Source of the DNA: Ideonella alba
GTDB lineage: Bacteria; Pseudomonadota; Gammaproteobacteria; Burkholderiales; Burkholderiaceae_C
Assembly (NCBI RefSeq): GCF_018069875.1
Contig: NZ_JAGQDF010000002.1
Span: 372,001 to 436,000 of the forward strand
Direction of reading: 5' to 3'
DNA: 64,000 nucleotides
The notes below the pieces were generated by a model. That model had not been told where the DNA came from and did not search any database. It saw nothing but the letters and a program-made list of their open reading frames with translations. The stretch's first letter is position 1. Each line of letters opens with the position of its first letter. This document shows positions 1 to 64,000 of the stretch, piece after piece. A program made the translations under genes and the position numbers.

Positions 1-219
1 GACCATGCCGGTGGTCAGCCACAGCCAGAAGCGGAAGAAGTGCGAGGGAATCGGACCCAGGTCCAGCGCCCGGTGCGCCTGCGCCCGGTGCAGGAAGATG
101 GTCACCGCGGCGATGGTGATGTGCGTCACCACCAGGGTGTAGGCCAGGAGCTGCCAGCCAGAGGCGTGGAGCAGTCCGTTGGCGGCGAAATCAGCCGCCC
201 AGACGAGCAGGTCGTTCAT
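1..219 (-). CDS. acyl-CoA/fatty acid desaturase, N-terminal fragment
   Basis: The first 73 codons of a membrane fatty acid desaturase; the rest lies beyond the left edge of the window. The start is the ATG at 219-217. Residues 20-43 are hydrophobic and lead into FLHRAQAHRAL (about 42-52), which matches the first histidine box (HR-x3-H) of di-iron delta-9 acyl-CoA desaturases. Family members insert a double bond into acyl chains at the inner membrane to adjust fluidity. The other two histidine boxes are outside the window, so substrate and integrity cannot be judged. It is read in the same direction as purN and rsmB, about 115 bp beyond the rsmB stop. Confidence 0.75.
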   Translation of the reverse strand, partial: MNDLLVWAADFAANGLLHASGWQLLAYTLVVTHITIAAVTIFLHRAQAHRALDLGPIPSHFFRFWLWLTTGMV

Positions 220-333
220 CGTGCGAGGGTTCCCAACTGCAATCGAATCCACCGGCGGATGGACGCGTGCTTCAATTCTAGGCGCTTGATACCGATCAGG
301 TCAGGGGAAACTCCCCAGGGCGTGTGCGCCAGA

Positions 334-1596
334 TCAGGTCTTGCGCTGCCAGGCGGTGGCGAAGAAGCCGTCGGTGCGGTGCCGCTGCGGCCACAGCCGC
401 AGGTGGCCGGCCTCGCTGACCAGTTCGGCGGCGCCCTCGACCTGGGCGGTTTCCAGCAGCGGACCGGCTGGCAGGGGCTCGAAGTCCGGGTGGGCGGCGC
501 CGAAGGCCTCGGCCACCGCCTCGTTCTCGCGCCGCAGCAGGCTGCAGGTGGCGTAGACCAGCCGGCCGCCAGGCTTGAGCAGGCGGGCGGCACTGGCCAG
601 GATGGCACTTTGCTTGGCGCCCAGTTCCTCCAGCGCCTGCGGCGACTGGCGCCATTTCAGGTCGGGGTTGCGGCGCAGCGTGCCCAGTCCCGAGCAGGGG
701 GCGTCCACCAGCACACGGTCGATCTTGCCGGCCAGGCGCTTGACGCGCTCGTCGCGCTCATGGGCGATCTGTGCCGGGTAGACATTGGACAACCCCGAGC
801 GCGCCAGGCGCGGCTTCAGGCCATCCAGCCGGTGGCCGGACACGTCAAAGGCGTACAGGCGGCCGGTGTTGCGCATCATCGCGCCCAGCGCCAGCGTCTT
901 GCCGCCGGCACCAGCGCAGAAGTCCACCACCATCTCGCCGCGCTTGGCGCCGGTCAGCGCGGCCAGCAGCTGGCTGCCCTCGTCCTGCACCTCGACCCGT
1001 CCAGCGGTGAACAGCGGCAGCTTCTGCAGCGCCGGCTTGCCCTCCAGCCGCACGCCCCAGGGCGAGTGCGGCGTGGCGGTGGCCGGGATGCCGGCCTCGG
1101 CCAGCTCGGCCAGCACCTCGGCGCGGCTGGCCTTCAGCAGATTGACCCGCAGGTCCAGCGGCGCGGACTGCTCCATCGCCTCGACCAGCGGCCAGAAGTC
1201 CTGGCCCAGTTCGGCATGCAGCGCCTGGGCCAGCCAGTCGGGCAGGTTGTGGCGCAGTTTCTCGGGCAGGCTGGCGCGGTCCACCGCCTGCACCTCGGCC
1301 AGCCATTTCTGCTCGTTCGGGCCCAGGGCACCCCGCAGGAAGGACTCGCTGCCCTGCCAGGCCAGGATGGCCAGGCGGCGCTCCAGCGCGCCGCTGCCGC
1401 TTTGCGCCAGGTTGGCCAGCAGCAGGCGCTGGCGCAGCACCTGGTAGGTGGTCTCGGCCAGGCTGTGCCGCTCGCGGGGGCCCAGCGTGCGGTGCTTGCG
1501 GAAGAACGCCGACACCGTCTGGTCGGCGGGGGCGTCGAGTTTCAGGACCTGGCGCAGCAGTTCGGTGGCGAGGTCCAACAGGGCATTCGGGTGCAT
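334..1596 (-). CDS. rsmB: RsmB-type 16S rRNA (cytosine-C5) methyltransferase
   Basis: A SAM-dependent RNA m5C methyltransferase of the RsmB/RsmF (NOL1/NOP2/Sun) family, about 420 residues. The SAM loop DFCAGAGGKT is near residue 226. The two family cysteines are present: motif IV DAPCSG (C301) and motif VI ATCSL (C351, the expected nucleophile). The amino-terminal part contains a NusB-like helical region. The ATG at 1596 was chosen; a start 10 codons further upstream would add a non-conserved extension. It lies 8 bp downstream of the purN stop on the same strand, so the two are probably co-transcribed. Family assignment is firm; the exact rRNA target (C967 in E. coli) is inferred from homology. 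Confidence 0.87.
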   Translation of the reverse strand: MHPNALLDLATELLRQVLKLDAPADQTVSAFFRKHRTLGPRERHSLAETTYQVLRQRLLLANLAQSGSGALERRLAILAWQGSESFLRGALGPNEQKWLAEVQAVDRASLPEKLRHNLPDWLAQALHAELGQDFWPLVEAMEQSAPLDLRVNLLKASRAEVLAELAEAGIPATATPHSPWGVRLEGKPALQKLPLFTAGRVEVQDEGSQLLAALTGAKRGEMVVDFCAGAGGKTLALGAMMRNTGRLYAFDVSGHRLDGLKPRLARSGLSNVYPAQIAHERDERVKRLAGKIDRVLVDAPCSGLGTLRRNPDLKWRQSPQALEELGAKQSAILASAARLLKPGGRLVYATCSLLRRENEAVAEAFGAAHPDFEPLPAGPLLETAQVEGAAELVSEAGHLRLWPQRHRTDGFFATAWQRKT

Positions 1597-1604
1597 CGGC
1601 CGGA

Positions 1605-2246
1605 TTATCCCAGCCCGCCATCCCACAGCAGTTGGGGGGCGCCATCCAGCTGCCGCACCCGGCCCTGCGCCAGCGCCAGCCGGCCCTCGACGAACCAGCG
1701 CGCCGCCATCGGGTACAGGCGGTGCTCGGCAGCGAGCACCCGGTCCGCCAGGGCGGTCTCATCGTCGCCTGGCAGCACCGGCACCACCGCCTGGGCGACG
1801 ATCGGGCCGTGGTCCAGCTGCGGGGTCACGAAGTGCACGGTCGCGCCCGCCGCCTGGACGCCCGCGGCCAGGGCCTGGCGGTGGGTGTGCAGGCCCGGGA
1901 AGGCCGGCAGCAGCGAGGGATGGATGTTCAGCATCCGGCCCTCGTAGTGGCGCACGAAGCCATCGGTCAGGATGCGCATGAAACCGGCCAGCAGCAGCAG
2001 GTCGGGCTGGTGGCGGTCGATCTCGGCGGCCAGCGCGGCGTCGAAGGCCTCGCGGTCGGCATGGGCGCGGTGGTCGACCACGGCGGTGGTCAGGCCCTGG
2101 GCCGCAGCCCAGGCCAGGCCTTCGGCGTCGGGGCGGTTGGCGATGACGGCGGCGATGCGTGCCGGCCAGGATTCGGCACGGCAGGCCTGCACCACCGAGC
2201 GCATGTTGCTGCCGCGCCCGGAGAGCAGGATGACGATGTTCTTCAT
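1605..2246 (-). CDS. purN: phosphoribosylglycinamide formyltransferase
   Basis: The third step of purine synthesis: it transfers a formyl group from 10-formyl-tetrahydrofolate to glycinamide ribonucleotide. At 213 residues it matches the usual PurN length. Visible signatures are the GRGSNM phosphate loop (10-15), NIHPSLLP carrying catalytic N107 and H109, and D145 in TPQLDHG, the equivalents of E. coli N106, H108 and D144. The start is the ATG at 2246, only about 40 bp from the start of the divergent transporter gene at 2286, so the two promoters share this gap. rsmB follows closely downstream. Confidence 0.95.
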   Translation of the reverse strand: MKNIVILLSGRGSNMRSVVQACRAESWPARIAAVIANRPDAEGLAWAAAQGLTTAVVDHRAHADREAFDAALAAEIDRHQPDLLLLAGFMRILTDGFVRHYEGRMLNIHPSLLPAFPGLHTHRQALAAGVQAAGATVHFVTPQLDHGPIVAQAVVPVLPGDDETALADRVLAAEHRLYPMAARWFVEGRLALAQGRVRQLDGAPQLLWDGGLG

Positions 2247-2285
2247 GAGGCCGCGCAGTGTAGCCGCGGCGGTGACAATGCCCGC

Positions 2286-3179
2286 ATGTCGGCCCCTGTC
2301 CTGATGGTTCTTGCATCCCTGCTGTTCGCCGGCATGGGGGTGTGCGTGAAGCTCGCCTCGCTGCAGTACAACACCGGCGAGATCGTGTTCTGGCGTGGCC
2401 TGATCGGCATGCTCTTCGTGCTGGGCGTGGTGCGGCTGCGCGGCGGCAGCCTGCGCACCGCGGTGCCGATGATGCATGTCACGCGCGCCGCGGTGGGCGT
2501 GACGGCGCTGATGCTGTGGTTCTGGTCGATGTCGCGCCTGCCGCTGGCCACCGCGGTGACGCTGAACTACATGTCCTCGGTGTGGATGGCGCTGTTCCTG
2601 GTGGGCGGCGCGATCCTGATGGGCGCGGCCCGGGTCGACCCGCGGCTGGTGGCCACGGTGATGGTGGGCTTCGGCGGCGTGGCGCTGGTGCTGCAGCCCT
2701 CGCTCGGGCCGGGCCAGGCGCCCGGCGCGCTGGCGGGCCTGCTGTCGGGCATGATCTCGGCGCTGGCCTATCTGCAGGTCACGGCCCTGGGCCGGGCCGG
2801 CGAGCCGGAGTACCGCATCGTCTTCTATTTCTCGATGGGCGGCTGCGTGGCGGGCGCCGTGCTGGCGCAGTGGCTGCCGGCGCCGCCACGGCCGCATGAT
2901 CTGCAGGGGGCCGCGCTGCTGCTGGCCATCGGCCTGCTGGCCACCACCGCCCAGATGGCCATGACCCGCGCCTACGCGATCGGCCGCACGCTCAGCAACG
3001 CCAGCCTGCAGTACCTGGGCATCGTCTTCTCGTTCATCTTCGGCGTGCTGCTGTTCGACGACCCGGTCACGACGGAAGCCGTGGCCGGCATGGCGCTGAT
3101 CATTGGCGCCGGCGTCGTCGCCACGCGGCTGCGCCAGCAGGTGGCCGCCAACACCCCCGACACCACCACCGAGGGCTGA
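2286..3179 (+). CDS. DMT-superfamily (EamA) transporter
   Basis: An inner-membrane protein of 297 residues with about ten hydrophobic segments arranged as two EamA-like repeats, typical of the drug/metabolite transporter superfamily. The EamA pattern of small residues and a WRG motif (about residue 37) is visible in the first repeat. The ATG at 2286 puts the first transmembrane helix immediately at the amino end; in-frame sequence further upstream lies antisense to purN and is not credible coding sequence. The substrate cannot be predicted. The sulfurtransferase gene begins 21 bp downstream and may share its transcript. Confidence 0.8.
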   Translation: MSAPVLMVLASLLFAGMGVCVKLASLQYNTGEIVFWRGLIGMLFVLGVVRLRGGSLRTAVPMMHVTRAAVGVTALMLWFWSMSRLPLATAVTLNYMSSVWMALFLVGGAILMGAARVDPRLVATVMVGFGGVALVLQPSLGPGQAPGALAGLLSGMISALAYLQVTALGRAGEPEYRIVFYFSMGGCVAGAVLAQWLPAPPRPHDLQGAALLLAIGLLATTAQMAMTRAYAIGRTLSNASLQYLGIVFSFIFGVLLFDDPVTTEAVAGMALIIGAGVVATRLRQQVAANTPDTTTEG

Positions 3180-3200
3180 TCCAGCCCGGGAGACCCCACC

Positions 3201-4052
3201 ATGCATCCGCTGATCACCGCCACCGCGCTGCGTCAACGACTGGGCGAGGCACCGCCCCCGCTGCTGCTGGACTGCAGCTTCGACCTGATGGACCCGGCGG
3301 CCGGCGAGCGGGCCCATGCCGCGGGCCACCTGCCCGGTGCGCTCTACGTCCACCTGGACCGGGACCTCTCGGGGCCGAAGTCGCCGCGCGGCTCGATCGA
3401 TGGCGGCCGCCACCCGCTGCCCTCGCGCGAGGTCTTTGCCGAACGGGCCGGCCGCTGGGGGCTGCGCCCGGGCCGCCTGGTCGTCGCCTACGACGCCCAG
3501 GGCGGCTGCTATGCCGCGCGGGCCTGGTGGATGCTGCGCTGGATCGGCCACGCCGAGGTGGCGGTGCTCGACGGCGGCATCGCTGCGTGGCAGGCCGCCG
3601 GGGGGGCGCTGGAGACCATCGCCCCGGCCGCCCCCGAGGCCGCCCCGCCCTACCCGCTGGGTGGCGCGAGCATGCCCACGGTGGACGCCGCCACCCTGCT
3701 GTCCGCGCCTGGCGCCCGGGTGGTGGTGGATGCCCGGGCCGGCGAGCGCTACCGCGGCGAGGTCGAGCCGCTGGACGCCCAGGCCGGCCACATCCCCGGT
3801 GCGCGCCACCGTTTCTTCAAGGACAACCTGGGCCCCGACGGCCGCTTCCTGCCCGCAGACGCGCTGCGCCAGCGGTTCGCCAGCCTGGGTGCCGACGCGG
3901 CACGCGTGGTGCACCAGTGCGGCTCGGGCGTCACTGCCTGCCACAACCTGCTGGCCATGGAGGCCGCCGGCCTGGGCGGCAGCGCGCTCTACCCCGGCTC
4001 GTGGAGCGAATGGTCGGCCGACCCGACGCGTCCGGTGGCGCAGTCGGCTTGA
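3201..4052 (+). CDS. sulfurtransferase, two rhodanese domains (3-mercaptopyruvate type)
   Basis: A 283-residue protein with two rhodanese domains (about 1-140 and 155-280). The second carries the active cysteine C240 in CGSGVTA. That loop is the form found in 3-mercaptopyruvate sulfurtransferases (SseA-like), whereas classical thiosulfate rhodaneses have CRKGVT. The first domain has D99 at the corresponding place and is presumably inactive. The reaction would move sulfane sulfur to cyanide or a thiol acceptor through a persulfide. The start is the ATG at 3201 with GGGAGA upstream. Substrate preference is inferred from the loop alone. Confidence 0.87.
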   Translation: MHPLITATALRQRLGEAPPPLLLDCSFDLMDPAAGERAHAAGHLPGALYVHLDRDLSGPKSPRGSIDGGRHPLPSREVFAERAGRWGLRPGRLVVAYDAQGGCYAARAWWMLRWIGHAEVAVLDGGIAAWQAAGGALETIAPAAPEAAPPYPLGGASMPTVDAATLLSAPGARVVVDARAGERYRGEVEPLDAQAGHIPGARHRFFKDNLGPDGRFLPADALRQRFASLGADAARVVHQCGSGVTACHNLLAMEAAGLGGSALYPGSWSEWSADPTRPVAQSA

Positions 4053-4136
4053 CCGCCATCAAGAACTGAAACGTCCAGAAGACGACACTGTGCCCATGGG
4101 CCGGCATCCCCGGCAGACGAGTGCAAGGAGTCCCAC

Positions 4137-4571
4137 ATGTACCGCAACATCCTGGTTCCCACCGACGGTTCCGACATCACCGCCAACGCGGTCCAGACCG
4201 CGCTGACGCTGGCCAAGACCCTGGGCGCCAAGCTCACCGTCATCAGCGTCAAGGAGCCCTTCCCCTACAGCGCCATCTCCGAGATGCAGCCGGTGCCGCC
4301 GCAGGAGTTCTATGACGCCCAGGAGCGCATTGCCGCGGCCCGCGTCAAGACGGTGGCCGATGCCGCTGCCGCCGCTGGCGTGGCCTGCGAGGCGGCGACG
4401 GTCGAGGCGGTCCATCCCTGGGAAGCCATCGTCGACCACGCCAAGACCCAGTCCTGCGACCTGATCGTCATGGCCTCGCACGGCCGCCGGGGCGTCAGCG
4501 CACTGCTGCTGGGCAGCGAGACGCAGAAGGTGCTGACCCACTGCCAGGTGCCGGTGCTGGTCATCAAGTGA
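4137..4571 (+). CDS. universal stress protein, UspA family
   Basis: A 144-residue single-domain Usp protein. It starts with the family opening MYRNILVPTDGS and ends with the ATP-binding pattern ASHGRRGVSALLLGS near residue 117, followed by a strand ending VPVLVIK. Usp proteins are cytoplasmic dimers made under starvation and other stress; the G-x2-G-x9-G(S/T) pattern indicates the ATP-binding subclass. The Shine-Dalgarno AAGGAG lies 8 bp before the ATG. A perfect hairpin follows the stop. No physiological partner is evident from the neighbours. Confidence 0.93.
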   Translation: MYRNILVPTDGSDITANAVQTALTLAKTLGAKLTVISVKEPFPYSAISEMQPVPPQEFYDAQERIAAARVKTVADAAAAAGVACEAATVEAVHPWEAIVDHAKTQSCDLIVMASHGRRGVSALLLGSETQKVLTHCQVPVLVIK

Positions 4572-4607
4572 GGACCGCACGGGCCATCGCCCGGTGACGT
4601 ACGACCA

Positions 4608-4631
4608 CGCGGGGCCTATCACGGCCCCGCG
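4608..4631. terminator. bidirectional terminator-like hairpin between usp and ZIP genes
   Basis: A perfect 9-bp G/C stem (CGCGGGGCC / GGCCCCGCG) with a 6-nt loop between the ends of two converging genes. It has no clear T-run, as is common in high-GC genomes. The position fits termination of both transcripts. Confidence 0.55.
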
Positions 4632-4650
4632 GCCTTCTCAGGCCTGAGGA

Positions 4651-5430
4651 TCAGCCGTGTTCGTGCATGAAGCTGATCGCCACCACGATCAGCAGCAGTC
4701 CGGCGCCGATCCAGGCCACTTGGCTGAGCAGGTCGCGCAGCGGCATGCGGCGCTGCATCTGCGGGATCAGGTCGGCCACCGCCACGTAGATGAAGCTGCT
4801 GGCCGCGACCACCAGCAGGTACGGGTACAGCGACTGCCACCAGGCCAGCACGTAGTAGCCCAGCACGCCGCCCACCACCGCGGCCAGGCCTGACAGCGCG
4901 TTGAACAGCAACGCCTTGCGGCGGCCGAAGCCGGCATTGATCAGCACGATGGTGTCGCCCACCTCCTGCGGGATCTCGTGCAGGATGATGGCCACCGAGG
5001 TGGTGACACCCAGCCAGGGGTCGGCGATGAAGGCGGCGGCGATGATGATGCCGTCGCAGAAGTTGTGGATGCTGTCGCCCACCAGCACGCTGTAGCCGCC
5101 GCGCCCGGCCTGCTCGGCGTCGTGCTGGTGGTGATGGTGGTGGCCGTCGCCCTCGTGGTGGTGGTCGTGGCGGTAGAGCTCGGCCTTCTCCAGCAGAAAG
5201 AAGAACAGCAGCCCCCCCAGCAGCGTGGCGAACAGCGTGTGGGCGTCGACCGCGCTCTCGAAGGCCTCGGGCAGGGTGTGCAGCAGCGCCGTGCCCAGCA
5301 GCACGCCAGCCGACAGGCTCACCAGGTGCTTGACCACATAGGTCAGCACCGAAGTGGTCAGCGAGGCGGCAATCACCACCGACAGCACGCCGCCGATCAG
5401 CGTGGCCAGGACGATGTAGAACAGGGTCAT
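4651..5430 (-). CDS. ZIP-family divalent metal transporter
   Basis: An inner-membrane protein of 259 residues with about eight hydrophobic helices. The ZIP metal-site motifs are present: HNFCDG (H122, N123, D126) in helix 4 and HEIPQE (H151, E152, E156) in helix 5, the binuclear transport site. The cytoplasmic loop between helices 3 and 4 is very histidine-rich (residues about 88-103), as in many zinc or iron importers, and probably senses or buffers metal. The predicted role is uptake of zinc, iron or a similar cation. It converges with the usp gene across a hairpin. Confidence 0.87.
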   Translation of the reverse strand: MTLFYIVLATLIGGVLSVVIAASLTTSVLTYVVKHLVSLSAGVLLGTALLHTLPEAFESAVDAHTLFATLLGGLLFFFLLEKAELYRHDHHHEGDGHHHHHQHDAEQAGRGGYSVLVGDSIHNFCDGIIIAAAFIADPWLGVTTSVAIILHEIPQEVGDTIVLINAGFGRRKALLFNALSGLAAVVGGVLGYYVLAWWQSLYPYLLVVAASSFIYVAVADLIPQMQRRMPLRDLLSQVAWIGAGLLLIVVAISFMHEHG

Positions 5431-5481
5431 CGGGGAGTCAGGGCAGACGCCCCGGACCGGAGTTCAGGGCGGGAGGCGTCT

Positions 5482-6372
5482 TCAGGCGGCGCCGTGGTCG
5501 CGCAGCCAGGCCACGCAACGCGCCCAGCCTTGCTGCGCCGCCTCGGCCCGGTAGCTGGGGCGGTAGTCGGCGTGGAAGGCATGCGGGGCGTCGGCGTAGA
5601 TGACGAACTCGGAGGCCTTGGCGGCCGCCGAGCCCTGGGCCAGCGCGGTCTTCATCTTAGCAACGCTGTCAAGCGGGATGCCGGTGTCCTGGCCACCGTA
5701 CAGGCCCAGCACCGGCGCTTTCAGCGCACCGGTCAGCTCCACCGGGTGCTTCGGGGTCAGCGGCGTGGAGGCGCCCTCCAGCCGGCCATACCAGGCCACC
5801 GCCGCCTTCAGCCGCGGCTGGCGGGCCGCGTACAGCCAGGTGATGCGCCCGCCCCAGCAGAAGCCGGTGATGGCCAGCTTGCCGGCGTCCTGGCCCTGGG
5901 CCTCGGCCCAGGCCACGGTGGCGTCCAGGTCGGTCATGACCTGCTCGTCGGGCACCTTGGAAATCACCTCGGCCACCAGCTTGGCGATCTCGCCATAGGC
6001 GCTGGCATCGCCCTGCCGGACGAACAGCTCGGGGGCGATGGCGCACCAGCCCAGCCGGGCGAAGCGCCGGCAGACATCGGCGATGTGCTCGTGCACACCG
6101 AAGATCTCGCTGATCACCAGAATCACCGGCGCACCGCGCTTGCCCTGGGGCATCGCCCGGTAGGCCGGCATCTTGAAGTCACCGACCGGGATGGTCACCT
6201 CACCGGCCTCCAGCCCCTCAGCCGGGGTCTTGACCACGGTCTGCGCCACCACCGGCAGCGCTGCCGCCGCGAAACCGCTGCCCAGGGCGGCGCGCAGCAC
6301 CCCCCGGCGTTGCAGGCCCGCCGTCTGGCCCACCAGGGCCTCACCGTCCTCGTGCCACTGATTCACCGTCAT
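5482..6372 (-). CDS. dienelactone hydrolase family protein, probably exported
   Basis: An alpha/beta hydrolase of 296 residues. The DLH nucleophile is cysteine in GFCWGG (C172), with D229 in GGQDTG and H264 in DAPHAF completing the Cys-Asp-His triad of dienelactone hydrolase. The amino terminus has a twin-arginine-like start (QRRGVLRAAL, 21-30) and a hydrophobic stretch ending LPVVAQ, which suggests Tat export to the periplasm. Classical DLH opens dienelactones in chlorocatechol breakdown, but most chromosomal paralogues have unknown substrates and no catechol genes are nearby. The ATG at 6372 was chosen because upstream sequence lacks family features. Confidence 0.85.
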   Translation of the reverse strand: MTVNQWHEDGEALVGQTAGLQRRGVLRAALGSGFAAAALPVVAQTVVKTPAEGLEAGEVTIPVGDFKMPAYRAMPQGKRGAPVILVISEIFGVHEHIADVCRRFARLGWCAIAPELFVRQGDASAYGEIAKLVAEVISKVPDEQVMTDLDATVAWAEAQGQDAGKLAITGFCWGGRITWLYAARQPRLKAAVAWYGRLEGASTPLTPKHPVELTGALKAPVLGLYGGQDTGIPLDSVAKMKTALAQGSAAAKASEFVIYADAPHAFHADYRPSYRAEAAQQGWARCVAWLRDHGAA

Positions 6373-6476
6373 GGTCCGTCTCCGCGTTGATGGGGATCGA
6401 TGGATTCTAGGAGTGGGCAGCGATCCCCAAGGCGCCCGGGGAGATGGACCCGCCAGCGCGGGCACAATGCCCCTCC

Positions 6477-7988
6477 ATGCCGCACACCGCCTTGACCTCC
6501 GCCGCTGCAGATGCCCCGCTGGCGGCGATCGACATGGGCTCCAACAGCTTCCGCCTTGAGGTTGGCCAGGTCCGGGGAGCCCGCTACCAGCGACAGCTGT
6601 ACCTGAAGGAGACCGTGCGCCTGGGCGCCGGCCTGGATGCCGAGCTGTGCCTGACCGAGGAGGCGATGCAGCGCGGCCTGGACTGCCTGCGCCGCTTCGC
6701 CCAGCACCTGGAGGGCTTCGAGCCGGGACGGGTGCGCGCCGTGGCCACCCAGACGCTGCGCGAGGCGCGCAACCGCAATGCCTTCCTGCAGCGGGCCAGC
6801 GCGGCGCTGGGGCAGCCGATCGAGGTGATCTCGGGCCGCGAGGAGGCCCGGCTGATCTATGTGGGCGTGTCCTTTCTGCAGCCCTCCGACGAGCGGCGCC
6901 TGGTCATCGACATCGGCGGGCGCTCGACCGAGCTGATCCTGGGCCAGGGCCGGCAGCCGGGCGACGCGGAATCCTTCCAGATCGGCAGTGTCAGCCTGTC
7001 GATGAACCACTTCCCGCAGGGCCGGCTCGATGCCGAGGGCTTTCGCGCCGCGCAGGTGGCGGCGGGCGCCGAGATCGAAGAGGCGCTGGCGGTGTTCGCC
7101 CCCAGCCGCTGGGCGCAGGCGCTGGGCTCCTCCGGCACGGCCGGGGCGGTCTCCGACGTGCTCAAGGCCAGCGGCATCGACGATGGCGTGATCACGCCGG
7201 CGGGCCTGCGCTGGCTGATCGGCCGCTGCATCGAGGCCGGCCACGTCGACCGCCTGGACCTGCCCGGCCTGAAGCCCGAGCGGCGCGCGGTGCTGCCGGG
7301 CGGCCTGGCCATCCTCTACACCCTGGCTGCCCACTTCGACATCCAGGCCCTGCTGCCCGCCAAGGGCGCGCTGCGCCAGGGCGTCATCATCGACCTGCAC
7401 GAGCGCCTGCGCGCGCACCGGCCCCGCAGCGGGCGCCGTGACATGCGCGACGACAGTGTGCAGGCGCTGCAGCGGCGCTTCGGCATCGACACCACCCAGG
7501 CCGAGCGCGTCGCCCGTGTGGCGATGGCCCTGCACGACCAGCTCTCGCCGCAGGCGGCGGCGGAAGAACGCCGCGAGCTGTGGTGGGCGGCCCAGTTGCA
7601 CGAAATCGGCATGATGGTCTCGCACCATGACCACCACCGCCACAGCGCCTACCTGCTGGACCACGTCGACGCCGCCGGCTTCTCGCAGAGCCAGCAGCGG
7701 CGCCTGGGCGAACTGGTGCTGGGGCAGCGCGGCGGACTGCGCAAGCTGGAGGGGGCACTGCCGCGCGAGGGCTTCGTCGAGCAGCTGCTGTGCCTGCGGC
7801 TGGCCGTCATCGTCTGCCATGCGCGCGTCGATCAGCCGAGCAGCGCAGTGCGGCTGCAGCGGCGCGGTCGCCAGGTGCAGCTTCAGGCCGGCAAGGCGCT
7901 GGCCAATCCCCGCACCCGCTACCTGCTGGCGCAGGAGGCCCAGGCCTGGGCCCGCACCGACAGCCTGAGCCTGGCGCTGCCGGACTGA
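6477..7988 (+). CDS. ppx: exopolyphosphatase (Ppx/GppA family)
   Basis: A 503-residue member of the Ppx/GppA phosphatase family. The actin-like ATPase fold shows the phosphate-1 loop DMGSNSFRL (19-27), TQTLREARN near residue 92, and the second phosphate loop DIGGRSTEL (about 144). The carboxyl part (about 330-500) contains the HD-like helical domain (LHEIGMMVSHHDHHRHSAYLL), as in E. coli Ppx. It removes terminal phosphates from polyphosphate and may also act on pppGpp. The ATG at 6477 was preferred over one 11 codons upstream. Its TGA abuts the convergent stop of the next gene inside one TGATCA. Confidence 0.9.
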   Translation: MPHTALTSAAADAPLAAIDMGSNSFRLEVGQVRGARYQRQLYLKETVRLGAGLDAELCLTEEAMQRGLDCLRRFAQHLEGFEPGRVRAVATQTLREARNRNAFLQRASAALGQPIEVISGREEARLIYVGVSFLQPSDERRLVIDIGGRSTELILGQGRQPGDAESFQIGSVSLSMNHFPQGRLDAEGFRAAQVAAGAEIEEALAVFAPSRWAQALGSSGTAGAVSDVLKASGIDDGVITPAGLRWLIGRCIEAGHVDRLDLPGLKPERRAVLPGGLAILYTLAAHFDIQALLPAKGALRQGVIIDLHERLRAHRPRSGRRDMRDDSVQALQRRFGIDTTQAERVARVAMALHDQLSPQAAAEERRELWWAAQLHEIGMMVSHHDHHRHSAYLLDHVDAAGFSQSQQRRLGELVLGQRGGLRKLEGALPREGFVEQLLCLRLAVIVCHARVDQPSSAVRLQRRGRQVQLQAGKALANPRTRYLLAQEAQAWARTDSLSLALPD

Positions 7989-8354
7989 TCAGCCTGGCGG
8001 CTGCCGCCCGGCGCGCGCCTGCCAGTCGTCGGCGGTGAAGCCGACACTGATGCCGCCATCGGGCCATTCCACCACCGGCCGCCGCACCAGGCTGGGTTCC
8101 TCCACCATCAGGGCCATCGCCGCGGCGCTGTCCACCACGGCCGCCTGCCGGCGGGGGTCCAGGCGCCGCCAGGTCGTGCCCTGGCGGTTCAGCAGCCGCT
8201 CCCAGCCCAGCGCCGCGGCCCAGCGGGCCAGGTGATCGGGCGGCACGCCCAGCTTCTTGTAGTCATGGAAGACATGGGGAATCTGCTGAGCAGCCAACCA
8301 GGCGCGCGCCGCTTTCACCGTGTCACAGTTGGGGATGCCATAGAGCGTGATCAT
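7989..8354 (-). CDS. ArsC/Spx-family protein (YffB-like)
   Basis: A 121-residue thioredoxin-fold protein starting MITLYGIPNCDTVKAARAW. The single cysteine C10 followed by DTVKAA is the pattern of the YffB/Spx-type branch of the ArsC family. True arsenate reductases have a different active-site set and sit in ars operons, which are absent here. Family members are often glutathione-dependent reductases of unknown target. The gene converges on ppx with no gap. Its start is 58 bp from the start of the divergent locus at 8413, with a 21-bp palindrome between them. Confidence 0.85.
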   Translation of the reverse strand: MITLYGIPNCDTVKAARAWLAAQQIPHVFHDYKKLGVPPDHLARWAAALGWERLLNRQGTTWRRLDPRRQAAVVDSAAAMALMVEEPSLVRRPVVEWPDGGISVGFTADDWQARAGRQPPG

Positions 8355-8369
8355 CGGCCGATACTAGCG

Positions 8370-8390
8370 CGCCGGGCCCAGGGCCCGGCG
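8370..8390. promoter_or_regulatory. 21-bp perfect palindrome upstream of the A-BCD locus
   Basis: Two perfect 10-bp arms (CGCCGGGCCC / GGGCCCGGCG) around a central A, in the 58 bp between the divergent starts at 8354 and 8413. It could be an operator, a hairpin in the leader of the large plus-strand transcript, or a boundary element. No T-run follows. Confidence 0.4.
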
Positions 8391-8412
8391 AACAGACCAG
8401 GAGGACCATCGC

Positions 8413-9816
8413 ATGGCTGACAAGTACCTCAGCGAGAAGGAATGGAAGAACACCAGCAAGGGCACGGCCTGGAAGGCCGAACCGCTGGCCAAGGCCCTGG
8501 CCGCCTTCGAGAAGGCCGACAAGTCCGGCCCCGAAGACGGACTCAAGGCGCTCGATGAGGTGCAGAAGCAGGCCGACCTGCTGGGCAAGTCGGCCAAGGG
8601 CGACAAGGTGCTGACCACCTGGCTGGGCAACCTGGACAAGTCGATCAGCAGCCAGCGCAAGGACTACGAGAAGGTGGTGGCCGAGGCCGCCAAGGCCGCG
8701 AAGAACGCCAAGGACGCCGCCAAGGGCGAGTCCGAGGACGACGAGGAGAACGCCGCGGCAGCGGTGCTGCTCGATCCCAAGCGCCTGCTGTCGCAGTTCC
8801 AGATGCTCAAGCGCGACCCGCAGCGGCGGGCGCAGTTCGCCTTTGTCGCCGCCAAGACCGAGTCGGGCTTCACGCTCAGTCCCAAGGTCGCGGGCCGCAA
8901 GCTGTTTGCCAAGCTGAGCGAGGCGCTGGAAAGCAAGGTCGGCACCTTTGGCGTGGCCTGGCTGGACGGCACCACGCTGGTGCTGCAGATCGACAAGGCC
9001 ATGGGTGGCGTCGTCAAGAAGGTGCGCGCACCGATCAAGGCCTGCGGCTTCCGCATCGCCAAGGTGGTGCTGTGGGACGCCGAGGGCAAGGTCCTCGAGG
9101 AAGACGTCGCCGACGAGAAGGACCTGCCGCCGCCGGAAGGCAGCTCATCGGACAACGCCTCCCCCCAGGAATCGCCCCGCAGCGAAGACCCGCAGAAGAC
9201 CCCCTACGAGCAGCGCCTGAAGGCGCTGGCCACCCCGCTGCAGCAGGCGCTCGACGGTGGCCATCCGGCGGCGGCCAAGCTGCGCGAGCTGCTCAACTTC
9301 GCCAAGGGCAAGGCCGACGGCGGCCAGTTCGGCGCCGGACTGCAGGCGCTGGAGGTGCTGGCCAAGCTGCTGGGTCAGGGCGGCGGCGAGGCGCCCGCCC
9401 CCACCCCCGCGACCGACGTGCCCAAGAAGGCCGATTACGCCCGCTGCGCCCAGGTCTGGACCGTCACCCGCACCCGCGTCAGCGACGACCTGAAGAAGCT
9501 GCGCGAGGCCATCCTCAGCGAGTTCGCCGCCAGCCCGCTGATCAACGAGATCAACGCGCGCATCGGCCGCCTGGACGAGGTGGCGCAGCGCTTCGATGAC
9601 CAGCTCGAGGCCGTGCTCAGCCAGGCCGGCGCCGCCGCCGACGAGGCCGAGCGTATCCGCCTGCACCGCCAGGCCGCGCAAAGCATCCAGCGCATGCTGT
9701 CGCAGCTCGACACCGACCCCGTCCTCTCGCGGCTGAAGGACAACCCCTTCGTGCCGATCGATCCGCGCGCCGCGCTGGGCGCCACGCTGCAGGTGCTGTC
9801 CAAGCAGGTGGCCTGA
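8413..9816 (+). CDS. uncharacterised helical protein A heading the zincin/CpXC cassette array
   Basis: A 467-residue protein I do not recognise. No signal peptide or membrane segment is visible, so it should be cytoplasmic. Residues 1-90 are helical and lysine/alanine-rich (opening MADKYLSEKEWKNTSKG). A charged low-complexity stretch follows (about 90-117, KDAAKGESEDDEEN), then a compact mixed region (about 117-235) and a Pro/Ser-rich linker (236-265). The carboxyl 200 residues are mainly amphipathic helix, with likely coiled coil at 370-440. A strong AGGAGG lies 8 bp before the ATG. It is the first gene of the run ending at 16115, and the next reading frame opens within 10 bp of its stop. 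It has one copy while its neighbours are triplicated, so it may be a shared component. Function unknown. Confidence 0.75.
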   Translation: MADKYLSEKEWKNTSKGTAWKAEPLAKALAAFEKADKSGPEDGLKALDEVQKQADLLGKSAKGDKVLTTWLGNLDKSISSQRKDYEKVVAEAAKAAKNAKDAAKGESEDDEENAAAAVLLDPKRLLSQFQMLKRDPQRRAQFAFVAAKTESGFTLSPKVAGRKLFAKLSEALESKVGTFGVAWLDGTTLVLQIDKAMGGVVKKVRAPIKACGFRIAKVVLWDAEGKVLEEDVADEKDLPPPEGSSSDNASPQESPRSEDPQKTPYEQRLKALATPLQQALDGGHPAAAKLRELLNFAKGKADGGQFGAGLQALEVLAKLLGQGGGEAPAPTPATDVPKKADYARCAQVWTVTRTRVSDDLKKLREAILSEFAASPLINEINARIGRLDEVAQRFDDQLEAVLSQAGAAADEAERIRLHRQAAQSIQRMLSQLDTDPVLSRLKDNPFVPIDPRAALGATLQVLSKQVA

Positions 9817-9826
9817 CGTGGCCTCC

Positions 9827-10204
9827 ATGCTGCGCCGGCGCCGTGCGCTGCTGCTGGCCCCCTGGCTGGTGGCTGCGGCCGCGGTCTCATCGAAGGAGAG
9901 TTCCCCCATGACCGACGACACCCGGGAGCCCGGCAAGAGCCCGCGTCCCAGCGACGCCACGCTGGCGCTCGAGCAGCATGTGATCGACCTGCGCTTCGAC
10001 CTGGGCGTGACCCTGAGCGGCCAGGCCGACCGCGATGTGGCCGCGCTGCTGGCGGTGCAGCAGCGCGCGCTGGGCCGGCTGGCCACGATCGCGCTGCAGC
10101 ATGCCCGCGATCCGGAGCTGCGCGCGCTGGCCCAGCGCATCGCCGACCAGACCGGCAGCCTCGAGGGATCGCTCAAGGACATCCAGGCGCGCCTGGCGCG
10201 TTGA
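9827..10204 (+). CDS. DUF305-like small protein B1 (cassette 1)
   Basis: A small helical protein, 125 residues from the ATG at 9827. The core (about 55-125) reads like the helical hairpin of DUF305 proteins: DVAALLAVQQRALGRLATIA, then DPELRALAQRI. However, the paired histidines expected of DUF305 in the first helix are absent (VQQ instead). The first 27 residues look like a signal peptide: arginines 3-6, then a hydrophobic alanine/leucine run. A second start at 9908, with AGGAG 9 bp upstream, would give a leaderless 98-residue form matching B2. It lies 41 bp before C1. Export and function are inferences; paralogues B2 and B3 are in this locus. Confidence 0.62.
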   Translation: MLRRRRALLLAPWLVAAAAVSSKESSPMTDDTREPGKSPRPSDATLALEQHVIDLRFDLGVTLSGQADRDVAALLAVQQRALGRLATIALQHARDPELRALAQRIADQTGSLEGSLKDIQARLAR

Positions 10205-10245
10205 TGTGCCCGCCGGCCAGCGTGCCGGCCTGAAAGGACCATGCG

Positions 10246-11466
10246 ATGGACAACGCACAAGCCAAGCTCGACTGGCTGTCCCAGGTGCTGGGCGTGGCCG
10301 CCGGGCAGGGGCCCGAGGAGAGTGGCAAGTTCAGCCTCTCAGGCTTCACCGACGCCATCGCCAACCTGGGCGACAAGGTGGTGGCGCACTTCCTGAGCGC
10401 CGAGGTGGAGGGCCTGAAGAAGCTGGGCCTGAACACCGATCGGCTGGCCCAGGACCAGGCGGCGCAGGAGAAGGCGCTGGCCGATGCCAAGGCCATCACC
10501 GACCCCGACAAGCGCGCCGCGGCGCTGGAGCGCGTCCGCCAGCGGCTCAGCGAGATCAAGGCCCACGCCAACGCCCTGGAGGCTGCCGCCAGGGAGGTGA
10601 TGGGCAAGTCCAAGGACGCCCCCACGCCGGCCCAGAAGTCGGCCATCTACAAGAAGGCGCTGGAAGACCGGTACGGTCTGACCATCACCGTGCCCGAGGG
10701 CATGACCAACACCCACTTCGACCGCGTCTACGACATGATGGGCACCGTGCCCAAGTCGCAGGCCAAGCACGACAAGCTGAAGATCCTGAACTACAACAGC
10801 TCGTCCGGCAGCGGCTCCTACAACCGCGGCCTGGGCCGCGTCACGATGGGTGACTTCGGCGACGCCTCCGGCACCGAGGACTACGTGGTCGACGGCACCA
10901 CCCACGCGGCCAATTCCTTCGACGTGACCACGCTGCACGAGCTGGGCCATGCGCTGGATGCCGAGCAGCAGATCATGCAGAACCACGGCAACAAGGCCGG
11001 CTGCGGCGGCTGGACCCGGCAGAGTGCGGCCTCCGTCGGCACCGCGCTGCTGGCCCACCTGAAGAAGACGGTGACGCTGTCCAAGCCGATCGCCGACGAC
11101 GCCTTGCGCACAGCCATCGACCAGGGCCTGACCGGCACCCAGGCGCCCAAGCCCGACGACGCCACCGACGAGGACTGGCAGAAGGTCATCGGCTACGTGC
11201 GCGCCCATTGCCTGACCATCATCGCGGCCGCCAAGCCGTGGTGGAAGGCACCGGTGGACGTCGATGGCACCGTCTATGTCGAGTCCTACTCGAACGACTG
11301 GTGGAGCTACCAGCTGGCTTCGCGTGCCGGCACACTCGTCAACAGCTACCAGTGGCGTGCGCCCGGCGAGTGGTTCGCCGAGGTCTACGCGATCAGCTGG
11401 CTCAAGCGCACCAAGCCGCCCGCGGCGGTGGACGCCAGCGTGGCCGCCTACATGTGGCAGGACTGA
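10246..11466 (+). CDS. putative zincin metalloprotease C1 (cassette 1)
   Basis: A 406-residue protein without signal peptide. Residues 7-17 carry KLDWLSQVLGV, shared by all three C paralogues. A helical, charged amino half (about 25-140) follows, then the conserved IYKKALEDRYGL (134-145) and FDRVYDMMGTVPKSQ (158-172). HELGHALD at 231-238 is a perfect HExxH zinc motif. Near the end, YQWRAPGEWFAEVYAI (368-383) supplies a glutamate (E375 or E379) suited to be the third zinc ligand. The layout resembles lethal-factor-like (ATLF/M34) zincins, where HExxH is followed far downstream by an (E)FFAE motif. Peptidase activity is inferred. The last 33 codons belong to the 793-bp duplication shared with C2. 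Confidence 0.72.
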   Translation: MDNAQAKLDWLSQVLGVAAGQGPEESGKFSLSGFTDAIANLGDKVVAHFLSAEVEGLKKLGLNTDRLAQDQAAQEKALADAKAITDPDKRAAALERVRQRLSEIKAHANALEAAAREVMGKSKDAPTPAQKSAIYKKALEDRYGLTITVPEGMTNTHFDRVYDMMGTVPKSQAKHDKLKILNYNSSSGSGSYNRGLGRVTMGDFGDASGTEDYVVDGTTHAANSFDVTTLHELGHALDAEQQIMQNHGNKAGCGGWTRQSAASVGTALLAHLKKTVTLSKPIADDALRTAIDQGLTGTQAPKPDDATDEDWQKVIGYVRAHCLTIIAAAKPWWKAPVDVDGTVYVESYSNDWWSYQLASRAGTLVNSYQWRAPGEWFAEVYAISWLKRTKPPAAVDASVAAYMWQD

Positions 11467-12160
11467 ACCAGGAGCCCCCCGATGTCGATCTTCCACCCGG
11501 TCCAGGCCATCTGCGGCCAATGCGGACACACCAACGAGGTGCAGCGCACCGCCAGCGTCAACGCCGACCGCCGCCCTGACCTGCGCGCCGCCATCCTCGA
11601 CGGCAGCTTCCAGCAGCAGGACTGCGCCCAGTGCGGCACCGTGCTGCGCATCCCCCCTCACCTGACCTACCTCGACATGGCCCGCAAGCAGTGGTTCATG
11701 ATCGACTCGGCCGAGCGCATCAACGGCTTCGAAGCGCTGGAGGACAGCGCCCGCCAGACCTGGGACCGTGCCTTCGGCAGCCGCGCCACGCCGCACGCCC
11801 GGCGCATGGGCGAGGGCATGACCAGCCGCCTGGTGCTGGGCTGGCCGGCGCTGCGCGAGAAGCTCATCGCCTTCGAGCTGGGCCTGGACGACGTGGCCCT
11901 GGAGATGTGCAAGCTGGGCGTGCTGCGTGACATGGACAGCCCGCCGCTGGCCGACCAGACCGAGCTGCGTCTGGTTCAGGGCAACGCCCAGGCGCTGGTG
12001 ATGGCCTGGCACGAGCTGGCCACCGAGCGCGTGCTCGAAGCCGTCGAGGTGCCGCGCAGCCGCTACGACGAGATCATCGACCACCCCGACGACTGGGCCG
12101 AGCTGCGCGCGCAGTTCGACGGCGCCCTGCTCATCGACTGGCGCCGGCTGATGTTCGCCA
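11368..12160 (+). repeat. 793-bp direct repeat, copy 1
   Basis: The sequence from the EWFAE codons of C1 through almost all of D1 recurs 2,293 bp downstream at 13661-14453. Reading both copies, I found a single difference (A at 12089, G at 14382; D to G in protein D). Identity stops abruptly at both ends while flanking paralogous sequence is clearly diverged. This indicates recent duplication or gene conversion. Confidence 0.92.
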
Positions 12161-12168
12161 CCGCCTGA
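11482..12168 (+). CDS. CpXC-domain protein D1 (cassette 1)
   Basis: A 228-residue protein opening with a two-knuckle zinc ribbon: CGQC (C11, C14) and CAQC (C48, C51). Between them is the pattern V-N-x(4)-P-x-L-R-x-x-I-L-D-G, and LDMARKQWFMID follows near residue 68. That order is the signature of CpXC-domain proteins, a widespread family without known activity. The remaining 130 residues are helical and not recognised. The gene starts 15 bp after C1, with AGGAG upstream. It differs from D2 by one internal residue and by the last few residues. Confidence 0.75.
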   Translation: MSIFHPVQAICGQCGHTNEVQRTASVNADRRPDLRAAILDGSFQQQDCAQCGTVLRIPPHLTYLDMARKQWFMIDSAERINGFEALEDSARQTWDRAFGSRATPHARRMGEGMTSRLVLGWPALREKLIAFELGLDDVALEMCKLGVLRDMDSPPLADQTELRLVQGNAQALVMAWHELATERVLEAVEVPRSRYDEIIDHPDDWAELRAQFDGALLIDWRRLMFATA

Positions 12169-12206
12169 CCCCCTGACACACCGATCCACGGCCGGAACCG
12201 ACCACC

Positions 12207-12506
12207 ATGACCTCTACGCCGAAGACCCCCAACAAGATCCCCCGTCCGCCGCAGTCGACGCTGGATTTGAAGACGCAGGCTGACCACCTGCGCCTCAAGC
12301 TCAGCGTGGCCTTCACCGGCCAGGCCGACCGCGACGTCGCAGCCGTCATGGCGGTGCAACTGGAGGCGCTGGCCGAGCTGGCCCGCATCGGCCAGACCCA
12401 TGCGACCGACGCTGAGCTGAAGGCACTGGTGCAGCGGGTGCAGCAGTCCAGCAGCACCGACGAGCAGCAGCTGCGCGCGCTCAAGCAGCGCCTGCCCAAG
12501 GCCTGA
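12207..12506 (+). CDS. DUF305-like small protein B2 (cassette 2)
   Basis: A 99-residue paralogue of B1 and B3. The shared core runs from about 25 to 95: LRLKLSVAFTGQADRDVAAV, then THATDAELKALVQRV. It begins with a Pro/Thr-rich stretch and, unlike B1 and B3, has no hydrophobic leader, so this copy should stay in the cytoplasm. The histidine pair of true DUF305 proteins is missing. The ATG is preceded by GGAACCGACCACC, the same spacing seen before the internal starts of B1 and B3. C2 begins 2 bp after its stop, indicating translational coupling of each B with its C. Confidence 0.62.
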   Translation: MTSTPKTPNKIPRPPQSTLDLKTQADHLRLKLSVAFTGQADRDVAAVMAVQLEALAELARIGQTHATDAELKALVQRVQQSSSTDEQQLRALKQRLPKA

Positions 12507-12508
12507 GC

Positions 12509-13759
12509 ATGGCCACGCAGGACACCAAACTCGCCTGGTTGCAGCAGGTCCTGGGGGTCGGTCAGGCCCAGGCATCCGGCAGCACCCCGGGCACCACCCG
12601 CCAGCCGGCCCGCAAGATCAGCGCGAGCGACTTCACCGAGGAGGTCACCAAGCAGGGGGACAAGGCTGCCGAGCACTTCCTGAGCGGCGAAGTCGCCGAG
12701 CTGAAGAAGCTGGGCCTGGACACGTCGCGTCTGCAGAAGGACCAGCAGTTCCAGCAGAAGGCCCTGAAGGCCGCGATGGCCCTGCCCGAGGGCGCCGAGC
12801 GCACCGCCGCCATGGAGCGCATCCGTCTGCGCCTGGAGGAACTGCAGGAGCATGCCGAGGCCCTGAAGACCGCCACCGAGGCCGTGATGGCCGGCGCCAA
12901 GGGCAAGCCCAGTGCCGCGCAGAAATCGGCCATCTACCAGAAGGCGCTGGAGGACCACTACGGCCTGGCCATCACGGTGCCGGCGGGCATGAGCAACACG
13001 CACTTCGACCGTGTGTTCGACATGATGGGCACGGTGCCCAAGTCGCAGGTCGAACACGGCAAGCTCAAGAAGCTCACCTATGACAAGACCGCCGACTGGA
13101 AGGGCAGCGGCGCCTACGGTGGCGCCGAGGTCCTGATGGGCGACTTCGGCCGCGCCAAGGGTGCTGAGAACTACGAGGTCGATGGCAAGGTGCTGCCGGC
13201 CAACTCCTTCGACGTCACCATGCTCCACGAGATGGGCCACGCGCTCGACGATGCCGAGGGCATCATGTCGGCCCATGGCGCACTGAGCGGTTGCGGCGGC
13301 TGGAAGTCCGAGACCAAGGCCAGCGTGGCCGCGGCCATGCTCGACCACTACAAGGCCACCGAGACCATGGGCGGCACGCTGGACGAGGCCGCGGTGCTGG
13401 CGGCCATCGACACCGCGCTGGACAGCGCCACGCCGGCTGCCCCGTCCGGCGTCGACCCCGATGACTGGAACGACCTGCTGGACTTCATCGTCCGCGTGGT
13501 CTATCCATCCACCGAGGACGCCGATCCCTGGTTCAACCCGGCGCCGGTGTCGCTGGGCGGGCGCTGCTACCTCGAGTCCTACACCGATGAATGGTGGAGC
13601 TTCGAGCACGCCGCGCGCGGCAAGACGCGGGTCAACGACTACCAGTGGCGCTCGCCGGCGGAGTGGTTCGCCGAGGTCTACGCGATCAGCTGGCTCAAGC
13701 GCACCAAGCCGCCCGCGGCGGTGGACGCCAGCGTGGCCGCCTACATGTGGCAGGACTGA
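12509..13759 (+). CDS. putative zincin metalloprotease C2 (cassette 2)
   Basis: A 416-residue paralogue of C1 and C3. It has the amino-terminal KLAWLQQVLGV (7-17), a charged helical region to about 145, FDRVFDMMGTVPKSQ (166-180), HEMGHALDD (240-248) as HExxH, a GCGGW element about 25 residues further on, YLESYTDEWWSF, and finally EWFAEVYAI starting at 385. The amino two-thirds is clearly diverged from C1 at DNA level, but the last 33 codons are identical, marking the edge of the duplication. No signal peptide or membrane segment is visible. The substrate is unknown; a soluble intracellular protease or effector is the most that can be proposed. Confidence 0.72.
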   Translation: MATQDTKLAWLQQVLGVGQAQASGSTPGTTRQPARKISASDFTEEVTKQGDKAAEHFLSGEVAELKKLGLDTSRLQKDQQFQQKALKAAMALPEGAERTAAMERIRLRLEELQEHAEALKTATEAVMAGAKGKPSAAQKSAIYQKALEDHYGLAITVPAGMSNTHFDRVFDMMGTVPKSQVEHGKLKKLTYDKTADWKGSGAYGGAEVLMGDFGRAKGAENYEVDGKVLPANSFDVTMLHEMGHALDDAEGIMSAHGALSGCGGWKSETKASVAAAMLDHYKATETMGGTLDEAAVLAAIDTALDSATPAAPSGVDPDDWNDLLDFIVRVVYPSTEDADPWFNPAPVSLGGRCYLESYTDEWWSFEHAARGKTRVNDYQWRSPAEWFAEVYAISWLKRTKPPAAVDASVAAYMWQD

Positions 13760-14453
13760 ACCAGGAGCCCCCCGATGTCGATCTTCCACCCGGTCCAGGC
13801 CATCTGCGGCCAATGCGGACACACCAACGAGGTGCAGCGCACCGCCAGCGTCAACGCCGACCGCCGCCCTGACCTGCGCGCCGCCATCCTCGACGGCAGC
13901 TTCCAGCAGCAGGACTGCGCCCAGTGCGGCACCGTGCTGCGCATCCCCCCTCACCTGACCTACCTCGACATGGCCCGCAAGCAGTGGTTCATGATCGACT
14001 CGGCCGAGCGCATCAACGGCTTCGAAGCGCTGGAGGACAGCGCCCGCCAGACCTGGGACCGTGCCTTCGGCAGCCGCGCCACGCCGCACGCCCGGCGCAT
14101 GGGCGAGGGCATGACCAGCCGCCTGGTGCTGGGCTGGCCGGCGCTGCGCGAGAAGCTCATCGCCTTCGAGCTGGGCCTGGACGACGTGGCCCTGGAGATG
14201 TGCAAGCTGGGCGTGCTGCGTGACATGGACAGCCCGCCGCTGGCCGACCAGACCGAGCTGCGTCTGGTTCAGGGCAACGCCCAGGCGCTGGTGATGGCCT
14301 GGCACGAGCTGGCCACCGAGCGCGTGCTCGAAGCCGTCGAGGTGCCGCGCAGCCGCTACGACGAGATCATCGACCACCCCGGCGACTGGGCCGAGCTGCG
14401 CGCGCAGTTCGACGGCGCCCTGCTCATCGACTGGCGCCGGCTGATGTTCGCCA
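13661..14453 (+). repeat. 793-bp direct repeat, copy 2
   Basis: The second copy of the 11368-12160 segment, covering the last 33 codons of C2, the C2-D2 gap and nearly all of D2. The offset is 2,293 bp, one full cassette length. Confidence 0.92.
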
Positions 14454-14467
14454 GCGCGCAGGCCTGA
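13775..14467 (+). CDS. CpXC-domain protein D2 (cassette 2)
   Basis: A 230-residue near-identical twin of D1, with cysteine pairs C11/C14 and C48/C51. It has G in place of D1's second aspartate in HPDDW, and ends in SAQA instead of TA. The upstream gap and AGGAG match D1 exactly because they lie inside the duplication. The TGA overlaps the ATG of B3 (TGATG), so translation of cassette 3 is probably coupled to it. The function of CpXC proteins is not known. Confidence 0.75.
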   Translation: MSIFHPVQAICGQCGHTNEVQRTASVNADRRPDLRAAILDGSFQQQDCAQCGTVLRIPPHLTYLDMARKQWFMIDSAERINGFEALEDSARQTWDRAFGSRATPHARRMGEGMTSRLVLGWPALREKLIAFELGLDDVALEMCKLGVLRDMDSPPLADQTELRLVQGNAQALVMAWHELATERVLEAVEVPRSRYDEIIDHPGDWAELRAQFDGALLIDWRRLMFASAQA

Positions 14468-14880
14468 TGCGCACGCCCATCACCCGCCGCCGCCTGGCCG
14501 GGCTGACGGCTGTCGGCATGACCTGGCTGGCCGGTGCGCGTGCCGGCCTGGCCGCCACTTCGGAGAACGCCCCCATGGGACTGCTGTCCAAGGGCCCGGG
14601 CAAGCGCCCCGAGCCGCCGCAAGCCACGCTGGACCTGAACACCCACGTCGACCAGTTGCGCCTGCAGCTGAGCATCGCCTTCACCCAGGACCCCGACGCG
14701 GACGTGGCCGCGCTGCTGGCGGTGCAACTGGCCGCACTGGGCCGACTGGCCCGCATTGGCCTGACGCATGGCCGCGACGCCGAACTGCGCTTGCTGTGCC
14801 AGCGCGTGGCCGATGCCTGCGACGCCGAGTCGACCACGCTGCAGGGCTGGCAGAAGGCCCGGCGTGGAGGTGCCTCATGA
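14467..14880 (+). CDS. DUF305-like small protein B3 (cassette 3)
   Basis: A 137-residue paralogue of B1 and B2. The leader (residues 1-30) has RRR at 7-9 followed by a hydrophobic run ending RAGLAA, resembling a Tat or Sec signal. The core (about 50-130) has LRLQLSIAFTQDPDADVAAL and THGRDAELRLLCQRV. As in B1, an internal ATG (14575) preceded by GGAG at 9-bp spacing would give a leaderless form. It overlaps D2 upstream (TGATG) and C3 downstream (ATGA), so D2, B3 and C3 are tightly coupled. The DUF305 relationship is my reading of the helix pattern and needs a profile search. Confidence 0.62.
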   Translation: MRTPITRRRLAGLTAVGMTWLAGARAGLAATSENAPMGLLSKGPGKRPEPPQATLDLNTHVDQLRLQLSIAFTQDPDADVAALLAVQLAALGRLARIGLTHGRDAELRLLCQRVADACDAESTTLQGWQKARRGGAS

Positions 14881-16115
14881 GCCAGGAACTGAAGCTGGCC
14901 TGGCTGCAGGAGGTGCTGGGCGTGGGCGCCGACGAGGACGACACCCCTCCCGAATCCGGCAAGGCGCGCAAGAACGCCTTCACCGAGGCCCTGTCCTCGG
15001 CCGAGAACAAGCTGATGCGCCTGTTCTCCACCACCAAGACGCTGACCGACGGCGATACCGGCCTGGACACCACGCGCATCAAGGACGACCTGGCCTACCA
15101 GCGCAAGGCACTGGAGAATGCCGCATCGATCACCGACGAGGGAGAACGGCAGGCGGCGATCGAGCGCATCAACCGCCGCATCGATGAAATCCAGGCCCAT
15201 GCCAACGCCCTGGAGACCGCGCGCAAGGCGGTGATGGGCGACAGCAAGAAGGCCCCCACCGACGCCCAGAAGAACAAGATCTACCAGCAGGCCCTGGAGG
15301 ACTTCTACGGCCTGAAGCTCTCGGTGCCGCTGCTGATGAGCAACACCCACCTCGACCGGGTCTTCGACATGATGGGCACCGTGCCCAAGGGTCAGACCGG
15401 CCACGACAAGCTCAAGAAGCTGGAGTACACCCGCGACAAGGGCTGGAAGGGCAGCGGTGCCTACGGCGGCGGCGAGATCCTGATGGGCGACTTCGGCGAC
15501 GCCACCGGCGAAGAGACCTACACCGTGGACGGCAAGGCTCTGCCGGCCAACTCCTTCGACGTCACCATGCTGCACGAGATGGGCCATGCGCTGGACGACG
15601 AGAAGAAGATCATGGACCGCTTCCAGGGCCTGGACGGCTGCGGCGGCTGGGTCAAGGAGAGCCTGGCTTCGGTGGTGGCGGCCATGCTCAAGGAGTTCAA
15701 GGGCTCTGGGCCGGCGGGCGCCACGCTGAGCGATGCGGTGGTCGAGAGCGCCATCAAGCAGGTGCTCAAGGGCAGCACCTCGCTGGCGGTGCCGCAGGGG
15801 GTCGACGCCACTGAGTGGAACGCCCTGCTGTCGGGCTTTCTGTCTCCCACGGTCCGGCCGTCCTGCGAGGCCGCCGAGCCCTGGTTCAACCCGCCGCCGG
15901 CGCTGGCCGACGGCCGCTGCTACATCGAGTCCTACAGCAACGACTGGTGGAGCTACCGGCACGCCAGTGTCGCTGCCACCAAGGTCAACAAGTACCAGTG
16001 GCGCTCGCCGGCCGAATGGTTTGCCGAGGTCTACGCCATCACCTGGCTCAAGCGCAACAACCCGCCCACCGGCGTGGCCAAGGAAGTCACCGAGTTCATG
16101 TTCAAGGAGGCTTGA
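14877..16115 (+). CDS. putative zincin metalloprotease C3 (cassette 3)
   Basis: A 412-residue paralogue of C1 and C2. It has KLAWLQEVLGV (6-16), a charged helical region, LDRVFDMMGTVPKGQ (about 159-173), HEMGHALDD (233-241), GCGGW, YIESYSNDWWSY, and EWFAEVYAITWLKR beginning at 380. The start is the ATG inside the ATGA overlap with B3; in-frame sequence upstream is shadow of B3. Its last 30 residues differ from C1 and C2, so it was not part of the recent duplication. No D gene follows: the next gene is on the other strand 21 bp away, leaving cassette 3 without a CpXC partner. Confidence 0.72.
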   Translation: MSQELKLAWLQEVLGVGADEDDTPPESGKARKNAFTEALSSAENKLMRLFSTTKTLTDGDTGLDTTRIKDDLAYQRKALENAASITDEGERQAAIERINRRIDEIQAHANALETARKAVMGDSKKAPTDAQKNKIYQQALEDFYGLKLSVPLLMSNTHLDRVFDMMGTVPKGQTGHDKLKKLEYTRDKGWKGSGAYGGGEILMGDFGDATGEETYTVDGKALPANSFDVTMLHEMGHALDDEKKIMDRFQGLDGCGGWVKESLASVVAAMLKEFKGSGPAGATLSDAVVESAIKQVLKGSTSLAVPQGVDATEWNALLSGFLSPTVRPSCEAAEPWFNPPPALADGRCYIESYSNDWWSYRHASVAATKVNKYQWRSPAEWFAEVYAITWLKRNNPPTGVAKEVTEFMFKEA

Positions 16116-16136
16116 GCCGATCCGGCGCCGCGGCGT

Positions 16137-17381
16137 TCAAGGCTCGAACGCCCGCAGCGCCAGCCCAGTGGCCGTGCGCACCACGGCCTGACACAGCGCG
16201 TCACCGCCACCGCCATTGGTCAGCACCACCAGCGCATGGCCGCGCGCCACATCAGCCAGCGCGAAGGCGCGGAACTGGTTGGCGTTGTTGCCGGCGTGGT
16301 AGAGCAGCGGTCCGATGGCCGTTTGCTCCCGGTTCCAGCCCAGGGTCTTGGCGGTCCATGGCGGGCGGGTCTCGAACTGCGGCTCGGTGTGCAGTCGCTG
16401 CCAGGCCGGTGCCAGGTGGGGCCCGCAGGCCATGGGCATCAGCACCCGCAGGAAGCGCGCGTAGTCGGCCGCGGTGCAGCGCAGGCTGGCGGCGGCATTG
16501 CTCATCAGGTCGCCCGGCCAGGCCACCGCGGCCGAGGGCACGCTGCCGCCCAGGGCCGCGAAGGCCCGCTGTGCGTCGTCCCAGCGCCAGTCGGCCAAGG
16601 GCCGCCCCCAGGCCCTGGCCAGTGGCAGCGCCTGCAGCCAGGCCTCGCGCATCATCTGTCGGGGCAGCGGCACCAAAGGCGCGGCCTGGGGTGCGGCATG
16701 GCCCCACACCGCGCGGCGGGCGACCTCCTCGCTCCAGGCCAGATCACTGTCGCGCAGGCCCGCGGGCTCGAACAGGGCACGCTGCGCCAGGCGCGGCAGC
16801 GACAGGCCGCTGCGCTGCTCGACCACGAGCTGCAACCAGAAGAAGGCCTCGCCGGAGTAGCTCAGGCGCGTCCCCGGCTCAAAGGCGGGCCGCAGGGTCT
16901 CCTTCATCGGCTCGCGGCGCCAGTTGGGCAGACCGCTGGTGTGGCACAGCACGTGGCGCGCAGTGATGCGGGCACTCCAGGGGTGGTCATCCAGCCAGGC
17001 TGGCCGCAGGGTGTCGACCAGCGGCTCGTCCAGCCGCAGCCGCCCCTCGCTCGCCTGCTGCAAGGCCAGCCAGGCGAACACTGGTTTGGTCAGCGAGGCC
17101 GCCTCGAACAAGGCCTGCGGCGCCAGCGCCTGCCCGGTCTGCGCATTCGCCAGCCCCTGCTGGTGCTGCCAGGCGAGTTCGCCCCCCTCCAGCACCGCCA
17201 TCGACACGGCAGGCACCTGGGCGCGCTGCATCCAGTCGGGCAGCGCGGCCATCACGGCATCGTCCGGTTGCCAGGTGGCGCGTGGGCGGGGCGTGGCACA
17301 GCCGGCCAGGGCCGAGGCGATGGTCAACAGACACCGACGCCGGTTCAGGCGGGCACAAGCGCGGGGAAGGAGGTGGCTCAC
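16137..17381 (-). CDS. serine hydrolase, class C beta-lactamase family, likely lipoprotein
   Basis: A 414-residue penicillin-binding-type hydrolase. Ser-x-x-Lys is SLTK (S96, K99), the second motif is YSG (about 172), and HTSGLP lies about 45 residues after SLTK as in class C/esterase-type members. The amino end has arginines, a short hydrophobic stretch and a lipobox-like ALAGC (C28), suggesting a membrane-anchored lipoprotein. The start is a GTG at 17381; no better in-frame ATG precedes the lipobox. Such enzymes are D-Ala-D-Ala peptidases, esterases or amidases, and activity cannot be told from sequence. It converges with C3 and is not obviously part of that locus. Confidence 0.82.
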   Translation of the reverse strand: MSHLLPRACARLNRRRCLLTIASALAGCATPRPRATWQPDDAVMAALPDWMQRAQVPAVSMAVLEGGELAWQHQQGLANAQTGQALAPQALFEAASLTKPVFAWLALQQASEGRLRLDEPLVDTLRPAWLDDHPWSARITARHVLCHTSGLPNWRREPMKETLRPAFEPGTRLSYSGEAFFWLQLVVEQRSGLSLPRLAQRALFEPAGLRDSDLAWSEEVARRAVWGHAAPQAAPLVPLPRQMMREAWLQALPLARAWGRPLADWRWDDAQRAFAALGGSVPSAAVAWPGDLMSNAAASLRCTAADYARFLRVLMPMACGPHLAPAWQRLHTEPQFETRPPWTAKTLGWNREQTAIGPLLYHAGNNANQFRAFALADVARGHALVVLTNGGGGDALCQAVVRTATGLALRAFEP

Positions 17382-17445
17382 CCCGCGATGTTCGCATCCA
17401 GCGCCGGCCGGAGGGGCCGCGGTGTGCGCGGCCAGGGGGTGAAGG

Positions 17446-17521
17446 TGGTGGGCCCTGTAGGATTCGAACCTACGACCAACGGATTAAGAGTCCGCTGCTC
17501 TACCAACTGAGCTAAGAGCCC
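17446..17521 (-). tRNA. tRNA-Lys (anticodon CTT), copy 3 in transcription order
   Basis: A 76-nt gene on the minus strand including the encoded CCA (17446-17448). The acceptor stem starts GGGCTCT, the anticodon loop is CTCTTAA and the T-loop is GGTTCGAATCC. Identical to the two other CTT copies. Confidence 0.97.
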
Positions 17522-17564
17522 GTCATCGCTGACGGCGGCGGCCCGCAGGCAGCCTCTGAATTCT

Positions 17565-17640
17565 TGGTGGGCCCTGTAGGATTCGAACCTACGACCAACG
17601 GATTAAGAGTCCGCTGCTCTACCAACTGAGCTAAGAGCCC
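17565..17640 (-). tRNA. tRNA-Lys (anticodon CTT), copy 2
   Basis: A 76-nt gene with encoded CCA, identical in sequence to the genes at 17446 and 17642. It is separated from the preceding copy (in transcription) by a single nucleotide and from the next by 43 nt. Confidence 0.97.
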
Positions 17641-17641
17641 G

Positions 17642-17717
17642 TGGTGGGCCCTGTAGGATTCGAACCTACGACCAACGGATTAAGAGTCCGCTGCTCTACC
17701 AACTGAGCTAAGAGCCC
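17642..17717 (-). tRNA. tRNA-Lys (anticodon CTT), copy 1
   Basis: A 76-nt gene with anticodon loop CTCTTAA and encoded CCA. Its 3' end is one base from the 5' end of the next tRNA at 17640. Confidence 0.97.
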
Positions 17718-17760
17718 GCTCGTATCGCCTGGCACCGGCACGAAGGCCAGCGCTGGGCAG

Positions 17761-17836
17761 TGGTGGGTTGTGCAGGATTCGAACCTGCGACCAACGGATT
17801 AAAAGTCCGCTGCTCTACCGACTGAGCTAACAACCC
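17761..17836 (-). tRNA. tRNA-Lys (anticodon TTT)
   Basis: A 76-nt gene with acceptor stem GGGTTGT, anticodon loop CTTTTAA and encoded CCA. It is the first gene of the four-tRNA operon in transcription order and decodes AAA/AAG, complementing the three CTT copies. Confidence 0.97.
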
Positions 17837-17850
17837 TCTCCGGCAGAGCC

Positions 17851-18648
17851 CTAGACTATAGCACGCTTCTGCACGGATTCAGCCTGACCTGCATCGGACA
17901 GGCACAAACGCATCAGTTCAGCGGCCGCCGCCAGGCCCATGCTGGCGGTGACGGTGACGCTGGATCCGTAGCCATGGCAGTTCAGGCTGCCATCGCTGTC
18001 GCAGGCATCGGCCGGCGGCGCCACCGGCTCGCGCGAGAACACGCAGCGCAGGCCGATGCGGCCCTGGCGCGGCGCGCCGTGTTCGCGACGCAGACGCTGG
18101 CGCAGCGAGGACAGCAGCGGATCATGGGTGACCGCGGCCAGGTCGTCGATCTCCAGGCGCTCGGGCCGCAGCTTGCCGCCGGCCGCGCCGCAGCACACCA
18201 GCGGCACGCGGGCCGCGCGTGCCCAGGCGGCCAGCGCCAGCTTGGCCCGCACCTGGTCGCAGGCGTCGATCAGGCCGTCCACCGGCGCGGGCAGCAAGGC
18301 CGGCCAGTTGCCGGGCTCGACGAAGGCATCGACCACCTGCACGGCACAGCCGGGGTGGATGTCGGCCAGGCGCTCGGCCAGGGCCTCGCCCTTGGCCTGG
18401 CCCAGCGTGCGACCGGTGGCCTGCACCTGCCGGTTGATGTTGGACTCGGCCACATGGTCCAGGTCGATCAGCACCAGGCCCGCCACGCCGCTGCGGCCCA
18501 GCGCCTCCACCGCCCAGGAACCCACGCCACCCAGGCCCACCACCGCCAGGCACAGGCCGCGCAGGCGCTGGTAGGCGGCGTCGCCATGCAGCCGGCGCAA
18601 GCCGCCGAAGCGGCGCTCCAGGTCGGCCTCGTCCGCCACCAGCGGCAT
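17851..18648 (-). CDS. tcdA: tRNA threonylcarbamoyladenosine dehydratase
   Basis: A 265-residue E1-like ThiF/MoeB-fold protein. The nucleotide loop VGLGGVGSWAVEALGRSG is near residue 37, and ADP-binding DLDHVAESNINRQ follows, as in TcdA (CsdL/YgdL). The enzyme uses ATP to cyclise t6A to ct6A at position 37 of ANN-decoding tRNAs, among them tRNA-Lys, whose genes lie directly downstream. The carboxyl end has the hydrophobic SMGLAAAAELMRLCL helix of the family. The start at 18648 lies 2 bp after the stop of the YedE-type gene, so the two form an operon. Confidence 0.9.
   Translation of the reverse strand: MPLVADEADLERRFGGLRRLHGDAAYQRLRGLCLAVVGLGGVGSWAVEALGRSGVAGLVLIDLDHVAESNINRQVQATGRTLGQAKGEALAERLADIHPGCAVQVVDAFVEPGNWPALLPAPVDGLIDACDQVRAKLALAAWARAARVPLVCCGAAGGKLRPERLEIDDLAAVTHDPLLSSLRQRLRREHGAPRQGRIGLRCVFSREPVAPPADACDSDGSLNCHGYGSSVTVTASMGLAAAAELMRLCLSDAGQAESVQKRAIV
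17855..17882 (-). promoter_or_regulatory. putative sigma-70 promoter of the tRNA-Lys operon
   Basis: Read on the minus strand, TATAGT (17860-17855) is a good -10 box, with CTGAAT 16 bp upstream as a weak -35 box. The start would fall about 12-15 bp before the TTT tRNA. The promoter overlaps the last codons of tcdA. Confidence 0.5.
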
Positions 18649-18650
18649 GC

Positions 18651-19742
18651 TCACAGCAGACGCTCCAGGCGCGCGGCCTCCCAGCGCAGCACGGCCCAGG
18701 CGCCGGCGATGATGGCCAGCGTGCTGATCAGCGAACCCAGCGCCAGCGTCGACAGGCCCGACAGGCCCTGGCCGAAGCTGCAGCCCAGCGCGGTCACGCC
18801 GCCCACGCCCATCAGCACCGCACCCAGCAGGTGGCGCCCCAGGTCGGCCGGGTTGCGGAAGCTCTCCCAACGGAACTGCCCCGACTGCCAGGCCGACAGT
18901 CCTGCGCCCAGCACCAGGCCCAGCGAGATGACGATGCCCACGCTCAGCACCCGGTTGCGGTCACTGAAGTAGGTCAGCCAGTCCAGCGTGAAGGCCGCCG
19001 GGCTGACGAAGTTGTAGCCCTCCATCGCATGGCTGGCCGTGGCCAGGTAGACCGGCTCCAGCGTGTCGGGATGTTCGGGCAGGAAGCCCAGGTGGCCGCT
19101 GACCCACCACTGCGCCACCAGCAGCAGACCGACCAGCGCGCCGGGCAGCACTTCCTTCCAGCGCGCACGCCACAGCACACCGGCCGCCAGCAGCACCGCC
19201 AGCCCCAGGGCCAGCGCCGTCTGTCCGCCCGGGCCCAGGTGCAGCAGTGAGGGCAGGTCCTGGCGTGCCGGCAGTTCCACCGCCAGCCGGTCCACGGTAC
19301 TGTCGCGCACCACCGCAGTGATGCCGCGCAGCGTGGCCTGCGCCGCGATGCCCATCACCAGGAAGACCACCAGCGACTTCAGGTTGCCACCACCGATGCG
19401 CACCAGCGTGCGCGCCCCGCAGCCCGAGCCCAGCACCATGCCGGCGCCAAACATCAGCCCACCCACCAGGTGCGAGCCCCACTGCAGCGTCGGTGCGGTG
19501 TAGAAGCTGCCGGCGCGGTCGATCTGACCGCTGGCCGAGAGCAGCCCGAAGCCGCCGATCGCCACCGCCAGCGCCAGGCCAAAGGCGCGTGCCCGGGTAC
19601 TGTCGCCAAAGCTGAGGATGTCGGCCACCGCCCCCATCGAGCAGAAATGGCTGCGCTGCAGCGTGGCGCCCAGCAGCACCGCCAGGCCAAAGCCCAGCCA
19701 GAGCACGAGGGTGGTGAGGGCGGCGGGGTCAGGCATGGCCAT
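18651..19742 (-). CDS. YeeE/YedE-family sulfur-compound transporter
   Basis: An inner-membrane protein of about 363 residues with roughly nine to ten hydrophobic helices in two related halves. The halves carry the cysteine signatures of the family: RSHFCSMGA (about 30-38) and GSGCGARTLVR (about 105) in the first, and TALGCSFGQGLSG near 320 in the second. YeeE/YedE (TsuA-like) proteins take up thiosulfate or related sulfur species by passing them along conserved cysteines. Two ATGs (19742, 19736) are possible. Co-transcription with tcdA is implied by the 2-bp gap. Confidence 0.85.
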   Translation of the reverse strand: MAMPDPAALTTLVLWLGFGLAVLLGATLQRSHFCSMGAVADILSFGDSTRARAFGLALAVAIGGFGLLSASGQIDRAGSFYTAPTLQWGSHLVGGLMFGAGMVLGSGCGARTLVRIGGGNLKSLVVFLVMGIAAQATLRGITAVVRDSTVDRLAVELPARQDLPSLLHLGPGGQTALALGLAVLLAAGVLWRARWKEVLPGALVGLLLVAQWWVSGHLGFLPEHPDTLEPVYLATASHAMEGYNFVSPAAFTLDWLTYFSDRNRVLSVGIVISLGLVLGAGLSAWQSGQFRWESFRNPADLGRHLLGAVLMGVGGVTALGCSFGQGLSGLSTLALGSLISTLAIIAGAWAVLRWEAARLERLL

Positions 19743-19830
19743 GGTGGGGCGGGATTCTAGTGTGCAGCCCCGCCAACACCCGGCCGCTGGCCGGGTCATC
19801 CCGGGCCGGCAAAGCCGGCGCGCCGGCCGG

Positions 19831-20601
19831 TCAGCGCAGCACCGCCAGACGTTCCCGGGCGGCGACCGCCGCTTCCGACTTCGGGTACTGCTTGACCAGG
19901 TCGTCCAGGCTGCGGCGCGCGCCCTTGGTGTCCTTCAGCTCGACCTGGCAGTTGGCCAGCGCCAGCAGCGCCTCGGGGGCCCGCAGGTGCTCGGGGGCTG
20001 CGGTCAGGAACTGGCGGAAGGTGGCCAGCGCGTCCTTGTAGGCGCGCAGGCCGTACTGGGCGTTGCCCAGCCAGTAGCGTGCGCTGTCGGTGTAGCCCGA
20101 CTGCGGCCAGCGGCGCAGAAAGGCCTGCAGCGCCCCGGCAGCCTTCTCGAAGTCGCCCGAGCGCAGCACCGCGATGGCCTCCTCGTAGGCGCGCTTCTCG
20201 TCGGGCTCGACGGTGATCTCCTTGCCGTCGACCGTCACCTGCTGCGGCTCCAGGCGCTTCATGCGCTCGTCGACCACCTGCGTCATGTCCTTCTGCCGGC
20301 GCTGCACGTCGGCCAGGTCGCGCTGCGTGGTCTCGAGCTGGCCGCGCAGGCGCGCCAGCTCGGCCTTGAGCTGCTCGTTCTGGTTGTTCAGGTCGAGCAG
20401 GCTGCGCTGCAGCGTCTGGATCTGGTCGTTCAGCTGGCGCTGGGCCGCCACGTTCTGGCTGCGCGTCTCGTCCAGGCGGGTGCGCAGGTCCAGGATGGCC
20501 TTGCGCGCCTCGTCGTCGTCGAACAGGCCGGCCTGCGACGGCAGGCTGCAGGCCAGGCAGGCCGCCAGCGCCAGCGCGCGCGGCAGGAAGGACACCCTCA
20601 T
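19831..20601 (-). CDS. ybgF: Tol-Pal system protein YbgF/CpoB
   Basis: A periplasmic protein of 256 residues. It has a signal peptide ending LPSQAGLFDDDEARKA, a trimeric coiled coil (about 35-110) and a carboxyl TPR domain (about 135-250, with AYEEAIAVLRSGDFEKA and YTDSARYWLGNAQY). CpoB links Tol-Pal driven outer-membrane constriction to peptidoglycan synthesis at division. The gene starts 2 bp after the pal stop and ends a tolB-pal-ybgF operon. Confidence 0.93.
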   Translation of the reverse strand: MRVSFLPRALALAACLACSLPSQAGLFDDDEARKAILDLRTRLDETRSQNVAAQRQLNDQIQTLQRSLLDLNNQNEQLKAELARLRGQLETTQRDLADVQRRQKDMTQVVDERMKRLEPQQVTVDGKEITVEPDEKRAYEEAIAVLRSGDFEKAAGALQAFLRRWPQSGYTDSARYWLGNAQYGLRAYKDALATFRQFLTAAPEHLRAPEALLALANCQVELKDTKGARRSLDDLVKQYPKSEAAVAARERLAVLR

Positions 20602-20603
20602 GC

Positions 20604-21161
20604 TCAGCGGTCCTTCACTTCGGCGCGGCGGTTCTTGGCCCAGGCGGCTTCATCGTGGCCCGGGTCGGCCGGGCGCTCCTCGCCGTAGCTGACCGCCTCG
20701 AGCTGCTTGTCGCTCACGCCCAGCAGGACCAGCGCACGCTGCACCGCCTCGGCGCGCTTCTGGCCCAGGGCCAGGTTGTATTCGCGGCCACCGCGCTCGT
20801 CGGTGTGCCCTTCAATCTGTACCAGGCGCTGGCGGTTGGCTTGCAGCAGCTTGGCCTGGCCCTCGACGACGCTGCGGTACTCGTCCTTGATGACAAAGCT
20901 GTCGAAATCGAAGTAGACGACCCGGCCGACGGTGCCCGCCTTGTCCTGCGCAGTCAGGTCCACGGTGGCGACATTGCTCTGGGCCGTGCCGCCCGCCCCG
21001 GCGCCTGACCCGCCCTGGGCGGCGGCATTGGGGTTGCGCGATTCGACCGGCACGTCGTTGTCGAGCTTGACGCTGGAGGCACAGCCGGCCAGCAGGGACG
21101 CCGCCAGCGCGGCGGACCACAGCAGAGGGCGGGAGCGGCGAGGCGTTGCAGAGGGGATCAT
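20604..21161 (-). CDS. pal: peptidoglycan-associated lipoprotein Pal
   Basis: A 185-residue outer-membrane lipoprotein. Arginine-rich start, lipobox LLAGC (about 22-26), a flexible Gly/Ala-rich spacer, then an OmpA-like peptidoglycan-binding domain with VYFDFDSF and EGHTDERGGREYNLALGQ(K)RA. It ties the outer membrane to peptidoglycan and binds TolB. The start at 21161 gives a correctly placed lipobox. It lies 35 bp after tolB. Confidence 0.95.
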   Translation of the reverse strand: MIPSATPRRSRPLLWSAALAASLLAGCASSVKLDNDVPVESRNPNAAAQGGSGAGAGGTAQSNVATVDLTAQDKAGTVGRVVYFDFDSFVIKDEYRSVVEGQAKLLQANRQRLVQIEGHTDERGGREYNLALGQKRAEAVQRALVLLGVSDKQLEAVSYGEERPADPGHDEAAWAKNRRAEVKDR

Positions 21162-21196
21162 CGGGTGTCCTCGTGACGGGGGGTGGAGAAAGGCGG

Positions 21197-22516
21197 TCAG
21201 CGGCCGTAGGGCCCCCAGACCGGCTCGCGGATGTCCAGACCGCTGCTCAGCAGGCGCGTCCTGATCTTGCCATCCAGGGTGGTGGTCATCAACACTTCGC
21301 GGCCCTGGCTGCGGGTGGCGTAGATGATGAAGCGGCCGTTCGGCGCGAAGGTGGGGCGCTCGTCGTCGCTGGTGTCGGAGACTGCGGTGACCTGGCCGGA
21401 GGACAGCTCCAGCGTCATCACCCGGAACTGGTTGCCGCCCAGGCGCGTGACGTAGGCCAGCGTGCGGCCGTCCGGGCTGAGCGCCGGGCTGATGTTGTAG
21501 CCGCCCTGGAAGGTGACGCGCTCGGCGCCGCCACCGCCCAGCGGCTGGCGGTAGATCTGCGGGCTGCCGCCGCGGTCGCTGACAAAGTAGATCTGCCTGC
21601 CGTCGGGCGAGAAGACGGCCTCGGTGTCGATCGCCGAGCTTTGCGTGATGCGGCGCGGCGCACCGCCGTCGCGCCCGATCAGGAAGACCTGCGAGCCACC
21701 ATCGCGCGACAGCGTGACGGCCAGCTCGCGCCCATCGGGCGACCAGGCGGGCGCGCTGTTGGTGCCCCTGAAGTTGGCCAGCTGGCGCCGCGCGCCGCTT
21801 TGCAGGTCCTGCACCCAGACCACCGCCTTGCGGGTCTCGAAGCTGACATAGGCGAGCTCGCGGCCGTCGGGTGACCAGGCCGGCGAGATGATCGGCTCGG
21901 CGCTGGCCAGCGCGACCTGGCCGCCCTCGCCATCGGCGTCGGTGATGCGCAGCTGGTAGCGGCCGCCGCCCCGGGTGACATAGGCGATGCGGGTGGAGAA
22001 CACGCCCTTCTCGCCGGTGAGCTTTTCGTAGATCGCGTCGGCGATGCGGTGTGCCGCCAGCCGCAGGTCGGCCGCCGGCACGGCCACGCTCTGGCCGCCC
22101 TGGTCCTGGCCCTTGACCACGTCCCACAGCTTGTAGCGCGCGTCGAAGCGGCCGTCGCTCAGCCGCGTGACCGAGCCAGCCACCAGCGCATCGGCGCCGC
22201 GGCTGCGCAGGTCGGGGTAGGCCGGGGTGCTCAGCTCGTCCAGGCCCGCAGGGGTGTCGACGATGCGAAAGCGACCGCTGCGCTCCAGGTCGGCCCGCAC
22301 GATGGCCGACACCGCCTGCGGCGCGTTCTCCTCGCCGCGGAAGCGGCCCAGCACGATCGGCAGCTGCGTGGCGCCTACGCCGGAAATCTCGACCCGGAAC
22401 TGGGCCGCGGCCGAGCCGGCCAGCAGCCCGCCCCCCAGGCCAGCGGCGGCGCCCATCCAGCCGCCGGCCGCGCCGATCCATTCACGTCGTGTCCACATCG
22501 CCAAGGGTCGAGTCAT
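21197..22516 (-). CDS. tolB: Tol-Pal system beta-propeller protein TolB
   Basis: A periplasmic protein of 439 residues. After the leader comes the alpha/beta domain (about 35-170), then a six-bladed propeller with repeated SPDGR motifs (AWSPDGRELAYVS, AWSPDGRELAVTL, VFSPDGRQIYFVS, ALSPDGRTLAYVT). TolB binds Pal and colicin-type partners. The leader has TRREW followed by a glycine/alanine-rich hydrophobic run, so Tat-type export is possible although TolB is usually a Sec substrate. Starts at 22516 or 22498 are both plausible. tolQRA are not upstream: the next gene is divergent msbA. Confidence 0.93.
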   Translation of the reverse strand: MTRPLAMWTRREWIGAAGGWMGAAAGLGGGLLAGSAAAQFRVEISGVGATQLPIVLGRFRGEENAPQAVSAIVRADLERSGRFRIVDTPAGLDELSTPAYPDLRSRGADALVAGSVTRLSDGRFDARYKLWDVVKGQDQGGQSVAVPAADLRLAAHRIADAIYEKLTGEKGVFSTRIAYVTRGGGRYQLRITDADGEGGQVALASAEPIISPAWSPDGRELAYVSFETRKAVVWVQDLQSGARRQLANFRGTNSAPAWSPDGRELAVTLSRDGGSQVFLIGRDGGAPRRITQSSAIDTEAVFSPDGRQIYFVSDRGGSPQIYRQPLGGGGAERVTFQGGYNISPALSPDGRTLAYVTRLGGNQFRVMTLELSSGQVTAVSDTSDDERPTFAPNGRFIIYATRSQGREVLMTTTLDGKIRTRLLSSGLDIREPVWGPYGR

Positions 22517-22599
22517 TGCGGCAGAAAAAGGTTCCCTGGCCCGGCAGGCCAGTGCATCGGCCGGGATTGTAGGCAGGCACGGTCGATAATCCGGTACCG

Positions 22600-24339
22600 A
22601 TGAGTGACCGACCCACCGACAGCCTGCCCACCCGCGCCCGCCGGCTGGCACCGTACTTCCGCAGCGCGCGCGGCGCCTGGGCCGTGGCCGTGGTGGCCTC
22701 GGTCTTCACCGCCGCCACCGAGCCGCTGACAGCGTGGCTGATGGGGCCGCTGATCGACCAGGGCTTCCACGGCGGCCAGATCCCGCTGTGGCTGGTGCCG
22801 CTGGTCATCGTCGGGCTGTTCCTGGTGCGCGGCATCTCCACCTTCATCGCCAACTATGCGCTGGCCTGGTCGGCCAACCAGGGGGTGCTGGCCTTGCGTC
22901 GCGCGGCCTTCGGCCACCTGCTGCGCGCCGCGCCGGACCTGTTCGGCCGCCACAGCGCCAGCAGCCTGACCAATACGCTGGTCTACGAGGTGCAGAGCGG
23001 CGCGCAGTTGCTGGTGATCGCGGTCAACACCCTGGTCAAGGATTCCCTGACCCTGGCGGGCCTGTTCGGTTACCTGCTGTGGCTGAACTGGAAGCTGACG
23101 CTGCTGGTGACGGTGATGATTCCCGCCGTGGGCTGGGTGATGCGCGTGTCCAGCAAGCGCCTGCGCCGCCTGGCCCGCGAGGGCCAGGGCGCCACCGACG
23201 AGCTGGCCTATGTGGTCGAGGAGAACGTGCTGGCCTGGCGCGTGGTGCGCCTGCACGGTGCCGCCGAGCAGCAAGGCGGCCGCTTCGAGCAGGCCAGCCA
23301 GCGCCTGCGGAGCCTGCTGCTCAAGACCGTGGCCGCCGGCGCCTCGATCACGCCGATCACCCAGGTGCTGGCCTCGATCGCGATGTCGATGGTGATCACC
23401 GTGGCGCTGTGGCAGAGCCAGTCCTCGCAAGCCTCGGTGGGCAGCTTCGTGTCCTTCATCACCGCGATGCTGATGCTGATCACGCCGATCAAGCACCTGA
23501 CCGATGTGATGTCCTCGATGACCCGCGGTCTGGCGGCGCTGGAGCGCGGCCTGGATCTGGTCGAGGCCTTCCCGGTCGAGCGCGGCGGCACGCATGCGCC
23601 GGCGCAGTGCCGGGGCGAGCTGCAGCTGCAGCAGGTGACGCTGCGCTACCGCGACGACCAGGCACCCGCCGTGGACAGCCTGGACCTGCACCTGGTGCCC
23701 GGCCAGACGGTGGCCCTGGTGGGCCCCTCGGGTGCCGGCAAGTCCAGCGTGGCCCACCTGCTGCCGCGCTTCATCGAGCCCACGGCAGGCCGCATCCTGC
23801 TCGACGGCGTGCCGCTGCCCGACTGGAACGTGCAGGCGCTGCGCCGCCACTACGCCTTCGTCAGCCAGGACGTGGTGCTGTTCAACGACAGCGTGGCCGC
23901 CAATGTGGCGCTGGGCGAAACACCGGACGACACGCGCCTGCGCGCTGCACTGGCCAGTGCCAACCTGCTGGACTTCGCGCTGGGCCTGCCGCAGGGCCTG
24001 GAGACGGTGATCGGCCACAACGGCAGCGCGCTCAGCGGCGGCCAGCGCCAGCGTCTGGCGATTGCCCGCGCGCTGTACAAGAACGCGCCGATCCTGATCC
24101 TCGATGAAGCCACGTCAGCGCTCGATGCCGAGAGCGAGCACCTGATCCAGCAGGCCCTGGACCGCCTGATGCAGGGCCGCACGACCCTGGTCATCGCCCA
24201 CCGCCTGTCGACCATCGAGCGTGCCGACCGCATCGTGGCCATGGAAGCCGGCCGCATCGTCGAGCAGGGCACACACACCGAGCTGCTGGCCCATGGCGGC
24301 CTGTACGCCAAGCTGCACGCGATGCAGTTCCGCACCTGA
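22600..24339 (+). CDS. msbA: lipid A export ABC transporter MsbA
   Basis: A 579-residue half-transporter: six transmembrane helices (about 20-310), then an ATPase domain with Walker A GPSGAGKSS (about 378), signature LSGGQRQRLAIARAL (about 478), Walker B ILILDEATSALD and the switch histidine in VIAHRLST. The length and motifs fit MsbA, the homodimeric flippase of lipid A-core. The ATG at 22600 is 83 bp from the divergent tolB start, so the envelope operons share a control region. An aldo/keto reductase gene follows after 11 bp. Confidence 0.9.
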   Translation: MSDRPTDSLPTRARRLAPYFRSARGAWAVAVVASVFTAATEPLTAWLMGPLIDQGFHGGQIPLWLVPLVIVGLFLVRGISTFIANYALAWSANQGVLALRRAAFGHLLRAAPDLFGRHSASSLTNTLVYEVQSGAQLLVIAVNTLVKDSLTLAGLFGYLLWLNWKLTLLVTVMIPAVGWVMRVSSKRLRRLAREGQGATDELAYVVEENVLAWRVVRLHGAAEQQGGRFEQASQRLRSLLLKTVAAGASITPITQVLASIAMSMVITVALWQSQSSQASVGSFVSFITAMLMLITPIKHLTDVMSSMTRGLAALERGLDLVEAFPVERGGTHAPAQCRGELQLQQVTLRYRDDQAPAVDSLDLHLVPGQTVALVGPSGAGKSSVAHLLPRFIEPTAGRILLDGVPLPDWNVQALRRHYAFVSQDVVLFNDSVAANVALGETPDDTRLRAALASANLLDFALGLPQGLETVIGHNGSALSGGQRQRLAIARALYKNAPILILDEATSALDAESEHLIQQALDRLMQGRTTLVIAHRLSTIERADRIVAMEAGRIVEQGTHTELLAHGGLYAKLHAMQFRT

Positions 24340-24350
24340 AGGACCTGTCG

Positions 24351-25226
24351 ATGGACACCCTGCACCTTTCACCGATCGTCGCCGGCGCCTGGCGCCTGGC
24401 CAGCTGGGACTGGACGCCCGCCCAACGACTGGCCTGGATCGAGGGCCTGGCCGAGCGTGGCATCACCAGCTTCGACCACGCCGACATCTACGGCGGCTAC
24501 AGCGTCGAAGACCTGTTCGGTGAAGCACTCGCGCTGCGCCCGGCCCTGCGCGACCAGTTGCAGCTGGTCAGCAAGTGCGGCATCCAGCTGGTCTCGCCCG
24601 CGCGGCCGGGCAACGCGATCAAGCACTATGACACCGGTGCGGCGCATGTCAGGGCCTCGGTCGAGCAGTCGCTGCGCGCGCTGCGCACCGATCGGCTGGA
24701 TCTGTTGCTGATCCACCGCCCCGACCACCTGCTCGACGCCGACGAGCTGTCCGCCACCTTCGAGCAGCTGCGCCGCGATGGCAAGGTGCTGCACTTCGGC
24801 GTCTCGAACTTCACGCCGCAGCAGTTCGAGCTGCTGCACAGCCGCATCGCGCTGGTGACCAACCAGGTCGAGTGCTCGCTGCTGCACCTGGACCCGCTGG
24901 ATGACGGCAGCTTCGACCAGGCCCAGCGCCTGCGTTGCCGGCCGATGATCTGGTCGCCGCTGGCGGGTGGCCGCCTGTACAGCGAGGACAGCCCCGCAGC
25001 CCACCGCGTGCGCTGGGTGCTGGGCGAGATCAGTGCCCGCCTGGGCTGCACGCCCACCACGCTGGCGCTGGCCTGGCTGCTGCGCCACCCGGCGCGCCCT
25101 TGGCCGGTGATCGGCTCGCGCCGGCTGGAGGCGGCCGACGAGGCGCTGGCCGCCACCCGGCTGGACCTGTCCCGTCAGGACTGGTACCGGCTGTGGAGCG
25201 CCAGCACCGGCCGCGACGTGGCCTGA
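24351..25226 (+). CDS. aldo/keto reductase
   Basis: A 291-residue NADPH-dependent TIM-barrel oxidoreductase of the YdhF-like branch. The tetrad is visible: D and Y in FDHADIYGGYS (about 44-53), K in VSKCGIQ and H in LLIHRPD. The cofactor end shows VIGSRRLEAADEALAA near residue 250. The physiological substrate is unknown. It probably shares the msbA transcript. Its TGA abuts the opposing stop of the next gene within TGATCA, leaving no room for a terminator. Confidence 0.87.
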   Translation: MDTLHLSPIVAGAWRLASWDWTPAQRLAWIEGLAERGITSFDHADIYGGYSVEDLFGEALALRPALRDQLQLVSKCGIQLVSPARPGNAIKHYDTGAAHVRASVEQSLRALRTDRLDLLLIHRPDHLLDADELSATFEQLRRDGKVLHFGVSNFTPQQFELLHSRIALVTNQVECSLLHLDPLDDGSFDQAQRLRCRPMIWSPLAGGRLYSEDSPAAHRVRWVLGEISARLGCTPTTLALAWLLRHPARPWPVIGSRRLEAADEALAATRLDLSRQDWYRLWSASTGRDVA

Positions 25227-26342
25227 TCACAGCCCCGTCTTGACGCGCTGGAACAGGCGCGTCATCAGCCGCCGGGTCTCCTGCCGGCGCACCTCGTAGA
25301 ACTGCACCCTGGTGGCCAGGTAGTCATCCGGCGGGTTGGCGATCGGGTTGGCCAGCACCTCGGGCTTGAGCAGTGCGCGCGCCCCCAGGTTGGGCGTGGT
25401 GAACATCACCTTGTTGGTGATCGCCGCCTGCACCTCGGGGCGCAGGATGAAGTTGATCCACCTGTGGGCGTTCTCGGGGTGCGGCGCATCGGCCGGGATG
25501 ACCATCGACTCGAAGCCGAACTGCACGCCGCCGGGCGGCAGCGGCGCCTCGATGCGGATCGCCCGCCCGGCCGCCGTGGCCTGCTTCTGCGCGTTGTTGA
25601 AATCACCGCCGTAGCCCAGCGCCACGCACAGCGCGCCCGAGGCCAGGTCAGCGATGTAGCCGTTGAAGCTGAAGAGCGCCACGTCGGCGCGCACCTTCTG
25701 CAGCAGCGCCGCCGCGTCCTGGTAATCGGCGGGGTTGTTGCCGTAGGCCGGCCGGCCCAGGTAGATCAGCGCCGAGGGGAAGACGTCGCTGGCGCTGTCG
25801 AGCATCGAGATGCCGCAGGACTTCAGCTTCGCGGTGTACTTCGGGTTGAAGACCAGCTCGAAGGGGTTGGCGGGGATGGGCTCGCCCCCCAGCGCCGCCT
25901 TCACCCTGTCCACGTTGTAGCCCACCGACACCGTGCTGCCCAGCCACGGCACCATGTGGTGGTTGCCCGGGTCCAGCCGGGCCATCATGGCCATCACCTT
26001 GGGGTTGAGCTGGCCCCAGTTCGTCAGCAGCGCGCGGTCCAGCGGCCGCACCAGGCCGCCGTCGATCATGATGCGGCCGAAGTCGGCCGAGGGCACGACG
26101 ATGTCGTAGCCGCTGCGCCCGGCCACCATCTTGGCCAGCAGCACCTCGTTGGCGTCGAAGTTGTCGTAGCGGACCTTGATGCCGGTCTCGCGCTCGAAGT
26201 CCTTGATCGTCGTCTCGCCGATGTACTCGGCCCAGTTGTAGACGTTCAGGACCTTCTCTTCGTCAGCCCGGACGCTGCCGCTGGCCGCCAGGGTGGCCAG
26301 GGCAGCGAGGGACCAGACCCTCAGCCAGCGTCGGATAGTCAT
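25227..26342 (-). CDS. polyamine-type ABC transporter substrate-binding protein (PotD/PotF-like)
   Basis: A periplasmic protein of 371 residues with signal peptide (RRWLRVWSLAALATLAASGSVRA, cleavage near 26). The mature start VLNVYNWAEYIGETTIKDFE is diagnostic of the spermidine/putrescine-binding family, followed by YDIVVPSADF and a carboxyl AFFYEVRR-like helix. It would deliver putrescine, spermidine or a related cation to an ABC importer, but no permease or ATPase gene is adjacent. It lies 20 bp downstream of the ureohydrolase gene, suggesting a shared polyamine/guanidino-compound theme. Confidence 0.87.
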   Translation of the reverse strand: MTIRRWLRVWSLAALATLAASGSVRADEEKVLNVYNWAEYIGETTIKDFERETGIKVRYDNFDANEVLLAKMVAGRSGYDIVVPSADFGRIMIDGGLVRPLDRALLTNWGQLNPKVMAMMARLDPGNHHMVPWLGSTVSVGYNVDRVKAALGGEPIPANPFELVFNPKYTAKLKSCGISMLDSASDVFPSALIYLGRPAYGNNPADYQDAAALLQKVRADVALFSFNGYIADLASGALCVALGYGGDFNNAQKQATAAGRAIRIEAPLPPGGVQFGFESMVIPADAPHPENAHRWINFILRPEVQAAITNKVMFTTPNLGARALLKPEVLANPIANPPDDYLATRVQFYEVRRQETRRLMTRLFQRVKTGL

Positions 26343-26361
26343 GATCGGGGCCTCCAGGCGA

Positions 26362-27318
26362 TCAGGCCGGGCGTTTCGCGGCCAGCAGGCACAGCTGCTC
26401 GGCCGCCACATGGGCGGCGGCCAGCGCGGTGATCTCGGCGTGGTCATACGCCGGCGCCACCTCCACCACGTCCAGGCCGGCCAGATCCAGCGGCTGCAGG
26501 CCGCGCAGGATGCGCTGCGCCTGCGCCATGCTCAGGCCACCGCTGACCGGCGTGCCGGTGCCCGGCGCGAAGGCCGGGTCCAGGCAGTCGATGTCAAAGG
26601 TCAGGTAGGCGGGGGCGTCGCCGACGATCTCGACGATGCGCTGCGCGATCGCCGCCGGGCCGCGCTCATGCACCGCGTCGGCGCCGAGGATCTCGATGCC
26701 CATGAAATCGTCGTTCCAGGTCCGGATGCCCACCTGCACCGAGCGCGCCGGATCGACCAGGCCCTCCTTGACGGCCTTGTAGAACATCGTGCCGTGGTTC
26801 AGCGAATCGGGTTCGTCGTCGGCCCAGGTGTCGCAATGGGCGTCGAAATGCACCAGCGCCAGCGGCCGGCCCAGGCGCTCGGCATGCGCGCGCAGCAGCG
26901 GGTAGGTGATGTAGTGGTCGCCGCCCAGCGTCAGCATCTTGGCGCCACTGGCCAGGATCGTGCGCGCATGGTTGGCGATCGCGTCGTGCACGGTGTGCGG
27001 GCGGTGCATGTCCAGCACGCAGTCGCCCCAGTCCACCACGTTCAGGCGCTCGCAGGGGCTGAAGCCCCAGGGGTGCAGGCGCTCATTGAGCTGCACGGTG
27101 GCAGCGCGGATCGCCCGCGGACCCAGACGGGCGCCGGTGCGGTAGGTGGTGGCAATGTCCAGCGGCACGCCCGAGACCACCACGTCCACGCCGTCCAGCT
27201 GGCGGGTGAAGCGTCGGCGCATGAACGAGGGCACGCCGGCGTAGGCGGCCTCGAAATCGACGCCGCGTTCGGCCGGGCGGTGGATGGCGTGGTCGTTGAT
27301 GGGCGTGGCGGAGTTCAT
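26362..27318 (-). CDS. speB: agmatinase/guanidinobutyrase-type ureohydrolase
   Basis: A 318-residue manganese ureohydrolase of the arginase superfamily. The metal motifs GGDHY (about 132), DAHCDTW (about 157) and DIDCLDPAF (about 235) are all present. Agmatinase splits agmatine to putrescine and urea; the SpeB label is the nearest family name, but guanidinobutyrase and related guanidino hydrolases share these motifs. The C-x-T-W variant in the second motif differs from the common DAHTDTY. It is divergent from a LysR gene with an 82-bp gap, so LysR control is likely. Confidence 0.82.
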   Translation of the reverse strand: MNSATPINDHAIHRPAERGVDFEAAYAGVPSFMRRRFTRQLDGVDVVVSGVPLDIATTYRTGARLGPRAIRAATVQLNERLHPWGFSPCERLNVVDWGDCVLDMHRPHTVHDAIANHARTILASGAKMLTLGGDHYITYPLLRAHAERLGRPLALVHFDAHCDTWADDEPDSLNHGTMFYKAVKEGLVDPARSVQVGIRTWNDDFMGIEILGADAVHERGPAAIAQRIVEIVGDAPAYLTFDIDCLDPAFAPGTGTPVSGGLSMAQAQRILRGLQPLDLAGLDVVEVAPAYDHAEITALAAAHVAAEQLCLLAAKRPA

Positions 27319-27400
27319 CAGCGGTATTCACAGGGCTGTTGCAATGCCGTCATCCTGACCACACACTCCCGTGACGTCCATTAGCCGGGTTCGATCCGCT

Positions 27401-28309
27401 ATGAAAATTCCTGATACCTTGCCGCGCGCCGACCTGCCCTTTGCCGGTCTGGTGGCCTTTGTCGCGGCGGCCCGGCATGGCAGCGTCTCCCGTGCGGCCG
27501 AGGACCTGGCGCTGACCCAATCCGCCGTGAGCCAGCGCATCCTGAAGCTGGAGGCGCACGTCGGCCAGCGCCTGTTCCTGCGCCAGGGGCACGGGGTCAA
27601 GCTGACCGGCGCGGGCGAGCTGCTGCTGCAGACCGCGGCCGACACCCTGGCGCGGCTGCAGGCCGGTCTGGAGCGCATCGAGCCCTACCGCAGCAAGGCC
27701 TCGCTGCTGATCGGCTGCCCCAATGACATTGCCCAGGGCTGGCTGCTGCCCCGGCTGGGCGAGTTGCGGGCCCTGCACCCCGGCCTGGAGGTGTGGCTGC
27801 TGTCCGACCGCGAACTCACCGACATTGACCGCATCGACGTCGATCTGGTGATCTCGCGCCGCCCGCTGCGCCGCACCGACGTGGAATGCATCCCCTGGCT
27901 GACCGACCGCTCGATCGCGGTGGCCGGCCCGCGCACCGCCGAGCGCCTGGCCGCCCTGCCCTGGCCCCGTCTGCTGGCCAAGGCGCCGGTGCTGCTGCTG
28001 GAGAGCGAACCCGAATGGGCGGGCCGCCTGGCCAGCGCCGCGGCCAAGGCGGTCAAAGGCCAGCAGCGTGCCGCCACCGTGCACGACGAAAACCTCTTGC
28101 TGGAGGCCGCCGCGCTGGAGCACGGCGTGGCCTGTGTCTCGGCGCTGCTGGCCGGTCATGCGCTGCGCGCCGGCCGCCTCGTCCACCTGCCCCAGGTGCC
28201 CGACGCACCCCGCCCCGGCCTGTGGCTGATGCGCAGCCGCCTGACCGCGCGCACGCCGCTGGTGGACCTGGCCTGGCGCTGGCTGCAATCACCCGGCACG
28301 GTGCAGTAG
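27401..28309 (+). CDS. LysR-family transcriptional regulator
   Basis: A 302-residue regulator. The winged HTH occupies residues 12-70 (FVAAARHGSVSRAAEDLALTQSAVSQRILKLEAHVG), followed by the linker helix and an effector-binding domain (about 90-290). The ATG at 27401 was chosen over an in-frame GTG 10 codons upstream. LysR proteins usually control the divergent neighbour, here the ureohydrolase gene and its downstream binding-protein gene, in response to a pathway metabolite. The co-inducer is unknown; a guanidino compound or polyamine would fit the neighbours. Confidence 0.88.
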   Translation: MKIPDTLPRADLPFAGLVAFVAAARHGSVSRAAEDLALTQSAVSQRILKLEAHVGQRLFLRQGHGVKLTGAGELLLQTAADTLARLQAGLERIEPYRSKASLLIGCPNDIAQGWLLPRLGELRALHPGLEVWLLSDRELTDIDRIDVDLVISRRPLRRTDVECIPWLTDRSIAVAGPRTAERLAALPWPRLLAKAPVLLLESEPEWAGRLASAAAKAVKGQQRAATVHDENLLLEAAALEHGVACVSALLAGHALRAGRLVHLPQVPDAPRPGLWLMRSRLTARTPLVDLAWRWLQSPGTVQ

Positions 28310-28454
28310 GGGGGCGCACCACCACTGCAGCGAGACTTGACGGGCCCCAAGTCAGTCCGCACCCGCCGGCGGATACTGGCTGACGCCCCCGAATGACCGG
28401 GCCGCATGCTGGCGGCGCCTGCCCAGCAGTGCACACCTCGAAGGAGAAGCCATC

Positions 28455-29072
28455 ATGGGACACCCGAACACCGCCCGCGCCATGGCGTGGCTGTTGGCCG
28501 GCCTGCTGGCCCTGGCAGGCCCGGCGGCCCTGGCGGCCAGCCCTGCGCCCGGCGATCCATCGCCCTCCGGTCTGGCCCGCAGCATGGACGCCGACCGGGT
28601 CCGCTGGCACAGCAGCGAGCGGATGCTGCGAGGCTACGCCGCCGAGGGGACCAGCGTCACCCTCTGGCGTGAGCGCGGCCAGCTGCGCAAGATCGAGCTG
28701 ACCGCGCTGGGCGAGCGCGGCCGTGTGCTGGCCGAGTTCTACTGGCGTGCCGGCCACCTGGTCTCGGCGCGCGAGCGCCGCATCGACTACGGCCGCCACA
28801 TCATGGAGATCCCCGCCGACCAGGCCACGCCCATGAGCGTGGTTCAAGACGACGTGATCGACTACGCCGGCGGCCTGCCCCGCCTGTGGTGGCGTGACGG
28901 CAACCCGGGCCAGCCCCGGACCGCGGAGGCCCGCAGCCGAGCCCGCGAACTGGGCCGTCTGGCCGATTCCTTGCGCCGCCTGGGCACCCTGCCGCCGCCT
29001 GCCAAGGGCTGTGAATGGCAATGCGGTGCCGACTGGGACACCGGGCGCTGCGCGCGCTTCGTCTGCCGCTGA
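28455..29072 (+). CDS. hypothetical exported protein
   Basis: A 205-residue protein with a clear signal peptide (hydrophobic stretch about 10-28 ending AALAASP). The mature part is basic, with two cysteine-containing segments at the end (CEWQC and CARFVC), likely disulfide-bonded in the periplasm. The middle (about 60-130) alternates strands and reads like a small beta-rich domain. I do not recognise a family. AAGGAG 9 bp before the ATG supports expression. It faces the rng stop 10 bp away. Confidence 0.7.
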   Translation: MGHPNTARAMAWLLAGLLALAGPAALAASPAPGDPSPSGLARSMDADRVRWHSSERMLRGYAAEGTSVTLWRERGQLRKIELTALGERGRVLAEFYWRAGHLVSARERRIDYGRHIMEIPADQATPMSVVQDDVIDYAGGLPRLWWRDGNPGQPRTAEARSRARELGRLADSLRRLGTLPPPAKGCEWQCGADWDTGRCARFVCR

Positions 29073-29082
29073 GGGCCCGGCC

Positions 29083-30558
29083 TCAGATCAGCACGATGTC
29101 GTACTGCTCCGGCGTCATCGTCGGCTCGGCCGACAGCGAGATCGGCTTGCCGATGAAGGCCGACAGGTCGGCCAGGTGGGCGCTTTCCTCGTCGAGCAGC
29201 ATCTCCACCACGCCGGCGCTGGCCACCACGCGGATTTCCTTCGGGTCGAACTGGCGCGCCTCGCGCAGGATCTCGCGCAGCACGTCGTAGCAGACGGTGC
29301 GCGCGGTCTTGACCTGGCCCTTGCCCTCGCAGGTGGGACAGGGCTGGCACAGCATGTGGGCCAGGCTTTCGCGGGTGCGCTTGCGCGTCATCTCGACCAG
29401 GCCCAGCTGGGTGAAGCCGCTGACCGTGGTCTTGGTGCGATCCTTGGCCAGCTGCTTGCGGAACTCGGCCAGCACCTGCTGCTGGTGCGCCTCGTGGGCC
29501 ATGTCGATGAAGTCGACGATGATGATGCCGCCCAGGTTGCGCAGGCGCAGCTGGCGGGCAATGGCCAGCGCTGCCTCGAGGTTGGTCTTGAAGATCGTGT
29601 CGTCGAAGTTGCGCGCACCCACGTAGCCGCCGGTGTTGACGTCCACCGTGGTCAGCGCCTCGGTCTGGTCGATGATCAGGTAGCCGCCCGACTTCAGCTC
29701 CACCCGGCGCGCCAGCGCGCGGGCGATCTCTTCCTCGATGCCGTAGAGGTCGAAGATCGGCCGCTCGCCACGGTAGTGTTCGAGCTTGGCCACCGCGGTG
29801 GGGGTGTAGGCCTGGCCGAACTCGCGCAGCAGGTCGAACTGCATCTTCGAGTCGATGCGGATGGTCTGGGTCTGCTCGCTGGCCATGTCGCGCAGCACGC
29901 GCTCGGCCAGGCTCAGGTCCTGGTGCAGCAGGCTGCCGGCGGGCTGGGCCAGCGCGCGCTGACGAATATCGGACCAGGCCTTGCGCAGGTAGGCGATGTC
30001 GTCGGCCAGTTCCTCGTCGCTGGCCTCCTCGGCATTGGTGCGCAGGATGAAGCCGCCACCACCGCCCTCTTCCGGCTTGCCCACCAGGGCCTGCATGCGG
30101 GTGCGCAGCTGCTCGCGGGTCTCGGCCGAGCCGATCTTCTGCGAGATGCCGATGTGGTTGTCCTGCGGCAGGAAGACCAGCATGCGCCCGGCGATGCTGA
30201 CCTGGGTGGACAGGCGCGCGCCCTTGGTGCCGATCGGGTCCTTGATGACCTGCACCATCAGCGTCTGGCCCTCGAAGACCTGCTTCTCGATCGGCACCGG
30301 CGGCGCGGCGTCGCGGCCGTGGGCGTTGCTGCCGCTGGTGTGCAGGTCGGCCACGTGCAGAAAGGCCGCGCGCTCCAGGCCGATGTCGATGAAGGCGCTC
30401 TGCATGCCGGGCAGCACGCGCGCCACCTTGCCCAGGTAGATGTTGCCCACCAGGCCGCGCTCCAGCGTGCGCTCGATGTGCAGCTCCTGCACGGCGCCGT
30501 TCTCGATGAGGGCGACGCGGGTCTCCTGCGGAGCCCAGTTGATCAGGATGTCATGCAT
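29083..30558 (-). CDS. rng: ribonuclease G
   Basis: A 491-residue endoribonuclease of the RNase E/G family. The opening MHDILINWAPQETRVALIENG is typical of RNase G. An S1 domain follows (about 35-125, GNIYLGKVARVLPGMQSAFIDIG), then the catalytic aspartates around NTGGYVG and IIVDFIDM, and the zinc-link motif CPTCEGKG (about 403). There is no long carboxyl scaffold, which separates it from RNase E. It matures the 16S rRNA 5' end and degrades mRNA. It is the last gene of the minus-strand cluster starting at yebC, about 50 bp after maf. Confidence 0.95.
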   Translation of the reverse strand: MHDILINWAPQETRVALIENGAVQELHIERTLERGLVGNIYLGKVARVLPGMQSAFIDIGLERAAFLHVADLHTSGSNAHGRDAAPPVPIEKQVFEGQTLMVQVIKDPIGTKGARLSTQVSIAGRMLVFLPQDNHIGISQKIGSAETREQLRTRMQALVGKPEEGGGGGFILRTNAEEASDEELADDIAYLRKAWSDIRQRALAQPAGSLLHQDLSLAERVLRDMASEQTQTIRIDSKMQFDLLREFGQAYTPTAVAKLEHYRGERPIFDLYGIEEEIARALARRVELKSGGYLIIDQTEALTTVDVNTGGYVGARNFDDTIFKTNLEAALAIARQLRLRNLGGIIIVDFIDMAHEAHQQQVLAEFRKQLAKDRTKTTVSGFTQLGLVEMTRKRTRESLAHMLCQPCPTCEGKGQVKTARTVCYDVLREILREARQFDPKEIRVVASAGVVEMLLDEESAHLADLSAFIGKPISLSAEPTMTPEQYDIVLI

Positions 30559-30607
30559 GGCCGGGCGTTGTCTCTTCTTGGCCGCCGCAGCCTGCGCACC
30601 CCGATCC

Positions 30608-31210
30608 TCAGAAGCGCACGCGGGCCTGTCGCAGCAACTGGGTGGTCTCGTACAGGGGCAAACCCATGATACCGGAGTAGCTGCCGCGGATCGTGGGGAT
30701 CCACCCGCCCAGCGAGCTCTGGATCGCGTAGGCGCCCGCCTTGCCGAAGGGCTCGCCGCTGGCCACGTAGGCCTCGATCACCGCCTCGGGCAGTTCAGCA
30801 AAGCGCACGCTGGAATCACTGAGCGCGAACCGCGTGCGGCGACCGTCCCACACAGCCACCGCGGTCAGCACATGGTGCAGACGGCCGGACAGCGCGCGCA
30901 GCGTGGCCGCCGCCTCGGCGGCGTCGGCGGGTTTGCCCAGGATGCGCTGGCCCAGTGCCACCGTGGTGTCCGAGCACAGGATGGGCGCCGGTGCCAGGCC
31001 ACGGGCGATCAGGCGGGCGCGCGCGGCCTTCAGCTTGGCGCGGGTCGCGCGCTCGACGTAGTCGCGCGGCGCCTCGCCGGCGCGCGTGGCCTCCAGTGCT
31101 TCGGCGTCCTCGTCGGGGCCGGGCAGCAGCAGCTCGTGGCGCACGCCCAGCTGGTCCAGCAACTGGCGTCGGCGCGGGCTCTGCGAGGCCAGGTAGACGA
31201 GCTCGTGCAT
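30608..31210 (-). CDS. maf: Maf-family nucleoside triphosphate pyrophosphatase
   Basis: A 200-residue protein with the Maf opening [15 protein letters not shown], then CSDTTVALG, and [28 protein letters not shown] near the carboxyl end. It hydrolyses dTTP/UTP or modified nucleotides to monophosphates; the subtype (YhdE or YceF) is not decided here. The ATG at 31210 overlaps the rlmH stop by one base (TGATG), so translation is coupled. Confidence 0.92.
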
Positions 31211-31677
31211 CACTCGCGGTGGTAAGGGTGGCCGTTGCGCAGCGACCAGGCGCGGTAAAGCGCCTCGGCCAGGATGATGCGCACGAAGGCGTGGGGCAGG
31301 GTCAGGTCCGACAGGCGCAGGCTCTCGTCGGCCGTGGCCTTCAGCGCGGGGTCCAGCCCGTCGGGCCCGCCGATGAAGAAGGCCACGTCGCGGCCGTCGC
31401 CCAGCCAGAACTCCAGGCGCCTGGCCAGATCCACCGTGGTCAGCCGCGCCCCGCGCTCGTCCAGCAACACGCGCCGGGCGCCCTTGGGGATGGCCTCGTC
31501 CAGGCGCTTCGCCTCGGCCGCCATCAGTTGCTCGGCCGACTTGCCGCCGCGCGGCTCGGCCTTCACCGCCTTCAGCTCCAGCCGCAGGTCGGGCGGGAAG
31601 CGCTTGGCGAAATCCTCATAGGCCGCGTCGGCCCAGGCCGGCTGGCGCTGGCCGACCGCGGCGATCACCAGCTTCAT
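31210..31677 (-). CDS. rlmH: 23S rRNA (pseudouridine1915-N3) methyltransferase RlmH
   Basis: A 155-residue SPOUT-fold methyltransferase, the usual RlmH length. It shows the family start [10 protein letters not shown], the SAM-binding knot [11 protein letters not shown] (about 99-109) and the carboxyl [20 protein letters not shown] ending NGHPYHRE. It modifies position 1915 in helix 69 of assembled ribosomes. It is located between rsfS and maf, the common ribosome-linked order. Confidence 0.96.
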
Positions 31678-31686
31678 CGCCGGGGA

Positions 31687-32415
31687 TCAGCGGCCGGTCT
31701 TCTTCGGGGCGGCCTTCCTGGCCGCCGTTTTCTTGGCAGCCGGCTTGACCACGACCAGCTTCATCGGGGTCTTGGCCGTCGCGCTCTTGCGGGCCGGCGC
31801 CTTGGCCACGGTGCCGCTGGTGCTGCGGGTGGCGGCCTTCTTCGGCGCCGCCTTCTTCGGGGCGGCCTTGGCCGAGGCCAGGCCGCCGCTGGTCACCTTG
31901 CGGGCCGGTGCCGGCTTGGCCGCCTTTGCCGCTTTAGCGGGCTTGGCGGGCTTCTCCAGCGCGGCCTGGCCAGCGGCCGAGCGCGCAGTGGCGCTGGCCT
32001 TCTTGACCGGCGCCTTCTTCTTGACCGGGGCATCGCTGCCTTCGGAGGCCTTGACCAGACCGGTCTTGGCGTCGCCCAGCTTCATCTTCACCGGCTTGCC
32101 GCCCCAGATCTCTTCCAGGCGGTAGTAGTCGCGGATCGCCGGCTGCATGATGTGGCAGACCGCCGCCCCGCAGTCGACGATGATCCACTCGCCGTTGTCC
32201 TCGCCCTCGCAGCGCGGCACGTCGAAGCCGGCGGCCTTGACCGATTCACGCACACTGCTGGACAGCGCCTTCGTCTGGCGGTTGCTGGTGCCCGAGGCGA
32301 TGATCACCCGCTCGAACAGGGGCGAGAGGTGCTCGGTGTTGAAGACCAGGATGTCCTGGGCCTTCACGTCCTCGAGGCCATCGACGATGGCGCGTTGCAG
32401 TTTGCGGATGTCCAT
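31687..32415 (-). CDS. rsfS: ribosomal silencing factor RsfS with long basic C-terminal tail
   Basis: Residues 1-115 are a complete RsfS/Iojap domain: VDGLEDVKAQDILVFNT, SGTSNRQTKALSSSV, DCGAAVCHIMQPAIRDYYRLEEIWG. It binds uL14 and keeps 50S subunits from joining 30S in starvation. Unusually, about 110 further residues (130-242) form a Lys/Ala/Pro-rich tail (repeated KKA, PAKAAK, APKKAA), like histone H1-type tails; the usual length is only 105-120 residues. The ATG at 32415 follows nadD by 16 bp. The tail could add rRNA or DNA affinity; this is inference. Confidence 0.92.
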   Translation of the reverse strand: MDIRKLQRAIVDGLEDVKAQDILVFNTEHLSPLFERVIIASGTSNRQTKALSSSVRESVKAAGFDVPRCEGEDNGEWIIVDCGAAVCHIMQPAIRDYYRLEEIWGGKPVKMKLGDAKTGLVKASEGSDAPVKKKAPVKKASATARSAAGQAALEKPAKPAKAAKAAKPAPARKVTSGGLASAKAAPKKAAPKKAATRSTSGTVAKAPARKSATAKTPMKLVVVKPAAKKTAARKAAPKKTGR

Positions 32416-32431
32416 GCGGGGGCCGGGCGGT

Positions 32432-33103
32432 TCAGGCCCGGTAGAGGCGGTGTTGGTCAATATAGCGCGCCACGTCGGGGCCGACCAGCGGGGTGATGTC
32501 CTCGCCGGCGCGAACCCGTTGGCGGATGTGGGTGGCGCTGATCGGGTGCTCGGGCAGCGGCAGCACCACCAGCCGGTGGTTGCCGGCATGCCAATCGGCC
32601 GGCGGCTGCGGCGGCTGACCATCGCGGGCGGCGACGGCGAACTGCACCCAGGCCCGCCATTGTGCCGCATCGCGCCAGGTATCGATGCGGGCGTACTGGT
32701 CCTGGCCAATGACCAGCATCAGTTCGGCGCCCGGCTGCTCGGCGCGCAGCTCGGTCAGGGTGTCCACGGTGTAGCTGGGCCCGGCGCGGTGCAGCTCGCG
32801 CGCGTCGACGATGAAGCCGGGCCCTTCGGCGACCAGCAGCCGCACCATGGCCAGCCGGTGCTCGGCCGGAGCCAGCTCGCCGGCCGGCTTCTGCCACGGC
32901 ATGCCGGCCGGCAACCAGCGCAGCTCGTCCAGCGCCAGCGTATCGCGCGCCATGCGTGCCAGGGCCAGATGCGCCAGGTGCGGCGGGTTGAAGCTGCCGC
33001 CGAAAATGCCCACCCTCCGGCGGGCCGGACCTACCGGCGACTCCCCGTGGACGTGCGGGCCGGCTCGGGAGCGGCCCGACGCTGGGCCCGCGCCATCGCT
33101 CAT
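32432..33103 (-). CDS. nadD: nicotinate-nucleotide adenylyltransferase
   Basis: A 223-residue enzyme of NAD synthesis (NaMN + ATP to NaAD). The nucleotidyltransferase motif [15 protein letters not shown] starts near residue 32 and [11 protein letters not shown] lies near 192. The ATG overlaps the hemF stop (ATGA), which fixes the start and implies a roughly 30-residue Gly/Arg/Pro-rich amino extension before the catalytic domain; most homologues begin directly at the motif. Confidence 0.92.
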
Positions 33104-34017
33104 CCGGCCTCGCCAGCCCAGTCACGGGCGCGGAGGAAATCGGTGTAGAGCTTTGCCTCCGGCGTGCCCGCCTCGGGCGCCCAGCTGTAGCGCCAGTTCA
33201 CCACCGGCGGCATCGACATCAGGATCGCCTCGGTGCGGCCGCCCGACTGCAGGCCGAACAGCGTCCCGCGGTCGAAGACCAGGTTGAACTCGACATAGCG
33301 GCCGCGGCGGTAGGCCTGGAAGTCGCGTTCGCGCTCGCCATAGGGGGTATCGCGGCGCTTCTCGACAATGGGCACATAGGCGGCCAGGAAGGCATCGCCC
33401 ACCGCCCGCGTCATCGCGAAGCTCTGCTCGAAGCCCAGCTCGTTGAAGTCGTCGTAGAAGATGCCGCCCACGCCGCGCGGCTCGTTGCGGTGCTTCAGGA
33501 AGAAGTACTCGTCACACCAGGCCTTGAAGCGCTCGTGCATGCCGGCCCAGGGCGACAGCGCCTGGCGACAGACGCGGTGGAAATGCACCGCGTCCTCTTC
33601 CACGCCGTAGTAGGGTGTCAGGTCCATGCCGCCGCCGAACCACACCACCGGCTCGCGCCCTTCGGGCATCGCGGCAAAGCAGCGCACGTTCATGTGCACC
33701 GTGGGCACGTGCGGGTTGCGGGGGTGGAAGACCAGCGACACGCCCATGGCCTCGAAGGGCGCGCCGGCCAGCTCGGGGCGGTGCGCGGTGGCCGAGGGCG
33801 GCAGGGTCCTGCCCTTGACGTGGCTGAAGTTGCAGCCGCCGCGCTCGAGCACGCCGCCGTTCTCGATCAGGCGGGTGACGCCGTCGCCGGTCAGCCGGCC
33901 GCCGGGCTCGCGGGTCCAGGCATCGGTCAGGAAGGACTGGCCGTCAAAGGCCTCGGCACCGGCGACGATGCGCCGCTGCAGGTCCAGGAAGTAGCTGCGC
34001 AAGGCCTGGGTGTCCAT
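33100..34017 (-). CDS. hemF: oxygen-dependent coproporphyrinogen III oxidase
   Basis: A 305-residue aerobic HemF enzyme that converts coproporphyrinogen III to protoporphyrinogen IX in haem synthesis. Signatures include [16 protein letters not shown]-type [20 protein letters not shown] and [11 protein letters not shown]. The final [25 protein letters not shown] motif is intact. The ATG at 34017 gives the standard start [14 protein letters not shown]. It precedes nadD with a 4-base overlap, and the acyltransferase gene ends 20 bp upstream. Confidence 0.96.
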
Positions 34018-34037
34018 GGTCGTGTCTCCGTTGAATC

Positions 34038-34658
34038 TCACTTGAGCCGCACCGGGCTGGCCAGCTCGGGCCGGGCGCCGTGGGCATGTTCACGGTAATA
34101 CTCGGCGAGCACCGCCATGTCGGCATGGCGGTCGCCGCTGAGCATCACGAAACGGTCAAAGCCGACACGCTTGCGCCGGTAGTCGAAGAGGATCAGGCCG
34201 ATCGGCACGCCCGCCTCGAAAGCCACCGGGTAGAAGCCGCTCTTCCAGTGATCCACCAGGCTGCGCGTGCCCTCCGGAGCCAGTGCCAGCCAGAGGAACT
34301 CGTCGGCCTCGCGGGCGGCCTGGAAACGTTCGGTCATCGCTGAGGCAATGCCCCGTGCTCCACTGCGATCGACCGGAATGCCGCCAATCCAGCGGAACCA
34401 GCGTCCCAGCAGGGGGATGCGAAACAGGCTGTCCTTGCCCCAGAACTTCGCCGGGATACCGATCGCCCACTTCGCCAGCACGCCAATGACGAAATCCCAG
34501 TTGGAGGTGTGCGGGTAGGCAATCAGCACACCCTGGCGCGCCGGCAGGCCCTCCCAGACCAGCGTCCAACCCATCGCCTTGAGCACCCACAGCGCCAGGC
34601 GCGAGCCCCGCAACTGTACCGACCGCTCAGTGAGCCAAACCAGACTGCTCATGCGCAT
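34038..34658 (-). CDS. 1-acyl-glycerol-3-phosphate acyltransferase-like protein
   Basis: A 206-residue PlsC-type acyltransferase. Catalytic HX4D is HTSNWD (H50, D55), and the phosphate-binding motif is PEGTRS (about 128-133), with GIPVDRSG between them as in LPLAT enzymes. A hydrophobic amino stretch suggests peripheral membrane association. Starts at 34658 and 34652 are both possible. The acyl acceptor is not clear: the short form resembles LPLAT-like proteins of unknown acceptor more than housekeeping PlsC. It lies between purD and hemF. Confidence 0.83.
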
Positions 34659-34687
34659 CCTTCACCAGGGCTCCCATCAAGCTGCAT

Positions 34688-34787
34688 GCGCGGATCCGGC
34701 TCCGCCGGTCCGCGGTATGAGCCCCAGGAAACATGAAGGGTTTCTTCCGAAACCCTGGGGCAGCGACTGGCAAGGAGCGTGGGGGTC
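34688..34787. repeat. dispersed intergenic palindromic repeat, copy 1 (after purD)
   Basis: On the plus strand it runs GCGCGGATCCGG ... CCGCCGGTCCGC ... CAGCGACTGG ... GCGTGGGGGTC and ends within the purD stop codon. The same blocks in the same order follow yebC at 36115-36188. An inserted hairpin (AGGGTTTC-TTCC-GAAACCCT, 34737-34756) distinguishes this copy. It may act as a terminator or RNA-stability element after purD. Confidence 0.7.
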
Positions 34788-36075
34788 AACGTTTGATCGC
34801 GCGGTGTCCAATGTCGGTGCGCCACTGGGCGCCATCGAAGCTGATCGGCGCCAGCGCCTCGTAGGCGCGCTGCTGCGCGGCCTTGGTCGAGTCGCCCAGC
34901 GCGGTCACGCACAGCACGCGGCCGCCGGTGGTGCGTACCTGGCCATCGACCCACTCGGTGCCGGCGTGGAAGACCACCGCGTCATCGGTGCCGGCGGCGT
35001 CGGCCGGCAGACCGGTGATCACGTCGCCCTTGCGCGGCGTGCCGGGGTAGTTGTGTGCGGCCATCACCACGCCCAGGGCCACCCGGCGGTCCCAGTCCAG
35101 CTCGACCTGGTCCAGACGGCCGTCGGTGGCGGCCAGCAGCACGTCGACCAGGTCGGACTTCAGCCGCATCATGATCGGCTGGGTCTCGGGGTCGCCCATG
35201 CGGGTGTTGAACTCCAGCGTCTTGGGCCGGCCCTCGGCGTCGATCATCAGGCCGGCATAGAGGAAGCCGGTGAACGGGATGCCATCCCTGGCCATGCCGT
35301 TGATCGTGGGCAGGATGATTTCCTGCATCGCCCGGGCGTGCACATTGGGCGTGACCACCGGCGCAGGCGAGTAGGCGCCCATGCCGCCGGTGTTGGGACC
35401 GGTGTCACCGTCGCCGATGCGCTTGTGGTCCTGGCTGGTGGCCAGCGGCAGCACGTTCTTGCCGTCGCACAGGACGATGAAGCTGGCCTCCTCGCCCTGC
35501 AGGAACTCCTCGATCACCACGCGCGCGCCACCGGCGTTGTGGACCACGCCCAGCGTGTTGTCCTCCAGCATGAAGCGCACGGCCTCGTGGGCCTCGTCCA
35601 GCGTCATGGCCACCACCACGCCCTTGCCGGCGGCCAGGCCGTCGGCCTTGACCACGATGGGCGCGCCGATGCGGTCGATGTAGGCATGGGCCTCGGCCGG
35701 GTCGGTGAAGCTGCCGTAGGCGGCGGTGGGAATGCCGTGGCGCTGCATGAAGGCCTTGGCAAAGGCCTTGGAGCTCTCCAGCTGCGCCGCCGCCTTGGTG
35801 GGGCCGAAGATGCGCAGGCCACGGGCACGAAAGACGTCCACCACACCCTGCGACAAGGGCGCCTCGGGGCCGACCACGGTCAGCCCCACCTTCTGGGCCT
35901 CTGCGAAATCGGCCAGCGCCACTGGATCGGCGAGGGCGATGTTGGTGAGGCGCTTGTCCAGCGCGGTGCCGCCATTGCCAGGCGCCACGAAGACGCGCTG
36001 CACCTTCTCGCTCTGCGCCAGCTTCCAGGCCAGCGCGTGCTCTCGCCCGCCGCCGCCAATGACCAATACGTTCAT
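34786..36075 (-). CDS. purD: phosphoribosylamine-glycine ligase
   Basis: A 429-residue GAR synthetase (phosphoribosylamine + glycine + ATP). It has the start MNVLVIGGGGREHALAWKLAQS, an ATP-grasp core with VVKADGLAAGKGVVVA (about 141), EEFLQGEEASF, and the loop DHKRIGDGDTGPNTGGMGAYSPAP. Length is as in E. coli PurD. It is downstream of yebC, with the repeat element between them. Confidence 0.96.
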   Translation of the reverse strand: MNVLVIGGGGREHALAWKLAQSEKVQRVFVAPGNGGTALDKRLTNIALADPVALADFAEAQKVGLTVVGPEAPLSQGVVDVFRARGLRIFGPTKAAAQLESSKAFAKAFMQRHGIPTAAYGSFTDPAEAHAYIDRIGAPIVVKADGLAAGKGVVVAMTLDEAHEAVRFMLEDNTLGVVHNAGGARVVIEEFLQGEEASFIVLCDGKNVLPLATSQDHKRIGDGDTGPNTGGMGAYSPAPVVTPNVHARAMQEIILPTINGMARDGIPFTGFLYAGLMIDAEGRPKTLEFNTRMGDPETQPIMMRLKSDLVDVLLAATDGRLDQVELDWDRRVALGVVMAAHNYPGTPRKGDVITGLPADAAGTDDAVVFHAGTEWVDGQVRTTGGRVLCVTALGDSTKAAQQRAYEALAPISFDGAQWRTDIGHRAIKR

Positions 36076-36114
36076 TCCTTACTCCTGGCCGCGATGCGAC
36101 CCGTTCAGCCGCAG

Positions 36115-36188
36115 GCGCGGATCCGGCGCCGCCGGTCCGCCGCATGAACCCCCACGGGGGGCAGCGACCGGCAGGGCGCGTGGGGGTC
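36115..36188. repeat. dispersed intergenic palindromic repeat, copy 2 (after yebC)
   Basis: Contains GCGCGGATCCGGCGCCGCCG, then GGTCCGCCGC, a C/G dyad (ACCCCCACG / CGTGGGGGT as read from yebC) and CAGCGACCGG. It matches copy 1 block by block and ends at the yebC stop. Similar CCCCCACG...CTGCCCC elements recur between genes in many Comamonadaceae-like genomes (recalled, not searched). Confidence 0.7.
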
Positions 36189-36908
36189 TCACATCTCAGC
36201 GTTGTGGAAGACGTCCTGCACGTCGTCCAGGTCCTCGATCACGTCGAGCAGCTTCTGCATCCGCTCGGCGTCGTCGCCGCTCAGCGCGATGGTGTTCTCG
36301 GCACGCATCGTCACTTCGGCGATCTCGGGCTTCAGGCCGGCGGCCTCCAGCGCGTTCTTCACCGACTCGAAGTCGGCCGGCGCGGTCAGCACCTCGATCG
36401 CGCCGTCGTCGTCGGTGATCACGTCCTCGGCACCGGCGTCCAGCGCCACCTCCATCACCTTGTCCTCGGACGTGCCGGGGGCGAAGACCAGCTGGCCGCA
36501 GTGCTTGAACTGGAAGGACACCGAGCCTTCGGTGCCCAGGTTGCCGCCGTGCTTGCTGAAGGCGTGGCGCACCTCGGCCACGGTGCGCACCCGGTTGTCG
36601 GTCATGCAGTCGACGATGATGGCCGCGCCGCCGATGCCGTAGCCCTCGTAGCGGATCTCCTCGTAGTTGACGCCCTCGAGGTTGCCGGTGGCCTTGTCGA
36701 TGTTGCGCTTGACCGTGTCGGCCGGCAGGTTCACCGCCTTGGCCTTGTCGATCGCCAGGCGCAGCCGCGGGTTGGCCGACGGATCGCCGCCGCCGGTGCG
36801 GGCGGCCACCATGATTTCACGGATGACCCGGGTCCAGGCCTTGCCCCGCTTCTCGTCCTGGCGACCCTTGCGGTGTTGGATGTTGGCCCACTTGGAATGC
36901 CCAGCCAT
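36189..36908 (-). CDS. yebC: YebC/PmpR-family regulatory protein
   Basis: A 239-residue protein with the family opening [42 protein letters not shown] and the acidic last third ([17 protein letters not shown]). YebC proteins were named as transcriptional regulators; more recent work on the family links members to translation of difficult motifs. Length is standard. It is the first gene of the minus-strand cluster that runs to rng. The divergent S33 hydrolase starts 104 bp away. Confidence 0.94.
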
Positions 36909-37012
36909 GCCTGAATGCTCCCGGCCCGAAGGCCTGTATGCTGTGTCGGTTGTTGTGGATATCGAATCCGCGATTTTATGTCGCCGGCCCGCGCCGGCCG
37001 GAGAGACGCGCG

Positions 37013-38992
37013 ATGGGGGTCCCGAAGCACCTGCGCTGGCTGCTTGGTCTGTCGATCGCCGCGGCGGCCATGGGCGGTGCCGTCGCCGCGCCGGACGAGC
37101 GCGCGGATGCGTTGCGGCTCGGCCAGCTGACGCTGCACCGCTGCCCCAACGCCGACGACTACTGCGGTGCGCTGCGTCGCCCGCTGGACCCCGAGGGCCG
37201 CGTCCCCGGCGAGATCGACATCCGCTTCCACTACCTGCGCCGTGAACGCGCCGACCGACCGGCGGCGGGCTGGCTGGTGGCCATCGAGGGCGGCCCGGGC
37301 TACCCCTCCAGCGGCACCCGCTACACCTACCGGCGCATGTTCGGCCCCTTGCTGCGCGAGCGCGACCTGCTGACCGTGGATGCCCGCGGCACGGGCGACA
37401 GCGCCGCGATCCATTGCCCACCGCTGCAACAGGCGCCCGAGATGACGGCGCGCGATGTCGCACGCTGCGGCCGACAGCTCGGCGCGAGCGCGCCGCTGTA
37501 TTCCACCGTGCAGGCCGCCGACGACCTGGCGGCGGTGCTGGCGGCGCTGGAGGCCCCGCCGGTGGACCTGTACGGCGACTCCTACGGCACCTGGTCGGCC
37601 CAGGTCTTCGCCTACCGCCACCCCGGCTGGCTGCGCTCACTGGTGCTCGACAGCGCCTACCCGGTGCCGATGACCGGAGGCGAAACCCCCTGGTACCCGT
37701 TCTTCGCGCCCACCGTGCGCCAGGCCTTCGACAAGGTCTGCCAGCGCTCGGCCCCCTGCGCCAGCCTGCCCGGCACCGCCCTGGAGCGGCTGCAGCCGGT
37801 GATTGACGCACTGCGCGCCGAACCCTTCGACGCCCGGGCCCAGGATGCCTCGGGCCGCTGGTGGCGCTTCAGGGCCGATGCCTCGCTGCTGGCCACGGTG
37901 ATGTTCGTCGGCGCGCCGGCCTACGCGGTGGCGCGGGAGCTGGACGCCGCCGGCCGCGCCTTCCTGCAGGGCGACCGGCTGCCGCTGCTGCGCCTGATGG
38001 CCGAGACCCTGGCCTACAAGGACCCGCGTGATGCCCGGCGCGACCCGCGCTACTACAGCGTCGGCCTGTACGCCGCGGTCACCTGCCAGGACTACGCCCA
38101 GGTCTACGACATGCGGCTGCCACCCGCGCAGCGCCGCCGCCAGCGCGACGCGGCGGTGGCCGAACAGCAAAGCCTGCACCCCGACCTGTACGCCCCCTTC
38201 ACGATCGACGAGTTCCGCGGCATGCCGCTTGACTACAGCCTGATCGACGCCTGCGTCGACTGGCCGGCGCCCGATCCCGCCCATCCCCCCGGGCCGCCCG
38301 TGCCGCCGCAGCCGGACATGCCGGCCATCCCGGTGCTGGTGCTCAGCGGCGAGCTGGACGCCATCACCACCCCACCCGAGGGGGCGATCGCCGCCAGCCT
38401 GTTCCCGGCCGGCCGCCAGGTGGTGGTGGCCAACAGCTTCCACCTGGTGGCCTCGCCCCCGCAGCGCGACGACTGTGGCCGGCAGCTGCTGCACCGCTTC
38501 CTTCTGACCGGCTCGCCGGGCGACACCGGCTGCGCCGAGCGCGTGGCACCGATCCGCACGCCACCGGCCTTCGCCCGCCGGCTGGCCGACGTCGCGCCCG
38601 CCCAGCCGCTGCCCGGCCACGCGGGCCGCCTGCAGGACCTGCAGCTGGCCGCGGCGGTGGCCCACACGCTGGCAGATGCCGCAGCCCGGGTGGAAAGCGC
38701 CGGGCCGCACAGCGTCGGGCTGCGCGGCGGCACGATCGCGATCGATCACCAGGGCCAGGGCTACCGCCTGCGGCTGCGCGGGGTGCGCTGGACCGAGGAC
38801 GTCGCGGTCGACGGCGTGCTTGACTGGCCGCAGGCCGCCGGTCTGGCCACCGCCCAGGTGCAGGTCCAGGGTCCAGGCGCTGTGCGCGGACACCTGCGCG
38901 TGAGCTGGCCCGAGCAGCAGCCCGGGGCGCTGGCGCGGGTGCAGGGCGAGTTGGACGGACGCCACGTGGATGCGCAGCTGACCGCACCCTGA
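37013..38992 (+). CDS. exported alpha/beta hydrolase (S33/TAP-like family) with extra C-terminal domain
   Basis: A 659-residue secreted hydrolase. Signal peptide ([17 protein letters not shown], cleavage near 26). [10 protein letters not shown] (about 91) is the oxyanion region, GDSYGT holds nucleophile S190, D449 is in SGELDAIT and H477 in NSFHLVA, a full Ser-Asp-His triad with the TAP-like carboxyl helper region. Family members are periplasmic prolyl/tripeptidyl aminopeptidases or esterases. Beyond the triad, residues about 530-659 form an additional beta-rich segment not expected in S33 proteins of 500 residues. Several cysteines suggest disulfides. The ATG at 37013 was chosen for the signal peptide. 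Confidence 0.83.
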
Positions 38993-39072
38993 ACCCTGTA
39001 CGGGGAGCGGACTTCGCGCAGCGCGGTCGAGCCGCTAGACTGGGGCGGTCGCTCCTACCCACGCTATTCACC

Positions 39073-40629
39073 ATGGCCGAACCCATCCTGGTCGCCCGGC
39101 ACGGCGCCACCGAATGCTTCCTGCTGCCCGCCCTGGCCAACCGCCACGGCCTGATCACCGGCGCCACCGGCACCGGCAAGACGATCACGCTGCAGAACCT
39201 GGCCGAGAACTTCTCGAAGATCGGCGTGCCGGTCTTCATGGCCGACGTCAAGGGCGACCTGACCGGCATCACCCAGGCCGGCAGCGTGTCCGACAAGCTG
39301 GCGGCGGTTCTGAAGGAACGCGGACTGGATGCGCCCACGCCGCTGGCCTGCCCGGCCACGCTGTGGGACGTCTTCGGCGAGCTGGGCCACCCGGTGCGCG
39401 CCACCGTCTCCGACCTGGGCCCGCTGCTGCTGGGCCGGATGCTGGCGCTCAACGAGACGCAGTCGGGCGTGCTGAACCTGGTCTTCAAGATCGCCGACGA
39501 CAACGGCATGGCCCTGCTGGACCTGAAGGACCTGCGGGCGATGCTGCAGTACGTGGGCGACAACGCCAGCCAGTTCCAGACCGAGTACGGCAACGTCAGC
39601 CCGGCCAGCATTGGCGCCATCCAGCGCGGCCTGCTGCAGGTCGAGGAACAGGGCGGCGACCAGTTCTTTGGCGAGCCGATGCTGGACATCGCCGACTTCA
39701 TGCAGACCGTCGATGGCCAGGGCGTGGTCAACATCCTGTCGGCCGACAAGCTGATGAACGCGCCGCGGCTGTACGCCACCTTCCTGCTGTGGATGCTGTC
39801 CGAGCTGTTCGAGAACCTGCCCGAGGTGGGCGACCTCGAGAAACCCAAGCTGGTGTTCTTCTTCGACGAGGCCCACCTGCTGTTCAAGGACGCGCCGGCG
39901 GCGCTGGTCGAGCGCATCGAGCTGGTGGTGCGCCTGGTGCGCTCCAAGGGGGTGGGCGTGTATTTCGTCACCCAGAACCCGCTGGACATTCCCGACACCG
40001 TGCTGGGCCAGTTGGGCAACCGGGTGCAGCACGCGCTGCGCGCCTTCACGCCACGCGACCAGAAGGCCGTCAAGAGCGCCGCCGAGACCATGCGCGCCAA
40101 CCCCGGCCTGGACATCGCCACCGCGATCACCGAGCTGGGTGTGGGCGAGGCGCTGGTCAGCTTCCTCGATGCCAAGGGCCGCCCCAGCGTGACCGAGCGC
40201 GTCTATGTGCTGCCGCCGGGCAGCCAGATCGGCCCGATCAGCGCCGAGCAGCGCGCCCGGCTGCGCCAGACCTCGCTGGTGGCCGGCGTCTACGAGAAGC
40301 AGGTCGACCGCGAATCGGCCTATGAGAAGCTCAAGGGCCGCGCCGCCGCCACCGCCGGCAACGCCGAGTCGATGGCCGCCGAGGCCACCCGCGCCGCCAA
40401 GGGCGGCATGGCCGACGCCGCCCAGGGCGCCGCGCAGGAAGCTGGCGGCGGCCTGCTGGGCGGGCTGTCCGACCTGCTGTTCGGCGCCACCGGCCCGCGC
40501 GGCGGCCGCCACGACGGCCTGGCCCAGATGGCCGCCAAGTCCGCGGTGCGCACCGTGGGGTCTGCGGTGGGCCGCGAGATCGTCCGCGGCGTGCTGGGCG
40601 GCCTGCTGGGCGGCTCCCGCCGCCGCTGA
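39073..40629 (+). CDS. HerA-like ATPase, DUF853 family (YjgR-like)
   Basis: A 518-residue P-loop ATPase. Walker A GATGTGKT lies at 30-37, Walker [12 protein letters not shown] at 260-270 (D265, E266), and a sensor motif [12 protein letters not shown] near 300. These match the DUF853/YjgR branch of HerA-FtsK ATPases, whose role is unknown; HerA proteins are DNA pumps in repair or defence, but no NurA, SIR2 or nuclease partner is nearby. The last 70 residues are Ala/Gly-rich ([27 protein letters not shown]), a membrane-seeking or low-complexity tail typical of this branch. Confidence 0.87.
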
Positions 40630-40647
40630 TCGGCCCCCCGGGCGCCG

Positions 40648-40700
40648 CCACTGGCGCTCGCCCGGCCGCACTTCGCGCCGGCGGGTCACCGTTCGTCGCA
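40648..40700 (+). promoter_or_regulatory. putative LytTR-type regulatory element, site 1 (ABC operon)
   Basis: CCACTGGCGC, then TTCGCG 24 bp from the start, then CCGTTCGTCGCA at position 42, ending 64 bp before the ATG at 40765. The same three blocks at identical spacing occur at 45298-45350 before the kinase/regulator operon. Roughly 20-21-bp spaced similar half-sites are what LytTR-domain regulators bind as direct repeats. Confidence 0.55.
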
Positions 40701-40764
40701 GCCGCGTGGCCGCCCTCCGGGGCGATGGGAACACTGCCTCCCATCGACCACCCCGGAGGACGCC

Positions 40765-41304
40765 ATGCCCCACCATCCCCTCACCCGCCGCCAATGGCTG
40801 GCCGCCGCGGCCCTGCTCGCCGCCAGCCTGGGCGCCAGCGCCCAGGCCGCTGACAGCTTCGCCAGCGCCCAGCAGACCTTTGCCCGCGCCCAGCAGGGCG
40901 ACACCGCCGCGGTGGACGCCGCGGCCGCCCAGTTCGCCCGGCTGTCGGCCGCGGCGCCGGCCGACCCGGTGCTGCTGGCCTACGCCGGTGCCAGCGAGGC
41001 GATGCGCGCCACCACCACCTGGATGCCCTGGCGCAAGATGCGCCACGCCGAGGACGGCCTGGCGCGCCTGGACAAGGCGCTGAGCCTGGCCACCGGCGCC
41101 GGCAGCGCGCCAGGCCCCTCGGGCGTGGCCGCGGTGCTGGAGACGCGCTTCGTCGCCGCCAGCACCTTCCTGGCCCTGCCCTCGATGTTCAACCGCCAGG
41201 AGCGCGGTCGGGCCCTGCTGGCCCAGGTGCAGACCGACCCGCTGTTCGCCAGCGCGCCGGCCGGTTTCCGCCAGTCGGTGCAGCAGCGCGCCGGAGCCCA
41301 GTGA
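40765..41304 (+). CDS. hypothetical exported TPR-like protein
   Basis: A 179-residue protein with a signal peptide that starts TRRQWLAAAALLAASLGASAQA (a twin-arginine-like pair before a hydrophobic run). The mature part is all-helical and Ala/Gln-rich, with FASAQQTFARAQQGD and LARLDKALSLATGA resembling tetratricopeptide helices. GGAGG precedes the ATG by 7 bp. It is the first gene of the ABC operon and its stop overlaps the next ATG (TGATG), so it is likely a periplasmic accessory of that exporter. No named family is recognised. Confidence 0.75.
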   Translation: MPHHPLTRRQWLAAAALLAASLGASAQAADSFASAQQTFARAQQGDTAAVDAAAAQFARLSAAAPADPVLLAYAGASEAMRATTTWMPWRKMRHAEDGLARLDKALSLATGAGSAPGPSGVAAVLETRFVAASTFLALPSMFNRQERGRALLAQVQTDPLFASAPAGFRQSVQQRAGAQ

Positions 41305-42002
41305 TGAACCCGCCTGTGCTGAGTGCGCGCGGTCTGCACAAGACCTACCGCCTGGGCGCCCACGTGGTGCCGGCGCTTCAGGGGGTGGATCTGGCGGTGC
41401 TGCCCGGCGAGATGCTGGCGCTGACCGGGCCGTCCGGCAGCGGCAAGAGCACCATCCTGAACCTGGCCGGCCTGATCGACCGCGCCGACCAGGGCGAGAT
41501 CCGCCTGGGCGGCCAGGATGTCAGCCGGCTCGACGAGCGCGCCGCCACGCTGGTGCGCCGCGAACACCTGGGCTTCATCTTCCAGGGCTTCAACCTGGTG
41601 CCGGTGATGACGGTGGCCGACAACGTCGACTACCCGCTGTTCCTGGCCGGCTTGCCCGACGGCGAGCGCCGCCAGCGCGTCGCCGAGGCGCTGGACAGCG
41701 TGGGCCTGGCCGAGCACGCCGCGCACCGGCCCGACGCGCTGTCGGGCGGCCAGCGCCAGCGGGTGGCCATCGCCCGCGCGCTGGTCAAGCGCCCCCGCCT
41801 GGTGATCGCCGACGAACCGACCGCGAGCCTGGATTCCCACACCGCCGACCAGGTGCTGGCGCTGATGCGCGAGCGCTGCCGCGCCGAAGGCGCCGCCTGC
41901 CTGATCGCCACCCACGATGCCCGCGTCGTCCACCGCTGCGACCGCGTGATCGCGCTGCAGGACGGCCGCATCGTCGCCCACGCCCCGGAGGATTTCCAAT
42001 GA
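41304..42002 (+). CDS. ABC transporter ATP-binding protein (LolD/MacB type)
   Basis: A 232-residue ATPase: Walker A GPSGSGKST (about 41-49), Q-loop FIFQGFNLVP, signature LSGGQRQRVAIARAL (about 144) and Walker B LVIADEPTASLD. FQGFNLVP and the short length are typical of the LolD/MacB/FtsE group that works with FtsX-type permeases. The ATG lies in the TGATG overlap with the upstream gene, and the stop overlaps the permease start (ATGA). It powers the next gene's product. Confidence 0.92.
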   Translation: MNPPVLSARGLHKTYRLGAHVVPALQGVDLAVLPGEMLALTGPSGSGKSTILNLAGLIDRADQGEIRLGGQDVSRLDERAATLVRREHLGFIFQGFNLVPVMTVADNVDYPLFLAGLPDGERRQRVAEALDSVGLAEHAAHRPDALSGGQRQRVAIARALVKRPRLVIADEPTASLDSHTADQVLALMRERCRAEGAACLIATHDARVVHRCDRVIALQDGRIVAHAPEDFQ

Positions 42003-43207
42003 AGTGGCTCAGCTACGCCTGGCGCAACACGCTGCGCAACCGCCGCCGCTCGGCGGTGACGGTCACCATTGCGGCGATGGGCACGGCGGCGATCCTGATG
42101 GCCGGCGGCTTCGCGCTGTCCACCTACCAGGCCCTGGCCGAGTCCTCGGCCCGCAGCAGCGGCCACCTGGTCATCGGCCAGCCGGCGCAGTTCGAGCGCG
42201 ACGAGGACATCCCGCTGCAACACGGCCTGGACGACTGGCCGCGCCTGCAGAAGCAGCTGCTGGCCGACCCCGCGGTGCGCCAGGTGCTGCCACGGGTCGA
42301 GTTCAGCGGCCTGGTCAGCAACGGCGAGAAATCGACCGTGATGCTGGCGGTGGGCATCGCGCCCGACGCCGAGTTCGCGATCAAGGGCCCCTTCCTGACG
42401 GTCACTGCCGGCCAGGTGCTCAGCGATGCCGACCGCGCCAGCGTGATGCTGGGCGAGGCCCTGGCCCGCAGCCTGAAGGCCACGCCCGGCAGCTCATTGA
42501 CGCTGCTGGCCAGCACCACCGAGGGCGCGCTGAACGCCATGGACGTGACGGTCAAGGGTGTCTTCTCGACCGGCGTGCCCGACATCGACAAGCGTCTGGT
42601 TTACACCGACGTGTCCACCGCACAGCGCCTGCTGGTCAGCCAGCGCATCTCCAGCGCCGGGGTGTTCCTGGACCGCATGGACGCCACCGCGCCCGCCCAG
42701 GCACGCTGGCAGGCCGCGCTGCCGGGCCTGGCGGTGCGCACCTGGGTCGACCAGGCGCCGTTCTACCGCAGCGTCAAGGACCTCTACAACCGCATCTTCG
42801 GCGCGCTGGGGCTGATCATCGGCGTGATCGTCGTCTTCGTGGTGACCAATGCGATGGCCATGGCCATCGTCGAGCGCACCCGCGAGATCGGCACGCTGCG
42901 CGCGATGGGCACGCTGCCCGGCCAGCTGATCGGCAGCTTCGCGCTGGAAGGCCTGGTGCTGGGCGGTGCGGGCACGGCGCTGGGCGCGCTGATCGCCGGT
43001 GGGGTCAGCCTGCTGCTGGTGCTGGTGCCGGTGCAGATGCCGCCGCCGCCGGGCCGCTCGGTGGGCTACCCGCTGCTGGTCTCGCCCGACCCGCTGCTCT
43101 ATGCGCTGACGATCGGTGCGGTGCTGGCCCTGGCCGTCATCGCCGCCGCCCTGGTCGCCCGCCGCACCGTGCACCTGAGCGTGGTCGACGCGCTCGCCCA
43201 TGTCTGA
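41999..43207 (+). CDS. ABC transporter permease, FtsX/LolE-like
   Basis: A 402-residue inner-membrane protein. One amino-terminal helix (about 18-40), a large periplasmic MacB-PCD domain (about 45-265), then three helices (about 270-390) with the FtsX pattern IVERTREIGTLRAMGT. This four-helix layout is that of LolC/E and MacB-type mechanotransmission exporters, which do not move substrate across the inner membrane but pull it from the outer leaflet or periplasm. It overlaps the ATPase gene by 4 bp and the next gene follows with minimal spacing. Confidence 0.9.
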   Translation: MKWLSYAWRNTLRNRRRSAVTVTIAAMGTAAILMAGGFALSTYQALAESSARSSGHLVIGQPAQFERDEDIPLQHGLDDWPRLQKQLLADPAVRQVLPRVEFSGLVSNGEKSTVMLAVGIAPDAEFAIKGPFLTVTAGQVLSDADRASVMLGEALARSLKATPGSSLTLLASTTEGALNAMDVTVKGVFSTGVPDIDKRLVYTDVSTAQRLLVSQRISSAGVFLDRMDATAPAQARWQAALPGLAVRTWVDQAPFYRSVKDLYNRIFGALGLIIGVIVVFVVTNAMAMAIVERTREIGTLRAMGTLPGQLIGSFALEGLVLGGAGTALGALIAGGVSLLLVLVPVQMPPPPGRSVGYPLLVSPDPLLYALTIGAVLALAVIAAALVARRTVHLSVVDALAHV

Positions 43208-43220
43208 ACCGGAGATGACG

Positions 43221-44003
43221 ATGAACCCCAAGACCCTGGCCTGGCTGGCCGCCGGCACCCTGGTGAAGATCGGCCTGCTGGCCGGCCTGGCCTGGCACAG
43301 TGCCCCGCGCGCTGCCGAACCCGAGGTGCCGGCGCTGCTGCAGGCCGCCGACCGCTTCCGCACCGGCGCCGACCGCCTGCAGGTCGAATCCCTGGTCACC
43401 ACCACCCGCGCCGATGGCTCGGCCGACAAGGAACGCCGCTACACCGTCTTCGTGCAGGACCAGCACCGCTCGCTGGTGCTGATGCGCTCGCCCGCCGAAG
43501 CCGGGCAGAAGGTGCTGATGCTGGGCGACGACTTCTGGCTGCTGATGCCCGGCAGCCAGCGCGCGATGCGCATCACGCCCTCGCAGAAGCTGCTGGGCGA
43601 TGCCTCCACCGGCGACATCGCCACCCTGTCCTGGGCCGAGGACTACGAGGGCCGGCTGCTGGGCGAGGAGCGCTGCGACGTGGAGGGCACGCCCCGCGCC
43701 TGCCTGCACCTGTCGCTGCAGGCGCGGCGCAAGAGCGTCAGCTACCAGCGCATCGAGCTGTGGCTGGGCAAGACCCGCCATGAGCCGATCCAGGCCGAGC
43801 TCTACGTGCAGTCGGACAAGCTGGCCAAGCGGGCCCGCTTCGTGATGGACAAGGCCGGTGCCCTGGTCAGCGAGATGCTGCTGCAGGACGAGCTGGGCAG
43901 CCGCGCGCAGACCCGCGTGCAGTACCTGTCGCGCCAGCCCAGGGCGGTGCCCGAGAACTGGCTGAATCCGATGTTCCTGGCCCGCAACCCCAGCCTGGAG
44001 TGA
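43221..44003 (+). CDS. outer-membrane lipoprotein-sorting protein, LolA-like
   Basis: A 260-residue exported protein. An amino-terminal hydrophobic segment is followed by a beta-rich domain containing ADGSADKERRYTVFVQD, LMLGDDFWLLMPGSQRAMRIT and RKSVSYQRIELWLGKTRHEPIQAELY, the pattern of the LolA-related family found next to LolD/LolE-like exporters. LolA-type folds shield a hydrophobic ligand crossing the periplasm. GGAG before the ATG at 43221 decides between three nearby starts. With the ATPase, the permease and the barrel gene, it suggests an envelope lipid or lipoprotein export path. Confidence 0.82.
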   Translation: MNPKTLAWLAAGTLVKIGLLAGLAWHSAPRAAEPEVPALLQAADRFRTGADRLQVESLVTTTRADGSADKERRYTVFVQDQHRSLVLMRSPAEAGQKVLMLGDDFWLLMPGSQRAMRITPSQKLLGDASTGDIATLSWAEDYEGRLLGEERCDVEGTPRACLHLSLQARRKSVSYQRIELWLGKTRHEPIQAELYVQSDKLAKRARFVMDKAGALVSEMLLQDELGSRAQTRVQYLSRQPRAVPENWLNPMFLARNPSLE

Positions 44004-44007
44004 GCGC

Positions 44008-45270
44008 GTGAACCTGCCCCGCTGCACCCTGCTGCTGGCCCTGGCGGCCGGTGGCGTCCACGCGGCCGATGGCCCCGCCTGGCGCGGCGAGCTGCGCCTG
44101 TCAGGCTGGGACACCCCGGTCAATGCCCGCGGCCCCCTGGCCGACGCCAACCGCCTGGCCCCCGGCACCGCCGGCGTGTCCACCGCGCAGGCGCTGGCCG
44201 AGCTGGAAGCGCGCGCCGAGGGCGCCGGCTGGGTGGCCGAGGTCTGGCTGGCCTCGGTGGCCCAGCCTGGCGGCCGCAGCCACGCCGAGGCCCGCTTCAA
44301 CGAACTGGCGCTGAACGGCGCCCTGGGCGACTGGCAGTGGACCCTGGGCCGACAGCGTGTGGCCTGGGACGTGGGCTACGGCTTCCGGCCCAACGACCTG
44401 GTCGGCCAGGAGGCCCGCCGCACGCTGCTGTCCAGCGCCACCGAGGGCCGGCCGGCCCTGCAGCTCGAACGCTTCTGGGGCGCCGACACCGCGCTGAGCC
44501 TGGTCTGGGCCAACCCGCAGCATGCCGGCGGCGGCCAGCGCGATGCGACCGGGGCCGACGAATCCGCGCTGGCGCTGCGCGGCTACCAGCGCCTGGGCGC
44601 GCTCGACGCCTACGCCTTCGGCCGCTGGGGACGCCACACCGGCGCCAGCCTGGGTGCGGCGCTGGCCTGGGTGGCCGACGACGCGCTGGAGCTGCATGCC
44701 TCGTGGCGCCTGCTGCAGCGCAGCGACGGCTGGCGCATCGACGCCGCCGCGGCAGACCGCCCGCTGCCCGCCAACCCCTGGCAGGTCGGGCCACAGGCCG
44801 GCAGCAGCCAGTGGCTGCTGGGGCTCAGTTGGACCGGCAGCGCGCAGCAGAGCCTGCTGGTCGAAACCTGGCACGACGGCACGGCTCCCGCCGATGCGGC
44901 CTGGGACGCCTGGCAGCGGCGCAACCAGGCGTTGGCAGCCTTCGCGACCACGCCCGGTCTGCCCGAGGGCCTGCAACAGGCGGCGGCCGGCAACCTCGGC
45001 TGGCAGGCCAGCCCGCTGTCCGGCGCCGGTCCGCGCCGGCAGCAGCTGTTCGTGCGTGCGGCCTGGCAACCCACGCCGTGGACGCTGAGCCTGGACAGCC
45101 TGTACCACCCCGCCGACCACGGCCGCACGCTGACCGCCGCCGCGCAGTGGCAGGGCGACCGCTGGCGCCTGGAAGCGGCCTGGCGCGTGATCGGCGGGCC
45201 GTCGTCAGCGCTGCTGGCGCAACTGCCGCAGCGCCAGCAGCTGGTGCTGGCGGCCCGCGTGGCGCTCTGA
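44008..45270 (+). CDS. putative outer-membrane beta-barrel protein
   Basis: A 420-residue protein from a GTG start 4 bp after the previous stop. The signal peptide ends GGVHAADG. The rest has short alternating strands rich in Trp/Tyr and Arg turns (LNGALGDWQWTLGRQRVAWDVGYGFRPNDL, then WGRHTGASLGAALAW), with an aromatic/hydrophobic final strand (LVLAARVAL), as expected of a barrel of 14 or more strands. No exact family is recognised; porin-like proteins of this length often close such LolA/LolE-type operons. Its role would be outer-membrane delivery or exit. Confidence 0.72.
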   Translation: MNLPRCTLLLALAAGGVHAADGPAWRGELRLSGWDTPVNARGPLADANRLAPGTAGVSTAQALAELEARAEGAGWVAEVWLASVAQPGGRSHAEARFNELALNGALGDWQWTLGRQRVAWDVGYGFRPNDLVGQEARRTLLSSATEGRPALQLERFWGADTALSLVWANPQHAGGGQRDATGADESALALRGYQRLGALDAYAFGRWGRHTGASLGAALAWVADDALELHASWRLLQRSDGWRIDAAAADRPLPANPWQVGPQAGSSQWLLGLSWTGSAQQSLLVETWHDGTAPADAAWDAWQRRNQALAAFATTPGLPEGLQQAAAGNLGWQASPLSGAGPRRQQLFVRAAWQPTPWTLSLDSLYHPADHGRTLTAAAQWQGDRWRLEAAWRVIGGPSSALLAQLPQRQQLVLAARVAL

Positions 45271-45297
45271 GCACCCGCGGCGGGCCCGCGCAGCCCG

Positions 45298-45350
45298 CCA
45301 CTGGCGCCGTCCAAGCGGGGTTTCGCGGCGCCGGCACGCCATTGGTCGCA
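45298..45350 (+). promoter_or_regulatory. putative LytTR-type regulatory element, site 2 (kinase/regulator operon)
   Basis: CCACTGGCGC, TTCGCG at offset 24, and CCATTGGTCGCA at offset 41, ending 69 bp before the ATG at 45420. It matches site 1 (40648-40700): the last 12-base block differs at two positions only. The sequence just before the ATG is also similar in both (CATCGAC, a C-rich run, CCGGAG). Confidence 0.55.
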
Positions 45351-45419
45351 TCGGCGCGGACCGACTGAGGCCGGGGCGCGACGATGCCGCCATCGACACC
45401 CCACCCACCGGAGTCCGCC

Positions 45420-45839
45420 ATGCACCTCGCCACCCCTCTCAGCCTGAGCCCCGCGGTCCAGGTCCATCTGCTGTTCGCCGCCGTCGCCCTGGTGCTCGGG
45501 CCGCTGGCCCTGCGCAGCCGCAAGGGCACGCCGATGCACCGCGGCCTGGGCTATGCCTGGGTGGTCTGCATGCTGGCCGCTGCCGCCTCCAGCCTGTTCA
45601 TCCGCGACTTCCAGCGCCTGAACCTGGGCGGCTACACGCCGATCCACCTGCTGGCGCTGCTGACCTTCGCCGGCGTGGGCAGCGGGGTCTGGCTGGCGGT
45701 GCGCGGCCGCATCGCCGCCCACCGCCACACCATGTGGCGCGTCTACCTGGGCGCCTGCGTCGGCGCCGGCGTGTTCACGCTGCTGCCGGGCCGCTACCTG
45801 GGCGACCTGGTGTGGCACCATGCACTGGGTCTGGCCTGA
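45420..45839 (+). CDS. small four-helix membrane protein (DUF2306-like)
   Basis: A 139-residue inner-membrane protein with four hydrophobic helices (about 10-30, 44-60, 72-92, 105-128). RSRKGTPMHRGLGYAWVVCM and a later HRHTMWRVYLG give histidine pairs at helix ends, the pattern of DUF2306 and related small heme- or quinone-site-like proteins of unknown function. It is the first gene of the operon that continues with the kinase and regulator. CCGGAG lies upstream. Confidence 0.75.
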   Translation: MHLATPLSLSPAVQVHLLFAAVALVLGPLALRSRKGTPMHRGLGYAWVVCMLAAAASSLFIRDFQRLNLGGYTPIHLLALLTFAGVGSGVWLAVRGRIAAHRHTMWRVYLGACVGAGVFTLLPGRYLGDLVWHHALGLA

Positions 45840-45873
45840 GCGGCTGGGACCTCTGACCGTGACCCCGCTGCCC

Positions 45874-46971
45874 ATGACACTGCGCTACACCGATTTCCAG
45901 CTCAGCCTGGGCCACTCGCTGCGGGCCACCCAGGGCATCTGCCTGGTGGTCGCGGCGGTCCTGGCGCTGCTGGGCATGCCATGGTGGGTGGCGGTGGTCT
46001 ACTCGCTGTGCATCGGCAACCTGACCTCGCTGCTGGTGCACCTGGGCCGCTGGGGCCTGGCCTGGTGGCAGGTGCGCCGCAGTGGCACCCCGGCGACCGA
46101 GGCGCAGCGCCACGGCTGGCCCGGCTGGGGCCTGATGACGGTGGTGATCGTGCTGGCGGTGGGCCTGGCCTACCCACTGGGCTCGTGGATCGCCGGCCTG
46201 CTCACCGGCATCCACAGCGATGGCAGCCATCAGCACGAGTGGCGCACCTGGCTGGGCCTGTTCGCGATCTCGCTGGTGCCGGCCGCGGTGGGCACCTTCT
46301 ACTTCCGCTCGCGTGCCCACATCGCCGCCACCGAGGCCGCGCTGGCCCAGGTCAGCCGGCAGGCCGCCGAGACCGAGCTGAAGATGCTGCAAAGCCAGCT
46401 GGAGCCGCACATGCTGTTCAACACGCTGGCCAACCTGCGTGCGCTGATCGGCATCGATCCGGCCCGCGCCCAGACCATGCTGGACCACATGATCGCCTGG
46501 CTGCGTTCCACGCTCAGCGCCAGCCGGCGCAGCGCACACCCGCTGGCTGACGAGTTCCGCCACCTGTCGGACTACCTGGCGCTGATGCGCATCCGCATGG
46601 GCGAGCGCCTGAGCGTGGAGATCGACCTGCCCGCCGACCTGGCGGATGCGCTGGTGCCGCCGCTGCTGATGCAGCCGCTGGTGGAAAACGCGATCCGCCA
46701 CGGCCTGGAGCCGCTGCGCGGCCCGGCCCGCCTGGCCTTGACCGCGCGCCGCGACGGCGCATCGCTGCTGCTGAGCGTGCGCGACAACGGCCTGGGACTG
46801 GGTGCCGCGCGCGACACCGCCGGCACCGGCTTCGGCCTGACCCAGGTGCGCGAGCGCCTGGCCACGCTGTACGGCGAGGCCGCCGCGCTGTCGATCGCCG
46901 ACGCCGCAGGCGGTGGCACCGAAGCCTCGGTGCGCCTGCCTCTCACCCGTCCTGAACATCCGACCCCATGA
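45874..46971 (+). CDS. sensor histidine kinase, LytS/AlgZ-type
   Basis: A 365-residue sensor kinase. Four amino-terminal membrane helices (about 20-145) are followed by a short coiled coil (150-170) and the His_kinase domain with phospho-acceptor H179 in LQSQLEPHMLFNTLANL. The HATPase domain shows N and G boxes (PLVENAIRHGLEP, RDNGLGLG, GFGLTQVRERL). Starts at 45820 and 45859 are also possible. It pairs with the LytTR regulator, whose ATG overlaps its stop (ATGA). The stimulus is unknown; the membrane-embedded sensor suggests an envelope or hydrophobic signal. Confidence 0.88.
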   Translation: MTLRYTDFQLSLGHSLRATQGICLVVAAVLALLGMPWWVAVVYSLCIGNLTSLLVHLGRWGLAWWQVRRSGTPATEAQRHGWPGWGLMTVVIVLAVGLAYPLGSWIAGLLTGIHSDGSHQHEWRTWLGLFAISLVPAAVGTFYFRSRAHIAATEAALAQVSRQAAETELKMLQSQLEPHMLFNTLANLRALIGIDPARAQTMLDHMIAWLRSTLSASRRSAHPLADEFRHLSDYLALMRIRMGERLSVEIDLPADLADALVPPLLMQPLVENAIRHGLEPLRGPARLALTARRDGASLLLSVRDNGLGLGAARDTAGTGFGLTQVRERLATLYGEAAALSIADAAGGGTEASVRLPLTRPEHPTP

Positions 46972-47807
46972 GCACCCCGCTGCGCCAACCCGCCACCGCC
47001 CTGATCGCCGAGGACGAGCCGCTGCTGGCCCAGGCCCTGCAGGCCGACCTGGCCGCGGTCTGGCCCGAGCTGAAGGTCATCGCCCATGCGGTGGATGGCG
47101 AGCAGGCGATCGACGATGCGCTGTCCTGGCGCCCCGAGCTGATCTTCATGGACATCCGCATGCCGGGCCGCAGCGGTCTGGAAGCGGCCCAGGCGATCAT
47201 CGAAGACTGGCCGGCCGAGATCCCGCTGCCGCTGCTGGTCTTCGTCACCGCCTACGACCAGTACGCGCTGCAGGCCTTCGAGCTGGCCGCGGCCGACTAT
47301 CTGCTCAAGCCGGCGCCGCGCGAGCGCCTGGCCCAGACCTGCGAGCGCCTGCGCGAGCGCCTGGCCCAGCGCGAGCATGCCCCGGCCGAGGCGCGCGGCG
47401 CCGACGACCAGTTGCTCGACCGCCTGCGCCTGCTGCTGGGCACCGCCCCCGCGCTGGCCGGTGCCCTGCCCACGGCCGACCAGCCGCTGACGGTGATCCA
47501 GGCCTCCTCGGGGTCCACCGTGCATCTGGTGCCAATCGAGGATGTCATCTACTTCGAAGCCGCCGACAAGTATGTGCGCGTGCTCACCGCCGAGCGCGAG
47601 CACCTGATCCGCAGCTCGCTGCGCGAATTGCTGCCGCAGCTGGACCCGGCCCGCTTCTGGCAGGTGCACCGCGGGCTGGTGGTGCAGGCGCGCGAGATCG
47701 ACCACGCGCTGCGCGACGAATCGGGCAAGGTGCAGCTGGTGCTGCGCCGCCGCCCCGAGCGGCTGGCCGTCAGCCGGCTCTACGCCGCCCGCTTCAAAGG
47801 CATGTGA
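46968..47807 (+). CDS. LytTR-family response regulator
   Basis: A 279-residue regulator. The receiver domain (about 10-130) has acidic pocket EDE (15-17), phospho-acceptor D62 in FMDIRMPGRSG, T in FVTAYDQYA and K in LLKPAPRERL. A linker of about 45 residues precedes a LytTR DNA-binding domain (about 175-279: VIYFEAADKYVRVLTAEREHLIRSSLREL, then FWQVHRGLVV). LytTR proteins bind pairs of short direct repeats; two such candidate sites lie upstream of 40765 and 45420. It is translationally coupled to the kinase gene. Confidence 0.93.
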   Translation: MSTPLRQPATALIAEDEPLLAQALQADLAAVWPELKVIAHAVDGEQAIDDALSWRPELIFMDIRMPGRSGLEAAQAIIEDWPAEIPLPLLVFVTAYDQYALQAFELAAADYLLKPAPRERLAQTCERLRERLAQREHAPAEARGADDQLLDRLRLLLGTAPALAGALPTADQPLTVIQASSGSTVHLVPIEDVIYFEAADKYVRVLTAEREHLIRSSLRELLPQLDPARFWQVHRGLVVQAREIDHALRDESGKVQLVLRRRPERLAVSRLYAARFKGM

Positions 47808-47836
47808 GCCCCGGGCTTACCCGAGGGGGTGCTGGC

Positions 47837-47842
47837 TACAAT
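47837..47842 (+). promoter_or_regulatory. candidate -10 box for glnS
   Basis: TACAAT, 53 bp before the glnS ATG; the matching -35 hexamer is weak (CTTACC at 15-bp spacing). Confidence 0.35.
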
Positions 47843-47894
47843 CGAGGACATCGGTGGCGCCGTCGGCGCCCCACCACTCCCCCCCGCCCCTGGC

Positions 47895-49688
<1,794 letters not shown>

Positions 49689-49745
49689 ACCGGCGCCTCG
49701 CGCGCCCCGCCGCCAGCCTGCCAGGCCGGCGGCCCGCTCATTGTC

Positions 49746-50852
49746 ATGACTGCCACCCGACGCCCTGCGCTGCCGCTGCCCGACTGGCTGCGCGCCATCG
49801 CCTCCCAGCTGATCATCGCCCACCATCTGGCCTGGTACGGCCCGCTGGCGCTCAGCGCCACCTCGCTGTGGCCCGGGCTGTTCAGTGGCCTGCAAACCTA
49901 CGGCCGGCTGGCGGTGCAGGTGTTCCTGGTGGTGGCAGGCTACCTGGCCGCACGCGGGCTGGCGCCCAGCCCCTTTGCCCGCAGCGGTCCGGCCCCTGGC
50001 GACTGGGCCGCTCTGGTGTGGCAGCGCTACTGGCGGCTGGCCAGGCCCTATGGCGTGGCGCTGCTGGCGGCGCTGGCCGCGGCCGCGGTCGCTCGCCAGT
50101 TCGGCAGCGATCCGGACACCCCCGCCGCGCCCAGCGCGCCGGAACTGCTGGCCAACCTGCTGTTCCTGCAGGACCTGCTGGGCGTGCCGGCGTTGAGCGC
50201 GGGTTTCTGGTACGTGGCGATCGACCTGCAGCTGTTCGCGCTGTTCGCCGCGCTGGTGGCGCTGCGCCGCATCGGGCGCGCGGGCTCGACGCTGAACCGC
50301 GTGATGCGGGTGGCCAGCGTGCTGGGCTGCGTGGGCCTGATGCTGGCCTCGATGCTGTGGCTGAACCTGGACAGCCGCCTGGACGCCTGGGCGCCCTACT
50401 TCTTCGCCGCCTACGGTCTGGGCGTGGCCGCCTGCTGGATCCACGCCCAGCCGCGCCGCACCGGCCTGCTGCTGGCGCTGGCGGCCCTGGTGGCGGCCGC
50501 CCTGGTGCTGGACTGGCGTGAGCGCCTGGCCGTGGCGGGCCTGACCGCGCTGCTGCTGGCCTGGCAGCCCGCGGGCGAGCGCCTGGCGCGCCACGCGCTG
50601 CATCCGCTGATGCGCTGGCTGGCCCGCGTGTCCTATGGCAGTTTCCTGCTGCACTACCCGCTGCTGCTGCTGGTGGGCACGGCGGTCGACATCGCCTGGC
50701 CGGAACAGGCCGGGCCCGCCGCGCTGGGCCTGGTGCTGACCTGGGCCCTGAGCCTGGCCGCCGGCTGGGCCGTGCACCGCTGGGTGGAACTGCCCCATGC
50801 CGCGCCCAGGCCGCGCCAGCCGCTGCCCAGCCGCAGCTTCGCCAATCCCTGA
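49746..50852 (+). CDS. acyltransferase-3 (OafA/ExoP-like) family membrane protein
   Basis: A 368-residue inner-membrane protein with about ten hydrophobic helices. It opens LPDWLRAIASQLIIAHHLAWYGPLA, where the helix-1 histidine region matches the R/H catalytic area of acyltransferase-3 proteins, and later has QVFLVVAGYLAARG. The carboxyl part has YGSFLLHYPLLLL, a conserved late helix. Family members O-acetylate lipopolysaccharide, exopolysaccharide or other glycans. No sugar-biosynthesis genes are nearby, so the target is unknown. It lies 57 bp after glnS. Confidence 0.8.
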   Translation: MTATRRPALPLPDWLRAIASQLIIAHHLAWYGPLALSATSLWPGLFSGLQTYGRLAVQVFLVVAGYLAARGLAPSPFARSGPAPGDWAALVWQRYWRLARPYGVALLAALAAAAVARQFGSDPDTPAAPSAPELLANLLFLQDLLGVPALSAGFWYVAIDLQLFALFAALVALRRIGRAGSTLNRVMRVASVLGCVGLMLASMLWLNLDSRLDAWAPYFFAAYGLGVAACWIHAQPRRTGLLLALAALVAAALVLDWRERLAVAGLTALLLAWQPAGERLARHALHPLMRWLARVSYGSFLLHYPLLLLVGTAVDIAWPEQAGPAALGLVLTWALSLAAGWAVHRWVELPHAAPRPRQPLPSRSFANP

Positions 50853-50929
50853 GCGCCGTGCGCTAGGGTCTGTCCGCGTGGACGGCTCATCGGCCGCCCG
50901 CGTACCCTCGCCGGCACGAGGAGGATGGT

Positions 50930-51703
50930 ATGCCCATCGACGACACCGCGGCGACCGACACGCCGGCCAGCCCGATCCAGCTGGCGCCGCTGGGCTTCGG
51001 CGACCCGCTGACCTGGCTGGCCCTGGGCTGGCGGGACTTCCGGCGGGCACCGGCCATCGGCCTGTTCTTCGGCGCCTGCTTCATGGCCATGGGCTGGATG
51101 CTGCTGAAGGTCTTCCAGCACCAACCCGCCTACACGCTGGCGCTGTCGGCCGGCTTCCTGCTGATGGGGCCCTTCATGTGCCTGGGCCTGTACCACGTCA
51201 GCCGTGAGCTGGACGCCGGCCGCAGGCCCACGCTGGCCGGTGCCCTCACCGCCTGGCGCACCCGCACCTCGACGCTGGCGATCTTCGGTTTCGTGCTGCT
51301 GGTGCTGGAGATGCTGTGGGGCCGCGCCAGCCTGGTGATCTTCGCGGTCAGCTTCGATGGCATCCCCGATTTCAAGGGCTCGCTGCTGGCGCTGCTGGAC
51401 CCCGAGAACCTGGGCTTCATCATCACCTACGTCGTGGTCGGCGCGGTGTTTGCCGGCCTGATCTACTGCGTCAGCGTGATCAGCATCCCGATGATCCTGG
51501 ACCGACCCGTGGACGCGATCACCGCCGGCCTGACCAGCTTCCGCCTGGTGCTCACGCAGACCGGCGTGATGATCTGGTGGGGCGCGCTGATCACCGGCCT
51601 GGTGACCCTGGCGCTGCTGCCCGGCTTCGCGGGGCTGCTGCTGGTGGGGCCGGTGGTCGGCCACGGCACCTGGCACGCCTACCGGGCGGCGGTGCAGGCC
51701 TGA
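50930..51703 (+). CDS. DUF2189 membrane protein
   Basis: A 257-residue inner-membrane protein with six or seven hydrophobic segments. LGWRDFRRAPAIGLFFGACFMAMGWML and GPFMCLGLYHVSRELDAGRRP are typical of DUF2189 proteins, described as possible cytochrome c oxidase-associated subunits but without an assigned role. GAGGAGG precedes the ATG by 5-7 bp. A perfect 11-bp hairpin follows the stop. Confidence 0.87.
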   Translation: MPIDDTAATDTPASPIQLAPLGFGDPLTWLALGWRDFRRAPAIGLFFGACFMAMGWMLLKVFQHQPAYTLALSAGFLLMGPFMCLGLYHVSRELDAGRRPTLAGALTAWRTRTSTLAIFGFVLLVLEMLWGRASLVIFAVSFDGIPDFKGSLLALLDPENLGFIITYVVVGAVFAGLIYCVSVISIPMILDRPVDAITAGLTSFRLVLTQTGVMIWWGALITGLVTLALLPGFAGLLLVGPVVGHGTWHAYRAAVQA

Positions 51704-51707
51704 ACGA

Positions 51708-51733
51708 CACGGGCCCGCCAAAGCGGGCCCGTG
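51708..51733. terminator. bidirectional terminator hairpin between the DUF2189 gene and argG
   Basis: A perfect 11-bp stem CACGGGCCCGC / GCGGGCCCGTG with a 4-nt CAAA loop, 4 bp after the DUF2189 stop and 18 bp beyond the argG stop. There is no strong T-tract on either side. Confidence 0.7.
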
Positions 51734-51751
51734 CGCAGGGATTGAGCGGAC

Positions 51752-53227
<1,476 letters not shown>

Positions 53228-53238
53228 TCATTCAGCCC

Positions 53239-53709
53239 ATGACATCGCGCCCCTCCGCTTCCGCTGTCCCGGCCGCCGACTGGCTGTCGCTGGACCGTCA
53301 GCTGTGCCACGCGATCTACGCGGCCTCGCTGACCATGACCCGGCTGTACAAACCGCTGCTGGACCCCCTGGGCCTGACCTACCCGCAGTACCTGGTGATG
53401 CTGGCCCTGTGGGAGCAGGACAACGCCACGGTCAGCGAACTCGGCCAGCGCCTGGGACTGGACTCGGGCACGCTGACCCCGCTGCTCAAGCGCCTGGAGG
53501 CCGCCGGCCGCGTGCAGCGCCTGCGCGACAGCGCCGATGAGCGCCGCGTGCGCCTGCGTCTGACCCCCGCCGGCCGCGCACTGCGCGAACAGGCCCTGGC
53601 CGTGCCGCAGGCGATTGCCTGCGCCAGCGGTTGCCAGCTCGATGAAATCACCGATCTGACGCGTCGCCTGCAGGCGCTGCGTCACCACCTGGACCAGGCC
53701 GCCGCCTGA
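53239..53709 (+). CDS. ohrR: organic peroxide-sensing MarR-family regulator OhrR
   Basis: A 156-residue MarR protein. C23 in LDRQLCHAIYAAS matches the redox-sensing amino-terminal cysteine of OhrR, and the winged helix is LTYPQYLVMLALWEQDNATVSELGQRLGLDSGTLTPLLKRLEAAG. Organic hydroperoxides oxidise the cysteine and release DNA, inducing ohr. ohr lies 30 bp downstream, and the operator-like palindrome overlaps the promoter, so autoregulation of the pair is expected. The ATG at 53239 gives the usual length. Confidence 0.93.
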   Translation: MTSRPSASAVPAADWLSLDRQLCHAIYAASLTMTRLYKPLLDPLGLTYPQYLVMLALWEQDNATVSELGQRLGLDSGTLTPLLKRLEAAGRVQRLRDSADERRVRLRLTPAGRALREQALAVPQAIACASGCQLDEITDLTRRLQALRHHLDQAAA

Positions 53710-53739
53710 TCCCTTTCACCCCCCCATCAGGAGATGACC

Positions 53740-54165
53740 ATGGCCCTGGAAAAAGTCCTCTATACCGCGCACGCCACCGCCACCGGCGGCCGCACCGGCT
53801 CTGCCAAGTCGGACGACGGCAAGCTCAACGTCGAGCTGTCCACCCCGCGTGAGCTGGGTGGCGCCGGCGGCAACGGCACCAACCCCGAGCAGATGTTCGC
53901 GGCCGGCTACTCGGCCTGCTTCATCGGCGCGATGGGCGCGGTCGCTGCCTCGCAGAAGTTCAAGCTGCCGCCCGATGTGAGCATCAGCGCCGATGTCGGC
54001 ATCGGCCCGATCCCGGGCGGCTTCGGCATCCAGGTCGCGATGGCCATCAGCCTGCCGGGCATGGAGCGCGCCGCCGCCGAAGCGCTGGTGGCGGCCGCCC
54101 ACCAGGTCTGCCCCTACAGCAATGCCACCCGCGGCAACATCGACGTGGTGCTGACCGTCGTCTGA
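53740..54165 (+). CDS. ohr: organic hydroperoxide resistance protein Ohr
   Basis: A 141-residue OsmC-family peroxidase that reduces fatty-acid hydroperoxides using lipoyl groups. The catalytic cysteines C60 (SACFIGA) and C124 ([12 protein letters not shown]), plus R18 and E50, are intact. The opening [18 protein letters not shown] is standard Ohr. AGGAG at 6-bp spacing favours the ATG at 53740 over the one 6 bp upstream. Confidence 0.96.
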
Positions 54166-54179
54166 AGCGCCGTCACCCA

Positions 54180-54204
54180 GGTGTCATGGCGCCGCCATGA
54201 CACC
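54180..54204. terminator. palindromic hairpin after ohr
   Basis: GGTGTCATGGCG / CGCCATGACACC, perfect 12-bp arms with one central base, 15 bp past the ohr stop and 51 bp before the next gene. It most likely folds as a 10-bp stem with a 5-nt loop. It could be a terminator or an operator for the following gene. Confidence 0.5.
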
Positions 54205-54254
54205 GTCATGCGGCCTCACGAGCATGGCGGGATCCGTGACCAACGCTTCCCGCC

Positions 54255-55601
54255 ATGCCGTCCATCTGCCGTACCTGCCTGTCCACCCTGGCCCTGGCCG
54301 CGCTGCTCGCCAGCGCCCAGGCCGCCCCCACCCTGATCGCCCGCGGCAGCCTGCCCGGTGACGCCGCCGACCTGTCCGGCCTCAGCGGCACTCTGGAGAA
54401 CGGAGCCCCCGCCAACCTGCTGGGCGGGCTCGGCTCGGCCCTGGCCTGGGCCGGTGGCAGCACCTTCATCGCCCTGCCCGACCGCGGCCCCAACGCCTCG
54501 GCCTGGAACACGACGGTCGACAACACCACCAGCTGGGTTCCGCGCTTCCACACGCTGTCGATGGCGCTGAGCCCCAACCCGGCGGGCCCGCTGCCCTTCA
54601 CGCTGACGCCCACGCTGACTGGCACCACGCTGCTGTGGTCGCGTGACGCGCTGCACTACGGCCCGGCCGTGCCGGCGATCAACACCGCCAGGCGCCACTT
54701 CTTCAGCGGTCGCAGCGACAACTTCGGCCCCGGCGATTCGCTCGACCCGCTGCATGCCCGCCTCGATCCGGAAGGCCTGCGCGTCTCACGCAACGGCAAG
54801 ACGGTCTACATCAGCGACGAGTACGGCGCCTACGTCTACGCCTTTGACCGCGCCAGCGGCAAGCGCCAGCGCGCGTTCGCGCTGCCCTCGGCCACCTTTG
54901 CGGTGAACACGCTGGCGGCCACCGGCGCGGCCGAGATCAGCGGCAACACCACGGGTCGCGTGGCCAACAAGGGCATGGAAGGTCTGGCGATCACGCCCGA
55001 CGGGAAGCACCTGATCGGCTTCATGCAAAGCCCGCTGCTGCAGGACGGCGGCGACGGCGGTCGCGCCAACCGCATCGTGCGCATCGAGATCGCCACCGGT
55101 GTGGTCGAGCAGTTCGCCTACGACAACTTCATCCCGGCGATGAACAAGGCCTACAACAGCAGCGAGATCCTGGCGATCAACAGCCACGAATTCCTGGTGC
55201 TGGAGCGCGACGGCAAGGGCCTGGGCGATGGCACGCTGGCGGTGGTCAAGCAGCTGTGGAAGGTGGACCTGAGCGGCGCCACCGAGGTGAGCGGTCTGAG
55301 CGGCGCGGCGGCCCTGCTGGCCGTGGCCCCCACCAAGACGCTGTTCCTGGACCTGCGCGCGGCGCTCAATGCCGCCGGCATCGCCGACGCCGACATCCCG
55401 GCCAAGCTCGAGGGCGCGGCCTTCGGTGAGGACGTGGTGATCGACGGCGTCACCAAGCACACGCTGTACCTGGCCAACGACAACGATTTCCTGGCCAGCG
55501 TGGGCGGCAAGGACAACCCGAACCAGTTCTTCGTCTTCGCCTTCGACGACGCCGATCTGGGCGGCTCGGTCTACGAGCCGCAGCGCTTCAAGCAGCCCTG
55601 A
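54255..55601 (+). CDS. exported esterase-like phytase-family protein
   Basis: A 448-residue secreted protein with a signal peptide (STLALAALLASAQAAP, cleavage near 24). The mature part reads as a beta-propeller of the esterase-like/phytase-like family: SGLSGTLENG, ALPDRGPNASAW, LDPEGLRVSRNGKTVYISDEYGAYVYAFD, NKGMEGLAITPDGKHLIGFMQSPLL, NSHEFLVLERDGKG. Most members have no assayed substrate; phosphoester hydrolysis is inferred. The stop abuts the convergent asparaginase stop within TGATCA. Confidence 0.85.
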   Translation: MPSICRTCLSTLALAALLASAQAAPTLIARGSLPGDAADLSGLSGTLENGAPANLLGGLGSALAWAGGSTFIALPDRGPNASAWNTTVDNTTSWVPRFHTLSMALSPNPAGPLPFTLTPTLTGTTLLWSRDALHYGPAVPAINTARRHFFSGRSDNFGPGDSLDPLHARLDPEGLRVSRNGKTVYISDEYGAYVYAFDRASGKRQRAFALPSATFAVNTLAATGAAEISGNTTGRVANKGMEGLAITPDGKHLIGFMQSPLLQDGGDGGRANRIVRIEIATGVVEQFAYDNFIPAMNKAYNSSEILAINSHEFLVLERDGKGLGDGTLAVVKQLWKVDLSGATEVSGLSGAAALLAVAPTKTLFLDLRAALNAAGIADADIPAKLEGAAFGEDVVIDGVTKHTLYLANDNDFLASVGGKDNPNQFFVFAFDDADLGGSVYEPQRFKQP

Positions 55602-56531
55602 TCAGCGCGCCACCAGCAGGCGCAGCAGCAGCTCGACCCGCGCCTTGGCGGGTGTGAGCGCGCCCGCCGAGGGCCAGGCGCCCTCGGGCTGGCCGACGAT
55701 GCCACCGCGCTGGCAGCGCGTGGCCCGCCAGACCAGCAGGCCCCGCTGCGCCGCCGCCTGCAGCGCCGCGTCCAGCGCGGCGTTCACGGTGCCGTTGCCG
55801 GTGCCCTCGACCACCAGGCCGCGGTAGCCCGCATCCAGCAGCGCATGCACCAGCACCGGCTCGACGCCGGCATGGCTGCTCACGATGCCCACCCGCGGCC
55901 AGGCGGCCACCGGGGGCTCGATCGTCGCCAGGCCCAGCGCCACGCCCCGGGGCCAGTCGCGCCAGCGCAGGACCCGGCCCTCGCGCAGGCTGGCCACCGG
56001 TGGCGCGTCGCCGCCCTCGAACGCGTCGATGCGAAACGGCTGCGTCTTGCGCACGTCGGCGGCCGCCCAGACCTCGCCCCCCACCGCCACCAGCACCCCC
56101 TGCGCGCCCGGCTCGGCGGCCAGCGTCACCGCGTCCAGCAGGTTCTGCGGGCCATCGGCCTGCAGCGACGTGGCCGGGCGCATCGACGCGGTCATCACCA
56201 AGGGCTTGATCGGCGCCAGCACACGCTGCAGGAACCAGGCGGTCTCCTCCAGCGTGTCGGTGCCATGGGTCACCACCACGCCGGCCACCTCGGGCCGCGC
56301 CAGGTGGTGGGCGGCGCGGCGCGCCAGCTGCTGCCAGGTGGCGTGGTCCATGTCCTTGCTGTCGAGCTGGGCCACCTGTTCGGCCTCCAGCGTGCGGCTG
56401 GCCAGTGCCGGCACCGCCAGCAGCAGCTGGGTCACGTTGAGGCTGCCCGCCGCGTAGCCGACGTTGTCGCCCGCGCCGGCGATGGTGCCGCCGGTGCCCA
56501 GAATCACGATGCGTGCCGATTCACTTTGCAT
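55602..56531 (-). CDS. L-asparaginase (type II-like)
   Basis: A 309-residue amidohydrolase. The first catalytic threonine is T16 in LGTGGTIAG and the second motif is [12 protein letters not shown] (T91, D92), both as in bacterial asparaginases, with [19 protein letters not shown] following. No signal peptide is visible, so it is probably cytoplasmic. It hydrolyses asparagine (possibly glutamine) to the acid and ammonia. It is divergent from lexA, with the LexA box only 12 bp from its start, so SOS repression could extend to it. Confidence 0.9.
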
Positions 56532-56542
56532 TTTTCGACAGT

Positions 56543-56558
56543 CTGGATAAAAATACAG
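56543..56558. promoter_or_regulatory. LexA (SOS) box
   Basis: CTGGATAAAAATACAG, a CTG-N10-CAG SOS box with AT-rich core, 48 bp before lexA and 11 bp before the divergent asparaginase ATG. It fits autoregulation of lexA and may repress both genes. Confidence 0.85.
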
Positions 56559-56606
56559 CCACTGGATGCAACCCCAGCCGTGCTCCACCGGAGCCGGCCA
56601 CCCCTC

Positions 56607-57284
56607 ATGCTTGAAAGCCCCAAGCTCACCGCCCGGCAGCAACAGGTGCTCGACCTGGTGCAAAGCACCATCGAGCGCACTGGCGCCCCGCCCACGCGGG
56701 CCGAGATCGCTGCCGAACTGGGCTTCAAGTCGCCCAACGCCGCTGAAGAGCACCTGCAGGCCCTGGCCCGCAAGGGCGTGATCGAGCTGGTCGGGGGCAC
56801 CTCGCGCGGCATCCGCCTGCAGTCTGCCACGCTGCGCGCGCTGAACGAGGCCCGCGGCAAGCAGTTCATGCTGCCGCTGCCCAGCCTGGCGCAGCTGACA
56901 CTGCCGCTGGTCGGCCGCGTCGCCGCCGGTCACCCGATCCTGGCCCAGGAACACGTGGACCAGACCTATGTGCTCGAAGCCTCGCTGTTCCCGCAGAAGC
57001 CCGACTACCTGCTGAAGGTCAAGGGCATGAGCATGCGCGATGCCGGCATCGTCGACGGCGACCTGCTGGCGGTCAAGCAGACGCGCGAGGTGCGCAATGG
57101 CCAGATCGTCGTCGCGCGGCTCGACAACGAAGTCACCGTCAAGCGCTTCCACCGGGGCCGCCAGGGCGTGGAGCTGCTGCCCGAGAACCCCGACTTCGAA
57201 CCCATCGTTGTCGGCCCCGAGCGCGAGGACTTCTCGATCGAGGGCATCGCCGTGGGCCTGGTGCGCCAGCACATGCTGATCTGA
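56607..57284 (+). CDS. lexA: SOS repressor LexA
   Basis: A 225-residue repressor. The winged HTH spans 1-70 ([48 protein letters not shown]). The cleavage site is A107-G108 (RVAAGHPI), and S142 (KGMSM) and K179 (VTVKRF) form the self-cleavage dyad. RecA-stimulated cleavage would induce the SOS regulon. A consensus box lies upstream. A small HhH protein gene follows after 20 bp. Confidence 0.97.
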
Positions 57285-57304
57285 TCTCCCGGCGGGCTGT
57301 ACCG

Positions 57305-57616
57305 ATGGGCACGATCAAATCCCCCAAAGCCGCCAGTGCCGCCGAGTGCGACGCGCTGGAACGCCTGCCCAATGTCGGCCCGGCGATGGCCGCCGACCTG
57401 CGCTCGCTGGGCATCCAGCACCCGTCGCAGCTGGCCGGCCGCGACGCCTATGCCCTGTACCGCGCGCTGGAGCGTCACAGCGGCAAGCGGCAGGACCCCT
57501 GCGTGCTGGACACCTTCCTCGCCATCGTCGATTTCATGAACGGCGCAGCACCTCGCCCCTGGTGGGACTACACCGCCGACCGCAAGCGCCAGTTCGGCGC
57601 GCTGCATCCGGCCTGA
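57305..57616 (+). CDS. Cdd1-type helix-hairpin-helix protein
   Basis: A 103-residue protein with a helix-hairpin-helix element (ALERLPNVGPAMAADLRSLGI, about 17-37) then DAYALYRALERHSGKRQDPCVLDTFLAIVDFM and the family ending PRPWWDYTADRKRQF. This matches the Cdd1 / pathogenicity-locus family, sometimes called mitomycin-resistance-like, with unknown biochemistry; the HhH suggests nucleic-acid binding. Its place 20 bp behind lexA suggests co-expression in the SOS response. Confidence 0.82.
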   Translation: MGTIKSPKAASAAECDALERLPNVGPAMAADLRSLGIQHPSQLAGRDAYALYRALERHSGKRQDPCVLDTFLAIVDFMNGAAPRPWWDYTADRKRQFGALHPA

Positions 57617-57648
57617 ACACGCGGCCTGAACACCCGGCCTGAGCACCC
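57610..57648 (+). repeat. 13-bp tandem repeat, three copies
   Basis: GGCCTGAACACGC, GGCCTGAACACCC and GGCCTGAGCACCC in tandem, overlapping the stop of the HhH gene. Probably slippage-derived. Confidence 0.8.
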
Positions 57649-57663
57649 AGCCAGTGCTCGCTG

Positions 57664-58902
57664 CTACAGCCGCTCGCGCCGCCACAGCGCCGGAAACAGC
57701 CGCGGCCACACCGCCACCGCCAGCAGCGTGCCGGTGCCGCCCAGCAGCACCGAACCCACCGGTCCCAGCCAGGCCGCCGTGGCGCCCGACTCGAACTCGC
57801 CCAGCTGGTTGCTGGCGCCGATGAACACCGAGTTCACCGCTGCCACGCGGCCGCGCATCGCGTCGGGCGTCTCCATCTGCACCAGGCTCTGGCGGATCAC
57901 CACGCTGACCATGTCGGCGGCACCGGCCACGGCCAGCGCCAGCATCGCCAGCGGCAGGCTGCCGGCCACCGCAAAGGCCAGCGTGGCCAGGCCATAGACC
58001 GCCACCGACTGCAACAGGCGCTGGCCGGCGCGGCGCTGCAACGGGTGCCGGGCCAGCCACAGGCCGCAGGCCAGTGCCCCCAGGGCCGGCGCGGCGCGCA
58101 ACAGACCCAGGCCCTCAGGCCCGGTGCCCAGGATGTCGCGCGCAAAGACCGGCAGCAGCGCGGTGGCACCGCCCAGCAGCACGGCCAACAGGTCCAGCCC
58201 CATTGCCCCCAGCAGCACCGGGTGCGCCACGATGAAGCGCAGGCCGGCGGTGAGTGCCCCGGCCTCGGCACCCACGCGCGCCGGCCGGCCCTGCGGCGTG
58301 AGCCGCAGCACCGCGCCTCCGGCCAGCACCAGCAGCAGCAGCGCCAGGCCATACACCCAGGCCGCGCCGGCGCTTTGGCCCGCGGCGTAGACCAGGCCGC
58401 CCAACGCTGGCCCACCCACAATCGAGGCCTGCAGCACGGCGCCACCGGCCGCCACCGCGCGCGGCAATGCCTCGCTGGGCACCAGCGAGGGCAGCAAGGC
58501 CTGCTGCGACGGCATCTGCAAGGCCCGGGCGGCGCCCAGCAGCGCCGAGACCGCGAAGATGCCGGCCGGCCCCAGCCAGCCGCCGGCACTGCCGGCCGCC
58601 AGGCACGCTGCCACCACGGCCTGCAGGCCCAGGCTGGCCAGCAGCGTGTGTCGGCGGTCGTGGTGGTCCACCAGGTGACCGGCCGGCAGCGTCAGCAGCA
58701 GCGCTGGCACGAACTGCACCAGACCCACCAGGCCCAGTTGCCAGGCGCTGCGGGTGAAGTCGTACATCTGCCAGCCCAGCGCCACCATCAGCATCTGGTT
58801 GGCGGTGGTCGCGGCGGCGCGGGCCGCCAGCAGGCGTCGGAAATCAGGCAGGTCGCGCAGGCGCGGCGGTGGCGCCAACGCCAGGGGATCGGTCGCGGTC
58901 AT
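57664..58902 (-). CDS. MFS transporter (EntS/MFS_3-like exporter)
   Basis: A 412-residue inner-membrane protein with twelve hydrophobic helices. The A-loop between helices 2 and 3 reads GHLVDHHDRRHTL, the major-facilitator signature form seen in MFS_3/enterobactin-exporter-like proteins, and FRRLLAARAAATTANQMLMVALGWQMYD opens the first helix as in this group. Substrate unknown; siderophore or drug export is typical. It is the last gene of the minus-strand run starting at 63023, 12 bp after the kinase. Confidence 0.86.
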   Translation of the reverse strand: MTATDPLALAPPPRLRDLPDFRRLLAARAAATTANQMLMVALGWQMYDFTRSAWQLGLVGLVQFVPALLLTLPAGHLVDHHDRRHTLLASLGLQAVVAACLAAGSAGGWLGPAGIFAVSALLGAARALQMPSQQALLPSLVPSEALPRAVAAGGAVLQASIVGGPALGGLVYAAGQSAGAAWVYGLALLLLVLAGGAVLRLTPQGRPARVGAEAGALTAGLRFIVAHPVLLGAMGLDLLAVLLGGATALLPVFARDILGTGPEGLGLLRAAPALGALACGLWLARHPLQRRAGQRLLQSVAVYGLATLAFAVAGSLPLAMLALAVAGAADMVSVVIRQSLVQMETPDAMRGRVAAVNSVFIGASNQLGEFESGATAAWLGPVGSVLLGGTGTLLAVAVWPRLFPALWRRERL

Positions 58903-58914
58903 CGGGGCGACAGC

Positions 58915-61206
58915 TTACGCTGCCGTGCGCACCGCCAGCACCGCCTGGTTGCGCAGGCTGCGCACCAGGCTTAGTTCAGCCTCCGACAGCTGCAGCGTGC
59001 GACGCTGGCAGGCGCCGTACAGCAGCCCGAAGCAGCGCCCCTTGAGCATCATCGGCAGCAGCACGAAGCTGCGCGGCGGCGCCTCGCGCAGCACCTGGGG
59101 CAGGCGCGGGCGCAGCGAGTCGGCCCGGGCGTCGTCGATCAGGGTGTCCAGGCCCTTGCGACAGGCCAGCTGGAACAGGTCCGGGGTCGGGCCCTCGCGC
59201 AAGTCGATCTTCAGGGCCGCGGCCAGTTCTGGCGCGCCCTCGCCCATCCACACCCGGCCGCACAGCTGCTCCCCCTTTGGGTCGCGCAGGGCCAGCACCA
59301 CCTGGTCCAGTGACAGGGCGCGCCACAGCGTCTCGGCAATCATCCGCAGCACCTGGCCCACGCTGCCGGATTCGCTGGCCAGTGTGGCGGTGACGTCAGC
59401 GATGCCGGCGGCCAGCAGTTGCTGCACCGCGGCGCTGACCGGGGCTTCGGCCACGGTGGCGGTGAACTCATCGGCCGGCGCGGTGGGCGGCGCCAGCAGC
59501 CGGCTGGCACGCACCCGTGGCCCGCTGTCGAGCCCCAGCGAGCTGGCCAGCTCGGCCAGCATCGCCCGCGCGGCAGACACCGCCTGCAGCATCGCCTCCT
59601 GCGACTGGCCCAGCGGCAGGCCGAAGTGCTCGGCCCAGGCGGGCTGGGGGTCGGCGCCTTCGCCGCGTTCGTCCAGCAGGCGCTGCACCAGCTCATGGGC
59701 CGCGCGCACGCGCCAGCGCATGGCCTCGGTGGGCGCCGTCACGCGGTGGCGCGGCGGCTCGCCGTGCGGCACCGACATCGCCTGGCACAGCGCCTGGGGC
59801 AGGCCCCAGGAGGCGGCCACGCCCTGCCCCAGGCTGGCGCAGGACACCCCCAGCACGTCGACCTGGGCGCGCTCATCCACCGGACCGTCGCGCCCCTGCA
59901 GCAGCTGCGCCTCCTGCGGCAGGTAGTAGGCCAGCAGCAGGCGGCCCAGCTGGCTGAACATGCCGGCCAGGAAGGCCTCCTCGCGCTCGCGGCTGGGGGG
60001 CGTCAGCTGATCGACCAGCGCCGCGGTCAGCAGGGTCTCCAGGAACAGGCCCTTCATGCGGCCGGCCTGGGCCTGGTTGCCCATGTGCTCGAGCAGCAGC
60101 AGCGACAGCGCCATCGCCCGGATGCCGCCGAAGCCCACCAGCGCCACCGCGCGCGAGACGGTGCTGACCTCGCCCTGGCGCGCATGGTGGAAGCGCGCGC
60201 TGTTGACGACGCGAAGCAGGCGCTGGGTCAGCGCCACGTCGCGCAGGATCTCGGCGGCCAGCGTGTGCACGCTCTCGGAATCGGAGGCGGTGATCGCCTG
60301 GATGCGCAGCACCGCGTCGGACAGCGCCGGGAAGTCGCCTGCCAGGCGCATGCGCCGAAGCAGAAAGTCCAGCGTCGGATGCGCACCCGGGCCCTGCACC
60401 GCGGCCGGATGCAGCCAGGCGTTCAGCGCGTCGCGCATCGCCGCGGCATCGGGCCATCGGCGCGCAGGGTCGCGGGCGGTGGCGCGCAGCACGATGCCAC
60501 GCAGGTGGTCGTCGACCTCGTTGTCCACTGGCGGCCAGACCACGTCCACATGGCGCGCCTGGGCGATCGCCTGGGTCGGCCCCTCGCTGCGGCGCAGTGG
60601 CACGCCGATCAGCATCTCGCCCAGCAGCATGCCGGCGGCGAACACGTCCATGGATGCGGCGGGGGCGGCGCCGGCCGCCGCCTCGGGCGAGATCGTGCCC
60701 GGCGAGCCGACGATGCGGCCGTCATGGCTGTCGGTGATGCGTGCCGCGATGCCGAAGTCGGCCACCTTGGGCAAACCGTCGGCGTCCAGCAGCACGTTGG
60801 AGGCCTTCAGGTCGCGGTGGACCACGCCCTGGGCGTGGGCATGGGCCAGCGCATCCAGCACGCCCAGCATCAGCTCCACCGCCGAACGCGGCGCCAGCGG
60901 GCCCTCGCGCAGGCGCGCGGCCAGCGTGCCACCGGGCACGCACTCGCTGACCAGCACCGCCTGGTCGTCGATCGTCAGCAGGTCGTGCACGGCGACGATG
61001 CCGGCGTGGTGCAGGCCGGCCGCCAGGCGGGCCTCGTCACGCCATTCAGCGGCCAGTTCGGACTCGGCCAGCGGATGGAAGATCTTCAGCGCCACCTCGC
61101 GCTGCAGCGTGGTGTCCAGCGCCCGCCAGACGGTGGCCTGGGCGCCGCGGCCGAGTTCGCCGCGCAGTTCAAAGCGACCGATGCGCTCGCCGATCGAGGG
61201 TTTCAC
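58915..61206 (-). CDS. serine/threonine protein kinase with HDOD and GAF-like domains
   Basis: A 763-residue signalling protein. An intact Hanks-type kinase domain fills residues 10-270: glycine loop GELGRGAQATV, K41 in VALKIF, HRDLKASN (130-137) and DFG (150-152). An HDOD domain follows (about 285-500: DFPALSDAVLRIQAITAS, LLRVVNSARFHHA, AVALVGFGGIRAMAL), then a helical linker and a GAF-like domain (about 600-755). The GTG start overlaps the upstream stop (GTGA), so it is translated with the pseudokinase-HDOD partner. HDOD proteins relate to HD domains but lack their metal residues and act as scaffolds. The signal and targets are unknown. Confidence 0.85.
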   Translation of the reverse strand: MKPSIGERIGRFELRGELGRGAQATVWRALDTTLQREVALKIFHPLAESELAAEWRDEARLAAGLHHAGIVAVHDLLTIDDQAVLVSECVPGGTLAARLREGPLAPRSAVELMLGVLDALAHAHAQGVVHRDLKASNVLLDADGLPKVADFGIAARITDSHDGRIVGSPGTISPEAAAGAAPAASMDVFAAGMLLGEMLIGVPLRRSEGPTQAIAQARHVDVVWPPVDNEVDDHLRGIVLRATARDPARRWPDAAAMRDALNAWLHPAAVQGPGAHPTLDFLLRRMRLAGDFPALSDAVLRIQAITASDSESVHTLAAEILRDVALTQRLLRVVNSARFHHARQGEVSTVSRAVALVGFGGIRAMALSLLLLEHMGNQAQAGRMKGLFLETLLTAALVDQLTPPSREREEAFLAGMFSQLGRLLLAYYLPQEAQLLQGRDGPVDERAQVDVLGVSCASLGQGVAASWGLPQALCQAMSVPHGEPPRHRVTAPTEAMRWRVRAAHELVQRLLDERGEGADPQPAWAEHFGLPLGQSQEAMLQAVSAARAMLAELASSLGLDSGPRVRASRLLAPPTAPADEFTATVAEAPVSAAVQQLLAAGIADVTATLASESGSVGQVLRMIAETLWRALSLDQVVLALRDPKGEQLCGRVWMGEGAPELAAALKIDLREGPTPDLFQLACRKGLDTLIDDARADSLRPRLPQVLREAPPRSFVLLPMMLKGRCFGLLYGACQRRTLQLSEAELSLVRSLRNQAVLAVRTAA

Positions 61207-63023
61207 GCCGCCGCGGCCCGCGGAGCGCCAGCGGCGGCGCCAGCCTGCGCAAAGGCACGGGTGGCGGCCGAGGCGTCGGCGACCCCGGGCATCGCCGGGC
61301 CTGTGTCCACCGTGCTGGGCAGGGCCTGCAGGGCGCCCAGCATCTCGGCCTGGGTCAGGCCCAGCGCCCGGGCATAGCGGCGCACCACCACCGCCAGCGC
61401 CGGACCCACCAACTTGGGCGCCAGCGCACTGGCGTCCAGCAGGTCATTGGCGCAGCTGGCGGTGACGCGCAGGATGTCGGCGTCGGTGTCGGGGTGGTGC
61501 ACCGGCGCGCCTGGCGGAATACGGCGGATCATCTGCTGCACCGAGTCGTCCAGGCCCCAGTGCTGGGCCACGGCCAGGCCCAGCGCCTCGAGGTCGATGC
61601 CCAGCACCGCATAGGAGGCCGCCTCGGCGCTCATGCCGGGCTCGGCGCCGGCCTTGCCGTCCGCCGATTCGCCGGGCTGCATCAGGCGGCGGATCTGGGC
61701 GGCCTCGTCCGGGAAGTGGTACTGCACCACCAGCCGGCCCAGGTTCTGCATCTGGGCGATCAGCGAGATCACCTCGCCGTCATAGCCGGCCGGCGCCAGC
61801 CGCGTGGCCACGCCGCCGGCGCGCTGCACGCGCCGCATCAGCGCCGCCATCTCGGTGGCCGCCGCCTCGTCCATCGGACCGGGCCAGGGCCGCAGCGACA
61901 GCGCCGCGCGGCGCACGCCCTCCAGGCCCAGCATCGCGATCGCCCGACGCAGCATCAGCACCGGGCCGTCGCTGGACACGGCGTGGCCCTGCACGGTGGC
62001 GCCATTGACCAGGCGCAGCAACTCGAAGGCCAGCGCCATGTCGCCCAGCACCACCTCGGCCAGCTCGCTGGTGCGGCCGCGCTCCATCAGCGCCAGGTGC
62101 GCCACGCGGTCGGCGCCCCCGGGCATGGCCGGCAGCACGCCGGCGGCGCGGATGCGGTCGAGCAGCAGGGCCAGCGGCCCGCCCTCCAGTTCGGCATTGG
62201 CCTTGATCCAGCCGTCCAGCGCCCGCTGCAGCGTGCGCGCATTGCGGTAGCGCTGGCGCGGCTGGCGGTCGGTGGCGCGGTTGACGATGGCCCGCAGCGC
62301 ATCCGGTATCGGCCGCGGCACGTTCCACGGCAGGCGCACGAAGTCATTGCCCAGCGGCGGCATCATCGCCACCACGCGGGCCACATCGGTCTGGTCCAGC
62401 GCTGGCTGGCCGGCCAGTCCATGGTGCATCACGATGCCCAGCGCGAGCACATCGCCCACGGCGGCGTCGCGCACCTGGCGGAGCTCTTCCATCGCCCCCA
62501 CCACCGCGGCGCCACCGCTGCGTTGCGGCACCTCCAGGCCCAGCACCTGCACGCGGCCGCCGTCGTCCACGCTGAGCAGCCACGGCTGCACATCATGGTG
62601 GGCCACGCCCGCCTCGTGGGCATAGGCCAGGCCCAGGGCGGCCTGCGAGGCCCAGGGGGCCATCTCCTCGGCCGGAATGCCCTGGCGCGAGAAGCGCTCG
62701 GCCCAGGTGACCTGGCCATGGCGCTCATAGGCCACGTAGGGCCAGCGCTCGTGCTCGGCGATCTCGACGGGCGTGGCCAGGTTCGGATGGTTCAGCCGCG
62801 CCGCGCGGCGCACGCTCTGCATCCAGGCCGCGGCGGCCTCGCCTTGCGGCTGCTGGCGCGGCATCACCAGCATCCATTCGGTGCCCTGGCGCTCATCGGC
62901 GGCATGCCAGGCCATGGTGCGCTCGCTCTTGCCCAGCAGGCGCAGCAGCTGGTAGCGCCCGAAGCGCCGCACCGGGGCGGTGGCGGCTTTCGGGGCGTCG
63001 TCGGAACGGGCGGGAGCACTCAT
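61203..63023 (-). CDS. pseudokinase-HDOD protein
   Basis: A 606-residue partner of the downstream kinase, with the same order of domains. Residues 20-275 have the kinase fold pattern (FGRYQLLRLLGKSERTMAWHA), but the key residues are lost: the lysine motif reads EWMLVMP, the catalytic loop is HHDVQPWLL (142-150, asparagine absent) and DFG is LGL (161-163). It should therefore be inactive as a kinase. An HDOD domain follows (about 300-530: LALMERGRTSELAEVVLGDMALAFELLRLVNGA). No GAF is seen. The ATG at 63023 was chosen for domain fit. Co-translation with the active kinase suggests a hetero-complex. Confidence 0.8.
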   Translation of the reverse strand: MSAPARSDDAPKAATAPVRRFGRYQLLRLLGKSERTMAWHAADERQGTEWMLVMPRQQPQGEAAAAWMQSVRRAARLNHPNLATPVEIAEHERWPYVAYERHGQVTWAERFSRQGIPAEEMAPWASQAALGLAYAHEAGVAHHDVQPWLLSVDDGGRVQVLGLEVPQRSGGAAVVGAMEELRQVRDAAVGDVLALGIVMHHGLAGQPALDQTDVARVVAMMPPLGNDFVRLPWNVPRPIPDALRAIVNRATDRQPRQRYRNARTLQRALDGWIKANAELEGGPLALLLDRIRAAGVLPAMPGGADRVAHLALMERGRTSELAEVVLGDMALAFELLRLVNGATVQGHAVSSDGPVLMLRRAIAMLGLEGVRRAALSLRPWPGPMDEAAATEMAALMRRVQRAGGVATRLAPAGYDGEVISLIAQMQNLGRLVVQYHFPDEAAQIRRLMQPGESADGKAGAEPGMSAEAASYAVLGIDLEALGLAVAQHWGLDDSVQQMIRRIPPGAPVHHPDTDADILRVTASCANDLLDASALAPKLVGPALAVVVRRYARALGLTQAEMLGALQALPSTVDTGPAMPGVADASAATRAFAQAGAAAGAPRAAAA

Positions 63024-63109
63024 GGCAGCGGGCACGGCGGGCAGCTTGGCTCCGATTGAACCGCGCGCACCGCCGACCCGTAGTCCGGAAGTAGCGGCGC
63101 CAAACCCGG

Positions 63110-64000
63110 CTATTCGCTGGCGTCGAGCGGATGCACCCGGCCGTCCCCGCCCACCAGCAGCGCGCGGACCCGCTCGCCCGGCTGAAGCCGCCGGACCGCG
63201 GCCACGTAGGCCGCCAGCTGTTCTCGGTAGGCCGGCTGGGTGTGCGGCGCATGGTCCAGCTTGTAGTCGATCACCCACCAACTGGGCTCGCCGTCGGGGT
63301 CGCGGCGCTGCACCAGGCGGTCGATGCGCAGCGCGGCCGCGCCGTCGTCCACCGGCACCTCGTCACCGGCCCAGAGGATCGCCGGGTCGCGCCACCAGGG
63401 GCGGAAGTGCGCCCCTGCCAGCACGGCGCGCGCGGCGGCCTGCGGCACGGCGATGTCCAACGGCGCGAGGTCGAACTCGGCGCCGGCAGCACGCGCAGCA
63501 GTCTCCAGCCACTCGTCCAGCGACCCGAGGGCCGGTCCGCGCGGCCCGCAAGCCCATTGCATCAGGCGGTGGAAGGCCTGGCCCAGGCGGGTCAGGCGGT
63601 CGTCCTGGCGCACCGGGGCCACCCAGTCCGCCGCGATGCCGCTGCCGGCCGCGGCCGGCGGGCGCAGCGCCGCCCAGTCGTCAGTCTGCACCACGGCCTG
63701 CTCGCCGGCCGGCGGCGCCACCGCCGGGCTGGGCGTCCAGGGCGCTGCCAGGTCGTGCAGCCGGGCCCACCACGACGGTGCAGGACCGGCGTGGTGCGGC
63801 ACCACGGCACTCAGCACCAGGCGTGTGCGGGCGCGGGTGAGCGCCACGTACAGGCTGTTGAGCTCCTCGCGGGCCTGCTGGGTGTCCTCGTCGGCCTGCA
63901 GCGCATCCAGCGACGGCGCGCGCCTGGCCTCGGAGGCGACGAAGGCCACCCGCGCCGGGTGGTCCTGGTCCACCGGCCAGTCGACCAGCAGCGCGCCGGG
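63110..64000 (-). CDS. UvrD/AddA-type helicase-nuclease, C-terminal fragment
   Basis: The carboxyl 296 residues of a large recombination helicase; the rest is beyond the right edge. EELNSLYVALTRARTRLVLS is helicase motif VI of the UvrD/RecB superfamily 1A. A RecB-like nuclease domain of the PD-(D/E)XK fold follows (HRLMQWA, then IDRLVQR and WWVIDYKLDHAPH, with the D-x(n)-YK order of the AddA/RecB nuclease site, then AYREQLAAYVAAV). It probably acts with an AddB-like partner in double-strand break processing. The frame is open to the window edge. Confidence 0.85.
   Translation of the reverse strand, partial: PGALLVDWPVDQDHPARVAFVASEARRAPSLDALQADEDTQQAREELNSLYVALTRARTRLVLSAVVPHHAGPAPSWWARLHDLAAPWTPSPAVAPPAGEQAVVQTDDWAALRPPAAAGSGIAADWVAPVRQDDRLTRLGQAFHRLMQWACGPRGPALGSLDEWLETAARAAGAEFDLAPLDIAVPQAAARAVLAGAHFRPWWRDPAILWAGDEVPVDDGAAALRIDRLVQRRDPDGEPSWWVIDYKLDHAPHTQPAYREQLAAYVAAVRRLQPGERVRALLVGGDGRVHPLDASE

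What the first reader, a model, noticed from the sequence alone, without database searches (positions are those of the whole stretch)
8413..16115. Tandem zincin / DUF305-like / CpXC cassettes headed by an unknown helical protein
One apparent operon reads A-(B1 C1 D1)-(B2 C2 D2)-(B3 C3). Each C has a perfect HExxH with a downstream EWFAE, each B is a small helical DUF305-like protein, and each D is a CpXC zinc-ribbon protein. Gaps of 2-41 bp and stop/start overlaps couple the units. I know of no named system with this composition. Iterated units of a protease plus a small partner recall effector/immunity or protease/inhibitor arrays, but here the partner precedes the protease and A is single-copy. 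No secretion genes are in the window.
Basis: partly seen in the sequence, partly recalled or inferred. Interest (0 to 1): 0.78.

Follow-up and report, generated by a model that had tools for sequence, protein, structure and literature searches.

The report
Tandem protease-effector array for T6SS
Three related protease genes, each with small partner genes, look like injected weapons of a bacterial type VI secretion system encoded elsewhere in the same genome, and their leader gene belongs to a family, apparently undescribed, that accompanies several different effectors of this machine.

Summary
The genes exist as described: A, B1-C1-D1, B2-C2-D2, B3-C3. No T6SS marker lies in the window, but the genome has one TssK, on another contig, with a second A-C-D unit 16 kb from it. 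C is a divergent zincin: HExxH plus a distal helix with conserved Glu, model pLDDT 90, no PDB fold match. C and D are a near-obligate pair: 89 of 92 CpXC matches in 54 C-bearing genomes lie just downstream of a C; six of six plasmids agree. 45 of 54 C genomes have TssK. The middle domain of A is fused to C in many Rhodobacterales, follows T6SS in two panels (6/6 vs 55/199; 16/17 vs 46/198) and adjoins patatin, CdiA_C, kinase-like and FAD-enzyme genes. Best reading: three T6SS protease effectors sharing one adaptor-like leader; D probably immunity (about 0.55, inferred), B an exported accessory.

The parts
8413..9816 (+). A, 467 aa: N-terminal helices, middle alpha/beta 'A-domain' (about residues 128-235), C-terminal helical module (about 344-466)
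9818..10204 (+). B1: small protein; GTG start gives an arginine-rich signal-like N-terminus, alternative ATG start at 9908
10246..11466 (+). C1, 406 aa zincin (HExxH) effector candidate with N-terminal LxWLxxVLGV motif
11482..12168 (+). D1, 228 aa CpXC protein
   Evidence: PF14353 over cut-off
12207..12506 (+). B2, 99 aa small protein without a signal-like N-terminus
12509..13759 (+). C2, 416 aa zincin (HExxH) effector candidate; structure modelled
13775..14467 (+). D2, 230 aa CpXC protein, 99.1% identical to D1
14467..14880 (+). B3, 137 aa, signal-like N-terminus; alternative ATG start at 14575
14877..16115 (+). C3, 412 aa zincin (HExxH) effector candidate, without a D gene
11368..12160 (.). 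block repeated at 13661-14453 with one mismatch: recent duplication or gene conversion of C tail and D
13661..14453 (.). second copy of the 793-bp block

Best explanation
An orphan effector array of the one T6SS detected in this genome. C1-C3 are cargo effectors: a short N-terminal helix motif and helical region followed by a zinc metalloprotease toxin domain. A is a shared companion (adaptor or loading protein) that couples them to the T6SS; relatives carry its middle domain fused to the effector or in a neighbouring gene. D, made right after C, is the near-obligate partner of the zincin domain and most likely its immunity protein, so that the producer survives while rivals are attacked. B is an exported accessory, possibly periplasmic protection. 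Shown: gene order, C-D pairing, fusion of the A-domain to C, T6SS co-occurrence, a zincin-type model. Inferred: secretion, proteolysis, adaptor role of A, immunity by D, role of B.
For: T6SS: 45 of 54 C-bearing genomes have TssK; all 4 C-bearing genomes of the 199-genome relatives panel (own genome included) have it, against 55 of 199 overall (P 0.005). A: middle domain in 6 of 199 relatives, 6 of 6 TssK+, and in 17 of 198 genomes of a second family, 16 of 17 TssK+ against 46 of 198 (P 3.6e-4 and 1e-10); within 2-4 kb of a TssC-profile match in L091, L110, L111 and L112; fused to the N-terminus of C in 18 of 75 C rows; next to patatin (two loci), CdiA_C, PI3/4-kinase-like, FAD-enzyme and DUF4135 genes. 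C: invariant HExxH and distal Glu, zincin-like order of elements; the same toxin domain is fused to eCIS_core in L081 and L083. D: 89 of 92 CpXC matches within 1 kb downstream of C, 0 of 195 relatives without C, the same six of 72,556 plasmids.
Against: The window lies on a different contig from the T6SS. C3 lacks D, 7 of 96 C genes have no D, and G045 has C with no CpXC match at all. D is no more variable than C (median identity 42.4 against 39.9 over 1711 comparisons of 59 C-D couples), unlike many immunity proteins, and no CpXC gene without C was seen in relatives. 9 of 54 C genomes show no TssK; 7 of the 9 are MAGs, 2 are isolates (titles), and one of them holds L016, the closest relative of the window's C and the only other B-C-D unit, which also lacks an A-type companion in its short contig. 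31 of 75 C rows have no A-type companion in the stretch fetched. No significant match to a known peptidase family or fold.
Confidence: 0.7

Rival explanations
1. C is a T6SS effector aimed at eukaryotic predators or hosts, and D (and B) are chaperone or zinc-maturation factors of the protease rather than immunity proteins.
For: D is conserved (39-50% identity to D1 in nine others from several phyla) and was not seen without C in relatives; the two zincin-type RIX effectors in a published table (LF-like and M34) are listed as anti-eukaryotic without immunity gene (PMC10435454 section 7), and PVC-delivered toxins are said to lack immunity genes (PMC3482391 passages); D1 and D2 are homogenised although C1 and C2 are 51% identical outside the shared tail.
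Against: D follows C directly as immunity genes do and is found with the zincin domain behind different N-terminal domains, e.g. L065 with LysM; D-less C genes exist (7 of 96) and at least one CpXC match far from any C (G247).
Confidence: 0.25
2. B is the true cognate immunity protein (periplasmic), D only a cytosolic helper.
For: Each C in the window has its own B directly upstream; B pairs differ (45-53% identity) about as much as C pairs (51-55%), while D1 and D2 are 99% identical; L016 B has a signal peptide by eye, and B1 and B3 have arginine-rich signal-like N-termini.
Against: B was found only in the window, in L016 and as a remnant in G014; B2 has no signal-like N-terminus; 55 of 57 loci with D have no B.
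Confidence: 0.12
3. The cassettes are a cytosolic stress, regulatory or phage-defence protease system, unrelated to secretion.
For: No T6SS marker in the window; no classical signal peptide seen on C.
Against: Best PADLOC match E 0.018; T6SS association of A and C; fusion of the same toxin domain to eCIS_core; no phage record holds C.
Confidence: 0.06
4. The array is a decaying remnant kept by chance.
For: The syntenic locus of congener G014 lost everything between B1 and the last codons of C3; C3 lacks D.
Against: All nine ORFs are open, the HExxH and EWFAE residues are intact in all three C, and D is kept in two copies.
Confidence: 0.05

Closest known systems
RIX class of T6SS polymorphic effectors and secreted adaptors (PMC10435454; section 7 and passages read)
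   Same: A short N-terminal domain shared by many toxins; stand-alone carriers act as secreted adaptors encoded first in an adaptor-effector-immunity operon; 97.7% of carrier genomes have T6SS.
   Different: RIX is an arginine-rich 55-residue motif reported only from Vibrionaceae and Moritellaceae; A is a 467-aa three-part protein with relatives in Burkholderiales, Rhodobacterales and others. No direct profile comparison was made.
WHIX and MIX T6SS effector domains (PMC12135965 passages; PMC10673891 abstract and outline)
   Same: Delivery domains that are fused to toxins or (MIX) stand-alone.
   Different: A and C of the window have no Pfam match to a T6SS delivery domain; no direct profile comparison with MIX or WHIX was made.
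Zincin toxin domains of polymorphic toxins and contractile injection systems, incl. lethal-factor-like and Tox-MPTase1-5 (PMC3482391 passages)
   Same: HExxH metallopeptidase as C-terminal toxin domain; some carry a PVC/eCIS delivery domain, as L081 and L083 do here.
   Different: Only sub-threshold sequence matches to M34 members (E 0.42 and 0.79) and no fold match; this clade is paired with a CpXC gene.
CpXC family PF14353
   Same: D1 and D2 are members by Pfam's own cut-off.
   Different: Pfam's description gives no function; here the family is tied to the zincin, and D has about 84 residues beyond the matched stretch.

Membership tests
T6SS cargo effector module | found in T6SS-bearing genomes or T6SS loci | tested here: met
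   45 of 54 C genomes TssK+; own second unit 16 kb from TssK; 4 of 4 relatives against 55 of 199
T6SS cargo effector module | T6SS-dependent export | not testable with these tools
   needs secretion assay
T6SS cargo effector module | adjacent cognate immunity gene | tested here: inconclusive
   adjacency met for 89 of 96 C; inhibition not testable; D is not faster-evolving than C
RIX/MIX/FIX/WHIX effector classes | recognisable class domain | tested here: inconclusive
   no such Pfam match to A or C of the window or to the relatives scanned (L081 and L032 match another one, T6SS_Tse3_N); whether the library holds each of these domains was not checked
M34 / ATLF-like metallopeptidase | HExxH and a Glu on a later helix | tested here: met
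   this is common to gluzincins and not specific (recalled)
M34 / ATLF-like metallopeptidase | significant sequence or fold match to the family | tested here: not met
   Pfam none; PDB profile E 0.42 and 0.79; Foldseek none at E 0.001
CpXC (PF14353) | score above Pfam gathering cut-off | tested here: met
   74.8 against 25.4 bits for D1 and D2
DUF305 / CopM | score above family cut-off | tested here: not met
   DUF305 14.3 against 27 bits; CopM 28.7 against 90 bits at best
eCIS effector | eCIS_core (PF13699) delivery domain | tested here: not met
   absent from C1-C3, present in relatives L081 and L083
Known anti-phage defence systems (PADLOC) | match to a PADLOC model | tested here: not met
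   8 proteins scanned, one hit, E 0.018

The most novel reading that the evidence does not exclude
The A middle domain plus its C-terminal helical module define an undescribed class of T6SS companions, found from Burkholderiales to Rhodobacterales and other groups, that goes with unrelated cargo toxins (zincin, patatin, CdiA_C, kinase-like, FAD enzyme) either as a fused N-terminus or as a neighbouring gene, usually the first of the operon; the window is a tandem array in which one such leader serves three zincin effectors guarded by CpXC immunity proteins, which would be a first role for CpXC.
Probability: 0.55. Interest if true: 0.8.

Novelty: new variant of a known kind. Interest (0 to 1): 0.7.

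Why it matters
It gives a candidate function to CpXC proteins (PF14353, no function in the Pfam description seen here), adds a divergent zincin clade as an injected effector, and points to a companion family by which unannotated T6SS effectors in environmental Burkholderiales and Rhodobacterales could be found. It also makes testable how one leader gene could serve several cargo effectors.

Tried and rejected
Considered and rejected or left: (1) DUF305/DUF4142/CopM as the identity of B: below cut-offs. (2) Anti-phage defence: one PADLOC hit, E 0.018; phage records: no match. (3) M34 membership: only sub-threshold, no fold match; the viral structure library gave nothing at E 0.001. (4) Fold search with the A model: nothing at E 0.001; its whole-chain pTM is only 0.36, so the arrangement of its parts is unsure. 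(5) My first iterated profile of whole A drifted into helical repeats (100 matches in round 3; its 'A' labels on C proteins are not used) and was replaced by the domain alignment A5. (6) Promoter/terminator scan: uninformative. (7) PDB profile searches for D and for the A-domain: nothing below E 0.4. (8) Paper searches, listings only: 'CpXC protein' one unrelated paper; CpXC with T6SS one preprint; 'CpXC domain-containing' none; CpXC with metalloprotease and operon two; zincin with type VI secretion and immunity eight; twelve. In those searches no paper on this pairing was found. Gene calls in fetched loci come from my own simple caller, and some starts are wrong. Labels TssM, TssL, VgrG, tssA and tssB in fetched loci are recalled from sequence, not from a family search; TssK, TssC and the VipB-like fusion are from Pfam.
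Full report
OBSERVATION. A ends at 9816; B1 starts at 9818 (GTG) or 9908 (ATG); B1-C1 are 41 bp apart, C1-D1 15, D1-B2 38, B2-C2 2, C2-D2 15; D2/B3 and B3/C3 overlap. No consensus promoter was found between 7900 and 16400, and the only terminator-like site lies upstream of A (a weak test). D1 and D2 are CpXC proteins by Pfam's cut-off. A, B and C have no match above a curated cut-off in Pfam or NCBIfam; their best matches in PADLOC and PHROGs are E 0.018 and 0.028.

HOW THE ARRAY AROSE. In a tree of 71 zincin domains the three window C proteins form one clade (100/96), C2 and C3 closest (100/97), with the metagenome gene L016 as sister (99/87); the other C gene of the same genome (L009) falls elsewhere (L013, L015 as duplicates and L083, L084 were left out). 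So the array most simply grew by tandem duplication. A 793-bp block (11368-12160 and 13661-14453) is identical but for one base and covers the C tail and nearly all of D: D1 and D2 are 99.1% identical, C1 and C2 only 50.8% outside the last 36 residues. B pairs are 45-53% identical. In congener G014 the same chromosomal place keeps A and the start of B1, which runs straight into the last codons of C3, as read from the alignment: the array was lost by an internal deletion.

C IS A DIVERGENT ZINCIN. In 47 aligned sequences the invariant residues include H240, E241, H244, W265, Y378, Q379, R381, P383, E385 and Y391 (C2 numbering; the most divergent relatives were not in that set, and L084 lacks the EWFAE end). 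The C2 model (pLDDT 90.0, pTM 0.86) has a group of strands, a helix 234-250 with HExxH, and a later helix 383-397 with E385 and E389, the order of elements expected of a zincin; metal geometry was not measured. Foldseek finds no PDB or BFVD match at E 0.001; the best PDB row, a PepO endopeptidase, has E 0.78. Profile searches of the PDB touch two M34-type chains far below significance (E 0.79 and 0.42).

C AND D ARE A PAIR. A genome-collection scan returned 69 loci, a lower bound. In the 54 genomes then examined (G000, G014, G045, G077 and those of 50 of the 69 loci), profile A1 gave 106 matches, 96 genes after merging fragments; PF14353 gave 92. 89 of the 92 CpXC matches lie downstream of a C match on the same strand within 1 kb (85 within 230 bp of the domain match), and 89 of the 96 C genes have a D. 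The seven C without D include window C3; the three CpXC matches without C within 1 kb are in G221 (below cut-off), G239 (a C fragment lies 1.6 kb off) and G247. In the relatives panel (199 genomes, own included) CpXC occurs in 3 genomes, all among the 4 with C (P 3e-6). In 72,556 plasmid records C and D, searched separately, occur in the same six, D directly downstream. D is also found behind a LysM-bearing C in L065, there with one gene between. C-domain and D identities correlate at 0.85 over 1711 comparisons of 59 couples; D is slightly more conserved (medians 42.4 and 39.9).

THE T6SS LINK. The own genome has one TssK match, on contig C9, with a second A-C-D unit 16 kb away, a TssC and a further VipB-like gene; genes I read as TssM, TssL and VgrG lie there too (my labels). 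C units with an A-type gene lie within 6-16 kb of TssK also in G014, G045 and G077. Of 54 C genomes 45 have TssK; the nine without are G199, G201, G202, G214, G224, G228, G242, G247 and G248, seven of them MAGs by title. Background: 55 of 199 relatives.

A IS A T6SS-LINKED COMPANION. The middle domain of A matches the N-terminus of the long C proteins of Rhodobacterales (hhalign probability 96.9, E 2e-10, 116 columns at 16% identity). Of 75 C rows (two genes were fetched twice) 18 carry it fused (17 Rhodobacterales, one Gemmataceae), 13 have a companion gene directly upstream, 13 have one elsewhere in the stretch fetched, and 31 show none. A second module, the last 125 residues of A, recurs in many A-domain proteins and also in companions without the middle domain in L017, L018, L019, L020, L021 and L039. 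The middle domain occurs 130 times in 45 of the 54 genomes, mostly not near C (36 of 130 near C, slightly low because of the incomplete C list); 19 genomes have one within 40 kb of TssK, against about two matches expected by a rough estimate. In relatives 6 of 199 genomes have it, all TssK+ (P 3.6e-4); in the family of G225 17 of 198, of which 16 TssK+, against 46 of 198 overall (P 1e-10; the profile includes sequences of this group). In L091, L110, L111 and L112 (Rhodobacterales) it sits 2-4 kb from a TssC-profile match, next to a gene I read as tssA. Genes next to A-domain genes encode patatin (two loci), DUF4135, a CdiA_C toxin, a PI3/4-kinase-like protein and an FAD enzyme; the A-type gene usually comes first, but it is last in L088, L013 and L061. 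Of 17 neighbours or A-type proteins scanned, nine had no match above cut-off.

N-TERMINAL MOTIF. C1-C3 begin with LxWLxxVLGV. A profile of 16 C N-termini found, outside the training set and its near-copies, small proteins in L019 (E 4.9e-5), L021 (1e-4) and L041 (0.0059) and the patatin protein of L088 (0.015); the FAD enzyme of L100 (0.19) and a 1070-aa gene in L013/L061 (0.73) lie in or near the noise, the best reversed control being 0.69. It is a candidate loading signal, weakly supported.

B AND E. L016 B has a signal peptide by eye; B1 and B3 have arginine-rich, hydrophobic N-termini when read from the start codons nearest the gene before. In the C9 unit a different gene with a similar N-terminus, E, follows D. 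No signal-peptide program was run. Their role is open.

MECHANISM AND STATUS. Most likely the T6SS loads C with the help of A and injects it, the zincin cleaves proteins of rival cells, and D neutralises C inside the producer. Co-occurrence, fusion and pairing are shown; export, cleavage, loading and inhibition are inferred. D as immunity I put at about 0.55, as chaperone or maturation factor at about 0.3. Operons with a stand-alone delivery protein first, effector second and immunity third are described for RIX (PMC10435454), so the logic is known; the domains, their distribution, the CpXC partner and the triple array appear new as far as the searches made here go.

Noticed in passing
window 17446-17836 (-): Four tRNA-Lys genes in tandem, three CTT and one TTT.
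   Followed up: no
L090 (G014 C58): Syntenic locus of a congener in which the B-C-D array is deleted from within B1 to the last codons of C3, with A open.
   Followed up: yes
L009:16079-17869 (own genome C9): A second VipB-like protein (596 aa; VipB E 1.1e-40, VipA just below cut-off) apart from the main TssC at C9:46088: an unexplained sheath-like fusion.
   Followed up: partly
L085, L086, L087 (own genome C31, C34, C11): Three further A-domain genes, next to a DUF4135 protein, next to a patatin protein, or as part of a 1493-aa protein: possibly more T6SS effector loci.
   Followed up: partly
L114, L115, L100: A-domain genes beside proteins with CdiA_C, PI3/4-kinase and FAD-binding matches.
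   Followed up: partly
L065, L081, L032: In these loci a 174-189 aa gene directly follows C; in L065 it lies between C and D.
   Followed up: no
L081, L083: The zincin domain is fused to eCIS_core (PF13699), so the same toxin domain seems to be used by extracellular injection systems.
   Followed up: partly
six plasmid records of Leisingera, Phaeobacter and a Hyphomicrobiales bacterium: C-D pairs on plasmids typed non-mobilizable.
   Followed up: no
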